Shown here: one piece after another, positions 1-64,000 of the stretch
Position numbering within the stretch: position 1 is the stretch's first letter
Layout: every line of letters begins with the position of its first letter
Origin: Streptomyces sp. RerS4
Lineage (GTDB): Bacteria > Actinomycetota > Actinomycetes > Streptomycetales > Streptomycetaceae
DNA: 64,000 nucleotides
NCBI RefSeq assembly: GCF_023515955.1
Contig: NZ_CP097322.1
Span: 62,001-126,000 of the forward strand
Direction: 5' to 3'
The notes under the pieces: generated by a model
Seen by the model: the letters and a program-made list of their open reading frames with translations, nothing else
What the model was told of the DNA's origin: nothing
The model's database searches: none
Made by a program: the position numbers and the translations under genes

Positions 1-874
1 GCAAGGAGGGGTTGGGCGCGGTCGCGGTCGCGGAGTTCGTCGTGGCCGAACCGGAAGACCTCGTAGCCGCGGAACTTCAGGGCGCGGTCGCCGGCCATGG
101 TCGCTGCGTACTTCGTGCTGTCGGGTTCGGTTCCTGCGATGCGTGTGTAGTGCTGCATGCCGTCGACCTCCAGGACCACGCGCCGGTTTCCGGGGAGCAG
201 CATGAGGAAGTCCATGCGCAGGTTCTGCATGGCCTGCGGTCCGCGTTCGCGGATGGTCTTGGGGTCCCAGTGGAGCCAGATCTCCGGCAGGAGGGCGGGG
301 ACGTCGTTCAGGTGGTCCCGGTGGGCGTGGTGGTAGTGCCAGAACAGGTTCTTCTGCCCTGGGGAGTTTGGGGGCAGGGAAGCCTCCATGCGGCTGTAGA
401 GGGACCGGGCCGCCTGCTCGCGGTCGGTGATGTTCCGGGTCTCCTGCCACCAGGCCAGCAGGTCGCGCCAGAGCAGGCCCTCTTTGCCGACGGGGTGGTC
501 GTAGACCAGGACCTTGTCGTCGCGTTGGGCTACTTGCCGATCCTGTTCTGCCGGGATCGGGTCCAGCGGGACTGCCCGGCGGCCAAGCGTCGGCGCCCGG
601 CGTCCTGGAGCCGCCGCCGTTGCTTGCGCAGCTCCGCCTTCTGCGCCTTGTCGCTCTTCGGTTTCCGGGGTCGCTTCCAGATCGGCTCCCACCCGGACGG
701 CTCATCGAGAGCTGCGGCGCTCTGTTTCACGGCTGCCCTGGCGCGGGCGAGGGCGTCCTCGAGGCTGGCAAGGTACGAGGCCCGCTCCCCTCGCGGCAGG
801 GCGGGGGAGCGGACGTCGGATGATTCAGCGGGTCGCCGCCTCGTCGATCTTGCGACGTGCCCGTCGCCGGGCAC
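1..874 (-). pseudogene. PD-(D/E)XK-like nuclease homolog, frameshifted, runs off window edge
   Basis: Two reading frames of one protein. The upstream part (874 down to 530) is Lys/Arg-rich and ends RWTRSRQNRIGK-stop. A one-base shift near 555-565 continues as DPIPAEQDRQVAQRDDKV and stays open to base 1. The C-terminal half has a DFLMLLPGNRRVVLEVDG stretch followed by a QHY motif and GYEVFRFGHDEL, resembling the D...ExDG core of Vsr/DUF559-type restriction-endonuclease folds (family inference). The ATG at 874 overlaps the end of the preceding gene by 50 bp and is the only start I find. The C-terminus lies outside the window. It is last in the operon starting at 2771. Either a real frameshift or a one-base assembly error would explain the break. 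Confidence 0.6.
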
Positions 875-1649
875 GGTCGGGGTCTCGTTGCAGGGAGGGG
901 CGAACTTGGGGTCGAGCCGGGAGGTCGCTGGGGGCTTCGGGCCGGTTCGCCACCGTGGCGAGAAGAGTCCGAATTTTGTGGGCGAACTCGGGGCCCGGTA
1001 GGGGCATCTCGCTTTCGGGTTCGCGGAGGTAGCCGACGGCCACAGCGGTGGGCATGTAGGTCATCAGCTCGGTGACCACGGCCGAGCGGGGCCTGCTGAC
1101 GTGTCCGGCGAGGCGGCGCATGACGCGCAGAAGCGTGGTACTGGAGGCGCCGTCGCCGTGGCGGAGGACGAATGGGGCGCCGTCGCAGCGGAGTGTGGTG
1201 TGGACAGTGGGCACGTCTGCGTTGGTCGATTCGGTGTGCGTCTCACCGGTTTGGGTGCGCCACCAGCCGGCGGTGTGGGTCTCACCGAGCGCGAGGTGGT
1301 GCAGGTAGAGGCAGTAGGCGGCGGCTGGGTGGCCGGCTCCGGCTGCGTACTGCCACCAGAACCGGGCCCCGTCGTCGCTCTCGGTCAGTTGCAGCACGCA
1401 GGCCAGGATCAGTGCGCTGCGCGGTTCGGGGACCTGGTCGGTGACGAATGCGGCGACTGTTGTGGCCGGTGCGTGGCGGACCAGGGCCTCGCAGAGTGCG
1501 CGAAGTTCTTCGGCTGCGGTGATGTTCGGAGTTCCGATCGTCACCGGGTTGTTGCGAGGGCTCGTCTCGCGGATGGGGACGGCGTCGCGGGGCACGGTGC
1601 GTTTGGGGGCGAGCAGCGCCCTGGAGAGCAATTGTTCAATGGTCGTCAT
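825..1649 (-). CDS. conserved hypothetical with WWQYAAGAG-type domain
   Basis: 274 aa. The middle carries SDDGARFWWQYAAGAG followed by AAYCLYLHHLALGE. This block recurs in the IclR-like protein at 27690-29654, where it is the N-terminal module, so it is a mobile domain shared by two regulatory operons here. I do not recognise a catalytic site. The C-terminus is Arg-rich. Start ATG at 1649; the upstream sigma-like gene ends at 1636, so the two overlap by 14 bp and are probably translationally coupled. Likely a partner of that sigma-like protein, but no biochemical role can be assigned. Confidence 0.75.
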   Translation of the reverse strand: MTTIEQLLSRALLAPKRTVPRDAVPIRETSPRNNPVTIGTPNITAAEELRALCEALVRHAPATTVAAFVTDQVPEPRSALILACVLQLTESDDGARFWWQYAAGAGHPAAAYCLYLHHLALGETHTAGWWRTQTGETHTESTNADVPTVHTTLRCDGAPFVLRHGDGASSTTLLRVMRRLAGHVSRPRSAVVTELMTYMPTAVAVGYLREPESEMPLPGPEFAHKIRTLLATVANRPEAPSDLPARPQVRPSLQRDPDRARRRARRKIDEAATR

Positions 1650-2538
1650 GGGTGAGTCCTCCGGATCGGGGCGGCAGCTCGATGGTGTCGTCCAGGAAGC
1701 GGTTGGCGTGGCGCTCGTCGGATCGGACCGCGGCCAGGGGAATGCCGAGCAGGTCGGAGACCTGCTTGGGCTGCAAGCCGCACAGGTGCCGCAGCACCAT
1801 GACGTCGAGCTGGGCGTCGGGCAGCTTGCTGATCGCGGTGAAGAGCTCCAGGCTCTCGGCCAGTCGAGTTGGCTGTTCCTCCGGGCCGGCGTCGTGCAGC
1901 GCGACGGTGCTGAAGGCGGCTTCGGCCAGTACGGGGCGCTCGTCCCTGTAGTTGGCTTTGGCCTTGACTGTGGCGCGCAGGATGTTCCAGGCGTAGCGAC
2001 GGATGTCAGGGCTTGCGAGAGCCTCGTCGAAGCAGAGCCAAAGGATCGCGAAGGTGTCGTCCACTGCGGTCTTGTGGCTACCCTCGGCGAGGAAGACTCC
2101 TGCGTAGGCGAGGTATCCATCCATGACCATCTGGCACAGGGCCCCGTGTTCGAGGGGCGGCCTGTCGGAGCGGTCGGTGGCCACGGTGGTGGTGATGGTG
2201 CCTTCCGTTGACCGGTCGACCCATTCCCGACTCTTCCCCGCGTCCATGGCTGCCTGCTTCCACAGCCGGTACAGGGGCCAGCCGGGAATTTCCAGCTCGC
2301 CTGCGAGACGGTGGATGACCTCCCAGCGTGGGTAGTGGCCGATGCCGCGTAGCAGCTCGGACAGCTTCGACTTGGCCAGGACGTTCAGGCTGAGGTCGCT
2401 GAGGGTGCGGCCGCTGGCCAGGTAGCGCTCGCGGGTCGGCTCCAGCCACGCGCGGTGCGAGCTGCTGACCGTGTTCGCGATGGGGCCGAGCTTGCGGCCG
2501 GGTCGTGCCGGGCCCGCTGCGTTGTACGACGTTGTCAC
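1636..2538 (-). CDS. sigma-70 region 4-like / HTH regulatory protein
   Basis: 300 aa. The C-terminal third has a sigma region 4 pattern: a LP-x-QLDVMVLRHL helix, then a turn and PKQVSDLLGIPLAAVRSDE as the likely recognition helix. The N-terminus contains LAKSKLSELLRGIGHYPRWE, similar to a DNA-binding or helical regulatory segment. There is no convincing region 2, so this is not a complete sigma factor; it may act as a regulator using a sigma-4 fold. Start ATG at 2538 overlaps the upstream gene in an ATGA-type arrangement, and its end overlaps the next gene, giving a tight operon 2771 to 1. Confidence 0.65.
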   Translation of the reverse strand: MTTSYNAAGPARPGRKLGPIANTVSSSHRAWLEPTRERYLASGRTLSDLSLNVLAKSKLSELLRGIGHYPRWEVIHRLAGELEIPGWPLYRLWKQAAMDAGKSREWVDRSTEGTITTTVATDRSDRPPLEHGALCQMVMDGYLAYAGVFLAEGSHKTAVDDTFAILWLCFDEALASPDIRRYAWNILRATVKAKANYRDERPVLAEAAFSTVALHDAGPEEQPTRLAESLELFTAISKLPDAQLDVMVLRHLCGLQPKQVSDLLGIPLAAVRSDERHANRFLDDTIELPPRSGGLTHDDH

Positions 2539-2771
2539 GGAGCGTCGTCCTCCTTGTCGGGCACCGGCGCCACACGGTGTCCGGAACGAGCCTCGGTGCG
2601 TGAGCGGGAGCTACGCGCAACCTGGGCGATGGTCAACCCCAGGACCGGGGCCAAACCGGCGATGAGGTTCGCGTGCCCCATGGCGGCCATCGCCGTGCTC
2701 CAGCCGAACACCACCAACATGACCAGCGCCAGCGCCATTGCCGCCGCTACTTGTTTCTTGCTCATCACCAT
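2535..2771 (-). CDS. small single-pass membrane protein
   Basis: 78 aa. An N-terminal hydrophobic stretch (AAAMALALVMLVVFGWSTAM) and a second moderately hydrophobic segment (LIAGLAPVLGLTIAQVA) are followed by a charged tail. It overlaps the sigma-like gene start by 4 bp. It could tether or signal to the sigma-like partner, by analogy with membrane-sigma pairs, but that is inference. First gene of the operon. Confidence 0.55.
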   Translation of the reverse strand: MVMSKKQVAAAMALALVMLVVFGWSTAMAAMGHANLIAGLAPVLGLTIAQVARSSRSRTEARSGHRVAPVPDKEDDAP

Positions 2772-3363
2772 TCCTCGGTGTCGAGTCCGCGATCATCCGA
2801 AAGACCCCTCAAGGGGGCCTCCAACGAGCGGGTGCCGAACCGCTGTTGAAGGAGCATCAGGATGGACCGACACAGACGCATCAAGTGACGTGATCAAGGA
2901 TTCACGGAACATTAGGAGTCGGGGACGAGCGCCAGGGGGCCGGAGATGACCGTTCCGTTGCACGTAGAGGCCACCGAGAGCAGCGATCGCATGAAGTTCC
3001 CGGTTTTTCCTTGCAATCGCACCCCGGCACCCCGTCATATGGAGATAGGACACCTTGGTGTCGGCCTTCCATCCGGAAGAGGCGTGTTCCCCGTGCCGAA
3101 GATGGGGATCACGCCACGCGCCCTCGCCCGGCCTGAGGTAGAGGCCGGGCGAGGACGGCGGACGCCCCGCGGCTGCGACGACCGTAGCGCAGGGCGCTGA
3201 CAACGAGCGCTCCCGTGACAGATCTCGCGACGAGCAGATCCAATCGCCCCGCATGCGGCGCGGCGGCACCTGCCCGGCCAGAGGGAAGTACATCGCCTCG
3301 GTTCGGTCCGGCACTGCTTCAACCACCGTCCAGGCGCCGGCTTTCGATGCACCGTGATGGTCG
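2772..3363. other. intergenic region, no supported gene
   Basis: A 177-codon minus-strand open frame exists here (2793-3326) but shows no domain, no good Shine-Dalgarno and a low-complexity composition, so I do not call it. The promoter of the operon starting at 2771 is expected on the left side of this stretch. The only clear structure is the hairpin at 3122-3154. Confidence 0.5.
3122..3154. terminator. terminator-like hairpin
   Basis: Perfect 13-bp stem (CCTCGCCCGGCCT at 3122-3134 pairing with 3142-3154) with a 7-nt loop. It lies about 210 bp downstream of the minus-strand gene ending at 3364. No U-tract follows, which is common for actinomycete terminators. Confidence 0.5.
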
Positions 3364-4080
3364 CTAGCTTGTCTGGGCCCCGGGCATCACGTGGAGCAGC
3401 TCAAGTCGGCGCTGCGCCGCCTCTGTGGCTCCTGGTCTCTGTCCGGGTACACGGCGGCGTAGGGCGACGAGGTGTGGGCCGAGTTCTCTGGCCTGCCGTG
3501 AGTCTCGGATCTGCTGCCACTGGTGGTGGGCGCGGTCCACGGCGGCCTGGACCGGTTCGGCGTCGGGGGCTTGATGGCGGGTGAGGCGGGCGTCGGCTGC
3601 CGCCATCCACAACTGACAGCTGTCCGCCGGATCACCGGCGAGGTGGGCGATGTCTGCCCGCACCTCCAGCCAGTGGACAGCCTCTGCGGACCGAGGACCG
3701 TAGGTGTGCAAGGCCCAACCCTCCCACTGTGCGGCGAGCGACGCGGCTTGCCCATGGTGTCCGGCGCGTGCGGCGGCCAGGATCACGGGAAGAGGGTCCG
3801 CGTCCACCTCTACCGGGGCCGGTGTGGCGGGCCGCGGCGCCGGCGCCAGCATGGCATTCGGGGCGAGGAGGAACGATCCGTCGTGGCCGGCAGCGGCGGC
3901 GGCGGCCTTCACATGGAGTTCCGACAGCGGCGGAGTCAAGCCGCTGCGCCAGATGGCGGCCACGGCCTTCAGGTAGGCGGGTTCCGCGACGCGATGGCGG
4001 GGTGGCGGGGGCGTGATACGGCCATGGAGCGATGTCCCGTGGCCGAGGGAGAGGCCTTCCCTGCGGGTCTTCTCCCAAGT
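3364..4080 (-). pseudogene. 5'-truncated conserved gene abutting CRISPR array 1
   Basis: About 230 codons of protein-like sequence (WALHTYGPRSAEAVHWLEVR, then DIAHLAGDPADSCQLWMAAA and so on), alpha-helical and TPR-like, ending at 3364. Upstream the frame runs directly into the leader-distal end of CRISPR array 1 at 4102 and there is no plausible start with a ribosome site; the codon before VAEPAYLK is GTC. I infer that the 5' part was lost when the array end was joined here. An internal start at the MLAPAPRP segment is the alternative. Function unknown. Confidence 0.55.
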
Positions 4081-4101
4081 GTCGGCGGTGGCGAGCCGGA
4101 T

Positions 4102-6470
4102 CGGGTCACCTCCGCTCGCGCGGAGAGCACACGATCCCGCGCGCGTCGGTCGGCGCCGGGGACGGGGCACCTCCGCTCGCGCGGAGAGCACAGCCCGAGG
4201 AGTCCTGATGCCCGAGGTGAAGGCGGGTCACCTCCGCTCGCGCGGAGAGCACGTCCACACCTGCCCGTGGTGCATGAGCCGGATCGGGTCACCTCCGCTC
4301 GCGCGGAGAGCACGGTCAGGCGTCGCCACGGTGGTACTACGACGGCGGGTCACCTCCGCTCGCGCGGAGAGCACCAGTCCTCGGCGAGGGCGATGTAGCG
4401 GGGAGCCGGGTCACCTCCGCTCGCGCGGAGAGCACATCAGGTCCGCAGCGTCCAGCCTGGCAGGGGGCGGGTCACCTCCGCTCGCGCGGAGAGCACGCCG
4501 CCGGGGTCCAGTACACGGTGGGCTGGAGCGGGTCACCTCCGCTCGCGCGGAGAGCACGTAGACCTCCTCCGGCGGAACGCCCCGCAGGGCGGGTCACCTC
4601 CGCTCGCGCAGAGAGCACTGCACGTCCAGGCGCAGGCTCTCCCACGCGGGCGGGTCACCTCCGCTCGCGCGGAGAGCACCACGCTGACGCGGCCCACGAC
4701 AAGCCGGGGCACGGGTCACCTCCGCTCGCGCGGAGAGCACTTCCGCGTGCACTTCGCGGGGCACCGGTACGCCGGGGCACCTCCGCTCGCGCGGAGAGCA
4801 CGCCGCCGGGGTCCAGTACACGGTGGGCTGGAGCGGGTCACCTCCGCTCGCGCGGAGAGCACATGACCAGCGGGGATACCGGCTCGGGCGCCGGCGGGTC
4901 ACCTCCGCTCGCGCGGAGAGCACGCGCGGTGGCGCATCTGTGGTACCACACTTGACGGGTCACCTCCGCTCGCGCGGAGAGCACACCTCCCACGTCGCGT
5001 GGAGGCCGATGGCCTGCGGGTCACCTCCGCTCGCGCGGAGAGCACGTGGTCTTGGGGGCCGTGTTCTTCTGCAACTGCGGGTCACCTCCGCTCGCGCGGA
5101 GAGCACGGCAAGGAGGTGAGCACCTCCTTCGCGCAGATCGGGTCACCTCCGCTCGCGCGGAGAGCACCACCAGGAGGCGACGAGGCTGGCCGTGTGGGAC
5201 GGGTCACCTCCGCTCGCGCGGAGAGCACGGGGCACGGGCGGCCGGCGCCCTCCGGTACGACGGGTCACCTCCGCTCGCGCGGAGAGCACTCAGCCCACCA
5301 GCTCCGTCGTCGAGAAAAGCGCGGGTCACCTCCGCTCGCGCGGAGAGCACCCCCAACGCAGTCCCCACGACTCAATCAGGAGCGGGTCACCTCCGCTCGC
5401 GCGGAGAGCACCGAGCCATCCGCTCATGGGGCATCCCCGACGCCGGGTCACCTCCGCTCGCGCGGAGAGCACCCCCCGGCCCCGTCTGTACGTGGTCCCT
5501 GCCCCGGGTCACCTCCGCTCGCGCGGAGAGCACCCCGGTAGCCGTGGCTACGGACTCAAGCACACCGGGTCACCTCCGCTCGAGCGGAGAGCACGGTCGG
5601 CCGTCCACACGCGGGATCCGATCGTGCGGGTCACCTCCGCTCGCGCGGAGAGCACTTTCACGATGGAGTCGAATGCCGATTCACCGGCGGGTCACCTCCG
5701 CTCGCGCGGAGAGCACGAAGCCGCGGGGCCGGCCCCGGAGCCTGAGGACGGGTCACCTCCGCTCGCGCGGAGAGCACGGCCGGCGGCTTCCCTGGAATCG
5801 GGGAGCTGGCGGGTCACCTCCGCTCGCGCGGAGAGCACGCCCAGTGCGTCGGTGACGTCTTGCGGCATGGCGGGTCACCTCCGCTCGCGCGGAGAGCACG
5901 TGCGCGCTCAGGCCGTCCCCCAAAGGGCGGCCGGGTCACCTCCGCTCGCGCGGAGAGCACCGGGCATGATGTGGGACATCGGTCCTCTTCTCCGGGTCAC
6001 CTCCGCTCGCGCGGAGAGCACTCCAGCAATCGGGGTGCTCATCGCGAGGTCTCCGGGTCACCTCCGCTCGCGCGGAGAGCACCGCTCCGCCGCCGCCTGC
6101 CGGCGGATCTGCCGCCGCCTGCCGGCGGATCTCACGCGGGTCACCTCCGCTCGCGCGGAGAGCACATCGTGCGGTGGGCGCTCGCCCCCTCCCCCACCGG
6201 GTCACCTCCGCTCGCGCGGAGAGCACGGGACCAGGACTTCCTTCTTGACCGTGCGCCACGGGTCACCTCCGCTCGCGCGGAGAGCACCCGACGTCGGTGC
6301 CCTTCCTCGGGAGGAGAATCGGGTCACCTCCGCTCGCGCGGAGAGCACGGCCATGACCATCATCGAGTCCATGGCGCGGACGGGTCACCTCCGCTCGCGC
6401 GGAGAGCACACGAGGCCCGGAGCGTCCGGAACGTCAATCCGCGGGTCACCTCCGCTCGCGCGGAGAGCAC
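4102..6470 (-). CRISPR. type I-E CRISPR array 1 (39 repeats, 38 spacers)
   Basis: 39 near-identical 29-nt repeats at a 61-bp period with 32-nt spacers. On the minus strand the repeat starts GTGCTCTCCGC, has the hairpin CTCCGC-GCGA-GCGGAG and ends GGTGACCCG. Variants on the plus strand: repeats starting 4163 and 4773 read GGGGCACC instead of GGGTCACC; 4590 has a G-to-A change in the stem; 5566 has CGAGCGGAG. Most variants lie in the left half, the old, leader-distal end. Spacers 4497-4528 and 4802-4833 are identical. The spacer at 6083-6136 is 54 nt because of an internal 22-bp tandem duplication. The leader is at the right, overlapping the end of cas2. Confidence 0.98.
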
Positions 6471-6515
6471 CCTTTCTGACCTGCCCAGCTATGAGCGGTT
6501 TGCCATCTCGTTATC
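6471..6515 (-). promoter_or_regulatory. leader of CRISPR array 1, overlapping cas2 3' end
   Basis: Only 18 nt separate the cas2 stop codon from the first repeat. Read on the minus strand, the 42 nt before the repeat align without gaps to the 42 nt before array 2: both have ATGGCAAA, then a TAG, then CAGGTC, then AAGG immediately before the repeat (about 27 of 42 identical). In this copy the ATGGCAAA and TAG belong to the last codons of cas2, so the functional leader overlaps coding sequence. Confidence 0.7.
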
Positions 6516-6791
6516 GTCGTGCTGGAAGGTGATCAGTGTGAGGCCGTCGAAGTCTGTGGGCCTCCGGCGTTGGCTTCCGGTGGTCCGGAGATTGAAGCCC
6601 TGTTCGTTGTCGCTTGGATAGGCCAGGACTGCCGAACCCTCCTGACTGGCGGCGGCAACTGATTCCCAAAGCTGTTCCCGGACACGTGCTGAGACGGTGC
6701 CGACGTACAGCTCCGGGGTCACTTCCAAAAGCCAGCGGCTGAGTGCCCCTCGTAGATGAGGGGGTACCGCCGAGGCCGCGATGACGATCAT
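6489..6791 (-). CDS. cas2: CRISPR-associated endoribonuclease/adaptation protein Cas2 (type I-E)
   Basis: 100 aa, the usual length for Cas2e. It begins MIVIAASAVPPHLRGALSRW and continues WLLEVTPELYVG, the typical Cas2e ferredoxin-like start. With Cas1 it forms the spacer-integration complex; Cas2e is a structural bridge. I chose the ATG at 6791 because it gives an ATGA overlap with the cas1 stop (6788); an in-frame ATG at 6800 is possible. The 3' end doubles as the array 1 leader. Last gene of the cas operon. Confidence 0.92.
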   Translation of the reverse strand: MIVIAASAVPPHLRGALSRWLLEVTPELYVGTVSARVREQLWESVAAASQEGSAVLAYPSDNEQGFNLRTTGSQRRRPTDFDGLTLITFQHDDNEMANRS

Positions 6792-7810
6792 TGAGGCCAT
6801 GTGAACCCACCTGTTGGGGCCTCGGGCGAGGAGGCGTGATTTGTGCCGCCGCGGATGGGGCCGGTGACGGGGTCCCATAGGTCTACGAGTTCTTCCTCGA
6901 CGTCTGGTACGGCGTGCTGGGTGTCAGGGTCGAGTAGGTCTTGGAGGTCGGCGACGATGCGTGGGAGCAGATTGAAGAGACGGAGGCCGTCACGGAAGGA
7001 TCGGCGGGCTGTTGCCTCCGGGTTGGGGGAGGCGTGCAGGGAGAAGGCCAGCGGGATGGTGAGCTGGGCCTTGTAGAGGTCGGCGACGTCGTAGACGAAT
7101 GCCTGCTGGTTGCCGGAGTGGATGAAGCCCAGAGCAGGTGAGCAGCCTAAGGCGAGGATCGCGGCGTGAACGATGCCGTAGAGGCAGGTGTTGGCAGCGG
7201 AGAGGGCGAGGTTGACCGGGTCTTGGCTGTCCCAGGCGTCTGGGTCGTAGGTCCGGCGGAATCGGCCGATTCGGTGCTGTTGGGCCAGGAGCCGGTAGTG
7301 GGCCTTGACTCGCTGCCCTTCCATGCCGCGCAGTTGGGCAAGTGAGGTCGCTTGCTTGGGAAGGCTGTCCCTTCCGAATCGCTTCTCGTACATGGCGGTG
7401 GCCACGGCCAGGCGCCGGTCATCGTCGCACCACGCTCGGGTCTGGCGTTCGAGCCAGGCTGTGCTGAGGGAGTCGGGAAGGGCGGCCGCGTAGCAGCGCA
7501 CTCCTCCGGAGCCGGTGATGAGCACAGTGGTGCCGTGGCGGGCGAGTGTGGTTAGAGCGCGGGCCGTGATGGAGGTTCCGGGGCCGAGGAGGACACAGCT
7601 GAGGGCGGCGGTAGGCAGGTAGACCGATTCGGTGCCGCGGCCGCTGGTCACTTCGGCGCGCACGCCGGTGTCGTCCTGGTGGATTCGGACGACGTCGAGG
7701 TAGAGGAATGAGAGTGAGTCAGCGATGCGCGGCAGCATCGCGACGGTGGGTTTGGCCAGGCGGCGGCGGGCGTCACCAGGTCGGCGTGGCGGTGTGGGCT
7801 GTGTCGTCAT
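6788..7810 (-). CDS. cas1: CRISPR-associated integrase Cas1 (type I-E)
   Basis: 340 aa. Integrates new spacers at the leader end with Cas2. The metal-binding residues of the family are visible: Glu164 in RGMEGQRVKAHYR, His231 in GFIHSGN and Asp244 in DVADLYK. The N-terminal beta domain is present, so the protein looks full-length and active. ATGA overlaps at both ends (with cas6e at 7810 and cas2 at 6791) show tight operon coupling. Confidence 0.96.
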   Translation of the reverse strand: MTTQPTPPRRPGDARRRLAKPTVAMLPRIADSLSFLYLDVVRIHQDDTGVRAEVTSGRGTESVYLPTAALSCVLLGPGTSITARALTTLARHGTTVLITGSGGVRCYAAALPDSLSTAWLERQTRAWCDDDRRLAVATAMYEKRFGRDSLPKQATSLAQLRGMEGQRVKAHYRLLAQQHRIGRFRRTYDPDAWDSQDPVNLALSAANTCLYGIVHAAILALGCSPALGFIHSGNQQAFVYDVADLYKAQLTIPLAFSLHASPNPEATARRSFRDGLRLFNLLPRIVADLQDLLDPDTQHAVPDVEEELVDLWDPVTGPIRGGTNHASSPEAPTGGFTWPQ

Positions 7811-8463
7811 GGGGTAGCCGCCCGGGTGGGAGCGACGGTGAGGAGTCCGCAGCCGTAGGCCTTGCCGCGGCCGATGCCGTCGGTGAGCTTCATGCGGAGT
7901 TGGTGGGCGTCGATGATTGTCGCGCTGCCGTCGAAGCGCGTGCGGGCGTGGCGTATGCGCTGCGTGCTGGCGCCTGTGCGGGTTCCGCGGGCGGCGTCCA
8001 CGGGCTGGGAGTGCAGGCTGAGGACCTTCAGGCCGGCGATGTCGGCTTGCCGCACCCACCATTCGTCGGCTGCGGTTCCGGAGAGGGCGACGACGGCTGG
8101 CAGGTTGTAGGCGGCGCGGGTGGAAGCGCCGGGTTTGCGTACTGGGCTTGCCACGCAGCGGAAGCGGACGGTCAGGCCCGGCCGCAGCGCGTCCAGCATG
8201 ACGTCGAGGGGCCGGGTGGCGGCGGTCCCGTAGGTGCCGGCGAGCTTGTCCAGGTCGGGTCGGTGGGTGCTCTGCATGAGCAGGTGCGGACCGGCGGGGG
8301 TGTCGTCGATGCGGTGCAGCACACCGAAGCGGGCCCGCGGGTCGGGGCCGGCGTCGTCGGGGAACAGGGACATGAGCCGGCGGTGGAGGTCAACGGCAGT
8401 GCGGTCACGCCGGGCCTCGCGGGACCGGGGGTCAGGGACGATACGCGTGAGGTAGACAGTCAT
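7807..8463 (-). CDS. cas6e: pre-crRNA endoribonuclease Cas6e (CasE/Cse3)
   Basis: 218 aa. Cleaves the repeat hairpin and stays bound to the crRNA 3' end in Cascade. The C-terminal glycine-rich loop of RAMP proteins is visible (DGIGRGKAYGCGLLTV), and His27 in DLHRRLMSLFP lies where CasE has its catalytic His. ATGA overlaps with cas5e upstream and cas1 downstream. The GNRA-capped repeat hairpin (GCGA loop) fits this enzyme class. Confidence 0.94.
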   Translation of the reverse strand: MTVYLTRIVPDPRSREARRDRTAVDLHRRLMSLFPDDAGPDPRARFGVLHRIDDTPAGPHLLMQSTHRPDLDKLAGTYGTAATRPLDVMLDALRPGLTVRFRCVASPVRKPGASTRAAYNLPAVVALSGTAADEWWVRQADIAGLKVLSLHSQPVDAARGTRTGASTQRIRHARTRFDGSATIIDAHQLRMKLTDGIGRGKAYGCGLLTVAPTRAATP

Positions 8464-9314
8464 CGCGGGCTGCTTTCCGGCTGGGCCAGGTGCTCGGCGG
8501 TGTACGAGCCGAGGGTGTTCAGGTGGGCGGTGCCCAAGCCGGTGTACTGGTCGGCGGGCAGGCGGAGGATGCGCTGGTAGGCCGGGCGGGCCCGGTAGCT
8601 GCGCCGCTGGGGGTGGAAGCTGGCGGGATGGTCGTTGATCTGCCCGGCCGGCATGTCCCCGTCTTCGGCGTTTGCTGTGCGTAGTGCTCCGGGGACGGGC
8701 AGCCGGTCCAGGGGGCGGTCGGAGGTGAACGTGACGTCGGGATGGTGGCCGGCGCGCGGCGGTCGTGCGGCGATCGGCAAGTGGAGTAGATGGTGCAGTA
8801 CGTCGTCGCTGGAGCCGAGCAGGAGCGGGCCCTCGGGCGGGCAGGAGCGCCGTCCCAGGAAGAGTGGCCACCTCGGGTGGATCAGCGCGGCGGCCGTCTC
8901 GCGCAGGAGGCCCTCTGGGGTGTCGCTGGTGGTGGTGAGGGCGATGGTGAACGCGGCGTCGGAGAGGTAAGTGCGGTGGGTCTTGAGCGTGGTGGTGTCG
9001 CCGCCGCGTTTCTTGCCCTCGGCGGTCGTGACGGTGGCGCGGGCGGGCAGGCCGCCGCCGACGGTGTGCAGATCACGCAGGGGCACACCGGGACGGTCGA
9101 TCCGCACGGTCAGGGTCAGGGTGGCTAGGTCGTCGATGTGCTGTTCCCGGGTTCGGCCCATGGCTGCGGCAAGGAGACCGATGACGCCGGAGCGGGTCGG
9201 GAAATGGGCGGTGTCGCGCTCGTTGAAGTGGGAGAGGCGGCCCCACGATTGCAGCGGACCGGCCAGCCGCAGCAGGATCCCCTCCTCGGGAGCGGGCCGT
9301 GCGGTGGTGGTCAC
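8460..9314 (-). CDS. cas5e: Cascade subunit Cas5e (CasD)
   Basis: 284 aa, a little longer than E. coli CasD. Binds the crRNA 5' handle in Cascade. The N-terminus has the RAMP signature LLRLAGPLQSWGRLSHFNER followed by PTRSGVIGLLAAAMGR, characteristic of Cas5e. Start ATG at 9314, overlapping the cas7e stop at 9311 (ATGA). Confidence 0.95.
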   Translation of the reverse strand: MTTTARPAPEEGILLRLAGPLQSWGRLSHFNERDTAHFPTRSGVIGLLAAAMGRTREQHIDDLATLTLTVRIDRPGVPLRDLHTVGGGLPARATVTTAEGKKRGGDTTTLKTHRTYLSDAAFTIALTTTSDTPEGLLRETAAALIHPRWPLFLGRRSCPPEGPLLLGSSDDVLHHLLHLPIAARPPRAGHHPDVTFTSDRPLDRLPVPGALRTANAEDGDMPAGQINDHPASFHPQRRSYRARPAYQRILRLPADQYTGLGTAHLNTLGSYTAEHLAQPESSPR

Positions 9315-10486
9315 GCGGCAGATCCGCTCGGCTGTGCCAGTGCGGCGTCCAGGGCCGCGGTCAGCAGGTCGTCGAACGCGTCGTGGCGTTCGCCCAGGCC
9401 CTGCAGTGTCTTGGTCTCCAGGCTGGTCCAGCCGGCGGTCAGGATGTGCCGGGTGCCGAGCATGGTGTTGGCCGCACGCGCGTACCCGGCGAGCGCTTCG
9501 CGGCTCGGGGCACCGTAGCCGCCCTCGATGGCCGCGGACACCGGCTGCTCGAACGCGGCCGCGTACGACAGGGGGCGGTCGGAGCGCACGCTGACGTGGA
9601 CGAGGTCGGGGATGGTGTGGGCGGCGGTGGAGTTCTTCTTGGCCTGGGGCAGCGAGGTGATGAAAGCCTGGAGGAAGCCGTGGGCCAGTTCCCGCAGTTC
9701 CTGCGGGGTGCCACCCGCGTTGTGCGCCAGGTCGCGCAGGTCGAGGGTGGCGTAGCGGTAGAACGTGCCGGCACTGAACTCGGCGTGCCCCATGTGCCCG
9801 CTGCCGCTGGAGTCCCCCCAGACGGCGGTGACATCGTCCACGGCGGAGAAATAATCGAGCTCGACATCGGTGGGATGGGTCGTCATGGCGTGCGCGACCT
9901 GGACGGCACCGTCAACGCCAGCCTCGTCTACCTCGGCGAGCATCCGCCCGAACAGGTTGATCACTCCGTTACGGGACCGCAGGACCCGCTCGACCGGCTC
10001 CTTGGGCAGCACGCTCTTGTCCGCCGGCTTCTTGATGTCCTTCGCCGACTCCAGCGTCTCCCGGTGCTCCTGCGCAAGATCGGCGAGCTCCACCACAGCC
10101 GCCTCGGGCACGTACACCATCGCGTTGGTCAGCACCTTGTTCGCGATCTGCTGCCTGTCCCCGTCCTTCGCCAACTCGAACTTGATGCTGGACGCGGCCG
10201 CGAGGTGGGCTCCGGCCCGCTCGGCGAGATCCACAGGCCAGCCCCGCTCCTGGAGCAGCTTCGTGACACGCTCGCCGATCCGGCGCGTCCGCAGCGCGGC
10301 GTCCCCGACCTGCTGCTCGAACGCGCCGCGGATCGCCCGCTTCCAGGACTGGCTGCTGACCCGCGTGCGCAGCGTGTTGCCGTACTGCACCGTTTTGACG
10401 GAGTTGGTGTCGTCGCGGTTGAGATTGGCGAACGGCACGGACTGCACGACATGGATGTCAATGAACCGGGCGGGTGCTGTGGGCAT
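9311..10486 (-). CDS. cas7e: Cascade backbone subunit Cas7e (CasC/Cse4)
   Basis: 391 aa. Forms the backbone filament of Cascade along the crRNA spacer. Typical start: FIDIHVVQSVPFANLNRDD, then QYGNTLRTRVSSQSWKRAIR. The ATG at 10486 is preceded on its strand by TCAGGAGATC, a good Shine-Dalgarno. A 63-nt gap to cse2 is the largest gap inside cse1-to-cas2. Confidence 0.96.
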   Translation of the reverse strand: MPTAPARFIDIHVVQSVPFANLNRDDTNSVKTVQYGNTLRTRVSSQSWKRAIRGAFEQQVGDAALRTRRIGERVTKLLQERGWPVDLAERAGAHLAAASSIKFELAKDGDRQQIANKVLTNAMVYVPEAAVVELADLAQEHRETLESAKDIKKPADKSVLPKEPVERVLRSRNGVINLFGRMLAEVDEAGVDGAVQVAHAMTTHPTDVELDYFSAVDDVTAVWGDSSGSGHMGHAEFSAGTFYRYATLDLRDLAHNAGGTPQELRELAHGFLQAFITSLPQAKKNSTAAHTIPDLVHVSVRSDRPLSYAAAFEQPVSAAIEGGYGAPSREALAGYARAANTMLGTRHILTAGWTSLETKTLQGLGERHDAFDDLLTAALDAALAQPSGSAA

Positions 10487-10549
10487 GACTGATCTCCTGA
10501 CGTAACGATGCGAACGGTGCGCGCCCTGTCCGGGCACATCACTGGGGTT

Positions 10550-11293
10550 TCAAAGCGAAGCGGGGGCTTCGCCGGCGCCTTGGTCGTCGGCCCGCTTGGC
10601 GGCCTCATGCGCGTCACGGGCGCGGATTCGGTAGTAGTCCTGCAGCCATCGGCGGGCGATGCGCCCCGAGTGGCGCTGCCACTGCGCCAGGTCCGACAGC
10701 AGCTGGGAGAAGTCGACGCTCACGTCGAGGGAGCTCAGGTAGGCCACCGAGGCCGGCAGGTGACGGTGAAGCCCCGGCAGGCTCTGCCGGGTCAGCAGGT
10801 TCAGCCGACTCTCGGCCGTGCCCTCCCGCATCACCGCCTCCCGTCCCCCAGCCGCAGCTGCGAACGCCGCACCGAGACTGCTGCCCCACACCGGCCCCGT
10901 GCGACCGCGCGCACCCTCCGCGCCGACGGGCACCGCCACCGCACCGGCCTCGCCCTGCGCAGGCCCGGCCCCGTCCTCACTGGCCGCGGAACGGGGCTGC
11001 GCGGCAATCATCGAGGCGACGGCGTAGTACGCCTGCTGCACCTCCCTGGGCGTACGGTCCTGAGGAAGCCACGGCGCCACGAACCGGTGCATCCGCACCA
11101 CCGCGTCCAAGTCCTTCCGCAACCCGCTGCGCAGCGCCGCCCGCGCCCCCGGGTCCTCGGCACACAGCCGCTCCACCCACGCCACGAACGCCCGCTCCCG
11201 TGCACCCCGGTCACCCTGCCGCTGCCCTGGCACCAGGACCTGCCCGCCCATGCTGGCCGGCACCGGCTCCGCCCCTGCCGTCGTCGCCGTCAT
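10550..11293 (-). CDS. cse2: Cascade small subunit Cse2 (CasB/Cas11e)
   Basis: 247 aa, longer than E. coli Cse2 because of an Ala/Gly/Pro-rich insert near the middle. Helical, with the family pattern ARAALRSGLRKDLDAVVRM near the N-terminus and SLDVSVDFSQLLSDLAQWQR near the C-terminus. It stabilises target-strand binding in Cascade. Start ATG at 11293; the gene lies 53 nt after cse1. Confidence 0.93.
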   Translation of the reverse strand: MTATTAGAEPVPASMGGQVLVPGQRQGDRGARERAFVAWVERLCAEDPGARAALRSGLRKDLDAVVRMHRFVAPWLPQDRTPREVQQAYYAVASMIAAQPRSAASEDGAGPAQGEAGAVAVPVGAEGARGRTGPVWGSSLGAAFAAAAGGREAVMREGTAESRLNLLTRQSLPGLHRHLPASVAYLSSLDVSVDFSQLLSDLAQWQRHSGRIARRWLQDYYRIRARDAHEAAKRADDQGAGEAPASL

Positions 11294-11346
11294 TCCACAG
11301 CCCCTCCCACTCCGTATCCCCGCACGGCAGCCACTGCCGTGCGCTG

Positions 11347-12927
11347 CTACTTCTTCTTGCGGTTGCCGCCGTACAGCTCGATCCGCGCGTCGCTGACCGC
11401 CTTGGCCCCTCGCTGGGTCCGCGTCACGGTGGCGGTGACCGCCTCGTACGCCTCCTCGGCCAACCGCAAGAACGCCTTACGCGCCTCGCCCGTGTTCAGC
11501 CCGACGTCCGGCGACTCCCCGCTGCGGTCGAGACCGGCGAACCGGCTCCAGAACTCCTTCTCGGCCTGCGGCCAGTACCGGCCCGCCGCATCACCGACCC
11601 AGGCGTCCCCATCGGCCTTCGCGTCATCGACGTACGCGGCCCACGCCCGCCGCACAGCACGCTCCAGACGCCACCCGAACATCTCCCCCATACTCCGCAG
11701 CCGCCCCACCGCGGGCGCCGTCCGCGGAGCCCGCTCCTCGACGAGGTCGAACACCACGGGCGTGGAGGCGTCAACAAACTGGAAGTCCTTGGCCTGACCC
11801 TCCTGATCGAAGCCCAGAGCCCGCACCCGCAGCCGCTCGGTGACCTCCTGCGCCGTGCGGAACACCACCGGCCGCACCGGCTGTGCCGTCCCCGACGGCT
11901 CCAGCAGCAACAACGCGTCCAGATCCCGCCACAGGCCCCGGCGCGCATCCGCCGGCCTCGGGTACCGGTTGCCCTGCTGACTGGTCTGCCAGATCAGGAA
12001 ATCGTCATCGCGCGGCCTCCGCTCCCCCTGAAAGGCCCAGGTGACATAGGCGTCCGCCACCAGCTGCCCGCTCTCGTCGGGCACCAGCAGCACCGCGTGC
12101 TCCGAGCATGCCGTCAGCCGCGAACATGGCCCCTGAGGCAGCAACGGAACACCGGCAGGGTCAGGCAGCTCCTCCCACTCCCAGGGGCACAAGTCCCGCT
12201 CCTGCCTGTCCGAACTCCGCGGCGGCACCAGCCCGGCCAACAGCGTCTCGAACAGACTCGCGCCCTCGGGGTGATACGACAGCGCCGTCCGCAACGGCCC
12301 CGCCGACGCACTCGCGCTCTTCACCCCGCCCACCTCACGCGCCGAGCACCGCCCCGACGGCCCCCAGTAGTGCCACACCAGCAGGTTCAGCACCGCCTCC
12401 GGCACCGCCGGCAGATCAGGGCGCGCATCACTGCCGTGCCGGAACCACGCGTGATTGTTGCCCGACGGCCGCGAGATGATCAGCTTGTTCACCCCGGCCG
12501 TGTTCTGCCGATCGCACTGCTCGCGCAGCCGCGCGTCCTGCATCCACGGACGACCCCCCACCGGGTCGAACACGAAGAACCGCTCCCGCCACCGGGCGAG
12601 ATACCCCTCCACCCCCGGCGGTCCACCTCCGCCCGGACGGCCTTTACCAGCCGGCAGCCGCCCCTCTACCAGCAGTTCGACGCGCCGGTCGGCCCAGTCG
12701 GGCCCTGCCAGGTCCAGGCCCGTCACCCGAGCCGTCAGCGCGTACAGCACCCGCAGCAACGCGGCGTGCGCCGGAGCGTCAGGCACGTCAAGGCCCGCGA
12801 TGTCCCCCGCGCGCAACAGCAGATCACGCAGACCCACCCGGTCAGGTAACTCCCGCGCGCCGGCTTCCGGCCGCCACCGCACCGGGATCCACCCCTCATC
12901 GACCAGGCTGTAGATGCCATCAGGCAT
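11347..12927 (-). CDS. cse1: Cascade large subunit Cse1 (CasA/Cas8e)
   Basis: 526 aa. Recognises the PAM and recruits Cas3. It begins MPDGIYSLVDEGWIPVRW, the hallmark Cse1 N-terminus (LxxExWIPV), and has the C-terminal four-helix region. The Lys-rich end (YGGNRKKK) is normal. The ATG at 12927 is the first gene of the Cascade block. The 224 bp upstream contain a mini-CRISPR and the likely promoter (13103-13133), so this gene is the probable point of control. Confidence 0.95.
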   Translation of the reverse strand: MPDGIYSLVDEGWIPVRWRPEAGARELPDRVGLRDLLLRAGDIAGLDVPDAPAHAALLRVLYALTARVTGLDLAGPDWADRRVELLVEGRLPAGKGRPGGGGPPGVEGYLARWRERFFVFDPVGGRPWMQDARLREQCDRQNTAGVNKLIISRPSGNNHAWFRHGSDARPDLPAVPEAVLNLLVWHYWGPSGRCSAREVGGVKSASASAGPLRTALSYHPEGASLFETLLAGLVPPRSSDRQERDLCPWEWEELPDPAGVPLLPQGPCSRLTACSEHAVLLVPDESGQLVADAYVTWAFQGERRPRDDDFLIWQTSQQGNRYPRPADARRGLWRDLDALLLLEPSGTAQPVRPVVFRTAQEVTERLRVRALGFDQEGQAKDFQFVDASTPVVFDLVEERAPRTAPAVGRLRSMGEMFGWRLERAVRRAWAAYVDDAKADGDAWVGDAAGRYWPQAEKEFWSRFAGLDRSGESPDVGLNTGEARKAFLRLAEEAYEAVTATVTRTQRGAKAVSDARIELYGGNRKKK

Positions 12928-12967
12928 GGAAAACGTCCGATCCGGTAGACGACAATCAGGGAAAGGA
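12926..12967 (+). promoter_or_regulatory. leader-like sequence upstream of the mini-CRISPR
   Basis: Reads ATGGAAAAC, then TAGACG, then GGGAAAGGA just before the first degenerate repeat. The array 2 leader has ATGGCAAA, TAGACG and GCGAAGG in the same order. With a few gaps it therefore looks like a relic CRISPR leader pointing in the plus direction, and probably supplies the promoter for the mini-array RNA. Confidence 0.5.
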
Positions 12968-13054
12968 GTCCCCGCCGGAGCGGGGGTGAGCCGTTTGGCG
13001 CTCGCGGCCAGCAGAGGTCGATCTCCTGTACCTGCGCAAGCGGGTGTATGGCAT
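12956..13054 (-). CDS. possible 32-codon minigene antisense to the mini-CRISPR
   Basis: ATG at 13054 and TGA at 12956-12958. The peptide starts MPYTRLRRYRRSTSAG. Codons 8, 10 and 11 are AGG, AGG and AGA, which are rare in Streptomyces. It is overlapped completely by the mini-array on the other strand and lies downstream of the putative cse1 promoter. CreT-type toxin minigenes act through rare Arg codons, so it is recorded, but I see no convincing ribosome site and it may be chance. Confidence 0.2.
   Translation of the reverse strand: MPYTRLRRYRRSTSAGRERQTAHPRSGGDSFP
12968..13053 (+). ncRNA. mini-CRISPR with two degenerate repeats (CreR/CreA-like crRNA)
   Basis: First repeat 12968-12993: stem CCCCGC, loop CGGA, stem GCGGGG, then GTGAGCCG, which is exactly the 8-nt crRNA 5' handle of array 2. 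Second repeat 13028-13053: stem CCTGC, GNRA loop GCAA, stem GCGGG, then degenerate. The two are 60 bp apart (the real arrays have 61), leaving a 34-nt spacer starting TTTGGCGCTCG at 12994. Both repeats lack the same 3 nt relative to the consensus. The spacer's first 11 nt match 13115-13125 except at position 6. In published systems such RNAs guide Cascade to repress cas or toxin promoters. Confidence 0.75.
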
Positions 13055-13102
13055 CAAATCCGTGGATAGAGCTGCCAAATGGCTGATTCTCGGGCGAGTT
13101 GA

Positions 13103-13146
13103 ACGCTAGCGAAGTTTGGAGCTCGAAAAGCAAGAAACTCGAAACT
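13103..13146 (-). promoter_or_regulatory. likely cse1 operon promoter and mini-crRNA target site
   Basis: On the minus strand: TTGCTT (13133-13128) as -35 and TAGCGT (13108-13103) as -10, 19 nt apart, fitting Streptomyces TTGnnn/TAGnnT promoters. On the plus strand an AAG trinucleotide at 13112-13114, a preferred type I-E PAM, is followed by TTTGGAGCTCG (13115-13125), matching the mini-CRISPR spacer seed TTTGGCGCTCG with one mismatch at position 6. A Cascade bound here would cover the -35 and promoter spacer. Confidence 0.65.
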
Positions 13147-13151
13147 GGGCT

Positions 13152-16013
13152 TCAAGACGCTTCAAGACCCACGTCGGACATCTCGAACACACGCTCGCCG
13201 TGACGGCAGGACCAACCAGCCCCATCCGTCCGCCGCATCACCAGCAGCACCACGCCACGCAACACCGCGTGCTTCTCCCACCCGGCCGGCACGACATCAG
13301 CCTCACTCCCCCGCAGCCACCCGCCAGGAACAGGCGTCACATAAGACATCACGTCCGCCACGTCCTCCGGGGACAACGAGCCCGCAGGCAACACCATCAG
13401 CCCAGCCTCGTCCAGCGTCACCGAACCATCCACCTGGGCGTACACACACACCACACGGCCTGAATCCGCCCCCAGCCTCGTGGTCAACAACTCCTCCGTC
13501 ACACCACTGTCCGGCTGGGTCAACCGAGACAGATCCCCAGCCACATCCGCCGGCGAGCAGACAGACACCAAGTCGGCCAGATACGCCTCCACCGACTCCC
13601 CCGCAAGCCGCTCCCCATCCAACCGGGCCAGCTCACGCCCCACCGCCTCATCCAGACCGTCGACAAACTCAGGCGCGTACACCTCGTCCACCAGACGCTG
13701 CACCGCCCCCGGCACCGCGATCCCCGAACGCTCCCGTGCCAGCAACAACGACGTCCGCCTCAGCAGACCCGCGTCATACACCCGATCCCACGACACCGGC
13801 GGACGAACATCCACCGCCGCATCCGCCAGCGGATCGAGCACCACCAGCCGCGGCCGGTCCTCCTCCGCAGCCCACCCCGGACGGCCCCCCACACCACGCG
13901 CGTGGCGACGGCAACGCCCCGCCCTCTGCAGCAACTGAGCCAACGGAGCCAGATCACTGACGACCACATCGAAATCGAGATCCAGGGACTGCTCCACCAC
14001 CTGCGTCGCCACCAGAACCGACGCTGCCCGCACCACGGGCTCCTCGCCACCCCGAGGCTTGCCGTACGCAGCCTCACACTCCTCCGTGATCCGCTGCCGC
14101 ACCCGAGCGGGAAACCGCGAATGCAACAACCGCAACGCCCCCTCACACCCCGACAGGTCAGGAAACGCCACCACAAGATCACGAAAAGTCTGCTGCGCCT
14201 CCGCCACCGTCGTACAGCACACCAGCGCCGTGCCACCCCCCTCCACCACCTCCCGCAACGCCTCCCGCAACGCCTCCCGGCGCCCACCCCGCCGCACCCC
14301 CACAGCCCGCTCCGCGACATCCCACACCACAGGCCGCACCACCACATCCAGCGTCCGACCCCGCCCACTGGCCACCTGCCGCCCCGCCGACACCTCACCA
14401 CTCACAGCACTCACATACAGCCAGCCCGGATACCGCGGCTCCACCACCGCCTCATCCGCGAAACCAGCCCCCCGCCGATACGCCTCCACCAGCGAAGTCG
14501 CAGACCGCCCCGTCAACGTCGCCGACAACAACACCACCGGAGCACCCAACGCCCCCAGCCACTCCAGCAACCGCACCATCAGCTGATGCATCCACGGCCC
14601 GTACGCATGCGCCTCGTCGACCACCACCACCTTCTCCGCCAGCCCGAAAAGCCGCATCGGCCCATACCGGACCGGCAACACCCCAGTCAGAATCTGGTCG
14701 ACCGTCCCCACACCCAACGGCGCCAACAACCCCCGATGCCGCCCCCGCAGCCACGCCTCGCCCTCCACGGCCGTCCCCGCACTCAAACTGACATCCACCC
14801 GGCCAGCAACCGTCACAGCACCGGCAGGACGCAACCACGCCATCGAATGCAGCAACGTCAACGCACGGTCGCCATCCAACGCCGACTCGGCGAACCGCCG
14901 CACCCGCGCAAACATCGCATCCGCCGTCGCCATCGTCGGCAACGCCATATACAAACCCCGAGAACCGGCAGCCCGGCCCAACACCGAGGCGGCAAACAGT
15001 GCAGCCTCCGTCTTCCCATCCCCGGTCGGCGCCGTCACCAGCACCAACCCAGGCCCACCCCGCCCCACCAAGCCCGGCAATTCACCGACCATGTCCTCCT
15101 GCAGCGGGTTCGGAGCGAACCCGAACATCTCCACGAAGCCCTCAACCGCGAACCGCGCCCTGCCCACCCCGGCAGCAGCCGCCACACCAGCGACCACCCC
15201 ACACACCCGCTGCCAATGCCCATCCACCTCAGCCGCCGAACCACCCCACCCCACCGGCGGCAACAACGACTCCACCACTTCCGACTGACTCACCAGCCAG
15301 TCAGACACCACCACCAACCCCCACACCACCACAGCCAACTCCGCCGGCAACCCCGCGACCGGCACAGCACCAGCCCCCGTCACCCGCCGCAACTCCGCAA
15401 AATGCGACCACCGCTGCGCCGCCCACCCCTCACCACCCAAACCCGGCTGATAGTCCGACGCCCGCAACAGCTCCCGCTCCCGCAGCACCCCACCGAACAC
15501 CCCATGGTGCCCACCCAGCAACTGCGCCACCTGATGCCCCACCGCACCCCGCAGCAGCTGCCGCCCATCAGGTAACCGACGCCCCTCCGGATACCCCACC
15601 TCAGCCAACAGCCCCGCCAACGCCCAATGCGAAGCCACCTCATGCCGGAACCCCCACTCACCCTCAGCCCCGACCGCGAAGCCATACACCGGCTCATCAC
15701 GCAGCAACGCGAACGCCTCACCGACCTGTGCCTGAAACGGCGGAGAAATCTTCCCTAAATCATGCAAACCAGCCCAAAAGGAGACAACCGCCCGCGCCTC
15801 ACCAGTCGACAAACCCAACGCCCGACTGATCCGCCCACGCAGCCCCTCACCAAGCACCCCATCCCACAGCACCTGACACGCGGCAGCCGCATCCAGCAGA
15901 TGACACATCACCGGGTAGCGCCGAGAAAGACCCCGAGCCTTCCCCCACAAACGACCATCAGGACAGGACCAGCTCACTACGCTGTGGTCACGTCGCATCA
16001 CGCAGACAGGCAT
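13152..16013 (-). CDS. cas3: CRISPR effector nuclease-helicase Cas3
   Basis: About 953 aa. Recruited by Cascade to unwind and degrade target DNA. The N-terminal HD nuclease has His38 (CHLLDAA), His84-Asp85 (AGLHDLGKISPPF) and HEVASHW. The SF2 helicase has Walker A TAPTGDGKTEAALFAA, a DEAH box (VVVDEAHAYGPW), LLSATLT and motif VI QLLQRAGRCRRH. All key residues are present. Start candidates: TTG 16031, ATG 16013 (preceded by GTGGTGG) and ATG 15998; I took 16013. It is transcribed toward cse1 but separated by 224 bp with its own regulatory element, and diverges from array 2. Confidence 0.95.
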   Translation of the reverse strand: MPVCVMRRDHSVVSWSCPDGRLWGKARGLSRRYPVMCHLLDAAAACQVLWDGVLGEGLRGRISRALGLSTGEARAVVSFWAGLHDLGKISPPFQAQVGEAFALLRDEPVYGFAVGAEGEWGFRHEVASHWALAGLLAEVGYPEGRRLPDGRQLLRGAVGHQVAQLLGGHHGVFGGVLRERELLRASDYQPGLGGEGWAAQRWSHFAELRRVTGAGAVPVAGLPAELAVVVWGLVVVSDWLVSQSEVVESLLPPVGWGGSAAEVDGHWQRVCGVVAGVAAAAGVGRARFAVEGFVEMFGFAPNPLQEDMVGELPGLVGRGGPGLVLVTAPTGDGKTEAALFAASVLGRAAGSRGLYMALPTMATADAMFARVRRFAESALDGDRALTLLHSMAWLRPAGAVTVAGRVDVSLSAGTAVEGEAWLRGRHRGLLAPLGVGTVDQILTGVLPVRYGPMRLFGLAEKVVVVDEAHAYGPWMHQLMVRLLEWLGALGAPVVLLSATLTGRSATSLVEAYRRGAGFADEAVVEPRYPGWLYVSAVSGEVSAGRQVASGRGRTLDVVVRPVVWDVAERAVGVRRGGRREALREALREVVEGGGTALVCCTTVAEAQQTFRDLVVAFPDLSGCEGALRLLHSRFPARVRQRITEECEAAYGKPRGGEEPVVRAASVLVATQVVEQSLDLDFDVVVSDLAPLAQLLQRAGRCRRHARGVGGRPGWAAEEDRPRLVVLDPLADAAVDVRPPVSWDRVYDAGLLRRTSLLLARERSGIAVPGAVQRLVDEVYAPEFVDGLDEAVGRELARLDGERLAGESVEAYLADLVSVCSPADVAGDLSRLTQPDSGVTEELLTTRLGADSGRVVCVYAQVDGSVTLDEAGLMVLPAGSLSPEDVADVMSYVTPVPGGWLRGSEADVVPAGWEKHAVLRGVVLLVMRRTDGAGWSCRHGERVFEMSDVGLEAS

Positions 16014-16073
16014 AGCAGCCACCACTGACAACGCCCCCCCACGAACCAGATCGAGGCCATGAGAGCCAACAGC

Positions 16074-16115
16074 AAACGAATGGCAAAAGACCTCTAGACG
16101 GCCAGGTCGCGAAGG
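16074..16115 (+). promoter_or_regulatory. leader of CRISPR array 2
   Basis: 42 nt before the first repeat: AACGAATGGCAAAAG, then CTCTAGACG, GCCAGGTC and GCGAAGG. Gapless alignment to the array 1 leader (about 27/42, with blocks ATGGCAAA, TAG, CAGGTC and AAGG identical) supports its identity and the orientation of both arrays. The whole cas3-array 2 gap is about 100 bp, so the cas3 promoter and array 2 promoter are divergent and close. Confidence 0.65.
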
Positions 16116-16441
16116 GTCTTCTCCGCGCGAGCGGAGGTGAGCCGCCCTGGACGTCTACGACCTCGGCGCCGACCCCGTCTTCTCCGCGCGAGCGGAGGTG
16201 AGCCGTCCGTACTTCCACCAGATCTTTGCCGACTTCAGTCTTCTCCGCGCGAGCGGAGGTGAGCCGAGACCGCGGGGTCCGGCGATGGAGCGGAGCCGGT
16301 CTTCTCCGCGCGAGCGGAGGTGAGCCGCGCCCGCCCATCCGATCCTCGGGGCGAACCGGTCTTCTCCGCGCGAGCGGAGGTGAGCCGCGATGCTCCATCA
16401 CACGAGCGACCGGGACTATGTCTTCTCCGCGCGAGCGGAGG
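16116..16441 (+). CRISPR. type I-E CRISPR array 2 (6 repeats, last truncated; 5 spacers)
   Basis: Repeats start at 16116, 16177, 16238, 16299, 16359 and 16420. The repeat begins GTCTTCTCCGC, has the same CTCCGC-GCGA-GCGGAG hairpin and ends GGTGAGCCG. It differs from array 1 in the first bases (GTCTTC against GTGCTC) and near the end (GAGCCG against GACCCG). Spacers are 32 nt, except the fourth at 31 nt (16328-16358). The last repeat is cut after GCGGAG (about 16441) and passes straight into a truncated protein gene. Confidence 0.96.
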
Positions 16442-17395
16442 GCCTCCGCTTGGTATTCGGGCCCCGATCAGTCCCTACGAATGGACTCCGCATCCTATCT
16501 TGAGAATATCACCGGAGTAGGCCCAGAAGGTGCCGTATTCAACCGTCCGGTACCCTACTTCTCCTACGATTATCAAGACCAGAACGTAAAGCAGGTCGCG
16601 GAACACATATTCCACGCCTACCACATGACCGACAGTACAGACCCTGCGGTGACCCATAAGAAGAAAATTCCAGGCTGGATGCATGATGCTCAAACAACCT
16701 ACTTGACCCGCAATTACCCAGAATTTAACGCCCAGCTGGGCGATCAACTTTATAAGGACGCCCAGGAAATCTCCAAAAAGAACCGCAACGCCAAGAATGC
16801 AGAGTGCGCAAAAATCGCCAAAGGCAACCCCGAGTACGAGTGCGACGAGTTCCCCTTCGCGTCAACGGCGGAAGGGGGCGGCCAGGGAGACTTCTCAGTT
16901 CGCTATGTACCCAGAGGGGCTAACGGTTCGGCAGGAGGAAAGCTGTCGACCTGGTACGCACGCGATCGAATATTGCACGGCGATGAAATCCAAATATTCA
17001 TCACAAACTATCAGAACATAATTCCGGCTTCTCTCATTTCGCGACACTCGGGCAAGGCGTTGGATATCGGAGGTCGAGCACCGGGATTCAAAGCAAAAAT
17101 CTGGACTCACGGCGGGCAACCCGCGCAGGACTTTTCATGGAATGAAGACAAAGAACTCCGGGTATACGGAAACAGCTGCCTTGACGGTGGAAACTCGGGC
17201 GCCAGCGTCACCAACCAGGCTTGCTCCGGTTCAGAGACACAGAAATGGGAAGCACACCCTTCATACGCCGGGTCAATCGTGCACAAGAAGACCGGACTCT
17301 GCCTCGATGTCAGAGGGGCAGGTACCACGAACGGTACCCTTGTCCATCTATGGACGTGCAGCGGGTCCGACAATCAGAAATGGGATCCCAAGTAG
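16442..17395 (+). pseudogene. 5'-truncated NucA/NucB-type DNase with ricin-type lectin domain
   Basis: About 315 codons open from the truncated CRISPR repeat to a TAG at 17395. The middle has YECDEFPFASTAEGG, the NucA/NucB nuclease signature (DEFPFAST). The C-terminal 130 residues are a ricin B-type beta-trefoil with QKW motifs (SETQKWEAHP, SDNQKWDPK) and SCLDGGNSG/LCLDVRG. Such proteins are normally secreted, but the signal peptide and N-terminal part are missing here. Base composition is visibly less GC-rich than the cas genes, suggesting separate ancestry. The nuclease core may be intact, but no start or ribosome site is evident, so I call it broken. Confidence 0.75.
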
Positions 17396-18042
17396 TAGCT
17401 GAGTAAACGAATGTGCGAGTTTCCCGGGGAAGCTCGCACATTCTCATGACCTGAACGCCCCTCCGTAACGAACTGGATCACGTATTCCTCCAGTCCTTGG
17501 ATGGTGGATACGACGCCAACCATGTCGTCATATCTCGCTCGCGCGGTTTCACCACCCTTTCGCCAGACACTCAGGATGTAGTCGGTCTCGGTCTCCAAGG
17601 TGAACCGAAGGGTCGGTCCATCAATGTTCGAGAGGATCGCCTGACCGCTGAGGCTTCGGTAGGCGCCATGAAAAATGGATTCGAACCCCCGATCGGGGCA
17701 GAGCGATGCGGTCCGGATTTCCACCCTCACCGTCGACCTGTGTGTTCCGACGGTGCTATAGAAGAGAACGGCACCGATGCCCACCCTGACCGGGGTGCCG
17801 TCGTTTTCCATGAGCGACCAAATCTCGCCCTGTACGTCTTTAGTTGACGCTTCGTTAACCCCAAAGATGCTGCGGTCGATCCACATGTCGACAGAAGCGC
17901 TATACAGCAAGTCTTTCGTCATGATCGAATAGTACTCGCGGATTGTCTTGGTGTCACACCCGTCCGGAAAAAGAGTCTGACATGAACCAACAGCCAGCCT
18001 GACATCGCTTCTTTTCAGCGTGATCGTCCTTGACTCGCTCAT
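17374..18042 (-). CDS. hypothetical protein, convergent with the nuclease-lectin remnant
   Basis: 222 aa from the ATG at 18042 (MSESRTITLKRSDVRLAVGS). No signal peptide, membrane segment or motif I recognise; mixed alpha/beta with SVDMWIDRS and LRFTLETETDYILSVWRKGG. It ends 22 bp inside the 3' end of the nuclease gene, tail to tail. GC content is lower than the flanks, like its neighbour, so both may have arrived together. An immunity role for the neighbouring nuclease is possible but unsupported. Confidence 0.6.
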   Translation of the reverse strand: MSESRTITLKRSDVRLAVGSCQTLFPDGCDTKTIREYYSIMTKDLLYSASVDMWIDRSIFGVNEASTKDVQGEIWSLMENDGTPVRVGIGAVLFYSTVGTHRSTVRVEIRTASLCPDRGFESIFHGAYRSLSGQAILSNIDGPTLRFTLETETDYILSVWRKGGETARARYDDMVGVVSTIQGLEEYVIQFVTEGRSGHENVRASPGNSHIRLLSYYLGSHF

Positions 18043-18364
18043 GACCGAGCACGTCCAGCGGCTGATGCAATCCGAACTATGAATGATGTTCAGGCGGGTG
18101 GTACAGCCGATATTGGTGCCCGCAAGCTGTTGGCCGATGGCGGCAGATCGGCTTTTCCCGACCCGGAGGGATAGCCAGCATGACCACGACACGCCCAGAC
18201 GCCCGCCCCCGCCTCACCCGGTCGGCGGACGCCGTTCACCGGGGAAACGGTCAACCCGACCCGCCAACCACCCACACGCAGCCCGTACCCGCGCCCCCAA
18301 CAGGGCTCCGCCGCCGACGCCTCGCGGCGGCGGAACCTCTCTGCCAGGTCGTGGCGAGAACGGA
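18043..18364. other. no confident gene
   Basis: A plus-strand frame starts at 18180 (ATG after GGAGGGATAGCCAGC) and encodes a Pro/Arg-rich peptide that runs antisense through the next pseudogene; the good ribosome-site spacing suggests the first codons may be the remnant of a real gene, but nothing more can be said. Confidence 0.4.
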
Positions 18365-18752
18365 TCAGACGACCGCCCCGGCACGACTGCGGGTCAGGCC
18401 CTCGCAGCGGATTCCGCCGCCGGGGTGCCACTCCATCACCGGTTCGGCAGCCGTCCCGTGCTCACGGCACCAGTCGACCGGGACGACACCGCCGCAGTCG
18501 TGCCGCTCGCACACGCACTCCGGCCCTGGGCCGGCGTAGATCACCCCGTGGCGGACCACCCCACCGAGTCCACCGAGGCGGCGCCCCGCAGGCCGCCCAA
18601 CCCCGACCGGAACTGGTCGACCACCCGCACCTCCTCCGGCACCGCCACGGCCGCGTGCCCGGCGCGGTCAGCCGGCACACGGACGCCCCGAACACTCCGG
18701 CCGCCAGCTCGGCCAGCGCGTCGGCGTCCGCGTCGGTGGACCAGCCGGACAA
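18365..18752 (-). pseudogene. broken copy 1 of a three-copy Cys/His-rich small protein family
   Basis: Starts at TTG 18752, preceded by GGGGGAGGACGAG (good ribosome site), and encodes SGWSTDADADALAELAAGVF, then FGASVCRLTAPGT. Another frame continues VRVVDQFRSGLGGLR, and a third resumes VVRHGVIYAGPGPEC followed by CERHDCGG, a C-rich segment, CREHG and EWHPGGGIRC. Compared with the intact copy at 26818-27264, a central segment (VTVAWPAALRGTAERT) is deleted and the frame changes at least twice. The Cys/His pattern suggests metal binding. Function unknown. Confidence 0.6.
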
Positions 18753-18883
18753 CTCGTCCTCCCCCGCCGCGTCACAGCGGGCCGCAAGGCGCCGGGACGC
18801 TGGCGGTGGCAGGAGCCACGCACGGCGCATACGTAGGCGTGGGCGGCACGGTCGAGGGCAGCATCGTCTCCTCCGTGGGCCTC

Positions 18884-19450
18884 TCACGCTGCCAGAAGAT
18901 CACCTGCGGTGGTTCGAAGCTCCGGCGGGGATACCGCATGCGTCAGGTACATCGGCTGGACCGGGCTGTCGTCTGCCTGAGCCCCTTTTTCCGCGGTGAG
19001 GGTCAGGACCAGGGACAGCAAGGCCTTGGTAGATCGGTCGTTCAGCAGACGGGAGGCTTCGCCGATGCGGGGGTGGGAGGTGGGGGGCAGGGAAATCCCG
19101 ACGCAGCCGTTACGGCCGGGCAGCGAGAGGGCGACGGCGGCGCAGTTGTCGTTGTCGCTGTACTCCTGGCGGTCGTAGTACACGGGGCGCTGGCCGGCGG
19201 TGGTCAGGCTGCGTTCCAGCTTCAGCGGGTCGGTGATGGTGTTCGCCGTCAGCTCGATGAGCCAGTGGCGGTTGAGGTGGTCCTTGCGCTGGTCTTCGGT
19301 GAGCTGGGCGAGGGAGGCCTTCCCGAGAGCGTTCGCGTGTGCCGTCTCGCGGAAGGACACGTACTCGAGGACAGGAGCGGTATCCGGGCCGTGCCAGGAG
19401 CGGGTGGCGCTGACCAGTGACTGCTCCGCCCAGGTCGTTGATGTGGTCAT
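18884..19450 (-). CDS. conserved hypothetical protein
   Basis: 188 aa from the ATG at 19450 (MTTSTTWAEQSLVSATRSWH). Contains LEYVSFRETAHANALGKASL, RPVYYDRQEYSDNDNCAAVA and GISLPPTSHPRIGEASRLLN. No motif I recognise, but the amino acid pattern is that of a real folded protein. It lies 131 bp upstream of the broken copy 1 gene on the same strand, so the two probably formed an operon. Confidence 0.6.
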   Translation of the reverse strand: MTTSTTWAEQSLVSATRSWHGPDTAPVLEYVSFRETAHANALGKASLAQLTEDQRKDHLNRHWLIELTANTITDPLKLERSLTTAGQRPVYYDRQEYSDNDNCAAVALSLPGRNGCVGISLPPTSHPRIGEASRLLNDRSTKALLSLVLTLTAEKGAQADDSPVQPMYLTHAVSPPELRTTAGDLLAA

Positions 19451-19974
19451 GAGGCGGGGTGATCTGCGTGCTGCCGAGCTTCGCCCCGCGCTCACGCTCC
19501 CGCCGCGGCGTTCCTCATTGGCGATCCAGCGCCGCGTGCGCTCCAGGCCGCGCTCTTGCATCCGCTTCAGGTAGCGCGATTTGGGGCGGCCCGGCGGTAC
19601 TCCCCGGGAAACCGGGCGCCGGGCCTCGTCCACGCACGCCATATCGGCGCGGGCTGGGCCCGACCCCTGGTGTCCCCAGCCGCCGAAACCGGGTTCCCGG
19701 CCGTCGAAACGGGGACGCCGGGGGGGTGAGGCCGCAGACCTGGCACACCAAGATGCCAAAACCCGACATAAAGTGACCGGCAACCCCTCACCCATACAGC
19801 CGAGACCGAAGCCGCAGCCGCGCTTCCCAGCCCGGCCGTAACGGGCTCATGACCGCCGGTTATGAGCCTGAACAGCACGAACATCGCCGACTGCGGCGCC
19901 GTACGCCGCTTCGTCCCCCGTCCGCCCGGTCTCGCGGGGCGCGGGGTACGCCGGTCGGCAGCGGAGCAGTGCCG
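19451..19974. other. no confident gene
   Basis: The reading frame of the preceding gene stays open upstream, but its translation is Arg/Pro-rich low-complexity sequence. The region contains GC-rich near-repeats around ccgaaaccgggttcccgg (about 19681-19720). I see no RNA gene or IS end. Confidence 0.4.
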
Positions 19975-20554
19975 TCAGGGCCAGTAGGTAATCAAGCCGA
20001 TGACCAGTGCCGCGCTGAGCACGGTCCCCAGGACCACGGCCAGTAGTTTCGCCTCGAAGCGCGTCTGCGTATGCGCGATGACCGTCTCCATGCGCGGGTC
20101 GGGGGCCCAGGTGGACGTGCGCTGGGACTCCAGGACGGTGCGGAGGGTGGCGAGTTCCCGCAGGAAGCCCAGGTCACCGAGATCGGCGTCGATGAACGGC
20201 AGAATGACACGGCGGGCCGTCAATAAGGTGGGCGTAGACGGTGGTTTTGTCGTGAGAGCCGGTCCCACGGCGTATGTCGTAAATGTCGGCCCAGGTCAGG
20301 TGGCGCACTCTGCGCAGGGCTTTCAAGCGGATACCGTCTTCGTCGATCCGTGTGAACCCGCGGGGCGCCATGTACAAGAGCCAGGCGATGGCTGCCGGCA
20401 CCACAACGGTGGTCGATACCTGCAATCCGAAGGGGAATGGCTCGGTCCAAAGCTTCAACATGAGAACCAGCAGGGGCGCGCTGATCAAGCCGGCGATCTT
20501 GAGCCTCTTACGGGGCTTGCTTCGATACTCGCGCGGCAGAACTATTTCCGACAT
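19975..20554 (-). pseudogene. PH-domain-like membrane protein split by a one-base insertion
   Basis: First frame (ATG 20554): two hydrophobic segments (LISAPLLVLMLKLW and VSTTVVVPAAIAWLLYM), then a PH-like beta-rich part, GFTRIDEDGIRLKALRRVRH, ending TTVYAHLIDG. Second frame continues RRVILPFIDADLGDLGFLRE and ends in another membrane helix (LLAVVLGTVLSAALVIGLI). Removing one C from the CCC at about 20217 joins them as HLIDGRRVILP. About 192 codons in total. The single homopolymer change could be a real null or an assembly error. Confidence 0.7.
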
Positions 20555-20937
20555 TATCCCCCCTCAGCCGACGCGGTAGACCCTCGTCGGCGGTCCCTGG
20601 AACCGTGCGGCAAGTGCCCAGCAGCTGGGCATCGGGCCTCACCCGTGCACGCCAGTTCGGCACGGGCTACCCGCACCCTAACCAGCCACACCCCGGCTCC
20701 GGGTGCCAGCCGCGGTCTAAAAGAGCGTTTTATCCCGTAGGGGGTGTTTGGCGGTCATTTGGCTAGCGGAATGGCCTGGGACTGCTGAGGTCAGGGTCGT
20801 AGTCCGTGACGTGGGAGATGGTTGATGCCGCAGCCGGGTGCGTTTCCGCCCGTTCGCTCCTGTCTGATCCCAAGGCGCCCCCACTCACCCCTGTTTGCGC
20901 CCTGTAGTGGGATGGCGGCCGACGGAACTATCGAAAC

Positions 20938-21777
20938 ATGTCTCGACAGCGGCCGTATCCGAGTGACCTGTCCGATGCCCGATGGGAACTACTCGAGCCC
21001 ATTCTGTCGACCTGGAGGGCCGAGCGGCGAGGGAAGGGCCTGGACATCGGGCGGCCGCCCGAGCACGACCTGCGCCGGATCATGGACGCCGTCTTGTATG
21101 TGGACCGGACCGGGATCCCCTGGCGCTACCTTCCCCACGACTTCGCGCCGTGGGAAACCGTGTACGGGTACTTCGCGGCATGGCAGAAGGACGGCGTCTT
21201 CGACCAGCTCAACGGCCTGCTCCGCCGACTGGTCCGAGAGGCCGCAGGCCGGGACGCCGAACCGAGCGCGTGCGCGCTGGACGCCCAGAGCGTCAAGACC
21301 TCCGCCAACGTCCCGGCCGCCGGCCAGGGCATCGACGCGGGCAAGAAGATCGCAGGACGCAAACGCCACATCGGCGTCGACACCCTCGGCCTCCTCCTCG
21401 CGGTCTGGGTCACCGCGGCCAGCGTCTCCGACAACGCCGGCGGCATCCACTTGCTCTCGCACATCGCCAAGGCCCACCCCAGAATCACCAAGGCCTGGGC
21501 CGACACCGGCTATCGAACCAAGGCGATCGACCATGGCGCCATCCTCGGAATCGACGTCGAGGTCACCCGCCGCGATCCGGGTCAGAAGGGCTTCAAGGTC
21601 ATCCCGCGGCGCTGGGTCGTCGAGCGGACCTTCGGCTGGTTCATGAACCACCGCCGCCTCGCTCGCGACTACGAAACCCACCCGCACCGCTCTGAAGCGA
21701 TGATCCGCCTCGCGATGATCGGCCTGATGAGCCGCAGGCTCACACGAGAGTCGACTCCGAACTGGAAGGACTCATAG
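20938..21777 (+). CDS. IS5 family transposase
   Basis: 279 aa from the ATG at 20938. Has the IS5-type N-terminus (SDARWELLEPILSTW), WRYLPHDFAPWETVYGYFAAW, the first Asp in CALDAQSVKTSAN, the second in WADTGYRTK and the Glu in RRWVVERTFGWFMNHRRLAR, completing a DDE triad. It appears intact in a single frame and may be active. It lies within the element 20721-22252. Confidence 0.93.
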   Translation: MSRQRPYPSDLSDARWELLEPILSTWRAERRGKGLDIGRPPEHDLRRIMDAVLYVDRTGIPWRYLPHDFAPWETVYGYFAAWQKDGVFDQLNGLLRRLVREAAGRDAEPSACALDAQSVKTSANVPAAGQGIDAGKKIAGRKRHIGVDTLGLLLAVWVTAASVSDNAGGIHLLSHIAKAHPRITKAWADTGYRTKAIDHGAILGIDVEVTRRDPGQKGFKVIPRRWVVERTFGWFMNHRRLARDYETHPHRSEAMIRLAMIGLMSRRLTRESTPNWKDS

Positions 21778-21812
21778 TCGCCGGGCCACGCTGACCCGCG
21801 CGTCTTCGGCCC

Positions 21813-22163
21813 TCATCGCCTGCGGCCAGCGATGACAGCCGCCGCTTCCCGGCAGGCGCCACAGGCGTTCTCCCGCTCCGGCCGCCACACGTAATCGGAC
21901 GGCGACATGCCGGCTTCCTGGATTCCGCACAGCGTCCTGCCGAAGATGCCGAAGGCGTGAGAGACCTCGACGGGAAGGCCGTCCGCGACGGCCCTCTCCC
22001 AGCGCACGGACGCGGGCAAGTACGGCGGCCGCGAGACCTCGAACCACTCGCCACCCACATGGGTGGCGGCATGGCACCAGGAACAGGACCAGATCTCCTC
22101 TTCCCACACAGTCGGCATCGCCGGCCACCGCCACATCGCCCGTCCACACACATCGCACTCCAC
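21813..22163 (-). CDS. small zinc-ribbon-like protein, passenger in IS5 element
   Basis: About 116 aa from the GTG at 22163 (VECDVCGRAMWRWPAM); an ATG at 22229 in frame is the alternative. Cys pairs CDVC, CSWC and CGAC, plus His in HAATHVGGEW, suggest zinc binding. No nuclease or helicase motif. It lies inside the inverted repeats of the IS, facing the transposase gene. Confidence 0.55.
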   Translation of the reverse strand: MECDVCGRAMWRWPAMPTVWEEEIWSCSWCHAATHVGGEWFEVSRPPYLPASVRWERAVADGLPVEVSHAFGIFGRTLCGIQEAGMSPSDYVWRPERENACGACREAAAVIAGRRR

Positions 22164-22255
22164 GGGCGGATCCTCACACGCCTCCGTGCGCGGCCCCAAT
22201 CTGCTGACACCGCGCGACTTATGAAACACCCCCGCTGGGACAAAACGCTCTTTAA

Positions 22256-22555
22256 GGGAACGTTATGCGCTAGAGCCCCCGCCCTGCGGGACCTCGAACG
22301 GACGTCGCGTCGGGCGCGACAGCACGGAGCCGCCTCAGCCGGCTCCGCTTACCTCCTCCACGACCCACCGCACGACGTCGTGCGTACGGCTCTCCCGTCC
22401 GAAGCGTTCGGACAAGGCCAAGGAGCCGCAGCCGGGGTTCCCGGTTGCGGCTCCTCAACGGGATCGTGACCCTCACGCCCTCTGGCAGCGGCTACGCAAC
22501 GGGGCCTCGATCAGCTACCGCGCTCAGGCCTGCCGTCTGCGCCGCGACGTGTCCC
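22256..22555. other. no supported gene
   Basis: 300 bp between the IS end and the next gene; GC-rich with short inverted repeats, no open frame with coding character. Confidence 0.4.
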
Positions 22556-23083
22556 TCAGTCATCCTCGTCGTCCACGGGTTCGGGTTCGCGAACGTACCA
22601 GAGGTCCAGGATGTACTGCTCGGGATGCGGGTTGCCGTCCCACAACTGTCGGATCCGTGTGGTGCTCCAATCGCCCTCGATCTCGCGAAGCGCCCGTTCG
22701 TAGTATCGGGCAGCGGCGACCCGGCCGGACCAAGAGACCCGCCCCTCGTAGACACCTGGCCTCGGGAGGGACATCTCCCCGGCGGGTCCCAACGCGAACT
22801 GGCCGACCACAAGGACCCCCGTCTCAGACTCGAGGCTGACCGACGTGAAGCCCTCGACATCCACGGGCGAAGGTTGGGGGTCGTCCCACACTCGAATGGT
22901 CACTTCCACCTTCAGGTCGGGCTGAAGGCTGAGCATGTAGAGGTGGTACCCATTGCCACCGACCACGTTCCGCTCCGCGGCGGCGATGGCGTCGTCGTCG
23001 GTGAGATAGGCCTCCGAGTCGTACACCTCGACGAGGCGATAGGAGGGGCGTGCGAGAGTCGTCGTCTGGACCAGTAGCGGCAT
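22556..23083 (-). CDS. hypothetical acidic protein
   Basis: 175 aa. The ATG at 23083 is preceded by AGGAGG at ideal distance (GGAGGAAAAAATG context), the strongest ribosome site in this area, so it is probably well expressed. Sequence is alpha/beta (VEVTIRVWDDPQPSPVDVEG, LVVGQFALGP, SWSGRVAAARYYERALREIE) with an acidic tail (VDDEDD). No signal peptide or known catalytic motif. It stands alone between mobile elements, as immunity or anti-restriction cargo often does, but no function can be assigned. Confidence 0.65.
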   Translation of the reverse strand: MPLLVQTTTLARPSYRLVEVYDSEAYLTDDDAIAAAERNVVGGNGYHLYMLSLQPDLKVEVTIRVWDDPQPSPVDVEGFTSVSLESETGVLVVGQFALGPAGEMSLPRPGVYEGRVSWSGRVAAARYYERALREIEGDWSTTRIRQLWDGNPHPEQYILDLWYVREPEPVDDEDD

Positions 23084-23177
23084 TTTTTCCTCCTATTCCT
23101 CAGGGGACAACTTTGACGTAAAACTCATCGTTGTCGATTACTCGATTCTCCTCGTAGGTGCGCTGAATTATCTTCCC

Positions 23178-23516
23178 ACTGCGAGCGGAACGCCCAAGAG
23201 CCGCAACGGGATCGTGGAAGCCATCCGCGCGCTGCGCGTGGTCCGCAAGAGCGCGGTCAAGGCCCGCACCCAAACCATCAACCAGATCCGTTCTTTGATG
23301 GTCACCGCGCCCTCCGCCCTGCGGGAGAAGCTGCGGGGACTGCCCACCGCCGTGCTCATCGACACCCTCGCCCGGACCCGGCCCACCGGGGACCTGACCG
23401 ACCCTGCCTTGGCGGCCAGGACGGCCTTGCGTCGCCTCGCCCGCCGCTACCAGGCCCTTCAGCAAGAGATCAAGGAGGCCGACGCCGACCTCGCCCCCCT
23501 CGATCATGGCGGAAAG
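23178..23516 (+). pseudogene. internal fragment of an IS110 family transposase
   Basis: Encodes SGTPKSRNGIVEAIRALRVV, RTQTINQIRSLMVTAPSALR and ALRRLARRYQALQQEIKEAD, the central part of IS110-type transposases. The N-terminal DEDD catalytic part and the C-terminal Ser-containing part are missing; at about 23510 it joins unrelated IS5-type sequence. Confidence 0.75.
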
Positions 23517-23539
23517 TCGCCCTCGGCTGCACAGACCAC

Positions 23540-23888
23540 TCTCAGCACCAACACGCCGTAGTCCTGCTGACCGCGGCTAGGGTGCAGGACTCCATCGCCG
23601 GCCAGACCCTCATCGAGCGCGTGGCTGTCGAGCACCCCACCGTCCGCAAGACCTGGGTCGCCGGCGGCTACCGCCAGCACCTCGTAGAGCATGCCGCCAC
23701 CCTCGGCGTCGACATGCACATCGTCCGCCGCGACCCCACCACCAGGGGGATTCGCAGTCCTGCCTCGTCGATGGACCGTCGAGAGAACCCTCGGCTGACT
23801 CATGAACCGCCGCCGCCTGGCCCGCGACTACGAAGCCTGTCCGCACCGCTCCGAGGCAATGATCCACCTCGCGATGATCAACCTATAA
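23540..23888 (+). pseudogene. C-terminal remnant of an IS5 family transposase
   Basis: Reads AVVLLTAARVQDSIAGQTLI, KTWVAGGYRQHLVEHAATLG and DMHIVRRDP. A frame change within the GGGGG near 23750 leads to FAVLPRRWTVERTLG, then an in-frame TGA in place of the usual Trp, then LMNRRRLARDYEACPHRSEA. Decayed by at least one indel and one nonsense change. Confidence 0.75.
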
Positions 23889-23989
23889 CCTGCAGACTCA
23901 CTGCCGAAGCCACTCTTACATGGCGCGGTGCGTGAACCGCCCTCAACCCGGCAATCCGGGACGAAACAAAGGGATGAAATGCCCTCTAA

Positions 23990-24828
23990 GACGTCATCTC
24001 ATTTGGCGAGTCGGCGGTAGCAGATGAGGGTGCAGGCGATGCTGGTGAAGGCCGGAAAGTGCTCGGCCTTGCGTTCGTAACGGCGGTGGAGGCGGCGGCA
24101 GCCGGCGAGCCACGCCATGGTGCGTTCGATGGTCCACCGGTGGCGGCCGAGCCGCTGCGAAGACTCGATGCCCTTACGGGCTATGCGGTGCGTGATGCCG
24201 CGTCCGCGTAACCATCTCCGCAGGTGAACATAGTCGTAGCCCTTGTCCGCGTGGAGCTCGCCAGGCTTGCGCCGTCGGCGGCCGCGGCGCGACCGGATGG
24301 CCGGTATCCCGCGGACGAGGGGCTCCAGGGCATGGCTGTCATGCAGGTTCGCGCCCGAGATTGCGACGGACAGGGGCAGACCGGTCCGCTCCGTGATCAA
24401 GTGGATCTTCGACCCGAACTTGCCCCGGTCAACAGGATTCGGACCCGTCAGGTCCCCCTTTTCAGGGCTCGCATGTTCACCGACTCGATGGCACAGCGTG
24501 ACCAGTCCAGCTCACCGCGAGAACCGAGCTCGTCGAGGACCAGACGGTGGAGCTTGGCCCACACCCGGGCCTTGCTCCACTCGGTAAAGCGCCGGTCAGC
24601 TGTCGCCCCCGACGGCCCGAAAGACGCCGTGGGCAGCTGCTGCCACGAACACGATCGCGGCCAGCACTTCCCGATCGCCGTGCCGGCGAGCCGGCCGCCG
24701 CCCTGCGTCCGCGACGGCGCCTCAGGAACCACCCGCTGGAACAGCACCCACAACTCATCCGGCACCAGCCGCTCAACAATCCCCACCACGGCCGACAGCC
24801 CACCCAAGGCGCCAAATGAGATGACGTC
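23990..24828 (-). mobile_element. IS5-type insertion sequence B
   Basis: Perfect 19-bp terminal inverted repeats (GACGTCATCTCATTTGGCG at 23990-24008 and its complement at 24810-24828), flanked by TAA on each side (23987-23989 and 24829-24831). 839 bp, carrying the two-frame transposase on the minus strand. Its right TAA is at the same time the left TAA of insertion sequence C. Confidence 0.9.
23999..24807 (-). CDS. IS5 family transposase, two frames joined by likely -1 frameshifting
   Basis: First frame from the ATG at 24807: RLVPDELWVLFQRVVPE, ATADRRFTEWSKARVW and DWSRCAIESVNMRALKRG, ending at a TGA soon after an AAAAGGGGG run (about 24448-24460). In the -1 frame the protein continues DLTGPNPVDRGKFGSKIHLI, GELHADKGYDYVHLRRWLR and the Glu-containing RHRWTIERTMAWL, to 23999. 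IS5 elements of the IS427 group use such slippery A/G runs, so this is probably programmed rather than broken. Confidence 0.85.
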
Positions 24829-24831
24829 TAA

Positions 24832-25696
24832 GACCGTGTCCTATGTGGTGAGGCGTCGTTGATGTCGGTATGGGGCGGGGTACTTGGAGTTGGATAGTTC
24901 CGTACGGGCTGTGGGAGATCGCGGAGCCGCTGATCCCGCCGTCCAAGGTGCGGCCGCAGGGTGGCGGGACGCCGGATACGCCTGATGAGACGCTGTTCGC
25001 GGCGATCGTCTACGTGCTGGTCAGCGGGTGCGCCTGGCGGTCGCTGCCGCCGTGCTTCGGGATATCGAAGTCGACAGCCCACCGCAGGTTCCTGATCTGG
25101 TCGAGGGCCGGAGTATGGGGCCGGCTGCACGAGGAGATCCTGCACCGCTTGGACGACGCCGGCCTCCTCGATCTCTCCCGTGCCGTCCTGGACTCCGCCC
25201 ACGTGAGGGCCAAAAAGGGGGCGAACTCACAGGTCCGAGCCCCGTGGACCGAGGCAAGCCGGGCTCCAAGATGCACGTCCTGTCGGATGCGAACGGACTG
25301 CCCCTCCTCGTCGGCGTCAGCGCGGCCAACACCCACGACAGCCTCGCGCTGAAGCCCATGGTCACAGGTCACCCAACGAGACACGACCCCCACCGCGGCC
25401 GCCACTTCAAACCCCAACGCCTCCACGCAGACAAGGCCTACGACGTTCCCCACCTGCGGAAATGGCTACGCTGCAAACGCATCGGGGTCCGCATCGCACG
25501 CAAGGGCATCGAGTCATCAGAGCGACTCGGACGCCGCCGGTGGGTGATTGAGCGAACGATGTCCTGGCTGACCGGCTACCGCCGGCTCAACCACCGCTAC
25601 GAACGCCACCCCCGCAACTACCTGGCATTCCTCGGCCTCGCCGCAGCCATCTGCTGCTACAAACGCCTCCTCCGCCTCACCACATAGGACACGGTC
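24832..25696 (+). mobile_element. IS5-type insertion sequence C
   Basis: Perfect 24-bp terminal inverted repeats (GACCGTGTCCTATGTGG..., 24832-24855, and the complement at 25673-25696). TAA flanks at 24829-24831 and 25697-25699. 865 bp. It abuts insertion sequence B with only the shared TAA between them. Confidence 0.92.
24870..25687 (+). CDS. IS5 family transposase, two frames joined by likely -1 frameshifting
   Basis: First frame from 24870: PYGLWEIAEPLIPPSKVRPQ, FAAIVYVLVSGCAWRSLPPC and DSAHVRAKKG. At an AAAAAGGGGG run (about 25210-25219) the -1 frame continues GELTGPSPVDRGKPGSKMHV, NTHDSLALKP, RLHADKAYDVPHLRKWL, and RRRWVIERTMSWLTGYRRL to a stop at 25687. Full catalytic Asp/Asp/Glu set is visible, so the element may be active. 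Same design as insertion sequence B but clearly diverged in sequence. Confidence 0.88.
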
Positions 25697-25744
25697 TAAA
25701 CCCGCTGCCCGCGCCTACGTGCAGCGGGTGGCGGCGGCCCCGGC

Positions 25745-26707
25745 TCAGCCCAGCGGCAGCGGTTCGGCCAGCGGAGCGCGCCGAGTGGGTTGCTGGTGCA
25801 TCTGCACGCGGAGCATGAGCCTGTCGATGAAGCGTGCGGGCGGTGAGTAGCCATCGGTCTTGGCCAGCAGGAAGTCAGTGACCAATAGCGTGCGTGCCTT
25901 GACCGTTGTGGCGCCCTGAGTAATGCCGGCGGATGCGATCTCCTGAGCGAGGGCGTCGAGGTCGCGTCCGAGGGCTGCGTACAGACGCCGTGCTGCGGCG
26001 TCGACGAGTTCGATCGCATCCCGGGTGGCTCCGCGGACCAGCCACTGGTGTTCCTTGAGTTCGTCGGCGTCCGTGGTGTCCGGCGGGGGATAGGCAGTGG
26101 TGGCGATGTCGTGGTGGTGGGTGCGCTTGGTGGCTGCGCGGAAGTCGGGGTCGTCTGCGAGTTCCACGGCCATACGTTGCTGTTCTGCGGCCCTACGGGC
26201 GTTGTCGTCCTCCTCGCGGCTTTCCTGGGCGCATTCGTGTTCGGCGAGGAAGAGGTCGCGTTCGGCGGTCAGCTCGGTGTGCCAGGCGGCTCGTGCGATC
26301 CACATGTGGGGGAGGCCCTCGGCCATGAAGCACATGACCACCGCGGTGACATGACCGGTGCGGCGTGAGGCGGCCTTGCGCAGCTTCCGGAGTCGCCGGG
26401 CGGCTTCCGGGGAGAGCTGCTGTTCCACGGTGGGCCCGTCGGCGAGCGGGTCGGCGTCGTCCAGGAGGACGAAGTCCTCGGCGGTGAAGGCGTCGTGGCC
26501 GTAGTAGAGGACACGGGCGCCACACCTGTGGGCGAGGGCGATGAAGTCCTCCGCGTTGACCAGGTCCTCCTCAAGAAGGACGTGCGTGTCCCCCGGTTCG
26601 GGCACCGCAGCCAGCGGGTTGAGGCCGCTCGCAGCCGCCAAAAGAGGGATCTCTTCCACAAGTTTCCGCAGGTCCAGTGTGGTGCTGGTCCGAGTCGCCG
26701 TGGTCAT
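25745..26707 (-). CDS. conserved hypothetical protein
   Basis: 320 aa from the ATG at 26707 (MTTATRTSTTLDLRKLVEEI). Central part: CGARVLYYGHDAFTAEDFVL, then a Glu/Arg-rich helical segment (ESREEDDNARRAAEQQRMAV) that may form a coiled coil, then a helical C-terminus. No enzymatic motif I recognise. Downstream of the intact copy 2 gene and its palindrome on the same strand. Confidence 0.6.
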   Translation of the reverse strand: MTTATRTSTTLDLRKLVEEIPLLAAASGLNPLAAVPEPGDTHVLLEEDLVNAEDFIALAHRCGARVLYYGHDAFTAEDFVLLDDADPLADGPTVEQQLSPEAARRLRKLRKAASRRTGHVTAVVMCFMAEGLPHMWIARAAWHTELTAERDLFLAEHECAQESREEDDNARRAAEQQRMAVELADDPDFRAATKRTHHHDIATTAYPPPDTTDADELKEHQWLVRGATRDAIELVDAAARRLYAALGRDLDALAQEIASAGITQGATTVKARTLLVTDFLLAKTDGYSPPARFIDRLMLRVQMHQQPTRRAPLAEPLPLG

Positions 26708-26808
26708 GGGCAGCCGCCGTCGAGCCAGGTCTGCGGAAGCATCCACCCGCCCTGCCTCCCACTCCCGGCCAGGCACGGGCGGTGCTGGCGCACCACTACC
26801 CGAACATC

Positions 26809-26844
26809 GTGGAGGGGTCACCCAAATTTGGGTGACCCCTCCAC
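26809..26844. terminator. 36-bp perfect palindrome at the end of copy 2 gene
   Basis: GTGGAGGGGTCACCCAAA followed directly by its complement; no unpaired loop. It contains the copy 2 stop codon (26818-26820). Most simply a terminator or RNA-stabilising hairpin between two minus-strand genes; an operator or an IS/REP-type element cannot be excluded. Confidence 0.5.
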
Positions 26845-27264
26845 CGCGGCACCGGCCCTCTGTCCCCACATCCGCGTACGCGGTCGAGTCCCGGTCGTGC
26901 CGCATCCGACCTCCATCACCGGGCCGGCCGCGGCCCCGTGTTCGGCGTACCAGGACACCGGGACCAGGCCGCCGCAGTCGTACCGGCGGCACGCGCGCTC
27001 CTCCCCCGACCGGGCGGACGGGACGCCGTGCCGGACCACCCCGTCCGCCGTCCTCTCTGCGGTGCCCCGCAGGGCGGCCGGCCACGCCACGGTCACCCGC
27101 AGGCCACCCGACCCCGACCGGAACCGCTCGAACACCCGCACCTCCCCCACCACCGCCAACGGCGCCGTTCCCAGCTCAGTCAGCCAGCCCACCGACGCCC
27201 CGAACTCCCCCACCGTCAGGGCGGCCAGTGCATCGGCGTCCGCATCGGTGGACCAGCCGGACAA
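26818..27264 (-). CDS. intact copy 2 of the Cys/His-rich small protein family
   Basis: 148 aa. Start TTG at 27264 with AGGACCAG just before it; copy 1 starts at the same place. N-terminal SGWSTDADADALAALTVGEF; middle VRVFERFRSGSGGLRVTVAW; then VVRHGV and a C-terminal region with CRRYDCGG and EHG that parallels the fuller CxC...HDCGG...CxEHG...EWHxGGGLRC pattern of the other copies, here partly degenerate (ERACRRYDCGG). Possibly a small metal-binding regulatory protein. Function unknown. Confidence 0.6.
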   Translation of the reverse strand: MSGWSTDADADALAALTVGEFGASVGWLTELGTAPLAVVGEVRVFERFRSGSGGLRVTVAWPAALRGTAERTADGVVRHGVPSARSGEERACRRYDCGGLVPVSWYAEHGAAAGPVMEVGCGTTGTRPRTRMWGQRAGAAVEGSPKFG

Positions 27265-27689
27265 CTGGTCCTAGGTGCCGAAAGACGCCTCAGCCGCGCA
27301 GACTCGCCACAACTGCGCACGTCACATGGATGCACTCACATGGCGGGCGTCGGGGTGCCTCCGGGGTCGTCCGGGAGCGTCCGGAGCCGTCCGACGACCC
27401 TGTCCACGCGGCCCCTACTCCCTCATGGTTGTCCGAGAGTCGCTCCATAGCCCGGACGGCTTCACGGGGTTTCGTTCGCAGCGGACCCCACCGTCGTGAC
27501 GCAGATCATAGATCTGCCATCTGTGGCCCGTGTCTTCGGACACGGGCCACACGCATTCCGGGGCCTACGTCGGCGCCCTGTCAGCTCTCGGGCACGGCGC
27601 GGCGTGGACACCCGGGCGCCTCTCGCGACCACCGGTCGCCCGGCACGGCGCGAATCCCCCGCTGGGTTGGCCGCTCCGGCACGGCGTGG
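27265..27689. other. no supported gene
   Basis: About 425 bp upstream of copy 2 and downstream of the IclR-like gene. Contains repeated cgtccggga-type motifs (27366-27390). I see no coding pattern; probably the copy 2 promoter region. Confidence 0.4.
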
Positions 27690-29654
27690 TCAGGTCCGGT
27701 ACACGGTGAGCTCCCCGGGGGTGTGGGTGGCGGGCCGTTCCCAGCCGGAGGGCGTGTCCTGCGGCGTGGGGTCGGCCTGCGGCCGGACGGTGAGGGTCTG
27801 GGGCAGGGTGAGGGCCGGGTCCTGGATCAGGCCGGGGGCCGCGTCGAAGTAGTAGAGGCTGGCGGAGGTGTCGTCGGTGACCAGGTGCGGGCCGGACCAG
27901 GCCAGGGGTGCGCTGCTGATCGTTGTCGCGCTGGTCACGGGTTTGGTGAACATGCGGCGCAGGCGTACCAGGGCACCGGGGGTGATCACGCCGTCGTCGG
28001 TGGTCTGGGTCAATGGGGACGGCTCGGTCTCCTCTTCGGGTCCTTCGGCGGGGATCTCGCCGGCCAGGAGCAGGGTGAGCATGATCGGGACGGCTTTGCG
28101 GCGCAGTTGCTGGGTGGTGTCGCCGAGGCGGTGGATGTGGTCGGCGGGCAGGGACAGGGCGAGGGAGACGGCTTCGCCGCCGACGCTGACGGAGACGGCG
28201 GAGCAGCACCATTCGGCGCCGTATTCGAAGGTGTCGTAGACGGGTGCGCCGGGGCGCAGGCGGTTGAGGCGTTCCAGGAGGGTGCGGGTGCTGGTGATCG
28301 TGCGCTCGGTGTAGGCCTCGGGCTTGTAGCGGGAGACGTGGTCGGCGTAGCCGGCCGGGTCGAGCTGGCCGAGGAGGGACTTGCCGATGGCGGTGGCGTG
28401 GCCGGCGTAGCGGAAGGGGATGTCCTCGCGGACCGGCGGGGTGGTGTCGGCGGTGGAGGCTTGAGGGATGCGGATGTCTCCGGCGGTGTAGCGGCCGAAG
28501 TAGATGGCGGCGCCGATCTCCTGGCGGGTGATGGCCAGGGTGCGCTGGAGCTGGGCTGTGGCTCCGGCGCCGCCGGGCAGGGCGAGGCGGTCCAGGGCGA
28601 GACCGGGGGCGAAGACGGTGTCGGTGATGGGGTCGGCGAACTCCTCCTCGCAGAGCATGTTGAGGATGGGGGTGAGGGTGGTCTCGGGCAGGCCGGTCTC
28701 CTGGCTGATCTGCCGGATGTCGACGCCGAGGCGGTGGCCCTGCAGGACGCGGACCACGGCCAGGGCGCGGCGGGCCTCCCGCAGGGCCTGGCTCCTCGTC
28801 GGCGCGGGCGAGCGCGCGGGTGTGGTGGTGGCGGGCCCGGCGGTGACGGGTGCGGGGTGGGTTCGTCGGCGCCGCGGGGCGCCGTCCGGCGGGGCGGGCT
28901 TGCCTTGGCGCCTGCTGCCGAGCATCCAGGTGCCGGGGGTGAGGGGGTAGTCCCAGGGGGCGGGCGGTGGTGCGGCGGTGAGGACGTGCTTGGCGAGGCG
29001 GGGGGCGGGCAGGGGGATGTCGCCGAGGTCGGGGTGGGTGGCGGTGGTGGTGCTGCGGGCCATGCGGGTGTAGGCGGCGGCCGGGACGGGTTCGGCGGTG
29101 CCGGCGTCCCACCATGGCGCGGGCGTGAAGGGTTTCCCGGCGGGCTGGGCCTGGCCGGCCCAGTGCTGGGCGTCCTGGTAGTCGCCGTGGCTGCTGTGGT
29201 CGAGGTAGAGGCAGTAGGCGGCGGTGCGGTTGCCGGCGCCGGCCGCGTACTGCCACCAGAAGCGGGCGCCGCTCTCGTCCCCGGCCAGGTGCAGGACGCA
29301 GGCGAAGACGAGCGCGCCGGTCGCAAGGGTGATGTCGGAGGCGAACACCGCGAGCCGGGAGGCGGACTTCGCGGCGTGGACTGCGGAGACGCTCAGCGTC
29401 CGCAGGGCCTCGGCGGCCCGCTCGGGGTGGACGGGGTCCTCGGCCGCCGGTTCAGGCCACAGCGGCCCGAGGCCGACCGTGTACGCGTCCGAGAAGCCGA
29501 GGGCGTCCCACGCGATGCCCCAGTACGCGTCGTAGGAGCTGTCGTGGAAGTCCCAGTACTCCGCCTGAAGGCGCGGCGGCAGCTGGGCTATGAAGCGGGG
29601 GCGGTCAGGCAGGCCCACGGCGCCGCCCGACTCTTCCGAGCCCCCTTCGCTCAC
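27690..29654 (-). CDS. IclR-like transcriptional regulator fused to a WWQYAAGAG domain
   Basis: 654 aa from the GTG at 29654, which overlaps the upstream small gene (GTGA). N-terminal third contains SGARFWWQYAAGAGNRTAAY, shared with 825-1649. After a Pro-rich linker come an IclR winged helix (VVRVLQGHRLGVDIRQISQE, TGLPETTLTPILNMLCEEEF) and an IclR effector domain (FRYAGHATAIGKSLLGQLDP, GAEWCCSAVSVSVGGEAVSL, ALSLPADHIHRLG). A long C-terminal extension follows. IclR proteins are usually about 250 aa, so this is a large fusion. A 15-bp palindrome upstream (29953-29967) is a candidate operator. Confidence 0.7.
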   Translation of the reverse strand: MSEGGSEESGGAVGLPDRPRFIAQLPPRLQAEYWDFHDSSYDAYWGIAWDALGFSDAYTVGLGPLWPEPAAEDPVHPERAAEALRTLSVSAVHAAKSASRLAVFASDITLATGALVFACVLHLAGDESGARFWWQYAAGAGNRTAAYCLYLDHSSHGDYQDAQHWAGQAQPAGKPFTPAPWWDAGTAEPVPAAAYTRMARSTTTATHPDLGDIPLPAPRLAKHVLTAAPPPAPWDYPLTPGTWMLGSRRQGKPAPPDGAPRRRRTHPAPVTAGPATTTPARSPAPTRSQALREARRALAVVRVLQGHRLGVDIRQISQETGLPETTLTPILNMLCEEEFADPITDTVFAPGLALDRLALPGGAGATAQLQRTLAITRQEIGAAIYFGRYTAGDIRIPQASTADTTPPVREDIPFRYAGHATAIGKSLLGQLDPAGYADHVSRYKPEAYTERTITSTRTLLERLNRLRPGAPVYDTFEYGAEWCCSAVSVSVGGEAVSLALSLPADHIHRLGDTTQQLRRKAVPIMLTLLLAGEIPAEGPEEETEPSPLTQTTDDGVITPGALVRLRRMFTKPVTSATTISSAPLAWSGPHLVTDDTSASLYYFDAAPGLIQDPALTLPQTLTVRPQADPTPQDTPSGWERPATHTPGELTVYRT

Positions 29655-29830
29655 CTGTCCACCTCGTGGCGCAGATCGTCCGGGCTGCCCGCGCGCGGAG
29701 GCGTGGCGGTGATGTCCGAGATCCCGACCCGCACCCCGGCACTCAGCAGCCGGCGCCCGACGCGCAGGACGTCGGGGCCGAACACCCGGGCGGCCAGCAA
29801 CATCTCGATGAACGTCAGGTTGTCCTGCAC
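29651..29830 (-). CDS. small protein upstream of the IclR-like gene
   Basis: 59 aa from the GTG at 29830, preceded by GGAGGGAAC. Sequence VQDNLTFIEMLLAARVFGPD, then VLRVGRRLLSAGVRVGISDI. Overlaps the regulator start by 4 bp, so the two are co-translated. No motif. Confidence 0.5.
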   Translation of the reverse strand: MQDNLTFIEMLLAARVFGPDVLRVGRRLLSAGVRVGISDITATPPRAGSPDDLRHEVDR

Positions 29831-30200
29831 GTTCCCTCCAACAACGGAACCTGTCCGCCACGGCCCCAACGGCCCGGCGGTGGAAGCGGGCGCTTCCACC
29901 GGTAAAGCGTCGCGAGGGGCCGATGTGTGCAGAGGGAAGTGCAAGAAAAATTATTACGTATGGTAATGAAGCTGATACTGCAACAGATGAGCGATGGGTG
30001 AACGCGATCTGATCAGATTCGCTCGGTTCAGCACATCGCCTCACTGATCGCCCCGGCGTGTGCGCCGGAGCACCACGCTCGCCGTCCCCGGCTCACACCA
30101 CCCCGCGGCCGCGGGAACCCCAAACCGGCGTCGGACACACCAGCCCCTGCCTGGCCCCAGGCGTCCAAGGGTGCGCTACCGCGGCGCGCCCCCACCCGAG
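29831..30200. other. promoter region, otherwise no gene
   Basis: Contains an AT-rich patch (29941-29990) unusual for this GC-rich window, with the palindrome at 29953-29967; likely the promoter of the small gene/IclR-like operon. No coding signal. Confidence 0.45.
29953..29967. promoter_or_regulatory. candidate IclR-type operator
   Basis: Palindrome ATTAC-GTATG-GTAAT in an AT-rich promoter-like stretch about 120 bp upstream of the small gene/IclR-like operon. IclR family operators are typically palindromes of about 15 bp; autoregulation is inferred. Confidence 0.4.
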
Positions 30201-30591
30201 TTAGATGTACGTCGGGACCTCCGGCGGGACCGGCCAGGCCGGCACGGCGCCTGCGCGTTCGGCCGCTGCACGGCTGTGGTGCAGCTCCGTGCAGCGCAGG
30301 CCTCCGCCGGCGTGCCACTCCAGCGCCGGAAGGACTGCCCGGCCGTGCTCGGGGCAGGAGTCGGCCAAGGCCATGCCGCCGCAGTCGTGGTGTTGGCAGA
30401 CGCACTCCTCGCCGGGGCCGACGTAGGACCCCGTGCCGGACCACCCCGCCCGCCGTCGGCTCCGCGGTGCCTCGCAGCATGGCCGGCCATGCCAGCGTCA
30501 CCCGCAGTCCGCCCGCCCCCGAACGGAACCGCACCATCAGCTCCCGCGCCGGCAGCGACCACTGGGTAACGCCCGGTGCCACGGTGGGCAT
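30201..30591 (-). pseudogene. copy 3 of the Cys/His-rich small protein family, frameshifted
   Basis: ATG at 30591 after AGGAGGAATTCC, a strong ribosome site. First frame: MPTVAPGVTQWSLPARELMV, RFRSGAGGLRVTLAWPAMLR and AGGVVRHGV, then the frame is lost. The second frame, one base off near 30425, gives SYVGPGEECVCQHHDCGG, CPEHG, LEWHAGGGLRC and ends VPPEVPTYI-stop at 30201. Copy 1 reads VVRHGVIYAGPGPEC across the same point, so a base is missing here. Its N-terminus differs from the SGWSTDAD form of the other copies. Confidence 0.65.
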
Positions 30592-30845
30592 GGAATTCCT
30601 CCTGCTGCCATGAGGCGGGCTGTGTTGCCTGCCTGGGGTGTGCGCCGGGGCTGTGTCCGGCGCGGTTCCGCCCCGGAAGGGACGGACGTGGTGACCGCCG
30701 GCGCGAGCGGGTCGCGGGGGCGGAAGTCTGGTGGGCCGGGCCGGTGCTCCCGAAGCGGGATGGGGCACCGGCCCGGCGGGGCCGCAGCAGCCTGAGCGGC
30801 CGGTGGCTGCTGCGGGGGATCAGTGCGCCCGGTGCGGGCGCAGGC

Positions 30846-31120
30846 TCACGGGGCGGACCGCTCGGCGGGGGGATCAGGGTGGAGCCCGTTATGGCGAGGC
30901 GGCGTTCGGTGCGGTCCGCAAGGCGGATCCAGAGGTAGGCGTTGGCGGCGTCGACGCCGTTCCAGCCGCTGCCGACCTGGACGACTTCGCCCTCGTAGGT
31001 GGCGGGGGTGCGGTAGTCGCCCGGGGGAAGGGCTTCGGGGCCGCGCACCATGTCTCCCACCTGGTACGGCGCGGACACGGGGCCGGGGCGGCGTCCGGTG
31101 AGGCCGGCCACCGCGGTCAT
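30846..31120 (-). CDS. small conserved protein, apparent 3' frameshift
   Basis: About 90 aa from the ATG at 31120, which overlaps the stop of the PrimPol-like gene (ATGA). MTAVAGLTGRRPGPVSAPYQ, VGDMVRGPEALPPGDYRTPA, TYEGEVVQVGSGWNGVDAAN, AYLWIRLADRTERRLAITGS: an SH3-like or KOW-like beta fold is plausible. As written, the frame continues into low-complexity sequence to 30176; removing one C from a run of six (30872-30877) gives a natural end PAERSAP-stop at 30846, which I prefer. Confidence 0.5.
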
Positions 31121-31704
31121 CCCTGTGCGCGTGCGGCGAGGGACAGCTTGAGCACCTGGGCCAGGTGCGGCCTTACGGCCTTGGCGGGAGGCAGGGGGAG
31201 TTCGTCGTCCGGTGCGGTGTCCCAGCGGATGCCGTAGGAAGGGGGCATTGCCACCCAGCTCTGCGGTCCGGAGCGGACGTCGACCCGGGGGCAGTCGGCG
31301 AGGAGGCTGCCGGTTCCTGGTTCCACGAACAGGGTGGCCGTGGTGTGCCCGGCGGTCAGACAAGGGATGTGGAGGTTCGTCGCGTCGGCGCGGAGCATGA
31401 CGCCCATGCCGATGGCGTGGGCGACGACCAGGGCGTCGAAGTGCGTGCAGGCGATGATGACTCCCGCACCGGGGGCGGCTTCGAACGCCGCGGTGAGGTC
31501 ACCGCTGTGCAGCGGCACCACGGTGTCCCCGACCGGGTGGGCCCCGGGGGTGAGGCAGTGCGGCGCCGCGGGGTCGGTCCGGCAGGTGCAGCCGGATCCG
31601 GTGCGCTGGCGGTGGCCGATCGCGACGGGCCAGCCGAGCCGCTGGTAGGCGGCGGCGCTCTCGATGGTGTCGCGGCCGTGCAGGACGTGCAGGATGTCGC
31701 CCAT
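31117..31704 (-). CDS. PrimPol-like (bifunctional DNA primase/polymerase N-terminal) protein
   Basis: 195 aa from the ATG at 31704. Resembles the short prim-pol N-terminal proteins of actinomycetes: AAAYQRLGWPVAIGHRQRTG, a Cys-rich CTCRTDPAAPHC loop ending PGAHPVGD, and later VEPGTGSLLADCPRVDVRSG and WVAMPPSYGIRWD. Usual actinomycete homologs are about this size. Clear catalytic DxD residues are not obvious, so it may be a regulatory derivative. Forms an operon with the small gene 30846-31120. Confidence 0.5.
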   Translation of the reverse strand: MGDILHVLHGRDTIESAAAYQRLGWPVAIGHRQRTGSGCTCRTDPAAPHCLTPGAHPVGDTVVPLHSGDLTAAFEAAPGAGVIIACTHFDALVVAHAIGMGVMLRADATNLHIPCLTAGHTTATLFVEPGTGSLLADCPRVDVRSGPQSWVAMPPSYGIRWDTAPDDELPLPPAKAVRPHLAQVLKLSLAARAQG

Positions 31705-31827
31705 GTCGCCCCCCGTGCCCGCTTGGGAACCGTAGGTGATGGTCACGAGCATGAGGGTCCCGCTCAACCAGAAGGGCGACCCACAGGATTTCTGTAGGCC
31801 GCCCAACTGGCATATGCGCACCCCGTG

Positions 31828-33069
31828 TCAGGACACGAGTTCCATCCCGCGCACCAACCCCGACAGGGCGGCGGCCTGCGACGGGACGCCCCGTCGGACC
31901 ATGTCGCCGACCAGCTCCCGGGCCATCGGGTGCGCGTGGACATAGTGCGGGGCGCGCTGCGCCGCCGCCCGCAGGGTGACCACGGCCTCCCCGGAGCGGC
32001 CCATGCGGTGCATGGCCCGCGCCTCGTCGATCCGGTAGTGGGTGATGCGCTCCCGGCTCGGCATCGCGGCGACGTCGACGTCGTCAACGAACGACAGCCC
32101 GGTGTCGGGGGCGTCGACTTCGACGCCGGCCTCGGTGGTGTGCACCAGGACGTTCGCCCGGGAGAACACGGTCTGCCACCGCAGATCGTGATGGCCGTCC
32201 GGAAGGCGCTCGGCGACCTCCAGCGCACGACCGGCCTGGCTCCAGGCCCCGTCGGCGTCACCGGCCCGTGCGCAAGCCACGACCTGACGCAGCACCAGAG
32301 CGCCTTCCAGCACAAGGACGTCAGTGTCCCCCGTCGCCGAGATCGGCTCCAGATCCCGCAGGGCGGCATCGGCGACCGCCTGCGTCTCGCGGGCCGAGCC
32401 CTGGTGGAGCAGGGCGCCGCACCGGTCCCAGGCGACGGCGGCCTTCACGATCGGGTCGTCCAGCTGGGTCGCGGCCCCGGCCGCGACTTCCGCCGCCACC
32501 CACGCCAGATCGGGCAGACCGGTCTGGTTGAGGGTCTGGCGGGCGTTGCGGGCCGCGTCGACCAGCAGGCGCAGGGCCTCGTCCCACTCGGCGGTGCCGC
32601 GCTCGTGCATCAGGATCGTGGTGTTCAGATCCTCCAGCAGCGAGGGCAGGAGGCCCGCGACCGCGGGGAGGTTCGCGCCCTGGCGGTGCCGGTTGGTGGC
32701 GGCGGCCTGGTCCCGGACACGCTGGACGTCGGCGGCCGGCCCGGACGGCACGAGACCGGGGTGGCCGGAGAGAATCAGCGAGGAACGGCGCAGCGCCGCG
32801 CGGAGCGCGGGCACGTGCGGGACGACGGAGCCCTGCTCGCGGCGCAGCCGGTAAGGCTGTCCCAGCAGCCAGACGACGTCGACCTCGCAGACGGTCGCCA
32901 CGGCCGTGATCAGCGAGTACCGGTCCAACGGGAGACGGCCGGCCTCGACATCCTCAGCCCACCGCTCCGAGCGGCCCACCAGCCCGGCCATCTCCGCCTG
33001 CGTCAGGCCTGCCGCGATCCGGGCCACACGCACGCGCGCACCAATGCCGGTGTCGGGGGAATGGGTCAT
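31828..33069 (-). CDS. XRE-type helix-turn-helix regulator with TPR-like C-terminus
   Basis: 413 aa. The N-terminal HTH is clear: GARVRVARIAAGLTQAEMAG, LVGRSERWAEDVEAGRLPLD. The rest is an all-helical Ala-rich repeat region (AWDRCGALLHQGSARETQAV, RIDEARAMHRMGRSGEAVVT), as in Streptomyces regulators that sense small molecules or peptides. ATG at 33069 with GGAGAGG about 8 nt upstream; a GTG three codons earlier is less likely because it would sit on that ribosome site. Confidence 0.8.
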   Translation of the reverse strand: MTHSPDTGIGARVRVARIAAGLTQAEMAGLVGRSERWAEDVEAGRLPLDRYSLITAVATVCEVDVVWLLGQPYRLRREQGSVVPHVPALRAALRRSSLILSGHPGLVPSGPAADVQRVRDQAAATNRHRQGANLPAVAGLLPSLLEDLNTTILMHERGTAEWDEALRLLVDAARNARQTLNQTGLPDLAWVAAEVAAGAATQLDDPIVKAAVAWDRCGALLHQGSARETQAVADAALRDLEPISATGDTDVLVLEGALVLRQVVACARAGDADGAWSQAGRALEVAERLPDGHHDLRWQTVFSRANVLVHTTEAGVEVDAPDTGLSFVDDVDVAAMPSRERITHYRIDEARAMHRMGRSGEAVVTLRAAAQRAPHYVHAHPMARELVGDMVRRGVPSQAAALSGLVRGMELVS

Positions 33070-33214
33070 GACGGGCACCTCTCCGTTCTGGACTCCTCAC
33101 CCGGACGGTACTCCCCGCAGGCGACCTGCGGATACTCCAACTGCCCAACAGGGACGGCCCGTACATTCGCAAGACGCGCCGCGCGCTGTCAGTGGCGGGC
33201 GTGAGGATCAGCGG

Positions 33215-33961
33215 ATGGCAGACGAACCGACGGCGTACGAATCCGAGATTCTCGCCGCCTCCTTACGCGCATACCTGTCCGAGACCGGCTTCGCCTTCAC
33301 CAGCGTGACCGCCGCAGAGGCGACCGCGGCCATCACCCGCGCGGTGGCCGAGTGGGCCAAGGCATCGGGCTGGAAGTGCCGGGAGGAAGCGTCTATGCGC
33401 TACATCGACCCGCCCCGCCCGATCGGCATGGGTTGCCGGATCACGTGGTGGCCGCCACGATCCGCCTACCTCGACCTCCGGCTGCTGCGCGAGGACGGTC
33501 CCCCGATCGCGGTGGAGATCGACCGTGAAGACATCGGCACCGCCGTGGACAAGCTCCGCGACGAAGCATTGCGCGGGCGTCCCGCGCTGTGGATCCGCTG
33601 GCACGGAGCGGCGCGGGCCGAACTCCCGGCCGGTGTCGCCCGCCTGCGTCTGCCGACGCGCGCGACCCGCTCCCCCATCATTGGGGTGGACCCGCCCATG
33701 CGCGAAACCGGTCGTCGTCCTCGATGGTTCCCCGGTCATGAGCGACGAGAGCGTGATCACCATCGCGATCCGGGGCCACGAGAAGGCCACCCTCGAAGCG
33801 GCCCACCGGATCTCGGCCCTCTTTCTGTCCAGCCGCCCGTGCCGGCTGCGGCGTACTCCTGGCGAGGACGAGATGGGGTTTCGGTGTACGAGGACGTCCA
33901 CCAGGGCCCGGCTGAGGGCGAACCGAAGACGGAAGAGGCTGCCAGGGCGGTCCTCCCGTGA
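33215..33961 (+). CDS. conserved hypothetical, 3' end uncertain
   Basis: ATG at 33215. The first about 165 residues look real: MADEPTAYESEILAASLRAY, WKCREEASMRYIDPPRPIGM, YLDLRLLREDGPPIAVEIDR, EALRGRPALWIRWHGAARAE. The PIAVEIDREDI and LWIRW pattern is reminiscent of a nuclease-like beta core, but I do not claim activity. Beyond about 33700 the frame translates Arg/Pro-rich sequence antagonistic to the next gene; a shift near 33710 would instead give a stop at the ATGA overlapping the next start (33738), so the true end is probably there. Confidence 0.5.
   Translation: MADEPTAYESEILAASLRAYLSETGFAFTSVTAAEATAAITRAVAEWAKASGWKCREEASMRYIDPPRPIGMGCRITWWPPRSAYLDLRLLREDGPPIAVEIDREDIGTAVDKLRDEALRGRPALWIRWHGAARAELPAGVARLRLPTRATRSPIIGVDPPMRETGRRPRWFPGHERRERDHHRDPGPREGHPRSGPPDLGPLSVQPPVPAAAYSWRGRDGVSVYEDVHQGPAEGEPKTEEAARAVLP
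33738..33961 (+). pseudogene. small conserved protein, one-base frameshift
   Basis: ATG at 33738: MSDESVITIAIRGHEKATLE, AAHRISALFLSSRPCRLRRT, PGEDEMGF, then the frame is lost at TTTCGGTGTAC (about 33880). Adding one G there continues RVYEDVHQGPAEGEPKTEEA to a stop at 33961. About 75 codons. The missing G lies in a G run, so an assembly error is possible. Confidence 0.5.
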
Positions 33962-34186
33962 TTCTGTCGGTGCGCCTCTGAGGCGGACGGTGTTGTGGGG
34001 CTAGGCTGTCCAGGCAGCCGTGGAGACCGGCTGGAGGCCTGCGGACCTGCCCGGACAGCCCGCTCGTGCGCCCAAGGGTGCGATACCCCGCTCTCCATCC
34101 CCACACGCTGTCCGCCTGGCTCAGTGCCTTCGCACCGGTCCCCTTCGTCCGGCTGCGGTCCGGGACGCACCCGAACGGAACCCGTC

Positions 34187-35068
34187 ATGCCCTACAGCCG
34201 CGACAAGGCCGACCTCGCCATGTGCCGGGAAAAACTGGGGATCCCCGCCAACTACCTGCGGCGAATGCGGCAGCCGAACGGCCGGATCAGCCTGGACACT
34301 GAGGCACAGGGACAGCAGCAGTTGCAGGCTCTGCTGTTCGACTGCTTTTTCAGCCGCGGCGCCGAGCATCCCTTCGATCTCGCGGGCGGTCGCACCTTCC
34401 CCGACCTTCTCTCCTACCTCGGCTGGGTCGCACCCCAAGCCGACCGAATCATCCTCCAGGTCACCACGGCCGCCCGCGTCACGAGCTACCTCGTCCCGTA
34501 CGTCAGAACGTTTAGCGACAACTCCCACGAGGTATCCGGCATCCCCGGCCTACGCCTGGAACGGCTCACCCGCAAGGCGCTGCTGCTTCGGCATCTGCCG
34601 ACCGAAGGCAGGATCGAAGTCCGCGAGAAGATCGGTGAGGTCTCGCTCCAGGACATGCAGAACCTCCTGGAGGAAGAAGTCCGGGCATCGCGCTTCGACA
34701 ACGAGACCAAAGACCGCCGCAGGCCTGCCTGGACACAGGACCACCTGACCACCGGTGAGGCGGCCATGGCCCGCCATTGGGCCCCGACCCCCACCACCGC
34801 CCTGCGTAGTGCCCTCCTGGCCCGTGCCAACCTATGGTGGACCAGCCACCGCCATCGCGCCCACCTCGCGCCCGCCCGCCGTAGCAACGCCGAGCGCTGC
34901 CTGCGCTGGGCCAACGGCAGCACCGCAGCCGAGATCGGCAGACTCCTGACCGACAGCCCCCTCAGGATTCCTGCCGCTCGATTCACACCACCCAGTGGCC
35001 CCGAGGACGTCGGCCTTATCCGCCTTGGCGACGGCATCCTGGAACTCAAGGGCGAGATCAGGGTCTAG
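34187..35068 (+). CDS. conserved hypothetical protein
   Basis: 293 aa from the ATG at 34187 (MPYSRDKADLAMCREKLGIP). Contains LLSYLGWVAPQADRIILQVT and SYLVPYVRTFSDNSHEVSGI, a charged helical middle (EKIGEVSLQDMQNLLEEEVR) and an Arg/Ala-rich C-terminal part. No known motif and no membrane segment. Unclear operon; the next gene is 90 bp downstream on the same strand. Confidence 0.55.
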   Translation: MPYSRDKADLAMCREKLGIPANYLRRMRQPNGRISLDTEAQGQQQLQALLFDCFFSRGAEHPFDLAGGRTFPDLLSYLGWVAPQADRIILQVTTAARVTSYLVPYVRTFSDNSHEVSGIPGLRLERLTRKALLLRHLPTEGRIEVREKIGEVSLQDMQNLLEEEVRASRFDNETKDRRRPAWTQDHLTTGEAAMARHWAPTPTTALRSALLARANLWWTSHRHRAHLAPARRSNAERCLRWANGSTAAEIGRLLTDSPLRIPAARFTPPSGPEDVGLIRLGDGILELKGEIRV

Positions 35069-35159
35069 CCGGTGCTTATTTGGCACGCGCAGGCCGCGGA
35101 GAGGACGTTGACCTGGTGGCCGGTAGTCTCTCGCGTACATGTCAGCGGGAGGGGTCGGT

Positions 35160-35873
35160 ATGCAGGGGCGAAGCCGTCGGGTGGTCACCGCAATGGGGCT
35201 GGCGCCCCTTGTCGCAGTCTCCCTCGCCTCGTGCGGGGCGAACCCGGCGACCGACGGCCTGCCCGGTGACGCCCTCGGTGGCCGTCTCCAGACATCCGCC
35301 AGTCCTGTGCCGCGTCCGTTGACTGGTGCGCAGGCGGTCGCCGCGGTCCTCGCGCCGGCCGACCTGCCCGGGAACTGGACGGCGTCAAGTGAGGACCTAG
35401 ATCCGACCGTCGGCGACGGTGAGCACGGCATTCGCGGCGTGGACGGTGACGCGGCGTGCGATGAGGTGGTCGCCGGGTCCTTTCGGACCGCGAAGCCGAC
35501 AGCCTCGACCAGCAGAACGATGAGGGAAGCCACCCGGCAGACCGTGGTGGGAGTGAGTGTCGACGCGTACCCCAGCGTCGAGGGCGCCCACCAGCGAGTA
35601 GAGACGACGCGGCAGTTGCGCCAGAAGTGCCCGGTGGCCAAGGTCGACGAGTACACCGTGAGTTACGGGGTGCTGAGCACCCCCGAGCGTGGGGACGAGT
35701 CCTACGGCGTGCGGATGCGCGCGGATGACCAACGCTTCGACGAGATCGTGATCCGGGTCGGAGCGAGCACCGTGAGCGTGACCTTCGCCGGGACCACGGG
35801 CGATGACGCCCAACTGGTCGAGGCCGTCACCGCCCAGGCCACGGAAAAGCTCCGCCAAGCCGCCACGGGCTAG
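35160..35873 (+). CDS. predicted lipoprotein
   Basis: 237 aa. Twin-Arg-like basic start (MQGRSRRVVTAMGLAPLVAV) and lipobox LASC at about residues 20-23, so the mature protein is probably anchored outside the membrane. The mature part resembles sensor-type or DUF-type extracellular beta domains (LPGNWTASSEDLDPTVGDGE; VVGVSVDAYPSVEGAHQRVE; VIRVGASTVSVTFAGTTGDD), ending in a helix. ATG at 35160 chosen over 35139 because of the GGGAGGGG placed before it. Confidence 0.7.
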   Translation: MQGRSRRVVTAMGLAPLVAVSLASCGANPATDGLPGDALGGRLQTSASPVPRPLTGAQAVAAVLAPADLPGNWTASSEDLDPTVGDGEHGIRGVDGDAACDEVVAGSFRTAKPTASTSRTMREATRQTVVGVSVDAYPSVEGAHQRVETTRQLRQKCPVAKVDEYTVSYGVLSTPERGDESYGVRMRADDQRFDEIVIRVGASTVSVTFAGTTGDDAQLVEAVTAQATEKLRQAATG

Positions 35874-36244
35874 CACCCTCAGGATGGAAGTACAGCGGCG
35901 ACAACTACGCATCCGTGCGAACCCTGGCCCGCAGGGCTGTGGAACACCTGCGTGCCACCGGCGCCGTCAACCCGGGCCGGCACCTGAGCACGACTTTCGC
36001 GCACGGCGCTGGTGCGCACTGCGATGCGCCGTCGTGGCTCCGTGCCCGACTGGCCGCGACCGTCAGACGGCCCGGCCGCCGCTTGAGTGTCTTGGCCTCG
36101 TACCGCGCGGGGCAGGGGACATCCGGCACCGCGCGGGGGGCTGGCCATCGGGTCGTGCAGCACCCGGTCGGGGCGCAGCATGGAAGAGAGCCTTCAGCAG
36201 GCGCGTGCCCTGGGCGGGCTCCGCTGAGGAGGGAGCCTTCCAGG
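35874..36244. other. no supported gene
   Basis: The frame of the phosphatase gene stays open upstream but translates low-complexity Arg/Gly sequence without a start with ribosome site; treated as its upstream region. Confidence 0.4.
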
Positions 36245-38329
36245 ATGGGTGCAGAAGACGAGCCGCTCCCAGGGGAGGAGCAGGACCGCCGGGCGGGGCC
36301 GTCGGCGCCGGGAGGGCTGCTTGATCTGCTCGGTGTGGCCGCCGTCGTATTGGATACCCGTGGGCGGATCGTGTTCTGGAGCCCGCAGGCCGATGAGGTG
36401 TTCGGTTACACCGCCGAGGAGGCCCTGGGCCAGTACGCAGCTCACCTGTTCGTCCACGAGGAGCACCAGGACCTGGTGGTCAAGCTGTTCGCCGAGGTGA
36501 TGAGCACCGGGGCGAGCTGGGCCGGCGCGTTCCCCATCCGGCACAAGGACGGCGGCACGCGCCTGGTGGAGTTCCGCAACATGCGGCTGCTGGACGACCT
36601 CGGCGACGTCTACGCCCTGGGTATCGCCGCCGACCAGAGCACGTTGGCCCGGGTGGAGACCGACCTGGCTCTGTCCCAGCGTCTGGTCTCGCAGGCTCCC
36701 ATCGGCATCGCCTTGCTGGACACCGGCCTGCGCTACCTGCTGGTCAATCCGGCCCTGGAGCGCATCAACGGCATTGCGGCCGCCGACCACGTCGGCAAGC
36801 ATCCCCGCGACGTGCTGACGTTCCTCGATGTGGAGACGATCGAGTCCGCGCTGCGCCAGGTGCTGCTCACTGGCACGCCGGTGATCGACCAGTACACCGT
36901 CGGCCGTACCCCGGCCGACCCGGATCACGATCATGCCTGGTCGGTGTCGTACTTTCGTATCGAAGGCGCCAGCGGCCGGGTGATCGGGGTGGCGAACTCG
37001 GTGGTCGACGTCAGCGAACGCCATCGGGCCACCACCGAGGCGGACCGGGCCCGGCGCCGCCTCGCGGTGATCGCCGACGCCTCCGCCCGGGTCGGCACCA
37101 CGCTGGAGGTGGAGAGGACCGCTCAGGAACTGGTCGAGGTCGCCGTGTCCGACCTGGCCGACATCGCCACGGTCGACATCCTTGACGACGTCCTCGCCTT
37201 CCGCCGTGCCGCGCCCTCCCACGAGCCGGGCCCGGAACTGTTCCGGTCGCTCGCCGTGGCCGCCGCCTACCCCACCCCTGCGACCACCGCCGCGCTGTCG
37301 GTCGGCGACCTCGCGGCATACGGGGCGGACCGGCTGATTACCCGCTGTGTCCATACCGGACAGCCGATCGTCGTCGCCCACGCCAGCGGCGCAGACCTGC
37401 AGCACATCGCCCGCGATGCCGACGCCGCGGCCGCCTTCGCCCAGGCCGGCGTGCACGCCTACCTCGCCGTGCCGCTGATCGCCCGCAATGAGGTCCTCGG
37501 CACTCTCGACTTGCTGCGCGCCCGCAACCCCCTCCCTTTCGACGAAGACGACGTGATCCTCGCCAGCGAGCTGGCCACCCGTGCCGCGGTCGCCATCGAC
37601 AACGCCCGCTGGCACCAAAGCGTCCGCAACACCGCCGAAACCCTCCAGCGCAGCCTCCTGCCCAGCCACCCGCCCCCGCTCACGGGCCTGGAGGTCGCCT
37701 CGCTCTACCAGCCCGCCCAGGCAACCCACGAGGTCGGAGGGGACTGGTACGACGTCATACCCCTAGCCGACGACAGGACCGCGCTGGTGGTCGGCGACGT
37801 CATGGGCAACGGCATCGACGCCGCCGCCACCATGGGACGCCTGCGCACCGCCACCTGCGCCTTCGCCGACCTCGACCTCGACCCCGACCAGGTCCTCCAG
37901 CACCTCGACAAGATCACCCAAGGGCTCGAGCACTACATCGCCACCTGCATCTACGCCATCTACGACCCCCGCGATCACCGGTGCCGCATCGCCAACGCCG
38001 GACACCTCCCGCCCGTCCTCGCCCCGGCGGGCCACCGCACCCGGCTGCTCGACCTGCCCACCGGCGCGCCCCTCGGTGTCGGAGGCGTCCACTTCCACAC
38101 CACCACCTTCGACCTGAACCCCGGCGACCGGCTCGTCCTCTACACCGACGGCCTCGTCGAAACCCGCCACCACCCCATCGACGAACGCCTGGACGCACTG
38201 CTGCACACGCTCGACGGACCGCGCCGGCCCCTGGCCGACACCTGCCAGTGGCTTCTGCACTCCCTGAGACATCCCGACGATCACGACGACGTCGCGATCC
38301 TCATCGCACAAGCCACGCCCGCGTGTTGA
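36245..38329 (+). CDS. PAS-PAS-GAF-PP2C (SpoIIE/RsbU-type) serine phosphatase
   Basis: 694 aa from the ATG at 36245. PAS 1 at about residues 25-130 (VVLDTRGRIVFWSPQADEVF), PAS 2 at about 145-260 (IALLDTGLRYLLVNPALERI), a GAF domain at about 275-440 (LAVPLIARNEVLGTLDLLRA), then a PP2C/SpoIIE phosphatase (LQRSLLPSHPPPLTGLEVAS, GGDWYDVIPLADDRTALVVG with the metal Asp, DVMGNGIDAA, LVLYTDGLVE, DDHDDVAIL). It would dephosphorylate an anti-sigma antagonist in response to a PAS/GAF signal. Common and multi-copy in Streptomyces. No partner kinase or antagonist is adjacent. Confidence 0.9.
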   Translation: MGAEDEPLPGEEQDRRAGPSAPGGLLDLLGVAAVVLDTRGRIVFWSPQADEVFGYTAEEALGQYAAHLFVHEEHQDLVVKLFAEVMSTGASWAGAFPIRHKDGGTRLVEFRNMRLLDDLGDVYALGIAADQSTLARVETDLALSQRLVSQAPIGIALLDTGLRYLLVNPALERINGIAAADHVGKHPRDVLTFLDVETIESALRQVLLTGTPVIDQYTVGRTPADPDHDHAWSVSYFRIEGASGRVIGVANSVVDVSERHRATTEADRARRRLAVIADASARVGTTLEVERTAQELVEVAVSDLADIATVDILDDVLAFRRAAPSHEPGPELFRSLAVAAAYPTPATTAALSVGDLAAYGADRLITRCVHTGQPIVVAHASGADLQHIARDADAAAAFAQAGVHAYLAVPLIARNEVLGTLDLLRARNPLPFDEDDVILASELATRAAVAIDNARWHQSVRNTAETLQRSLLPSHPPPLTGLEVASLYQPAQATHEVGGDWYDVIPLADDRTALVVGDVMGNGIDAAATMGRLRTATCAFADLDLDPDQVLQHLDKITQGLEHYIATCIYAIYDPRDHRCRIANAGHLPPVLAPAGHRTRLLDLPTGAPLGVGGVHFHTTTFDLNPGDRLVLYTDGLVETRHHPIDERLDALLHTLDGPRRPLADTCQWLLHSLRHPDDHDDVAILIAQATPAC

Positions 38330-38474
38330 CGCGGGCCGTGGGGCTCGAGCTGCGGATACGTTCGTCTGGACCGGCCACCTCGCCGGAGGTGCCGCTGCCT
38401 CTCTCGGAACGACCCGGCATTCGCCAGGTGGGTCGGTGACCCGAGTGAAGAGTCCACTTACGCGCAGATCGCCG

Positions 38475-38969
38475 CTAGGGTCTGCCGTTTGGATCTTGAG
38501 CAGAGTGGCTTCGGCGCAGGGAGAGAAGGATCAGCAGCGCGAAGGCGGCGAACGCGGCGCCCGTGCGTGCGTAGTTGAACGCCTCCCAGCGAGCCAGGAT
38601 CTCGGCGTGATCGGCGGGTGCCGAGGTGGCCGCCCACTGCTTGATACGGCCGTTGATGGGGACGTTGCCGAGACGGGTGATCAGGAAGGACACAACAGCG
38701 AGGAGCCCAGCCCAGCCGGCCAGCCGCCGTGAGGCGCCACGCGTCATGGCGGCAAGCGCGAGCGCGCTGAGCGCCGACATGCCCATGGCGCCTTGCATGG
38801 TGATGCCGTTCATCTGCATCAACTGGGTGTGGAAGGACAGCCTCATGTCGAGCGGTACGGCGTTGAAGGTGGGCACAAGGTTGGCCGCTCCGTAGCCGAA
38901 GGCGCCGGCGAGGGCACCGGTGGACAGCAGGGCGAGGCCCTGGACGAGCCGGACGCGCATGCGGATCAC
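38475..38969 (-). CDS. DUF1772 family membrane protein
   Basis: 164 aa with four predicted membrane segments (LVQGLALLSTGALAGAFGYG; MGMSALSALALAAM; LAGWAGLLAVVSFLITRLG; TGAAFAAFALLILLSL). The pattern NVPINGRIKQW...ARWEAFNYART is the DUF1772/anthrone-oxygenase-like signature. Overlaps the SnoaL-like gene in an ATGA arrangement; an ATG at 38960 is the alternative start. The pair is divergent from a TetR repressor, suggesting a small inducible detoxification or redox operon. Confidence 0.8.
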   Translation of the reverse strand: MIRMRVRLVQGLALLSTGALAGAFGYGAANLVPTFNAVPLDMRLSFHTQLMQMNGITMQGAMGMSALSALALAAMTRGASRRLAGWAGLLAVVSFLITRLGNVPINGRIKQWAATSAPADHAEILARWEAFNYARTGAAFAAFALLILLSLRRSHSAQDPNGRP

Positions 38970-39391
38970 TCTCCCGTCTCCGGTTCGGCGGGGGTGAGGG
39001 ACCGCGTGAGCTGCTCGGCTCGTCGCAGCAGGCCGTCGGGGGTGAACTCCGCGAACATGTGGACTCGCGTGGACACCGGTCCGCCCTTGCGCATCCGGGC
39101 GTGGATCGTGAAGCGGGCCGCGATCCGGCCGCCGTCCGCGAACGCCTCGTGCACCTCGAACCGGAACTCTCGCAGGTTCTTGCGTACGGGGCGGAGGTGA
39201 GCGAGAAGGCGGTCCCAGTCGAGTGGTATGCCGTCAGCGACTTGAACGACGTCACGGGTGTAGTACCTGGACATCAGGTCAGAGGTGTCTTCCGAGCCAT
39301 GGACCACGGCGTCGGTGAGGGTCGTGAAGAAGTCGGCGATGAACTGCTCGGGAGGTTTCGTGTGGAGAGTGGTCACCCATGCTCCTGCCAT
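38966..39391 (-). CDS. SnoaL-like (NTF2 fold) protein
   Basis: 141 aa from the ATG at 39391. NTF2-type features: FIADFFTTLTDAVVHGSEDT, SRYYTRDVVQVADGIPLDWD, FRFEVHEAFADGGRIAARFT and RVHMFAEFTPDGLLRRAEQL. Such proteins are small cyclases, isomerases or binding proteins. First gene of the operon with the DUF1772 gene; its promoter region carries the inverted repeat 39417-39434. Confidence 0.75.
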   Translation of the reverse strand: MAGAWVTTLHTKPPEQFIADFFTTLTDAVVHGSEDTSDLMSRYYTRDVVQVADGIPLDWDRLLAHLRPVRKNLREFRFEVHEAFADGGRIAARFTIHARMRKGGPVSTRVHMFAEFTPDGLLRRAEQLTRSLTPAEPETGE

Positions 39392-39416
39392 GCGGGGGCT
39401 GCACCCCAAAGTGATC

Positions 39417-39434
39417 TCTTACTTGCCTGTAAGA
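39417..39434. promoter_or_regulatory. TetR-type operator
   Basis: Perfect inverted repeat TCTTAC-N6-GTAAGA between the divergent TetR and SnoaL-like genes. A further half-site GTAAGAG ends at 39470, directly before the TetR start. Such placement lets the repressor control both directions. Confidence 0.6.
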
Positions 39435-39470
39435 TATAGCGAGCCTCTATTTCTGACAAGGATGTAAGAG

Positions 39471-40094
39471 TTGACTGCTTTCGAGACGCCCGGCGACTCG
39501 TCGCGGGCGCGGCCTCGCCGTCGCGCCGACGCTGAGCGCAGCAGGGTCGCCGTGCTGGACGCCGCGGTCCGGCTGCTGGCCGAGCGGCCCGATGCCGGAA
39601 TGGCCACCATCGCCGCCGCGGCTGGCGTGACCCGCCAGACCGTGTACGCGCACTTCGGCACCCGTGACGCGCTGCTGGACGCTGTCGCCGACCGGATCAC
39701 GGACCAGGCCATGGCCGCGATGAACGAGGCGGAAGAGAACGGCGGTCCCGCCCTGGACCAGCTGCTGCAGCTCCAGGACATCGGCTGGCGGCTGTTCGAA
39801 CGTAACCCGGTGCTCCTCCAGCTCGGAAGCACCCGCGCCGGCACCGCCGCCGACCAGGCCCGCCATGAGCCCGTCGCAGCCCGCCTCGTCCGGCTGATCG
39901 AGAAGGGTCAGGCGTCAGGCGAGTTCGACCCCGCACCACCAGCCACCTGGCTGGTGGCCGCAGTTACCGCTCTCGGCCACGCAGCAGGCGACGAAGTCGG
40001 GGCGGACCGCATGTCAGTGGAGGAGGCGGCAACATGGCTACGGACCGCCACACTCGCCCTCCTAGGTGTCAGGCCCCGGAACCCGGCGCCCTAG
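39471..40094 (+). CDS. TetR family transcriptional repressor
   Basis: 207 aa. The N-terminal HTH is canonical: AVLDAAVRLLAERPDAGMAT, IAAAAGVTRQTVYAHFGTRD, ALLDAVADRITDQAMAAMNE. The C-terminus is the helical ligand-binding domain. The TTG at 39471 is preceded by AAGGATGTAAGAG. Divergent from the SnoaL-like/DUF1772 pair, which it probably represses through 39417-39434. Confidence 0.88.
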   Translation: MTAFETPGDSSRARPRRRADAERSRVAVLDAAVRLLAERPDAGMATIAAAAGVTRQTVYAHFGTRDALLDAVADRITDQAMAAMNEAEENGGPALDQLLQLQDIGWRLFERNPVLLQLGSTRAGTAADQARHEPVAARLVRLIEKGQASGEFDPAPPATWLVAAVTALGHAAGDEVGADRMSVEEAATWLRTATLALLGVRPRNPAP

Positions 40095-40776
40095 GCGGTT
40101 CGCGTGGATCACCGGGCAGACCAGAGGTAAATGGCCGCAACATGCAGTCCGGCCAGGTAGATGGTCGCGGTCTTCTCGGGGAGGCGGTGGTGGGTGCCGT
40201 GGGTGGCTGGAAGCGGATGTCGCCGCCGTACAGGACCGTCCCGGGGTCGGGGGTGCCGAGGTCGATTCGAAGGTCCCGGAAGGATGCGGCACGGTGCTGC
40301 AACGCGCTCGCGTGACAACGCGTCGCTTACTGGGCGCCAGGTCACTTGCGCCGCCGCCGGCCCCCAGACGCGAAGCAGACCTCCTCCTCGGCTATCGCGA
40401 GGAAAGAGGTGTCATTTTCCGGAAAGGGCTTGCCCACCGTGTTTGACCTGCGGGAACGGAAGATCACCGGATTGGGGGGTTCACACCTCCGGTCACACTC
40501 CCGGTCCCCCGCCAGAAGCAACCCTCCAGACAACGGTCCAGCCCCCTCCCGGTACAACCCCCACCATCAAGCCCCGCCCCCGTACCAAGCCCTCTGTGCC
40601 GAGACACGCTAGATGTCACCTGGACACGTTTGTTGTCACCGTGTGGACTGATTCCCAATCACGGTTGTCAAGAAGTCCTTGATCCGGCCTGCTCGGCAAG
40701 GGCATTAGATCCCGGGCCCGCGGTAGTGGACTTTCGGCAGTGCCGCGGGGCGGCGGAGTTCCGTAGGGTCGCGTCC
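40095..40776. other. mostly empty region with a possible transposase remnant
   Basis: On the minus strand 40109-40190 encodes HRLPEKTATIYLAGLHVAAI, then YLWSAR-stop, which resembles the C-terminal tail of some IS transposases, but the upstream part is not recognisable. 40480-40600 is Pro/CCCC-rich. No other coding signal. The kinase promoter is expected near the right end. Confidence 0.35.
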
Positions 40777-42273
40777 GTGAGAACAGTGATCATCGCCCGG
40801 GTGCCGGCACCGGTACTGTCCGCAGGCCTCTTCATCGGGGCGGTGGCAGCCGTTGGCACAGGTGTCGCCACTCTGTGGTGGGGCATACCCGCGGCGGTCT
40901 GCGCCTTCCTTGCGGGCTGGCAGCCGGGGCGGAATCGGAGCACGGGGGCGGCCTTGGTCGGAGTGCTCGGGGCCGCCGTGGTGGCTGTGCTGCTGGTGCC
41001 GGCGTGGCTGGGCTGGGCGAGCCAGTTCGTGGGGTTGCTGCTCGTGGCGGCGATGGTGCCGTGGTTCGCGGGCCGGTTCCTGCGCCAGTACCGCGAACTG
41101 GTCCGGGCCGGATGGGAGCGGGCCGCGCGGCTGGAGCGGGAACAGTATCTGGTCGCCGAACAGGCTCGGTTGCGCGAGCGGACCCGGATAGCGCAGGACA
41201 TGCATGACCTCCTCGGCCACGACCTCAGCCTCATCGCCCTGTCCGCTGGGGCACTGAAGCTGGCCCCTGGTCTATCTGAGGACCACCGGGCCACCGCCCG
41301 GGACATCCGCACCAGGGCGGGAGCCGCCGTCGACCGGCTCGGCGAGGTGATCGGTGTCCTGCGCGAGCCGTCGGATCTGGCTCCGGGGTCCGAGCCCGGC
41401 GCCGGGCTCACGGAACTCGAGGGCCTGGTGGACCGGGCGGCCGCGGCGGGGCTTGACGTCCGCCTGCATGTAGAGGGCGAAGCGGCGGCCGGCGACGCGC
41501 TGCCGGTCATCGAGCGGGCCGTGCAGCGCGTCGTCCAGGAGGCGCTGACGAACGTTGCCAAGCACGCGCCTGGGCACCGGGCCAACGTCGTCGTCCGGCA
41601 CGTGGAAGGACGGACCGAGGTCAGTGTGACGAATGAGCCAGTGCCCAGCGCGTCTACGGCCCACCATGACCGCGCCGCCCGTACCGCACCAGAGTCCCGG
41701 GTCTCGGCACCCGGCGACGGCCACCGCTTTGGGCTCATCGGCCTGGACGAACGCGTACGACTGGCCGGTGGCACCTTCACATCAGGTCCCGAAGGCGGCG
41801 GGTTCGCCGTCCGGGCCACGCTCCCGCACCGTCCCGGGGCCGTGCCCTCACCACACCGCGCCAAGCCCGGCGATCCAGGTGACGTACTACCTCCTGAGCA
41901 CCGCAGTGCCCGTCGCCGACTGGGCCGTACCGCCGCCGCGGCCGTCCTGGTGCCGCTGTGCACCTCCGCGATACTCATCGGCGGGGTACGGGCGTGGGAC
42001 ACCATGACGGCACGGCAATCGGTACTCGCCCCGCAGGACTACGCCCGGCTGCACATCGGCCAGCCACGCGCGGACATGGCGCGGTATCTGCCCGAGCGCC
42101 AGACCACGCGCCGCCCGGCCGCGCCCACGCCCGCACCGCAGGATGCGGCCTGCGAGTTCTACGTACAGACCGCCGACCCGTTCGACGACCGCTCGGGGGA
42201 CATCTACCGTCTCTGCTTCCGGGCCGGACGCCTGGTCTCCACCGACAACTACACCGGGAAGGACGTCCGATGA
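40777..42273 (+). CDS. sensor histidine kinase (HisKA_3 type) with C-terminal extracytoplasmic extension
   Basis: 498 aa from the GTG at 40777. N-terminal membrane segments (APVLSAGLFIGAVAAVGTGV; AALVGVLGAAVVAVLLVPAW; FVGLLLVAAMVPWFAG), then the DHp helix with His143 in RTRIAQDMHDLLGHDLSL and an ATPase domain (VIERAVQRVVQEALTNVAKH; GLIGLDERVRLAGG). Unusually, after the kinase there is another membrane helix (TAAAAVLVPLCTSAILIGGV) and about 90 residues including CEFYVQTADPF, presumably outside the cell. Overlaps the response regulator (ATGA). Confidence 0.88.
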   Translation: MRTVIIARVPAPVLSAGLFIGAVAAVGTGVATLWWGIPAAVCAFLAGWQPGRNRSTGAALVGVLGAAVVAVLLVPAWLGWASQFVGLLLVAAMVPWFAGRFLRQYRELVRAGWERAARLEREQYLVAEQARLRERTRIAQDMHDLLGHDLSLIALSAGALKLAPGLSEDHRATARDIRTRAGAAVDRLGEVIGVLREPSDLAPGSEPGAGLTELEGLVDRAAAAGLDVRLHVEGEAAAGDALPVIERAVQRVVQEALTNVAKHAPGHRANVVVRHVEGRTEVSVTNEPVPSASTAHHDRAARTAPESRVSAPGDGHRFGLIGLDERVRLAGGTFTSGPEGGGFAVRATLPHRPGAVPSPHRAKPGDPGDVLPPEHRSARRRLGRTAAAAVLVPLCTSAILIGGVRAWDTMTARQSVLAPQDYARLHIGQPRADMARYLPERQTTRRPAAPTPAPQDAACEFYVQTADPFDDRSGDIYRLCFRAGRLVSTDNYTGKDVR

Positions 42274-42965
42274 TCCGGATCCTGATCGCCGACGACGAGC
42301 CCCTGATCCGCGCAGGCGTCCGCGCAGTCCTTGCCACCGACCCCGGCATCACCGTCGTCGCCGAGGCAGCCGATGGCCACCAGGCGGTGGAACTCGTACA
42401 GCGCCACCGCCCGCAGGTGGCCGTTCTCGACATCCGGATGCCCGGAACCGGCGGCATCGAAGCCGCCGCCGAGATACGAAGGACCGTCCCCGAAACGGGG
42501 GTTGTGATGCTGACGACCTTTGGCGAGGACGAGTACATCCTGCGCGCCCTGAGCGAAGGCGCCGCCGCCTTCCTGATCAAGTCCGGCGAGCCGGAGGAAC
42601 TGCTCGCCGGTGTCCGGGCAGTTGCCGACGGCGCCGCCTATCTGTCACCGAAGGTCACGGCCCGCGTCGTCGCGCATCTCGCCTCTGGCGGTGCGGGAGC
42701 CCAAGCCAACCGCCGTTCCGCGGCCCGCGCCCGCGTCGAGGCCCTGACCGCGCGGGAGCGGGAGGTGCTCGGCTTCCTCGGCAGCGGGTTCTCCAACGGA
42801 CAGATCGCGCGCCGCCTGCGCCTGGCGGAGGGGACGGTGAAGGCCCACGTCAGCTCGATCCTCGCCCGCCTCGGCGTCGACAACCGGGCCGCGGCGGCCG
42901 TGGTCGCGCACGAGGCTGGCGTGGTCCCGGTGCCGTCCGACCGGCTGCCGTACGTGGACAGCTGA
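42270..42965 (+). CDS. NarL/LuxR family response regulator
   Basis: 231 aa. Receiver domain MIRILIADDEPLIRAGVRAV with phospho-acceptor Asp54 in VAVLDIRMPG, then a LuxR-type HTH (LTAREREVLGFLGSGFSNGQ, IARRLRLAEGTVKAHVSSIL). Co-translated with the kinase. Its 3' half is overlapped on the other strand by the extended PAP2 reading frame. Targets unknown. Confidence 0.92.
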   Translation: MIRILIADDEPLIRAGVRAVLATDPGITVVAEAADGHQAVELVQRHRPQVAVLDIRMPGTGGIEAAAEIRRTVPETGVVMLTTFGEDEYILRALSEGAAAFLIKSGEPEELLAGVRAVADGAAYLSPKVTARVVAHLASGGAGAQANRRSAARARVEALTAREREVLGFLGSGFSNGQIARRLRLAEGTVKAHVSSILARLGVDNRAAAAVVAHEAGVVPVPSDRLPYVDS

Positions 42966-43643
42966 CACCGCCCGCAGGGCAATCGGCCGTACGTGGAGCC
43001 ACACGGTCATCACGGCCGTCGCGCCGAGCGCCGCGCCCGCCAGGACGTCGTGCGGATAGTGCACCCCGACAAGCACCCGCAACAGGGCGGCCGCCGCGGC
43101 CACCGGCAAGGCCACGGCCGCGAGCCGAGGCCGTATCAAGACCACACCGACGGCCAGCGCGACGGCCAGGGTGGCGTGGTTGCTGGGGAACGACCAGTCG
43201 CCCGGCGCGGGACACGGCGCGAGGGCCGCGACCCCTGGCAGGGCCCGGCACGGACGTTCCTCGTCGACGAGGAGTTTGACCGCCTCACTGAGTCCATAGG
43301 CGACGACGGTCCCGGCGGCTGCCACGGCCACCCCGGCCAGCCCCGCCGCATCCCTGCGGCGCAGGGCGCTCCAGCCGACCCAGGCCAACAGCAGGCCCAG
43401 GAACAGCAAAGTGCCCTCACTCGCCGCTTCCAGGACGGTCTCAGCCCACGGCGGCCCGTCCGCCACGCTCCCGGTCAGCGCCCGGTAGGCCCGCACCGAG
43501 AAGCCCGCAGTGACGTGCACCGGCTCGTTCGCCCCCAGCACACCGCCGGGCGCCAGCCAGACCACGGCCGCTGCACCTACCCCGGCCGACGCGACCGCCA
43601 TCAATAGCCGTCGACCCCATCCATATCGCTTGATCGAATCCAT
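42645..43643 (-). CDS. PAP2 family phosphatase with run-on C-terminus
   Basis: 332 codons. Residues 1-about 215 are a normal membrane PAP2 phosphatase: signal anchor (LLMAVASAGVGAAAVVWLAP), motif 1 KLLVDEERPCR, motif 2 WSFPSNHATL, motif 3 GVHYPHDVLAGA. It acts on lipid pyrophosphates or phosphatidic acid at the membrane. After about 42985 the frame has no stop and continues about 110 codons antisense to the response regulator, giving His/Arg/Gly-rich sequence. Natural homologs would end near 42970, so a lost stop or an indel is likely. Confidence 0.8.
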   Translation of the reverse strand: MDSIKRYGWGRRLLMAVASAGVGAAAVVWLAPGGVLGANEPVHVTAGFSVRAYRALTGSVADGPPWAETVLEAASEGTLLFLGLLLAWVGWSALRRRDAAGLAGVAVAAAGTVVAYGLSEAVKLLVDEERPCRALPGVAALAPCPAPGDWSFPSNHATLAVALAVGVVLIRPRLAAVALPVAAAAALLRVLVGVHYPHDVLAGAALGATAVMTVWLHVRPIALRAVSAVHVRQPVGRHRDHASLVRDHGRRGPVVDAEAGEDRADVGLHRPLRQAQAARDLSVGEPAAEEAEHLPLPRGQGLDAGAGRGTAVGLGSRTARGEMRDDAGRDLR

Positions 43644-43999
43644 GCTGCCGACGGTAGGAACACCGCAGGCGGGGCGCCCTGGCCGAATGGCAGCCCGATA
43701 CCCCGACGATCGTCAGGGTTGACCGGTACAGGCTGAAGGGACGGGACTGGCCTCGAAGATCCATAGGCCCTCACGGAGACGTGATCGTCATGCGGCAGCG
43801 GCTTCCATGGGCGGTGGTTGGGCTGAGTAGCTCGCCTCCTCGCCCGTCGGAGGCGAGCCGCGTAGATGTCGGCAAGCTGCTGGCTGGGAACGCTGCCGTC
43901 CCATACGACGAACGCGCCTCCGTCGAGAAGCGCCGCTCTGGCGGGTTCGCAGGCCCTGGTCTGGCCTCCCAGCATCCCGGCGAGTTCTGCCCGGTCCAT
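43601..43999 (-). CDS. hypothetical small protein, extent uncertain
   Basis: ATG at 43999 preceded by GGGCGACAG. The first about 50 residues look protein-like (MDRAELAGMLGGQTRACEPA, DGGAFVVWDGSVPSQQLADI); the rest is Arg-rich and overlaps the PAP2 start. The true gene may be shorter or frameshifted. Confidence 0.35.
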   Translation of the reverse strand: MDRAELAGMLGGQTRACEPARAALLDGGAFVVWDGSVPSQQLADIYAARLRRARRRATQPNHRPWKPLPHDDHVSVRAYGSSRPVPSLQPVPVNPDDRRGIGLPFGQGAPPAVFLPSAAWIRSSDMDGVDGY

Positions 44000-44013
44000 C
44001 TGTCGCCCTTTCG

Positions 44014-44045
44014 CCTGCTGTCCTGCTGTCCTGCTGTCCTGCTGT
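44014..44045. repeat. four perfect tandem copies of an 8-bp unit
   Basis: CCTGCTGT repeated four times, just upstream of the small gene at 43601-43999. An 8-bp unit is not a multiple of three and it lies outside coding sequence, so copy number could vary and alter spacing of expression signals. Confidence 0.85.
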
Positions 44046-44049
44046 CCGC

Positions 44050-44643
44050 TCAGTCGTCAAAGTGGAGCTCAGGTCGGGTCCAGAGGGTGAGGTCGCTGCT
44101 GGTGGCGACCGCCAGGGTCAGGCCGGAGGGCGAGAAACCGGCTGCGCGGAGTTCTGAGTACTCGGAGTGGAAGATGTGCCACCACGTCCCTCCCGCCGGG
44201 CCTTTGTGTGACCCGCCGTCGGCGGAAAGGATGACGCGGTCGTGGGGCCACTCGGGGCTGACGACGTCCAGGGTCCAGCCGTCTGGTGTGGTGCTGTGCA
44301 GGCCGCCGCCGAAGAGCCCGGCGATACGCACCGGCGTGCCCTCGATCGGGCCGAGCCCGGGGCAGGTGAGCTCTGGCGACGCGTCCGGAGTGCTGGTGTC
44401 GGGCTCTGGGTCCCGGTCGCGGGCGACCTTCTCGCCGGTGACCGCGTCGAAGAGTCCATGGCCGTCGCTGGACACGACCATGACGACGTCGTGCCCGCTG
44501 TCGGGATGGACGGCGAAGCCAATGCCGAGCAGACCCCCGATGGGGGTCCTGTGGTCCAGCACCGGCTGCCACGGCTCCGGGGCCGGCATGACGGTGGCGG
44601 CGATGTAGCGCTCGCGCAGCTTCTGCTGGTACTCCGTGATCAA
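44050..44643 (-). CDS. hypothetical protein
   Basis: 197 aa from the ATG at 44643. Contains GGLLGIGFAVHPDSGHDVVM, VSSDGHGLFDAVTGEKVARD, STTPDGWTLDVVSPEWPHDR and GPAGGTWWHIFHSEYSELRA: beta-rich, perhaps a WD/beta-propeller-like or SMI1-type fold. No signal peptide. It stands alone after the TniQ gene. Confidence 0.6.
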   Translation of the reverse strand: MITEYQQKLRERYIAATVMPAPEPWQPVLDHRTPIGGLLGIGFAVHPDSGHDVVMVVSSDGHGLFDAVTGEKVARDRDPEPDTSTPDASPELTCPGLGPIEGTPVRIAGLFGGGLHSTTPDGWTLDVVSPEWPHDRVILSADGGSHKGPAGGTWWHIFHSEYSELRAAGFSPSGLTLAVATSSDLTLWTRPELHFDD

Positions 44644-44784
44644 CTCGTCTCCTTGGGCTGCCTGTGGATGAGGTCAAGACCACAAACGATCTCAAGGTGA
44701 CAAGAACGACGCACCTTCGGTGACAGCAATCCTGCTCACGCCGCCTTGGAGGGCGGGGCAGCTGTCGGGTGACAAGTTCCGTGC

Positions 44785-46074
44785 TCAGGCACACACTGAT
44801 GGGGCCCTCCGGAAGCCGCCGTGTTTGGTGATGATCTCCTCGGCCGTTGCCGTACTGCTCTCGCCGCGTCGGTGGGCCATGAGGGCGACCTGGAGTGGGA
44901 ACGACGTTCCAGGTTTGGTTCGAAGGGCATAGCCCACCTTTCTGTGAATGTAGGTCGCTTCGACTGCCAGGGGCTCAAGGAACCGAGCTGCCTCGCGCTC
45001 GTCCGGAGCACTGAGGAAGCGGTCCGCCATCTCCAGGACCGCAGCAGTGACCGCTGGGTTCTCGGGTGGAGCGACATAGATGCTGACCTTGCGGCGATAG
45101 GCGCCGGGGGTGTCCCGGACGTTTTCGAACGCTCGGTGCCGCTGCTCGGCTTCGTGGTCGAGGATCTTGGCCAAGGTTCGGGTGGCGGCATGGGGCCGTG
45201 CTTCGGGCCAGGTCATAAAGATCAGAGTGGCGACCGTCCGTAGATCGTTGAAGTACTGGGCGGTGGGGATGAGCCAGCCGACGCTGCTGACATGATCCGG
45301 TCCATCCGGTGCAAGGAGGGCCAGCAGTCGGGCCTGGGTGGAGAAGACAGCCTCGCGACTGCGCTTTGCGCTGGGCAGGAGATCTCGCGGCTGGTCGCTC
45401 CTGGCCAGGTCCGCTCCGCAGGCAGGCCGGGCCGCTCGCAGAGTTTCGACCGGCGCGGACGCCCGGCACTGGACGGGGTGAAGCTCACTGTCACGCGGGC
45501 GGGCGATCAGGTTCTTCGTCTCGCCTTGGACCTGCTCTCCGCAGTTGGGGCAGTTCTGCCGAAGGAAGCGCCCGTGCCGAAGGCATGCGAAAACGGCGGA
45601 CAGTCGCCAGATCCGTTGCCATGCTCCACCGTGGGTCTGCTCGATCTGCGACGACCGGTCTCCGGCGAGGCACTCAGGGCAGTACTGGGTTCGGTCCGAT
45701 AGAACCCATGGAGAGACGAACCGCGACCGCTCGTCGGCTTGGGAGTTGGAGTACTCGGTGCTCAGCGGCCCGTAACGGACGCCCAGCGGAGCCACCAGCA
45801 GCCGTGTGACCTCGACGTGGGACAAGCGGGTTGTGCGGGAGAACGCGTCGAAGCTGACGTCGTCGAGGCTGAACGCGAGGGCCGTCGAGACACGAGTGAT
45901 CTTCGTTCCTTCAGGGCGGGCGCCAGTGAGCCCGGTGCGGACGTAGAGGCTCAGGGGGTCGACACCGAGGCGATGGGCTAGCCGCAGGAGGTATCCGGAC
46001 AGGGACTCACCCTCCAGAGGGTCGAGGCTCCTTGCCAGAGGACGGAGTTGCCTCGCGTCAAGGGCTTCAGGCAT
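44785..46074 (-). CDS. tniQ: TniQ family protein
   Basis: 429 aa from the ATG at 46074. N-terminal TniQ signature DPLEGESLSGYLLRLAHRLG; zinc-binding pairs CPECL and CPNCG with intervening CLRHG; then a helical region. TniQ assists target selection by Tn7/Tn5053-like transposition and pairs with the AAA ATPase TniB, whose gene overlaps it by 8 bp here. No TniA DDE transposase is found in the window, so this is an orphan pair or a remnant. Confidence 0.85.
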   Translation of the reverse strand: MPEALDARQLRPLARSLDPLEGESLSGYLLRLAHRLGVDPLSLYVRTGLTGARPEGTKITRVSTALAFSLDDVSFDAFSRTTRLSHVEVTRLLVAPLGVRYGPLSTEYSNSQADERSRFVSPWVLSDRTQYCPECLAGDRSSQIEQTHGGAWQRIWRLSAVFACLRHGRFLRQNCPNCGEQVQGETKNLIARPRDSELHPVQCRASAPVETLRAARPACGADLARSDQPRDLLPSAKRSREAVFSTQARLLALLAPDGPDHVSSVGWLIPTAQYFNDLRTVATLIFMTWPEARPHAATRTLAKILDHEAEQRHRAFENVRDTPGAYRRKVSIYVAPPENPAVTAAVLEMADRFLSAPDEREAARFLEPLAVEATYIHRKVGYALRTKPGTSFPLQVALMAHRRGESSTATAEEIITKHGGFRRAPSVCA

Positions 46075-47326
46075 CAGCAGTTCGCCCGCCCCGGTCGTCG
46101 AAGACGGAGTTGCGGCCCCTACGGCCCTTGGTGGCGGCCTTGGCCGACTCAGCATCCGGGACGTCGGGGACCTCGCCGGCGCTCGGATCGCGGTCGGCGA
46201 CGTTGCCGAGCCGGATGGGGATCGTGGCCAGTAGTTCCGGCGTCAATTCCTCTGCTCCCGACTTGATTGCCTCCCTGCAGCCGTCCTCGATCAGCCGCTT
46301 GAGCAGGCCGACGATGCCGCGTGTGCGGCGGAAGAGGTACTCGGGCATCTCGCCTTCGGTGAGCATGCCCTCCTTGGCCTTCAGCAGCCGCAGCCGGTCC
46401 TCGATGCCGGCCAAGTGGTCGATGAACGCCATCATTCCTTCGGGGGTGTCGTAGTCGAACGGGTCGAGGTCGACCAGGTCGAACCGCCGCTCGGTCTGGG
46501 TGGCCGCAGAGGGGTTGAAGCTGTTGCCGGCTCTGGCGGGGCCCAGCACCCACTGCCCCGTCCGGGGGTCTGCATGACCACCCCTGATCAGCCCCGAGTT
46601 CGGGATGTCGACGCCGATGAGGACCAGTGTGACGTTGAGGTCCATCAGTTCACGGACCAGGTCGAGAGTGTCCTGGTCGTCCTCGCGGTGGAGCCGGAGC
46701 CGCGTGATGTCGTCCAGCAGCAGCGCGGTGGTGTGATGGTCCCGGATCGAGTCGCGGACCTGCCGGATCATGCCGTTGAGCGTCTTGGGGTGCGGGGCGC
46801 CGAAGAAGTCGAGGATGGCCGCGCAGAGCCCTTTCGGGGTGGCCCGCACCGGGGTGCGGCAGTAGGCGACTGGCACGAACAGGTCGCGGGTGCCGGGGAC
46901 CGGCCTGGGCAGAAGCTTCCGGTGCAGGTCCCGCCAGAGCTGCTCGAAGGCCGCAGCGGCCGCGCAGGCCGTCTCGGTCTTCCCCAGGAAGCCGCCGCCG
47001 CTGATCATGAGGCCGTCTCGGGTGCCCGGCTCGAAGTTCAGTGCGTTGTTCCGCAGCCGGCCCCGCATCAGCTTGGTGACCCTCGTGCTCATCGGCGTCT
47101 CCAGCAGCCCCATGTTGACGTGGGTTGCCGTGCGGTGCAGGTCGTTCAGCGCCCGCCGCCTGGGGCTCAGCGCCGCGTACTCCTCCAAGGACAGCCGCGG
47201 CGCTGGAACGAACATCCCCCGCTGCTGCTGCCACTGCCGCCAACCCTCCCAGATGGTGCGGTCCGGCGGCGGCCCGGACCGGAGGAAGGTGACAATGCCG
47301 CTCTCATCCTGCGTGCGGTCCGTCAT
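46067..47326 (-). CDS. tniB: TniB/TnsC-like AAA ATPase
   Basis: 419 aa from the ATG at 47326 (preceded by GAGGAG). Walker A MISGGGFLGKTETACAAAAA, Walker B TTALLLDDITRLRLHRED, sensor-like VTLVLIGVDIPNSGLIRGG, and a C-terminal RTRGIVGLLKRLIEDGCREA. This matches the TniB/AAA_22 group that polymerises on DNA and recruits a transposase. The N-terminal 60 residues are polar and resemble TniB extensions. Co-translated with tniQ. Its start codon shares a CATG with the divergent gene at 47325. Confidence 0.85.
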   Translation of the reverse strand: MTDRTQDESGIVTFLRSGPPPDRTIWEGWRQWQQQRGMFVPAPRLSLEEYAALSPRRRALNDLHRTATHVNMGLLETPMSTRVTKLMRGRLRNNALNFEPGTRDGLMISGGGFLGKTETACAAAAAFEQLWRDLHRKLLPRPVPGTRDLFVPVAYCRTPVRATPKGLCAAILDFFGAPHPKTLNGMIRQVRDSIRDHHTTALLLDDITRLRLHREDDQDTLDLVRELMDLNVTLVLIGVDIPNSGLIRGGHADPRTGQWVLGPARAGNSFNPSAATQTERRFDLVDLDPFDYDTPEGMMAFIDHLAGIEDRLRLLKAKEGMLTEGEMPEYLFRRTRGIVGLLKRLIEDGCREAIKSGAEELTPELLATIPIRLGNVADRDPSAGEVPDVPDAESAKAATKGRRGRNSVFDDRGGRTADA

Positions 47327-47723
47327 GCGGCTCCTCTGTGTCGTCCTCAACCAGGGCCGCGCCGAGAAACTGTTCCGCGGCCTGACCGCCACCAACGGCG
47401 AGCCGATGACCCCGCGCGAGGAACGCGGCTTCGGCCAGGCCAGCCTCTCCACCGTCCGCGGCCCGATCTGGCGGATCACCCCGCTCCCCCTCACCCCCAC
47501 CGGGCGCCTGTCGATCGCTGTCGCGGGGAAGAAGAACCCGACCACGAGCACGCCGAGCCTGCTGGTCGAGGAACTCGACCCCTGCCACCTCTCGCCGGTG
47601 ATGCGCGCCACCGGCTGCCGACTGCGCCGCCACGTGCTGACCCTGCCGGACGGCTGGATCGAGCACACCAGCATGAAGGAGGGGCGCGAGGCGTTCGCGC
47701 TGCCGGGCCTGCCCGCCGCCTGA
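47325..47723 (+). CDS. hypothetical protein, possibly 5'-truncated
   Basis: 132 aa if started at the ATG at 47325, which overlaps the divergent tniB ATG in the sequence CATG. MRLLCVVLNQGRAEKLFRGL, TATNGEPMTPREERGFGQAS, WRITPLPLTPTGRLSIAVAG, HVLTLPDGWIEHTSMKEGRE. No room for a promoter between the two starts except inside tniB, so this may be the 3' part of an older gene into which the tni locus was inserted. Confidence 0.5.
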   Translation: MRLLCVVLNQGRAEKLFRGLTATNGEPMTPREERGFGQASLSTVRGPIWRITPLPLTPTGRLSIAVAGKKNPTTSTPSLLVEELDPCHLSPVMRATGCRLRRHVLTLPDGWIEHTSMKEGREAFALPGLPAA

Positions 47724-47815
47724 CCCCCCGCAAGGGACACGGAGTTCGGCGCCGGGCGGGTGAACTCGGAGCAAAGCCCGCCCGGCACCACAGGCAGGCC
47801 GAGATACTGGCGGCC

Positions 47816-48355
47816 ATGACGAGCACCCCTGCCACACCCGCCCCGTTCTCCCGGATCAAGATCCGGACCGGGGCGCTGGTGTTCTGCGGCGACGACGTCG
47901 CCCTCATCCGCCGCGACCGCGCCGACTCCACCCACTACACCCCGCCCGGCGGCAACGTCGAAGACGGCGAAGACCTCGTCGCCGCCCTCAGCCGCGAACT
48001 CGCCGAAGAACTCGGCCTCGACACCGCGCTGGCCGAGGGCGGTGACCTGATGTGGGTGGTCGACCAGCGCGTCACCCGCCCCGGCCCCACCCCGCCCCCG
48101 CGCAAGCTCCACCTGATCTACCGCTTCCACATCAGCCCCGACATCCGCGCGACGCTCGCCGAGCAGGAACTGGACGAGCTCCCCGACGGCAGCCACGAGG
48201 TCGGCGTGATCGAGTGGATCGACTACCGCAAGACCGCCGAGCTGCCCATCTTCCCGCCTATCGGCCCCGCCCTCGCCGCCCTCACCGACCCCCGCGCCGC
48301 CTTCACCGACGCGGCCCTGGACGCCGTCACCGACGCGAACTACACCTGGGTGTGA
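47816..48355 (+). CDS. Nudix hydrolase
   Basis: 179 aa from the ATG at 47816. Contains the Nudix box GGNVEDGEDLVAALSRELAE, then ELGL, matching Gx5Ex7REUxEExGU. Preceded by TGALVFCGDDVALIRRDR and followed by LHLIYRFHISPD. Hydrolyses a nucleoside-diphosphate-linked substrate that cannot be deduced. Intact. Confidence 0.92.
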   Translation: MTSTPATPAPFSRIKIRTGALVFCGDDVALIRRDRADSTHYTPPGGNVEDGEDLVAALSRELAEELGLDTALAEGGDLMWVVDQRVTRPGPTPPPRKLHLIYRFHISPDIRATLAEQELDELPDGSHEVGVIEWIDYRKTAELPIFPPIGPALAALTDPRAAFTDAALDAVTDANYTWV

Positions 48356-48358
48356 TCA

Positions 48359-48513
48359 ATGGACCACACCAGCCCGCCGCTGATCACCCAGGGCCAGGCC
48401 ATCGCGTGCCTGCAAACCCTGGGGATCAAGGTCCCTGATCCGGCGGACGACCCGAACCCGATGCCGCGCGCCGTCGCGTTGGGCTTCCTGCTGTTCGCGG
48501 TCGAGTACGCCGG
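48359..48513 (+). pseudogene. small Streptomyces gene truncated by a Tn3 remnant
   Basis: ATG at 48359: [53 protein letters not shown], then the sequence switches (about 48513) to Tn3 transposase coding in another frame. It starts 3 bp after the Nudix stop, so it was the next gene of that operon. Confidence 0.5.
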
Positions 48514-49635
48514 GCGATCGTGGCGACCGGCGAGCACGGCGAGACCGAAGCCGCCCTGCGCCACGTGCGCCGGCACTTCATCACCGTCGACAACCTCCGC
48601 GCCGCCGTCACCCGGTTCGTGAACGGCACCTTCGCGGCCCGGGACGCCGCCTGGTGGGGCCAGGGCACGGCGTGCGCGTCGGACTCGAAGAAGTTCGGGT
48701 CCTGGTCCAGCAACTTCATGACCGAGTACCACGCCCGCTACGGCGGCAACGGCGTGATGATCTACTGGCACGTCGAGAAGAAGAACGTCTGCATCAACTC
48801 CCAGCTGAAGTCCTGTTCGTCGTCCGAGGTCGCGGCGATGATCGAGGGGCTGCTGCGGCACTGCACGGACGCCGAGATCGAGGCCAACTACGTCGACACC
48901 CACGGCGCCTCGGTGGTCGGGTTCGCCTTCACCGAGCTGCTGAACTTCCGCCTGCTGCCCCGGCTGAAGAACATCGGCAGCATCCGCCTGTACCGCCCGG
49001 ACGATGCCCCGCCGGGATGGCCGGCGCTCGGCGGCTCGCTGACCCGGCCGATCCGCTGGGAGCTGATCGAGCAGCAGTACGACCAGATGGTCAAGTACGC
49101 GACCGCGCTCCGCCTGGGGACGGCGGAGGCGGAGCAGGTGCTGCGGCGCTTCACCCGCGGCGGACCCAAGCACCCGGCCTACGCCGCGCTCGAAGAACTC
49201 GGCCGCGCGGTGCGCACCGTCTTCGCCTGCGACTACCTCGCCGGCCCCGGCCTGCGCCGGGAGATCCACGGTGGCCTCCAGGTCGTGGAGAACTGGAACA
49301 GCGCGAACACCGTCCTCCACTACGGCAAGGACGGCGCCCTCACCGGCCCGGACAGAGAGCACGCCGAGACCTCCATGCTCGCGCTGCACCTGCTCCAGTC
49401 CAGCCTCGTCCACGTGAACACGTTGCTCCTTCAGCAGGTCCTGGCCGAACCGAAGTGGGTGAAGCTCACCGCTGAGGACCGGCGCGGCCTGACCGCGCTG
49501 TTCTGGTCGAACATCAACCCGTACGGTACTTTCCGGCTCGACATGGACAAGCGGCTCGACCTCGCGCTGACCGCCGAGTTGCCCCGTCCCCGCACCCCGG
49601 TGCTCCCCGCCCCGACCGTCGCAGAGGCCCGATGA
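48514..49635 (+). pseudogene. tnpA: C-terminal part of a Tn3 family transposase
   Basis: About 373 codons with the Tn3 TnpA catalytic region: [20 protein letters not shown] (second Asp region), [54 protein letters not shown] and [13 protein letters not shown] [14 protein letters not shown], ending [21 protein letters not shown] complete TnpA has about 1000 aa, so two thirds of the N-terminus is missing. Overlaps the next gene by ATGA. Confidence 0.88.
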
Positions 49636-50105
49636 ACGCGTACCGAACCGCCGCGCCGCACCGTCCGGCCGAAGACCCCGACCGGATCTTCGACGGGCGG
49701 CGCGTCGTTCACTGCCCTGACTGTCACTGGGCCCAGGGCCTGAACAAGGACCTGCACTTGGGGCCGTGGGCCCTGCTCTACTGGCACAGATCCCACCCGG
49801 CCGACGCGGTCGACCACCTCGCGGAGATGCCGGACCGCCTGGCCATCCCCGCGTACGTCGAGTGGGGGTGGCAGGCCCACTGGCTGGCCATCAACGACAC
49901 GCGTACCGAGGAGGGGTTCGTGCTGCTCGGCACGGAGGACTTGGAGGTCTTCCGCTCGGTCTCGGCCGACGGCGGCCTGGACCAGGCGGTGCTTGCGAAC
50001 ACCCGTCGGAGGTCCGTCTTCCCGTCCGCGGCCCGCGCTGAGATTGAAGCTGCCGCCTCCGATCTGTTCCGCACAGGGCTGCTCCGCCCGGCACCCGGTC
50101 TATAA
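49632..50105 (+). CDS. hypothetical protein downstream of the Tn3 remnant
   Basis: 157 aa from the ATG at 49632. Contains [60 protein letters not shown] and [20 protein letters not shown]. Cys-X2-Cys and several His in the first half suggest metal binding. Co-translated with the transposase remnant, so it may be Tn3 cargo. Followed by a strong terminator at 50152. Confidence 0.55.
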
Positions 50106-50151
50106 AGGGTCCCGCCAAGGTGCCCCCGAGATCCAGCCGGACGCTGACGGT

Positions 50152-50190
50152 GTGAGGGGGGCCTGCGGCAGTTGCCGCAGGCCCCCTCAC
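50152..50190 (+). terminator. strong terminator hairpin
   Basis: 18-bp stem (GTGAGGGGG...CCTGCGGCA pairing with TGCCGCAGG...CCCCTCAC) with one bulged G and a 2-nt loop, 46 bp after the stop of 49632-50105. Confidence 0.75.
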
Positions 50191-50208
50191 TGGTGTTGCG
50201 CGTGGTCA

Positions 50209-50397
50209 GGAGTTGGCGATCTCGCGGATGAGGTCGAGCTTCTGCTGGGGCAGCAGGGCCTGGCGGCGGCGGTCGTCCCAGCCGTGCGGGACGAGGAGGG
50301 CGGCCCGGGGACCGGCGTCGGAGGGGAAGGCTCGGCCGGGTTGGACGATGAACCGCACGGGTTTCTCCAGCTGGTGGCAGCGCTCGGAGCCTGCACC
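50209..50397 (-). pseudogene. C-terminal remnant of an unidentified gene
   Basis: Reads SERCHQLEKPVRFIVQPGRA, then FPSDAGPRAALLVPHGWDDR, RRQALLPQQKLDLIREIANS-stop. An in-frame stop precedes it at about 50398 and no start exists, so it is a 3' fragment. It shares the hairpin at 50152 as terminator from the other side. Confidence 0.4.
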
Positions 50398-50410
50398 CTA
50401 TCCAGCCCTC

Positions 50411-50545
50411 AAGTTACTTGTAACAGACCAGCCCCCACCCACTCACACGCGTGGCCCGGCCCCGCCCCGCGCCGTTCCCGTGGGAACGGGCCTCAGCCCA
50501 CCCGCAGGCAGGAGCGGGGTGGCCTGGGTCTGTTACAAGTAACTT
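50411..50545. repeat. 135-bp element with perfect 19-bp inverted termini (MITE-like or operator pair)
   Basis: AAGTTACTTGTAACAGACC at 50411-50429 and its exact complement at 50527-50545. Each end contains the imperfect palindrome GTTAC-N2-GTAAC. The interior is Pro/CCCC-rich and non-coding. No clear target duplication. Either a MITE, or two copies of a regulator-binding site. Confidence 0.6.
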
Positions 50546-50642
50546 TCGACCATGCGGCAACCCGACCGCACTCCAGCCCCAAGGCCTGCGGGGACGGGCG
50601 GCCGGGCTACGTTGGCCCCCGCTGTGTGGGCCAGAGGCCCTG

Positions 50643-50984
50643 TCAGACGGGCAGCAGGTAGACGCGGGCGAAGTGTGTGCCGACGTGAGCCTCGTGAAGG
50701 TGTCCGGTGACGCCCTGGTCGCCTTCGATGCCCATCACGGCGTGGATGTGGGCGAAGCCGTTCTTGATCTCGCCCGTGCCGGTCATTTCGGCGGGCTGCT
50801 TGTAGGTGGTGATGGTGTCGGCGAGGGCGTCACCCTTGGGCATCGTGGAGATGGTGAAGGAGTCGACGGCCCCGATCAGGGACACGATCGCCGCGTTCTC
50901 GATACCGGCTTCGGCCGCCTGTCGGTTGACCGACTCCATGAGTTCCTCGTTCAGCACCTCGAACACGATCACGCCTGGCTCCAT
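50643..50984 (-). CDS. PPC/DUF296 (AHL-type) domain protein
   Basis: 113 aa from the ATG at 50984. Whole-length PPC domain: ELMESVNRQAAEAGIENAAI, VSLIGAVDSFTISTMPKGDA, FAHIHAVMGIEGDQGVTGHL, HEAHVGTHFARVYLLPV, with the conserved His residues of GHLHEAHV. These proteins form trimers; a few bind DNA, most have unknown ligands. It overlaps the upstream XRE regulator by 16 bp and is probably co-translated with it. Confidence 0.85.
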   Translation of the reverse strand: MEPGVIVFEVLNEELMESVNRQAAEAGIENAAIVSLIGAVDSFTISTMPKGDALADTITTYKQPAEMTGTGEIKNGFAHIHAVMGIEGDQGVTGHLHEAHVGTHFARVYLLPV

Positions 50985-51742
50985 CCGATCAAGGGGGACA
51001 ACTCCCGCAGCATGACGAATGAGCACCAACGGGCGCCAGCATCCCGGGGATTGAGCGCCTCGGCGGAGAAGCGCGAGGCGAGGAAGTGCGCCTGCTGGGC
51101 GTAGGCGGACGGGGTGCGGACGACCCGGCCGGCAGTGGTCCAGTCGAGCGCGCATACCCGCGAGGTGACCGCCGTGATGTAGAGCGTGCGCACTTCTTCG
51201 TCGTGCTCCAGGACGCGGGCGACCTCGAAGGCCTGGTCCTGGCCGGGCTGCTTGGCCAGGATGCCGGCCGCGTTCACCCGAAGGATCGGCGCTTCGCCCT
51301 CGTTCATCCACCGGCGCAAGTTCATGGTGGACGCCTTGTCGGTCCACGACGCGATGACGATGTCCGTGCCGTGCGTGGTCTGTACGGCCATCAACGGACC
51401 CGGGTCGCGCATCGCAACGCTGGAGACCAACTCGCCCGCGAGCGTCCCGTGCGCGGCCACCAGAGTGCCCAGAGCGAGGAAGGATCGTCTCTTCACGTCG
51501 CTGAGCCTAGCCTCGGCTTCGAGCTGGGCGAGGCGGATCGCGAACACCTTCGCAAGGTGGGAAAGCCAGAACGGACCGGGGATCACCTTCTCCCGCTCCC
51601 ACCGCTTCACCATGTCCGCACTGGGCGAACCATCCGGCCTACCTGCGGATTCACCTAATCTCCCGGCGAGCGCGACCTGGGTCCACTGCTTCGCCTTCCG
51701 CATGTCGCGGATCAACGCGCCGATCGGCATGGGGGACATCAT
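50969..51742 (-). CDS. XRE-type helix-turn-helix regulator
   Basis: 257 aa from the ATG at 51742 (after AGGGGGG); a second ATG is adjacent at 51739. N-terminal HTH: PIGALIRDMRKAKQWTQVAL, AGRLGESAGRPDGSPSADMV, KRWEREKVIPGPFWLSHLAK. The C-terminal part resembles sensing domains of Streptomyces XRE proteins. Divergent from the candidate RiPP cluster at 51893 with 150 bp between, so it may control it. Confidence 0.85.
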   Translation of the reverse strand: MMSPMPIGALIRDMRKAKQWTQVALAGRLGESAGRPDGSPSADMVKRWEREKVIPGPFWLSHLAKVFAIRLAQLEAEARLSDVKRRSFLALGTLVAAHGTLAGELVSSVAMRDPGPLMAVQTTHGTDIVIASWTDKASTMNLRRWMNEGEAPILRVNAAGILAKQPGQDQAFEVARVLEHDEEVRTLYITAVTSRVCALDWTTAGRVVRTPSAYAQQAHFLASRFSAEALNPRDAGARWCSFVMLRELSPLIGWSQA

Positions 51743-51892
51743 GCCCCCCTGAATGCCCCCGCGTGACCCTCTCGGCACGGAGAGTATGGAACCACGCCGT
51801 CCCCGCAGGACGGATGCCCGGCAGCGGGGTCGTGGTCCTCACCCCTACGTCGCAACCGCGGCCCTGCTGCACCCCTCGGAGAGGAGCATGCG

Positions 51893-52114
51893 ATGCCCGG
51901 TCCCGAACTCCCCCGACGTTCCCCCGCCGGAGCCAGCGCCCGACAGCCCGGCTCCGAACCCTCCTCGCGTATCCCCTGGGACGCCTTCGCCGCCAGCGCC
52001 GACGACTCCGCGACCTACGGCCAGCCGTCTGCTGCCCTGATCGCGCGGGCGAGACGGGGATGGCAGCAGCTCGGGTCCCTCCACGCCCGCACCGGCCAGG
52101 ACGGTATCCAGTGA
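51893..52114 (+). CDS. small hypothetical, first gene of candidate RiPP cluster
   Basis: 73 aa, ATG at 51893 after GGAGAGGAGC. MPGPELPRRSPAGASARQPG, IPWDAFAASADDSATYGQPS, ALIARARRGWQQLGSLHART. Similar small genes accompany XRE regulators in Streptomyces; function unknown. Overlaps the next gene by GTGA. Confidence 0.55.
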   Translation: MPGPELPRRSPAGASARQPGSEPSSRIPWDAFAASADDSATYGQPSAALIARARRGWQQLGSLHARTGQDGIQ

Positions 52115-52320
52115 GCCGGCGCCCGGACTGGCTCTTCGAGGGAGCCCGTGTCCTCGACCCCGCCCAGGACCGCGAAGGCATCGTCCAGTTCATCGGCGAC
52201 TACGAGGACCCCCACACCCGCCGTTTCACCCCCGAGGCCGTCTTCCTCCGGCCCGAAGGCGGCGGGGTGGAGTGGATCGTCGCCGACCACCAGGCCCTGC
52301 GCCAGGCGGACAGCCGCTGA
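52111..52320 (+). CDS. small hypothetical protein
   Basis: 69 aa from the GTG at 52111. VSRRPDWLFEGARVLDPAQD, REGIVQFIGDYEDPHTRRFT, PEAVFLRPEGGGVEWIVADH. Beta-rich, SH3-like in appearance. Co-translated with the upstream gene. Confidence 0.55.
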   Translation: MSRRPDWLFEGARVLDPAQDREGIVQFIGDYEDPHTRRFTPEAVFLRPEGGGVEWIVADHQALRQADSR

Positions 52321-52518
52321 CGTTCCGGTGCGCCAGCGATGAGCCGCCCTCGCCTACGTCGCCGTCGTCACGGCCGTCGTCCTCGCATCGGCCCTCGCCG
52401 GCCAACCAGGCCGGTGACCCACAACTCCCACCCGAGCCGCGCGAACCACGGCCGAGGTGGGCAACGGCCCCGCACCGCAGCGGTGCGGGCTGACCTTCAG
52501 AGAAAGGGAGGATCTCCC

Positions 52519-52677
52519 ATGTCCAACGAGACCCAGGTCAACAACCTGACGCGACGCCTGGACCACTCCGTCCCCGACGGCGACTTCGCGCCCGCGGCGG
52601 CCGTCGAGTCCCTGACCCGGCGCCTGGACCACTCCGTCCCCGACGGCGTGGTCGAGCCCGAGACGCCCGCCGTCTGA
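52519..52677 (+). CDS. candidate RiPP precursor peptide with duplicated core motif
   Basis: 52 aa, ATG at 52519, excellent ribosome site (AGGGAGGATCTCCC). The peptide contains the 12-residue segment LTRRLDHSVPDG twice (residues about 10-21 and 32-43), separated by a 10-residue acidic/Ala linker, and ends VVEPETPAV. Small size, a strong ribosome site, an internally repeated motif and an adjacent putative modifying-enzyme gene are typical of a ribosomally made, modified peptide with two cores. No Cys, so not a lanthipeptide. The class is unknown to me. Confidence 0.55.
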   Translation: MSNETQVNNLTRRLDHSVPDGDFAPAAAVESLTRRLDHSVPDGVVEPETPAV

Positions 52678-52798
52678 CGCCGGCGCTGCACTGACGCCGC
52701 TTAGCTGACGGCACTGCGGGGCGTCTCGGCTGCTCATACCGAGGCGCCCCGCCCCGGTCTCCACCACCGCCTGCACCTTTCGACAAGGAGATCCAACC

Positions 52799-53300
52799 GT
52801 GCACACCACCATCGCCACCCGCGTAGAGACCGGCTCCTTCTTCGACCTCGACCGCAGCGACCCGGCGCTGATCCAGCTGCGCGAGGACGACGCCGAGCGG
52901 GTCCTCCCGTTCGCCCTGATGGAACGCCTCGTGAAGTCCGGCACCCCCTACGCCGAACACGCCCGCGCCCTGCGCAGCGACCCCGTCCACGTCGCCGGAG
53001 CCCGCTTCGACTGGTACACCGCCGCCCTCCCCGCGCAGATCGCCGACGAGATCAACCTGACGGACTACGAGATCGTCGAGCACACCGACGAGCGCCGCAC
53101 CTCGCTGACCCGGGCCCTGGAGAGGCTGGCCACGGTCCACCCCGACGGCTTCGCCCGTGTACGCGAGTTCGTCCGGGGAGTGCTGTGGGTCGGCCTCAAG
53201 CCGGGCGTCCGCACCTCCTCGCTGACCAGCTCCAGCGACCCGGCGCTCCCGTACGTGATCGTGTTCTCCGAGAAGGCGCAGCACCACATCCCGCCGAACA
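52799..53300 (+). pseudogene. putative RiPP-modifying enzyme (HExxH-type), C-terminus lost
   Basis: GTG at 52799 after AAGGAGATCCAACC. About 165 codons: RVETGSFFDLDRSDPALIQL, VHVAGARFDWYTAALPAQIA, VREFVRGVLWVGLKPGVRTS, LPYVIVFSEKAQHHIPPNTV. The last block resembles the region before the HExxH site of aKG-HExxH peptide hydroxylase-like proteins (moderate certainty, from memory). At about 53300 the sequence switches to an unrelated gene end (EAALTLVMRKAPRP), so the metal site itself is missing. If the family call is right, the enzyme is inactive here. Confidence 0.45.
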
Positions 53301-53350
53301 CCGTCCGTGGAGGCCGCGCTCACCCTCGTCATGAGGAAGGCTCCGCGCCC

Positions 53351-53453
53351 GTGATCCGCGCCCTCACTATCCGGTCACCCTGGTCCGACTGCATTGCCCT
53401 CGACAACGGCAAGCGCACCGAGAACCGTGTCGTCCAGGGTCTCGCGTACCGGT
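53351..53453 (+). pseudogene. 5' fragment of an ASCH-domain-like gene
   Basis: GTG at 53351 (after GAGGAAGGC): VIRALTIRSPWSDCIALDNG, KRTENRVVQGLAYR, which matches the start of ASCH proteins (RALTIRxPW...IxxGxKxxENR). After about 53453 the homology stops. Confidence 0.5.
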
Positions 53454-53779
53454 ACCCCGTGGTGGCGCGCGACGTAGATCAGGTAGCGGTTGCGCTCGGG
53501 GTTGGGGCAGGTGGGCGGGCAGCCGAGGACCGCCCGCCCCGTGCCCACGTCGCGGCCGAACTCCACTTCCCTGTCAAGTCAGCGTGTTGAGGCTCCGCAC
53601 GTGGAGTTCCCATGGGGGGTTCGGTAGTAGCCGCCGAGAAGGCAGCGGTCTTGGGCCTGAGCTGCAATGACGCCTGTCATCTCACGAACCCCCGTACGTT
53701 ACGCAGCCGCGTACACGGGAGGCGTTACAGCGGCGACCTGCGGGAACGTGTACTGGCGGACCTGTATCGCGAGCGATCG
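53454..53779. other. mosaic of gene fragments, no intact gene
   Basis: The minus strand has a short Cys-containing piece (CPPTCPNPERNRYLIYVARH) near 53480-53540 whose origin I do not recognise. Nothing else is coding-like. The stretch looks like rearranged debris between the RiPP cluster and the STAND ATPase gene. Confidence 0.4.
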
Positions 53780-56365
53780 TTACCCTTCCCCAGCCCCGTT
53801 CCCTGCCTCCCCCCGCCAGGAAGCGAGGTTGCCTCGGGTGGTGAGGGTGTGGGGGTGGTCCGGGCCCAGCACCCGCAGACAATCCTCCAGTAGGGCGGCG
53901 AGCTCGACGGCGGCCCCGGCTGCGTCCCCCGCCTCCCCCCGCCAATGAGCGCCATTGCCTCGGGTGGTGAGGGTGTGGGGGTGGTCCGGGCCCAGCACCC
54001 GCAGCATCTGCTCCAGCAACTCACCGGTCGCTGCCGCGGCCCCGGCCGCATCCCCCGCCTCCCCCGTCAACTGGGCAATGCCACCCCGGGTGGCGAGGGT
54101 CTCGGGGTGGTCCGGACCCAGCACCCGCACCCTGTCCTCCAGAAGGGCGGCGAGCTCGACGGCGGCCCCAGCAGGATCCCCCGCCTCCCCCCGCCAATGA
54201 GCGCGGTTGCCCCGGGTGGTGAGGGTCTCGGGGTGGTCCGGGCCCAGCACCCGCAGACAGTCCTCCAGAAGGGCGGCGAGCTCGACGGTGGCCCCAGCAG
54301 GATCCCCCGCCTCCCCCCGCCACAGGGCAAGGTTGTTCCGGGTGGTGAGGGCATGGGGGTGGTCCGGACCCAGCACCCGCAGCATCTGCTCCAGCAACTC
54401 ACCGGTCGCTGCCGCGGCCCCGGCCGGATCCCCCGCCTCCCCCCGCCACAGGGCAAGGTTGCCCCGGGTGGTGAGGGTGCCGGGGTGGTCCGGACCCAGC
54501 ACCCTCAGGTAGTCGTCCAACAGTTCCGCGGTCGCTGCCGCGGCCCCGGCCGCATCCCCCGCCTCCCCCCGCCAGTAGGAGAGGTTGGCCCGGGTAGTGA
54601 GGGTCTCGGGGTGGTCCGGACCCAGCACCCGTAGGTAGTGCTGCAGCAGGGCGACGAACGCTGCCGCGGCCCCCGCTGGGTCCCCCGCCTCCCCCCGCAA
54701 CCGAGCTAAGTCGGACTGGGCGTCCAGGGTGCTGGGGTGGTCTGGGCCCAGGTGGTGCTCGGTGGTGTCGGTGAGGTGGCGAAAGTGTGCGACGGCGGTG
54801 ACCACTTGGCCGGCTTCGGCGAGGCTTCGGCCGGCTCGGTAGAGCACGGCATGGGCCTCGGGCCAGTACAGGGCGTCCTCGGCGCACGCGGTCAGGGCGT
54901 TGGTGTTGACGCGCAGGGCCCGGGTGAGGTCGGTGTCACGTTCGGTGTCGGGCCAGGTGGCGAGCACGGCCTCGGCGGCGGCGCGGGCGAGTTGGTCGTG
55001 TATGTCGGGGGCGAGCGGGTCTCGGATGGCGCGTTGGATGAGCTGGTGGACGCGCACGGCCTGGTGGGGGGTGTCGGGGGTGTAGTCGATCAGGCTCAGG
55101 CGGTGCAGGGCGCGCAGCGCGCCGGTCGCGTCCTCGGCGGTGACAGCGGGGGGTTCCGGCGCGGTTCGGTGGGCCGTGAGGTGGGCGAGGGCCGGGTTGC
55201 TGGTCAGGACCTGGTGGGGGATGCCGTTGGGCTCGAGCATCGCGGCGAGCTGGAGCATGGGGCGCGCCAGGCCTGCGGGGCGGAGTTGGTCGGCGTGGTC
55301 CAGGGACAGGGACCAGGCTGCGGCCACGGTGTTTGGCTGGTCGTCGGGCAGGGTCCCGGGTTCGGGGAGCAGGTCGGGCAGTTGGCGGGCGCGGTCGGCG
55401 AGGCGCGCGCGGTAGGTGGCGGCGTCCAGGTGGGTGTCGATGAGATAGGCGGCGGCCTGGGACAGCGCAAGCGGCAGATGTCCGAGGTCATCGGCGAGGG
55501 CGGCGAGGTCCGCGGCGCTTTCGCGACGACCGTGCGCGGTCAGGGCTTCATGAAGATAGGCGGTGCTCTCGGCCGGGGTGAACAGGCCCACCGGAACCAG
55601 GTGGCCGTGGGTGGCCAGGGCAGCGTCGCGGCGGCGGGTGGTGACCAAGGTCCGGCCACGCGCGTGGGGGGGCGGCCACAGGCCGGTCAAGTCGCCCGGG
55701 TTGGCTACATCGTCCAAGACGATCAGCCAGCGAGGCGCCTGTGGTGCGGGTTTGGGTTCCAGCCAGGCCAGGAACGCCTTCACGGCCCGCTCCGGGTCGG
55801 CCGGGTCGGCGGCCAGGACATCCACAGCGGCCTGGATGTAGGCGTCGATGACGGCCTGGCGGGTGGCGGCGGTGACCCACACCAGGAGGTCGACTTCGTC
55901 GTTGCTCCAGGCGTGGCGGGCGTGGTCGGCGGCGAGTTGGGTCTTACCGACCCCGCCCATCCCGGCCAGCACCTGACACACCACCGCCGTGCCCCCGCCG
56001 GCAACCGCCTCCCTCAGAGCCGACACCGCGGCACGATCCTGGAACCAGCCCGCCCGCACAGGCAGCACACCGACCTGGTGCGGAAACGCCACCGGCTGCC
56101 TGCGCTGCTGTACGTACGTCAAACTGCCGGTGACGGCGATACCACTCCCGGACGCGATGGCGTCCCCGGTCCCCGAGATCTGTCCCGGCGCTCCCGTTGC
56201 CGGGACCTGGACCTGGCGCGCCGGGGCACCATACCCGGTCACCGCCGTGCCCTCCCCTTCGGCGTGGGCATTGCCCGAATCGCTCACCGCCACCACCGCC
56301 GGATCCGGATCCGGCGTGCCGGGCTGCGGGTCGGTTGCGAGTTTGCGCCTCCACCACTTCTTCAT
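53780..56365 (-). CDS. STAND (NB-ARC) ATPase with tandem TPRs, NLR-like
   Basis: 861 aa from the ATG at 56365. N-terminus: a Gly/Ala-rich low-complexity segment with GEGTAVTGYG and GSGIAVTGSL. NB-ARC: Walker A VLAGMGGVGKTQLAADHARH, Walker B RWLIVLDDVANPGDLTGLWP, LVTTRRRDAAL, GHLPLALSQAAAYL. The C-terminal half has about eight 42-residue TPRs (LGPDHPxTLxTRxNLxxWRGEAGDxAGAAxA) encoded by 126-bp tandem units at 53830-54720. Such proteins sense a trigger and act as switches in conflict or regulation. The upstream small membrane gene is its likely partner. Near-identical repeats could recombine. Confidence 0.88.
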   Translation of the reverse strand: MKKWWRRKLATDPQPGTPDPDPAVVAVSDSGNAHAEGEGTAVTGYGAPARQVQVPATGAPGQISGTGDAIASGSGIAVTGSLTYVQQRRQPVAFPHQVGVLPVRAGWFQDRAAVSALREAVAGGGTAVVCQVLAGMGGVGKTQLAADHARHAWSNDEVDLLVWVTAATRQAVIDAYIQAAVDVLAADPADPERAVKAFLAWLEPKPAPQAPRWLIVLDDVANPGDLTGLWPPPHARGRTLVTTRRRDAALATHGHLVPVGLFTPAESTAYLHEALTAHGRRESAADLAALADDLGHLPLALSQAAAYLIDTHLDAATYRARLADRARQLPDLLPEPGTLPDDQPNTVAAAWSLSLDHADQLRPAGLARPMLQLAAMLEPNGIPHQVLTSNPALAHLTAHRTAPEPPAVTAEDATGALRALHRLSLIDYTPDTPHQAVRVHQLIQRAIRDPLAPDIHDQLARAAAEAVLATWPDTERDTDLTRALRVNTNALTACAEDALYWPEAHAVLYRAGRSLAEAGQVVTAVAHFRHLTDTTEHHLGPDHPSTLDAQSDLARLRGEAGDPAGAAAAFVALLQHYLRVLGPDHPETLTTRANLSYWRGEAGDAAGAAAATAELLDDYLRVLGPDHPGTLTTRGNLALWRGEAGDPAGAAAATGELLEQMLRVLGPDHPHALTTRNNLALWRGEAGDPAGATVELAALLEDCLRVLGPDHPETLTTRGNRAHWRGEAGDPAGAAVELAALLEDRVRVLGPDHPETLATRGGIAQLTGEAGDAAGAAAATGELLEQMLRVLGPDHPHTLTTRGNGAHWRGEAGDAAGAAVELAALLEDCLRVLGPDHPHTLTTRGNLASWRGEAGNGAGEG

Positions 56366-56397
56366 GGACGCCACCCCATCCCTCTGTGTGGCGCGGT

Positions 56398-56769
56398 TCA
56401 GCTGTAGTCGATGCCGGAATTGGCACTGCTTCCGGTGCCGTCCGCGGTCGCCTCCCCGGTCCGCTCCGCCGTCGCCGATCCACTCCCCGCACCCCCCGGG
56501 CGCCGTACACCGGCGTTGGCACTGCCTCCGCCGGTGGCCTCGGCCTTCCCGGTGTCGACGGCCACGTCCACCAGACCTGGGGCTGGTGCTGACCCAGTGG
56601 CCGGGTGCTGGAACAACGCCCAGACCAGGGCGCCGATGGCTACCGCCGCCTGGACCGAGGCCCCGACCAGTTGCCCGGTGTCGGGACTGTTCAGCAGCCA
56701 GAACAACGGTGTCGAAACGATGCCCGCCACCGCCGCCACCACCACCGTGATCTTCCAACCTGGCGTCAC
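56398..56769 (-). CDS. small membrane protein with Gly/Ala/Ser-rich tail
   Basis: 123 aa from the GTG at 56769 (after GAGAGGGGTGG). Two membrane segments (ITVVVAAVAGIVSTPLFWLL; LVGASVQAAVAIGALVWALF), then a tail rich in Gly, Ala, Ser and Thr (VDTGKAEATGGGSANAGVRR; GSATAERTGEATADGTGSSA; NSGIDYS). The tail resembles the N-terminal low-complexity segment of the STAND protein 33 bp downstream. Could be an effector or anchor for it. Confidence 0.65.
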   Translation of the reverse strand: MTPGWKITVVVAAVAGIVSTPLFWLLNSPDTGQLVGASVQAAVAIGALVWALFQHPATGSAPAPGLVDVAVDTGKAEATGGGSANAGVRRPGGAGSGSATAERTGEATADGTGSSANSGIDYS

Positions 56770-57136
56770 GTCCACCCCTCTCCGGGCCCAGCCACCGCCG
56801 GAAACTGACGGCCCCTCCACTGATAGCAGCAACACACGCCGGCCACTACGGATTCCAGCGGTCCCGGGGCCCTGCTGAACGCTCAAGGTGCTGGCATATG
56901 TCCCGCCCGGGCTCTGCCGGGGCACCTACCAGCCGTTACAACCGCTTGCCCGTCTCGTCCCCGACGATGGACCGCACCGGCCGGTGCTCTGCTCATCAAG
57001 TTGGGCGAATGGGCAAGGTCAGCGGCTACTCCGTTTCACTCTCGCCATCTCCGCATCTTGCCGTGACAGCTACATGTCCGTTCGCCGTATACGAGAACAG
57101 GGGGGTTTCGCGCGTAGCCGGGGAGCTGGTCCGGGT
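56770..57136. other. no supported gene
   Basis: 367 bp holding the likely promoter of the membrane protein/STAND operon on the left. No coding signal in either strand. Confidence 0.4.
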
Positions 57137-58254
<1,118 letters not shown>

Positions 58255-59223
58255 GTGGAACCAAGCCTTGCCCTGGCTGCCGCCCAGGCACTCGTCCAGG
58301 CCATGACCACTGACGCGTGGAGCGCTATGCGGGACCGCCTGGTGCAGCGCTTGCGTCGGGATGACCCCGATGGGGCGGAGCGGGCCGTGGACACGCTGGA
58401 CAGGACCGCGTCGGAGGTGGCCGGGCATCCGGCGGGCAGCAGCGCGGTCGTAGGGCTCCTGCAAGGCCGGCTCGAGCCGCTGATCGCCGCCTCGCCCGAG
58501 CTGAGGGCGGCGCTACAGGACCTGGTTCGTGAGCAGTCGGCCCGCGAGGGCGGGGCGCGCACCCATCTGCAGTCGCACGCGGACCACGGTGCCAGCGTTC
58601 ACCAGCAGAGTGGCGGCTTCTATTTCTCCGACCACCACGAGGGCGACCGCTTCGCGCCGGTTGCGCAGCAGATGAGCTTCTTCAAGCAGCCCAAGCGCGT
58701 CATGCTGCTGGCAGCCGCCGTCCTTGCCGTCGCACTGCTTGCGACCGGCTATCTCCTGATCGCTCCAGACGAGGTTGCTGATTACCGCAAACAGGTCGTC
58801 GGCACCTGCAGGCAAGTGAACGGGGTGCTCTCGGAGAAGCACAATGACGCGATCTACCTCAAGGTGAATCCCGGGTCGGCCGACCCCTTGGAGGCCATGG
58901 CCATCCACAAGGAGAGGTTTCTCTTCTACGCACGGGCGAACATCGATAGCGCCCGGCAGTCCTTCGCCTCGCTCAACACGCATAAAGCGCCGGCCGAGCT
59001 GAGGGAGCAGCACACTGCGGCGAAGAAGGCCCAGGACGACTGGCTCGCCCGGATGGAACAGGACATGCAGCGGTACGACCGGGAGCTGAAGGACGGAGAC
59101 CCCCTCAGCAAGGTCAACTCCATGAGTATGGCCAGCCAGCCCTGGAACACGCGACTCAACGACGCGATGACCTCCCTGGCGGGAGAGAGCTGCCAGACGA
59201 CCGCCAGCTCGCCCGGCTCCTAG
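58255..59223 (+). CDS. single-pass membrane protein, first gene of CHAT module
   Basis: 322 aa from the GTG at 58255 (after GGGGGGAATC). N-terminal helical domain (LALAAAQALVQAMTTDAWSA; MRDRLVQRLRRDDPDGAERA), a linker with His-rich SDHHEGDRF, one membrane helix at about 145-165 (VMLLAAAVLAVALLATGYLL), then a helical C-terminal domain (CRQVNGVLSEKHNDAIYLKV; SLNTHKAPAELREQHTAAKK), probably outside the cell. Similar N-terminal domains accompany Streptomyces effector-like membrane proteins. Transcribed toward the CHAT gene, 133 bp away. Confidence 0.6.
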   Translation: MEPSLALAAAQALVQAMTTDAWSAMRDRLVQRLRRDDPDGAERAVDTLDRTASEVAGHPAGSSAVVGLLQGRLEPLIAASPELRAALQDLVREQSAREGGARTHLQSHADHGASVHQQSGGFYFSDHHEGDRFAPVAQQMSFFKQPKRVMLLAAAVLAVALLATGYLLIAPDEVADYRKQVVGTCRQVNGVLSEKHNDAIYLKVNPGSADPLEAMAIHKERFLFYARANIDSARQSFASLNTHKAPAELREQHTAAKKAQDDWLARMEQDMQRYDRELKDGDPLSKVNSMSMASQPWNTRLNDAMTSLAGESCQTTASSPGS

Positions 59224-59356
59224 TGCTTGTGACTGAGAAGGTTTGCCGTGTTGCTCGTTGTGTTGGGCCCCGGCGTTTGCGAGCGGGCCCGGCAGAGGTC
59301 ATCGACGCGGTCGGCCTGCGGGGCGGTCACAGGATGAGGACCTTCCACCGCGGACG

Positions 59357-62300
59357 GTGAGTAAGTACCGTGTATGTGTGCAATGCAGCCGTTGTGGGGC
59401 GGAAATTGACACCGGATCCCTCCTGTTGATTCGGGACCACGAGGTCGCAAGGACGGTCGAACTATTTCGCGGGGAGCTGGACTTCCTGCGATGCGCGGCG
59501 GGATGTCACACCACCATTCCCGCCAAAGTGTTCTACTGGGCGTCCGCCGAGCGAAGCGTGATCTTCTCTCACCAGTCGCCCGAGATGGAGGCGCCTGATG
59601 AAGTGCGGGCGGTGCTTCGCGAGCGGGTGGCGGAGGAGTGGGAGGGCGAGGGCTACGTCGCTGACTCGCCCGGCCACTTCAGGGACCTGGTCGCCGCACT
59701 GCTGCGGCTCCGGATCAAGCCGGTGCTCGCGTTGGTCACCGAGGCCGACGACAAGGAGTTCGACTCGCGCTGGCGGGAGCTGACCGGGGCGGTGTACTCC
59801 GCGCTGGGCGTCGCCGCGGCCGGGGTGCTGCCGCAGATGATTGTCGACCCCGATGACGGCGTCGCCATGCTGGCCGCCTGCCAGGCGCGGACGTGGCAGA
59901 ACCTCTGCGAGGCGTGGGCGTTGCGGGCGCGCGGGCTGCCAAGGACCTTCGAGGAGGACCTCCGCACGTACGTGGACGGCTCAACACCCGTCAGTGACGC
60001 GCTCAGCCAGTTCTCCGCAGCGGTGGCCCGCATCTCGCGGACCGGGGCGAAGGGCGAGCGCGAGTGGTTCTACTGCGCACGCGCCGTCGAAGCCGTCCTC
60101 CACCACCGGGCCGGCCTGGCGAACCCGGCAGCCCTCGATTGGGCGACGGAGTACCTGCGCCTGGAACTACGGGTGAAGGAGACCTGGCGCGGCAGGTCGA
60201 TCGCCGAGCGAATCCGGTTGAGCGAAGAACACCTGCGCCCCACCGTGCCGGCCTTCGAGCTCGGCCGCATCATCGAGATCGAGAAGGGGCAGCGCCTCGC
60301 CGCGTTCTACAAGAGGCCGCGCCGGGTGTACAGGCGGTGGAACGAGGTGGAAGAGCGCATTCACCAGGCCGCGCGCCGGGCGGGCCACCCGAACCTCGCG
60401 ACGCGGCTCGCCGACCAAGTCGTCATCGAGTTCCCCCAGGACGACTTCGCCGCGGCCCTGACGGAAATGATCGACGAATTCGGCGTCAAAGCCATCCGCA
60501 TGGCCCGTGGCCACATCTCCACTCGACTGGCATACCAAGGCACCGACACGGACTTCGACGTGGTCCGCCGGAGCCTGGAGCGAAAGATCGGCCCAGTGAA
60601 CACCACGGTGCTCCTGGGCGAGGCACTCGTCTCCGCCAGGAACCCAGCACGTGCCCTGCGCATGCTGGAACGCATGCGGGACATCGAACCGCCGGAGGAC
60701 TTCCGGCGGTCGGACCTGTCCGATGTCAAAGCGCTCGCACTCAACCTCACCGGCCGCACCGAGGAGGCGCTCGCGGAGATCAGGGACCAGGACGCCTGGA
60801 TCACGCCCAACCGCTGGCTCACCGCGTTCCACCCGTTCCGGCACAAACACGAGATCGCCACCGCCGTCGTGCTCCGCGACTCCGGCCGGGTCGACCAGGC
60901 CCTGGTCCTGCTGGAGTGGCTCTGGGCGGACCTGCGACCGAGCCGTCGTCCGTACGTCGCCGTGGAGCTGGCGCCGGCGTACTTCACCACCGGCCGGTTC
61001 GGCGACGCCGTCACGCTGCTCCGGCAGGCCCTGGCACACGCGCTGGAATTTTCCTCGGACATCACGCCCGTAGTCAAAGCACAGCTCCAGTACGCGCTCC
61101 TCCGCGATCAGCGGGACCCCGAAGAGGAGCTGTGGGAGCTGCCGAACAGCCTGCTCGACATCAACAAGCAGGGACAGTTCACGGTGACCGGTGCCATGCC
61201 GTACAACCCGGTCGCGGACCTCTACGCCGCCATGGCCCGGCTGGAGGAGCTGCGCCGCGGGGCCGCCGAGACCGGAACCCTCGATGACCTGCCGCGCCTC
61301 CGTACGCGGGCCGCTGCCGGCGACGACTGCTTCGTCCACCTTCAGGCCAGCCGGGTCGAGGCCCTGGCCGAGGAGATCCGCGGCGGCACCCCGGACTGGG
61401 AGGGCCTCGCACGGTTGGCTGCCGTACAGTACCGGGTCGATCCGCCGGTCGAATGCTTCGTGCGGCCAGCGGCCGCCGCCGTCTCAGCCGACGCGCTGGC
61501 GAAAGCCCTCGCGCTGGTACGAAAGGCCGACGGGCTCGTCGGCCGGGCGATGGAGAGGTTCTCCGACTTCGAGCAGGCCGCCGGCGTCGAGGTGGCGTAC
61601 CCCGGCGACCTGCGGGAGATCCAGGGAACTCTGCTGGACGGCGCGGGACCGGGCGAACTACAGCGGACCGTAGAGGAGTTGTGGAGAGATCCGGCCCGGC
61701 GCATGCTCGCCCCCGGCGGATTCGCCGACGACCGGACACTCACCGCCTTCTGTGACCGCATGGGCCTTGCCCGCACCGCCGTCCTCGAACAAGTCGAGCA
61801 CGGACCCGACCGGCGGTCGTTGGTTCTGACGCTGATCGAGGCGGGGCGGGCTCCCGTCACGGAGGTCGTCATGCCGCTGGACAATCTCAGCCCGCTCGCC
61901 GCCCGGCTCGGCACCCGCATCGCCAACTGGACCCCGAGCCGTCCCGGTGACCCTCTGGACGTCCCTCGGTGGCGGGAGTTCACCAGCATGCTCCATGCCG
62001 TGCTCTCCGAACGGCTCGGCGCCACCGATCACGTCATCGTCATCGAGTCGCCGCAGCTGTACAGGCTGCCGTGGCATCTCGCTCTCGGCCCGTCCTGGTC
62101 GTGCTCTTACGCGCCGAGCTGGGGATCGCTCATGCTGCGGCCGGACGTTCCGGTCGTGCGCCCGGCTGTCGGTACGGTGTGCGCCCCCCGCTTCGGCGAG
62201 GCCCCGGCCGTCGAGGCTGCCCTGACGGCGTCTCTGGCCGCGAGCCGGGCCGAGGCGGCCGCGGCCGAGCTCGCCTTCGCCTCGGCGGACCGGGAGTACG

Positions 62301-62794
62301 CGGACGCCGCGGCGCTCGTTCGCATCCTCGAAAGCTCCGACCTCTGCACACTGCTCTGCCACGGCATGGTCGACACCGGCAGCTCGTCGGTGTCGCTCCT
62401 GCTCGCGGCTGAGGAACGGCGACCGCCCGGCGACTCCCTGGCCGCCGCCCGGTCCGGCCGCGCTCACCGGTTCGACTGGCGATCCGCGACGGCCGTCGCC
62501 CGGTCCCCTTCCACGATCTTCTCCGCAGCGTGTTCAAGCGGGCTCAACCACACCCGAGGCGGCCAGCAGGTAGGCCTGTTCAGCGCGCTCCGCCACCGTG
62601 GCCTGCGCACACTGGTCGCGCCACGCTGGGACATCCTCGCCGAGCAGGTACTGCCCGTCCTCAACCGCTGCCGCGCCCTCGTGCTGTCCGGCAGCCCGCC
62701 GGGCGCTGCCCTGCGCGCGTCCTGTATTGAAGCGGAACAATCCGGCGTCCCTGCGTGGATTGCCTGGTCGATGGCTCTGGAAGGTGACTGGTAG
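59357..62794 (+). CDS. CHAT-domain (caspase-like) protease with CpXC-like and helical repeat regions
   Basis: 1145 aa from the GTG at 59357. N-terminal CpXC-like zinc domain (CVQCSRCGAEIDTGSLLLIR, LRCAAGCHTTIPAKVFY), then about 700 residues of helical repeats. The C-terminal CHAT domain has LPWHLALGPSWSCSYAPSWG, the His in SDLCTLLCHGMVDTGSSSVS, and the Cys in STIFSAACSSGLNHTRGGQQ, followed by LRTLVAPRWDILAEQVLPVL. Both catalytic residues appear present, so a cysteine peptidase activity is plausible. CHAT proteases are used in bacterial immune and cell-suicide systems. Immediately followed by a membrane-protein gene. Confidence 0.85.
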   Translation: MSKYRVCVQCSRCGAEIDTGSLLLIRDHEVARTVELFRGELDFLRCAAGCHTTIPAKVFYWASAERSVIFSHQSPEMEAPDEVRAVLRERVAEEWEGEGYVADSPGHFRDLVAALLRLRIKPVLALVTEADDKEFDSRWRELTGAVYSALGVAAAGVLPQMIVDPDDGVAMLAACQARTWQNLCEAWALRARGLPRTFEEDLRTYVDGSTPVSDALSQFSAAVARISRTGAKGEREWFYCARAVEAVLHHRAGLANPAALDWATEYLRLELRVKETWRGRSIAERIRLSEEHLRPTVPAFELGRIIEIEKGQRLAAFYKRPRRVYRRWNEVEERIHQAARRAGHPNLATRLADQVVIEFPQDDFAAALTEMIDEFGVKAIRMARGHISTRLAYQGTDTDFDVVRRSLERKIGPVNTTVLLGEALVSARNPARALRMLERMRDIEPPEDFRRSDLSDVKALALNLTGRTEEALAEIRDQDAWITPNRWLTAFHPFRHKHEIATAVVLRDSGRVDQALVLLEWLWADLRPSRRPYVAVELAPAYFTTGRFGDAVTLLRQALAHALEFSSDITPVVKAQLQYALLRDQRDPEEELWELPNSLLDINKQGQFTVTGAMPYNPVADLYAAMARLEELRRGAAETGTLDDLPRLRTRAAAGDDCFVHLQASRVEALAEEIRGGTPDWEGLARLAAVQYRVDPPVECFVRPAAAAVSADALAKALALVRKADGLVGRAMERFSDFEQAAGVEVAYPGDLREIQGTLLDGAGPGELQRTVEELWRDPARRMLAPGGFADDRTLTAFCDRMGLARTAVLEQVEHGPDRRSLVLTLIEAGRAPVTEVVMPLDNLSPLAARLGTRIANWTPSRPGDPLDVPRWREFTSMLHAVLSERLGATDHVIVIESPQLYRLPWHLALGPSWSCSYAPSWGSLMLRPDVPVVRPAVGTVCAPRFGEAPAVEAALTASLAASRAEAAAAELAFASADREYADAAALVRILESSDLCTLLCHGMVDTGSSSVSLLLAAEERRPPGDSLAAARSGRAHRFDWRSATAVARSPSTIFSAACSSGLNHTRGGQQVGLFSALRHRGLRTLVAPRWDILAEQVLPVLNRCRALVLSGSPPGAALRASCIEAEQSGVPAWIAWSMALEGDW

Positions 62795-63292
62795 ATGACT
62801 CAAACCCTGACGTCCGCACTCTCGGAGCGGGAGGTGGACCCCGACACCGTCCACCACACCCTGCGCTACTACCTCAGTGAACGGCTCGACGACCCGACCA
62901 CCGAGGAGATGCGCGCCGAACTCGCCCAGGGATGGGGCCCGGACTTCGCGGCCGACCTGGACCAACTCGCCGCCGACCCACTGCTCCTGGAGAACGCCGC
63001 ACTCCTCGTCCTGTCGGGCGCATGGGACGAGCCAGACCAGGCCGAGCGGATCCTCCAGATCGCAGCCGACGCCAAGGCCAAGCTCCCCATCATCGAGATC
63101 GGGATCATCAGCGTCGCCGCCATGTACGGCCTCTACCTCCTGCGCACCGGCGGCATCAAACGCAGCCAGCGCACCACCATCCGGCGCAGGGACGGCTCGT
63201 TCGAGGAGCAGGAGACGGTCGATTACGCCGACCCCCTCGGGCCGATCGCCGCGCTCACGCGATTCCTCGGACGCACCCAGCCGCCACCGTAG
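62795..63292 (+). CDS. small membrane protein next to CHAT protease (candidate substrate/effector)
   Basis: 165 aa; the ATG at 62795 directly follows the CHAT stop codon (TAG-ATG), so co-translation is likely. N-terminal helical, acidic region (REVDPDTVHHTLRYYLSERL; EEMRAELAQGWGPDFAADLD), then one membrane helix (LPIIEIGIISVAAMYGLYLL), then a basic patch KRSQRTTIRRR. The layout (soluble domain plus membrane helix next to a CHAT protease) suits a cleaved effector, but no cleavage site can be identified. Confidence 0.6.
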   Translation: MTQTLTSALSEREVDPDTVHHTLRYYLSERLDDPTTEEMRAELAQGWGPDFAADLDQLAADPLLLENAALLVLSGAWDEPDQAERILQIAADAKAKLPIIEIGIISVAAMYGLYLLRTGGIKRSQRTTIRRRDGSFEEQETVDYADPLGPIAALTRFLGRTQPPP

Positions 63293-63588
63293 CGCCTCGC
63301 CTGATGAGAGCTGCGGCTACCGGGACCGCGACGGGCTGCGCGATACACGCGGACAACACAGTGGAAGGCGCCACTGGCCATACGAAGCAGACATGCATGC
63401 GGAAACTCACCGTGAACGCCGCGAGCCGGATCGGGCCGCCGGTGGCCGAGCTTGCGGCAGCCCCATGAACACACGCACCGTTGTGGTCCTGGTGCCTTGT
63501 CGGCGACTGTCCGCAGCCTGACCACCCAACCCGGCGAGCCTTCCCGGTCAGGGTCTCCAGGACCTTGTTCATCAGCCTGAGCGATACC
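63293..63588. other. no supported gene
   Basis: About 300 bp between the CHAT module and the truncated HIT gene, with no coding pattern. Confidence 0.4.
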
Positions 63589-63894
63589 TCATGAGACAGA
63601 TTTGAACTGCCTCAAGAATAGGTGGAACTGGGTCTGCGTTCCGTGGGTGCCCTTGGACGTGATGAGGTTCGCGTGCTCGTGTTCGGCCATCAGCTCGGCT
63701 GCGCGGCGCATCACGCTCGCGGTCACCTCGGGGTTCTCTCCCGCGTCCTGGACGTGGACGTGGGGCAGGACCAGGACGTGCTCGGGGTGAACCCCGCCGG
63801 AGCGGGGGCGGATCGCTATGGCGTCGTCCCACTCCCGGACGACGGCAGCCGGGGCGGTCCCGGCGGCGATGGAACAGAAGGCGCAGTGAGTCAT
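63589..63894 (-). pseudogene. HIT family protein lacking the histidine triad
   Basis: 101 codons: CAFCSIAAGTAPAAVVREWD, AIAIRPRSGGVHPEHVLVLP, VHVQDAGENPEVTASVMRRA, NLITSKGTHGTQTQFHL, then FLRQFKSVS-stop. HIT proteins continue HxHxHxxP after this point; here the second and third His and the rest are replaced, so the active site is lost. The sequence change suggests a deletion or insertion at about 63612. Confidence 0.7.
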
Positions 63895-64000
63895 GTCGGG
63901 ACTCCTTGGTTCGGTCGACGGGTCGGTGACGGGCGCAGCGAAGCAGCGGAAGGTGACGGAGCAGCGGGCGCACAGGTGGTCGTGGCGGGCCTGGATGCCG
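63895..64000 (-). CDS. C-terminal end of a Cys/His-rich small protein (partial, window edge)
   Basis: The frame of the HIT gene is open upstream to the window edge and reads GIQARHDHLCARCSVTFRCF, then AAPVTDPSTEPRSPD before the HIT start. The GIxARHDxxCARC pattern resembles small zinc-binding proteins of Streptomyces plasmids. Whether it is fused to or separate from the HIT gene cannot be seen here. Confidence 0.3.

Follow-up and report, generated by a model that had tools for sequence, protein, structure and literature searches.

What is a pair of degenerate CRISPR repeats doing in the 224 nt that separate cas3 from cse1 in a type I-E locus, and why does the one spacer that they enclose begin with a sequence that recurs, behind an AAG, upstream of cse1? 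The locus lies in a window of 64,000 nt (the whole stretch of DNA that was analysed) whose nearest named relatives are Streptomyces, and an original prediction had proposed an autorepressor of cas expression. We consider it probable (roughly 0.88) that the mini-array would yield a crRNA-like CreR (cas-regulating RNA) able to guide the cell's own Cascade to the promoter of the cse1 operon and so to repress the Cascade genes. This reading draws on the anatomy of the mini-array, the PAM, the seed match, the uniqueness of the PAM-seed word, the recurrence of the element, the 5+1 pattern (five positions read, one skipped) in which spacer and target covary, and the strand for which the stems appear to be kept. 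The proposal of an autorepressor finds its support in the seed-target covariation among relatives, in which position 6 is free.

The cas locus and its mini-array

All of the cas genes that we found by NCBIfam matches lie on the minus strand (Table 1), and they include an effector set of cse1, cse2, cas7e, cas5e, and cas6e, each scoring above its family cut-off, the complex that a CreR would need for its processing and use. CRISPR array 2 lies upstream of and divergent from cas3, and array 1 lies downstream of the cas genes. One spacer of array 1 occurs twice, at 4468-4557 and 4773-4862, within 90-nt units that are 99% identical. Two further Cse1-like matches were seen in the same genome (L002 at C1:5283-6761 and L003 at C1:388892-390373), both below the family cut-off, and a repeat search of 1.5 kb on either side of these loci returned no CRISPR-like array.

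Table 1. Features of the cas locus and of the mini-array, in window positions
Feature	Position	Strand	Basis
CRISPR array 1, about 37 spacers	4102-6390 (right end approximate)	-	repeat search
cas1e, longest ORF 424 aa, Cas1e match from residue 108 on	6788-8062	-	TIGR03638, 347.8 bits
cas6e	7819-8466	-	NCBIfam above cut-off
cas5e	8460-9314	-	NCBIfam above cut-off
cas7e	9311-10537	-	NCBIfam above cut-off
cse2	10550-11293	-	NCBIfam above cut-off
cse1 (cas8e), opening gene of the operon predicted to be repressed	11347-12927	-	TIGR02547, 352.7 bits
GACAAT, likely -10 of the mini-array (creR) promoter	12951-12956	+	8 nt before R1; motif in relatives
R1, 29-nt degenerate I-E repeat, GGAGTCCCCGCCGGAGCGGGGGTGAGCCG	12965-12993	+	sequence; 6-bp stem intact; hairpin fold
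Handle of R1, 8 nt, GTGAGCCG	12986-12993	+	sequence
Predicted mature CreR (8-nt handle, 32-nt spacer, 21-nt 3' hairpin)	12986-13046	+	inferred from Cas6e geometry
Spacer, 32 nt	12994-13025 (seed 12994-13004)	+	sequence; match to 13115-13125
R2, second degenerate repeat, hairpin intact, handle lost	13026-13054	+	sequence; hairpin fold
TAGCGT, likely -10 of the cse1 operon promoter	13103-13108	-	recurrence in relatives
AAG PAM of the target	13112-13114	+	sequence; S. avermitilis I-E PAM (a passage of PMC4762764)
Seed target	13115-13125 (full 32-nt protospacer position 13115-13146)	+	unique PAM-seed word; covariation
TTGCTT, possible (weak) -35	13128-13133	-	called in the original prediction; 19-nt spacing
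cas3, upstream gene, ends before the cse1 promoter	13152-16031	-	TIGR01587 and TIGR01596 above cut-off
CRISPR array 2, six repeats, last degenerate	16116-16448	+	repeat search; handle as in R1

Read directly from the sequence, the mini-CRISPR occupies 12965-13054 of the plus strand, with degenerate repeats around one spacer at a cas locus, as looked for in a CreR. The original prediction of two degenerate repeats with intact hairpins stood, with R1 beginning at 12965 instead of 12968 and the spacing, start to start, amounting to 61 nt instead of 60. The repeat search grouped R1 with an array 2 repeat in repeat family D7, and R1 does end with the exact 8-nt handle of array 2 (GTGAGCCG in both), as had been claimed; array 1, read on the minus strand, ends in GTGACCCG. 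The R1 stem has a C-G pair where the arrays have T-A, swapped on both sides so that pairing is preserved. We rejected 12965-13054 as a canonical CRISPR array, in which near-identical repeats surround several spacers, since R1 and R2 are unlike each other and unlike the repeats of arrays 1 and 2 and hold a single spacer between them. An Rfam search across 12800-16700 gave no match.

The seed, its target and the promoters

The seed TTTGGCGCTCG matches AAG+TTTGGAGCTCG (13112-13125) at positions 1-5 and 7-11; the mismatch at position 6 and the AAG before the site could be read off just as predicted. AAG is the PAM reported for the I-E system of S. avermitilis (a passage of PMC4762764), and type I-E crRNAs leave every sixth base unpaired (stated in part of PMC13122317). 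The prediction that pairing stops after the seed was borne out as well, spacer positions 12-21 being unmatched and the matches at 22 and 25-28 being at chance level. The pairing is thus seed-limited, with 10 of 10 read positions matched behind an AAG and beside the likely cse1 -10, as expected of a CreR, and with 10 read positions and none at 12-21 it falls at the short end among element-bearing loci. Within the window the PAM-seed word AAGTTTGGNGCTCG has a single occurrence, also when one mismatch is tolerated (0.03 expected), and its exact form occurs once in the whole 7.54 Mb genome. Shuffled seeds of 37 loci, compared with their own regions, reached at least 9 of 10 positions plus AAG in 3 of 7400 trials.

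The target lies directly upstream of TAGCGT (13108-13103), the likely -10 of the cse1 operon, which reads towards cse1 about 175 nt before its start. On the cse1 strand, 25 of the 38 element-bearing loci have a TANNNT box that follows the PAM complement at a distance of 0-7 nt, versus 336 of 16226 background windows (2.1%). A conserved -35 was sought in the aligned cse1 upstream regions of relatives and none was found, and a sigma-70 scan gave no promoter for either the cse1 operon or the mini-array transcript. Of the promoter originally proposed for cse1, then, the -10 TAGCGT is upheld by the comparison and the -35 TTGCTT, neither conserved nor part of a site in the sigma-70 scan, is not. What survives of a "leader-like" sequence before R1 is the -10-like GACAAT 8 nt upstream, which has similar motifs in relatives: 27 of the 38 loci have an ACAAT- or TAGGCT-type motif, picked after inspection of the loci, in a 28-nt interval whose last 2 nt belong to R1, versus 4% of background windows.

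Recurrence in relatives

We compared 185 cse1-upstream regions, made up of the window, 22 loci from named genomes, and 162 from genus, family, and class genomes (the class-level set numbers 46 regions and includes members of the same genus). Cse1 was detected in 61 of the 392 genomes at genus level, in 66 of 394 at family level, and in 67 of 394 at class level. Not all of these matches entered the set: second copies close to the ends of chromosomes were skipped, as were some matches that were weak or partial, and L049 was excluded as its match begins within the gene. Some species are present twice among the 185 regions, and the position profiles use distinct spacers only. Our detector (the 5-of-5 rule) called an element from a hairpin plus handle, an AAG, and an exact match at spacer positions 1-5, leaving positions 6-24 unused for the call; where one region held several such sites, the best over positions 1-16 (without 6 and 12) was taken.

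By this rule 48 of the 185 regions were positive, with 38 distinct spacers (that of the window included), and 137 were not. Among these 38 spacers, the match to the target was nearly unbroken at positions 7 to 11 (38, 38, 33, 36, and 34). Position 6 matched in 7, in line with one in four; it differs in the other 31, as expected if Cascade skips it, which agrees with the claim that this base goes unread. Position 12 matched in 15, positions 13 to 16 in 31, 33, 25, and 23, position 17 in 12, and positions 18-24 in 7 to 12, which is background. Matches past position 16 are thus neither kept nor avoided, and that the limit of pairing near 16 is itself selected would be a guess. In all 38 loci the best 6-bp hairpin near the R2 position had no mismatched pair.

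When spacers and regions were swapped among loci, a 5-of-5 match arose in 29 of 1406 pairs. A second, stricter rule of at least 9 of 10 positions plus AAG was satisfied in 48 of 185 real regions, in 0 of 185 on the other strand, in 1 of 925 Markov shuffles, and in 1 of 812 plus-strand tiles; minus-strand tiles (11 of 812 at 9 or more) include the mini-arrays themselves, so only the plus-strand tiles serve as a control. The same rule gave no match in the cas3-casA gap of E. coli K-12. Its 48 loci differ from the 5-of-5 set, adding L133, L136, and L179 and lacking L015, L023, and L038. An 8-of-10 rule gave 46 loci with 37 spacers, and swapped pairs reached at least 9 in 18 of 1332 cases. A loose repeat rule alone found an R1-like site in 128 of 185 regions, many of them chance-like, and presence was counted only together with a target.

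Weaker or shifted forms that fail the 5-of-5 rule were seen in L012, L054, L055, L113, L133, and L136. The likely target in L012 matches spacer positions 3-19 unbroken (17 nt, with 1-2 unmatched), the longest such run among the 8-of-10-rule alignments, and a second similar copy lies nearby. L179, from another family of the class, was the sole strict match in the class set (9 of 10 plus AAG, 298 nt from the handle). Some same-genus genomes share their spacer with named Streptomyces contigs (L029 and L006).

By eye, no repeat was found upstream of cse1 in L032, L034, L035, and L089, and the Cse1 identity of the close relatives L032-L035 and L089 is 65-67%. Six further loci (L017, L093, L095, L109, L022, and L098) have well-formed repeats with no AAG-flanked seed match within 440 nt. 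L017 and L093 hold two well-kept repeats, with repeat and spacer identical between the two loci, and the repeat with the intact handle abuts the likely promoter; in L095, R1 lies beside the cas3 stop codon and the remaining mini-array and promoter region are gone. The close relatives that have no repeat, along with at least nine changes of the element label on well-supported branches of the Cse1 tree, indicate an element that is dispensable and has apparently been lost or gained repeatedly among relatives.

Covariation of spacer and target

The tree was built from 70 of 75 Cse1 sequences that passed our filters (locus number under L110, 380 or more matched residues, identity of 40% or higher), by a quick method that left some long branches; 36 of its rows have the element by the 5-of-5 rule, 3 have a weak form, and 31 are without. 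We counted the fewest changes on this tree for each spacer and target position, where one branch may hold changes at several positions, so that the counts are not separate events. At positions 7-11 there were 36 same-branch co-changes versus 9 changes confined to the spacer and 12 confined to the target. Position 6 had 4 co-changes versus 9 and 10, and position 12 had 0 versus 13 and 13. Positions 13-16 were mixed (15 co-changes versus 27 and 31), and positions 17-20 gave 11 versus 35 and 34. The 48 coupled and 0 uncoupled changes at positions 1-5 reflect a coupling imposed by the detector. The sister of the window (L004) and its next relative (L005) differ from it in their seeds, and each seed has its match in the promoter of its own locus. 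The covariation in homologous loci that the original prediction had called for was thus found, with 33 to 38 of 38 spacers matched at positions 7-11. Together with the unpaired sixth base of I-E crRNAs, the 5+1 covariation points to promoters in element-bearing genomes that bear the imprint of Cascade's reading pattern.

The stems of R1 and R2 in the 38 loci hold 20 G-U pairs when read on the mini-array strand versus 1 on the cse1 strand. R2 alone, unused for detection, gives 9 versus 0; the R1 detector accepted G-U pairs and rejected A-C, which biases the R1 count mildly but leaves that of R2 unaffected. From this wobble count, an RNA read from the mini-array strand is the likely reason why the stems persist, and a role of the stems in the leader RNA of cse1, on the other strand, is disfavoured by the same 20 versus 1. 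A strong hairpin of another kind lies between R2 and the cse1 promoter in 25 of the 38 loci (z below -2; L004, L006, L020, L101, and others) and is missing in the window (z +0.36). A test for strand preference of this hairpin gave none (Wilcoxon p 0.74), and it could serve either as a terminator of the CreR transcript or in shaping the leader of cse1.

Alternative explanations

A decayed array or ectopic repeat pair without function, its seed match being the remnant of a spacer taken from the own promoter, would suit the degenerate repeats, the broken versions in relatives (L016, L095), and the array that C. diphtheriae I-Ea has between cas3 and cse1 (a section of the review PMC12231136). A relic, however, would not stay matched through the 36 coupled changes at positions 7-11, nor would it preserve its stems via G-U pairs on one strand; we rejected this explanation, which the covariation rhythm contradicts and which we hold to be very improbable. 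On the same rhythm we rejected the idea that seed and target are two copies of a DNA-binding site, or direct repeats held alike by recombination, with the CRISPR repeats incidental. Although seed and target share a strand and are separated by 102 to 219 nt, as operator pairs can be, 36 different 11-nt seeds in 37 spacers misfit the site of one protein, and recombination would copy positions 6 and 12 also, which match in just 7 and 15 of the 38. The handle before one copy and the AAG before the other are requirements of the detector and so are no independent evidence on this point; even so, this is the least probable explanation we considered.

A different possibility is a CreA-like antitoxin RNA, where the repressed promoter would drive a small toxin RNA or peptide and not cse1. 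CreA employs the same seed of positions 1-5 and 7-11 (part of PMC8501985), but the -10 at the target reads towards cse1 from about 175 nt before its start, in a comparison that covered the relatives upstream of cse1 only, and we would rank this explanation between the other two, at a similarly low level.

Proposed mechanism of CreR autorepression

For the CreR reading we apply the cleavage geometry of type I-E Cas6e to R1 and R2. The plus strand would be transcribed from the promoter beside the cse1 start codon, and Cas6e cuts behind the R1 and R2 hairpins would release a 61-nt RNA starting with GUGAGCCG-UUUGGC. In the hairpin fold of this predicted RNA the handle folds onto part of the spacer, which counts against the CreR reading. 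Cascade loaded with CreR would pair over 11 nt beside the -10 (to about 16 in relatives) and obstruct RNA polymerase. Because Cas3 recruitment is enabled by complete R-loop formation (stated in a passage of PMC13122317), a match of 11 to 16 nt should bind without cutting; the short R-loop would not lock Cascade for Cas3, and the site would stay uncut. In I-E systems partial or mismatched targets can also prime spacer acquisition (same source, in part), and such acquisition can be a cost that the autorepression model leaves unaddressed.

Repression would ease, and the operon be made again, once Cascade is engaged by ordinary crRNAs or by anti-CRISPR proteins, in the way that a passage of the review PMC12737573 describes for CreR. 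The cas3 gene, upstream of the target, would escape CreR control, since cse1 to cas2 are co-transcribed in S. avermitilis and cas3 is separate (part of PMC4762764). For the window, we infer each of these steps (transcription, processing, Cascade binding, repression, and relief).

We would give roughly even odds to a wider claim, namely that this is a widespread autorepressor, repeatedly re-aimed across Streptomycetaceae, in which guide and cas promoter rewrote each other, pairing is confined to roughly the first 16 positions, short of the R-loop length at which Cas3 cuts, the promoter evolves under Cascade's frame of five read and one skipped, and the loop takes in the Cascade operon alone, without cas3. 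The CreR reading itself offers a concrete, testable reason why native Streptomyces I-E systems may be held down, and deleting or mutating the mini-array would be a simple handle to raise them. From genomes alone, the covariation also reveals the guide positions on which Cascade likely relies in natural regulation (1-5, 7-11, and 13-16).

Comparison with known systems

One haloarchaeal CreA system is of type I-B, and type II systems provide a precedent in which an effector with a short-match guide represses its own promoter, the RNA and the effector both differing from those of the window. Shmakov et al. 2023 reportedly treated CRISPR-derived RNA regulatory elements, that is, repeat-derived regulatory RNAs in CRISPR-Cas systems. 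In this haloarchaeal CreA, repression requires exactly positions 1-5 and 7-11 and is regained when guide and promoter carry paired mutations (sections of PMC8501985); these are the very positions matched in the window. CreA and the window element also share two degenerate repeats, a PAM in the promoter, and Cascade as repressor; CreA differs in that its target is a toxin and its motif in H. hubeiense is TTC, whereas the window has a cas operon as target, a type I-E system, and AAG.

CreR was reported for types I-B, I-E, and V-A by Liu et al. 2023 in Cell Host Microbe (as summarized in passages of PMC13131331, PMC12948488, and PMC12737573). The CreR passage of the review PMC12948488 does not mention Streptomyces, the review of actinomycete CRISPR systems PMC12231136 has no occurrence of CreR, and a search for covariation in I-E systems, at the level of titles and the first lines of abstracts, gave no paper on it. 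As set out in the three CreR passages, the likeness to the window lies in a mini-CRISPR guide that is partly complementary to a cas promoter, a Cascade-type effector, and autorepression, which here is predicted. The window element differs from them in belonging to an actinobacterial I-E system and in lying on the strand opposite cse1, between the cse1 promoter and start codon, and the family-wide 5+1 covariation seen here is not described in those passages. Type I-E CreRs being already known (a passage of PMC13131331), the window adds a further, probable CreR with an unusually clear evolutionary record.
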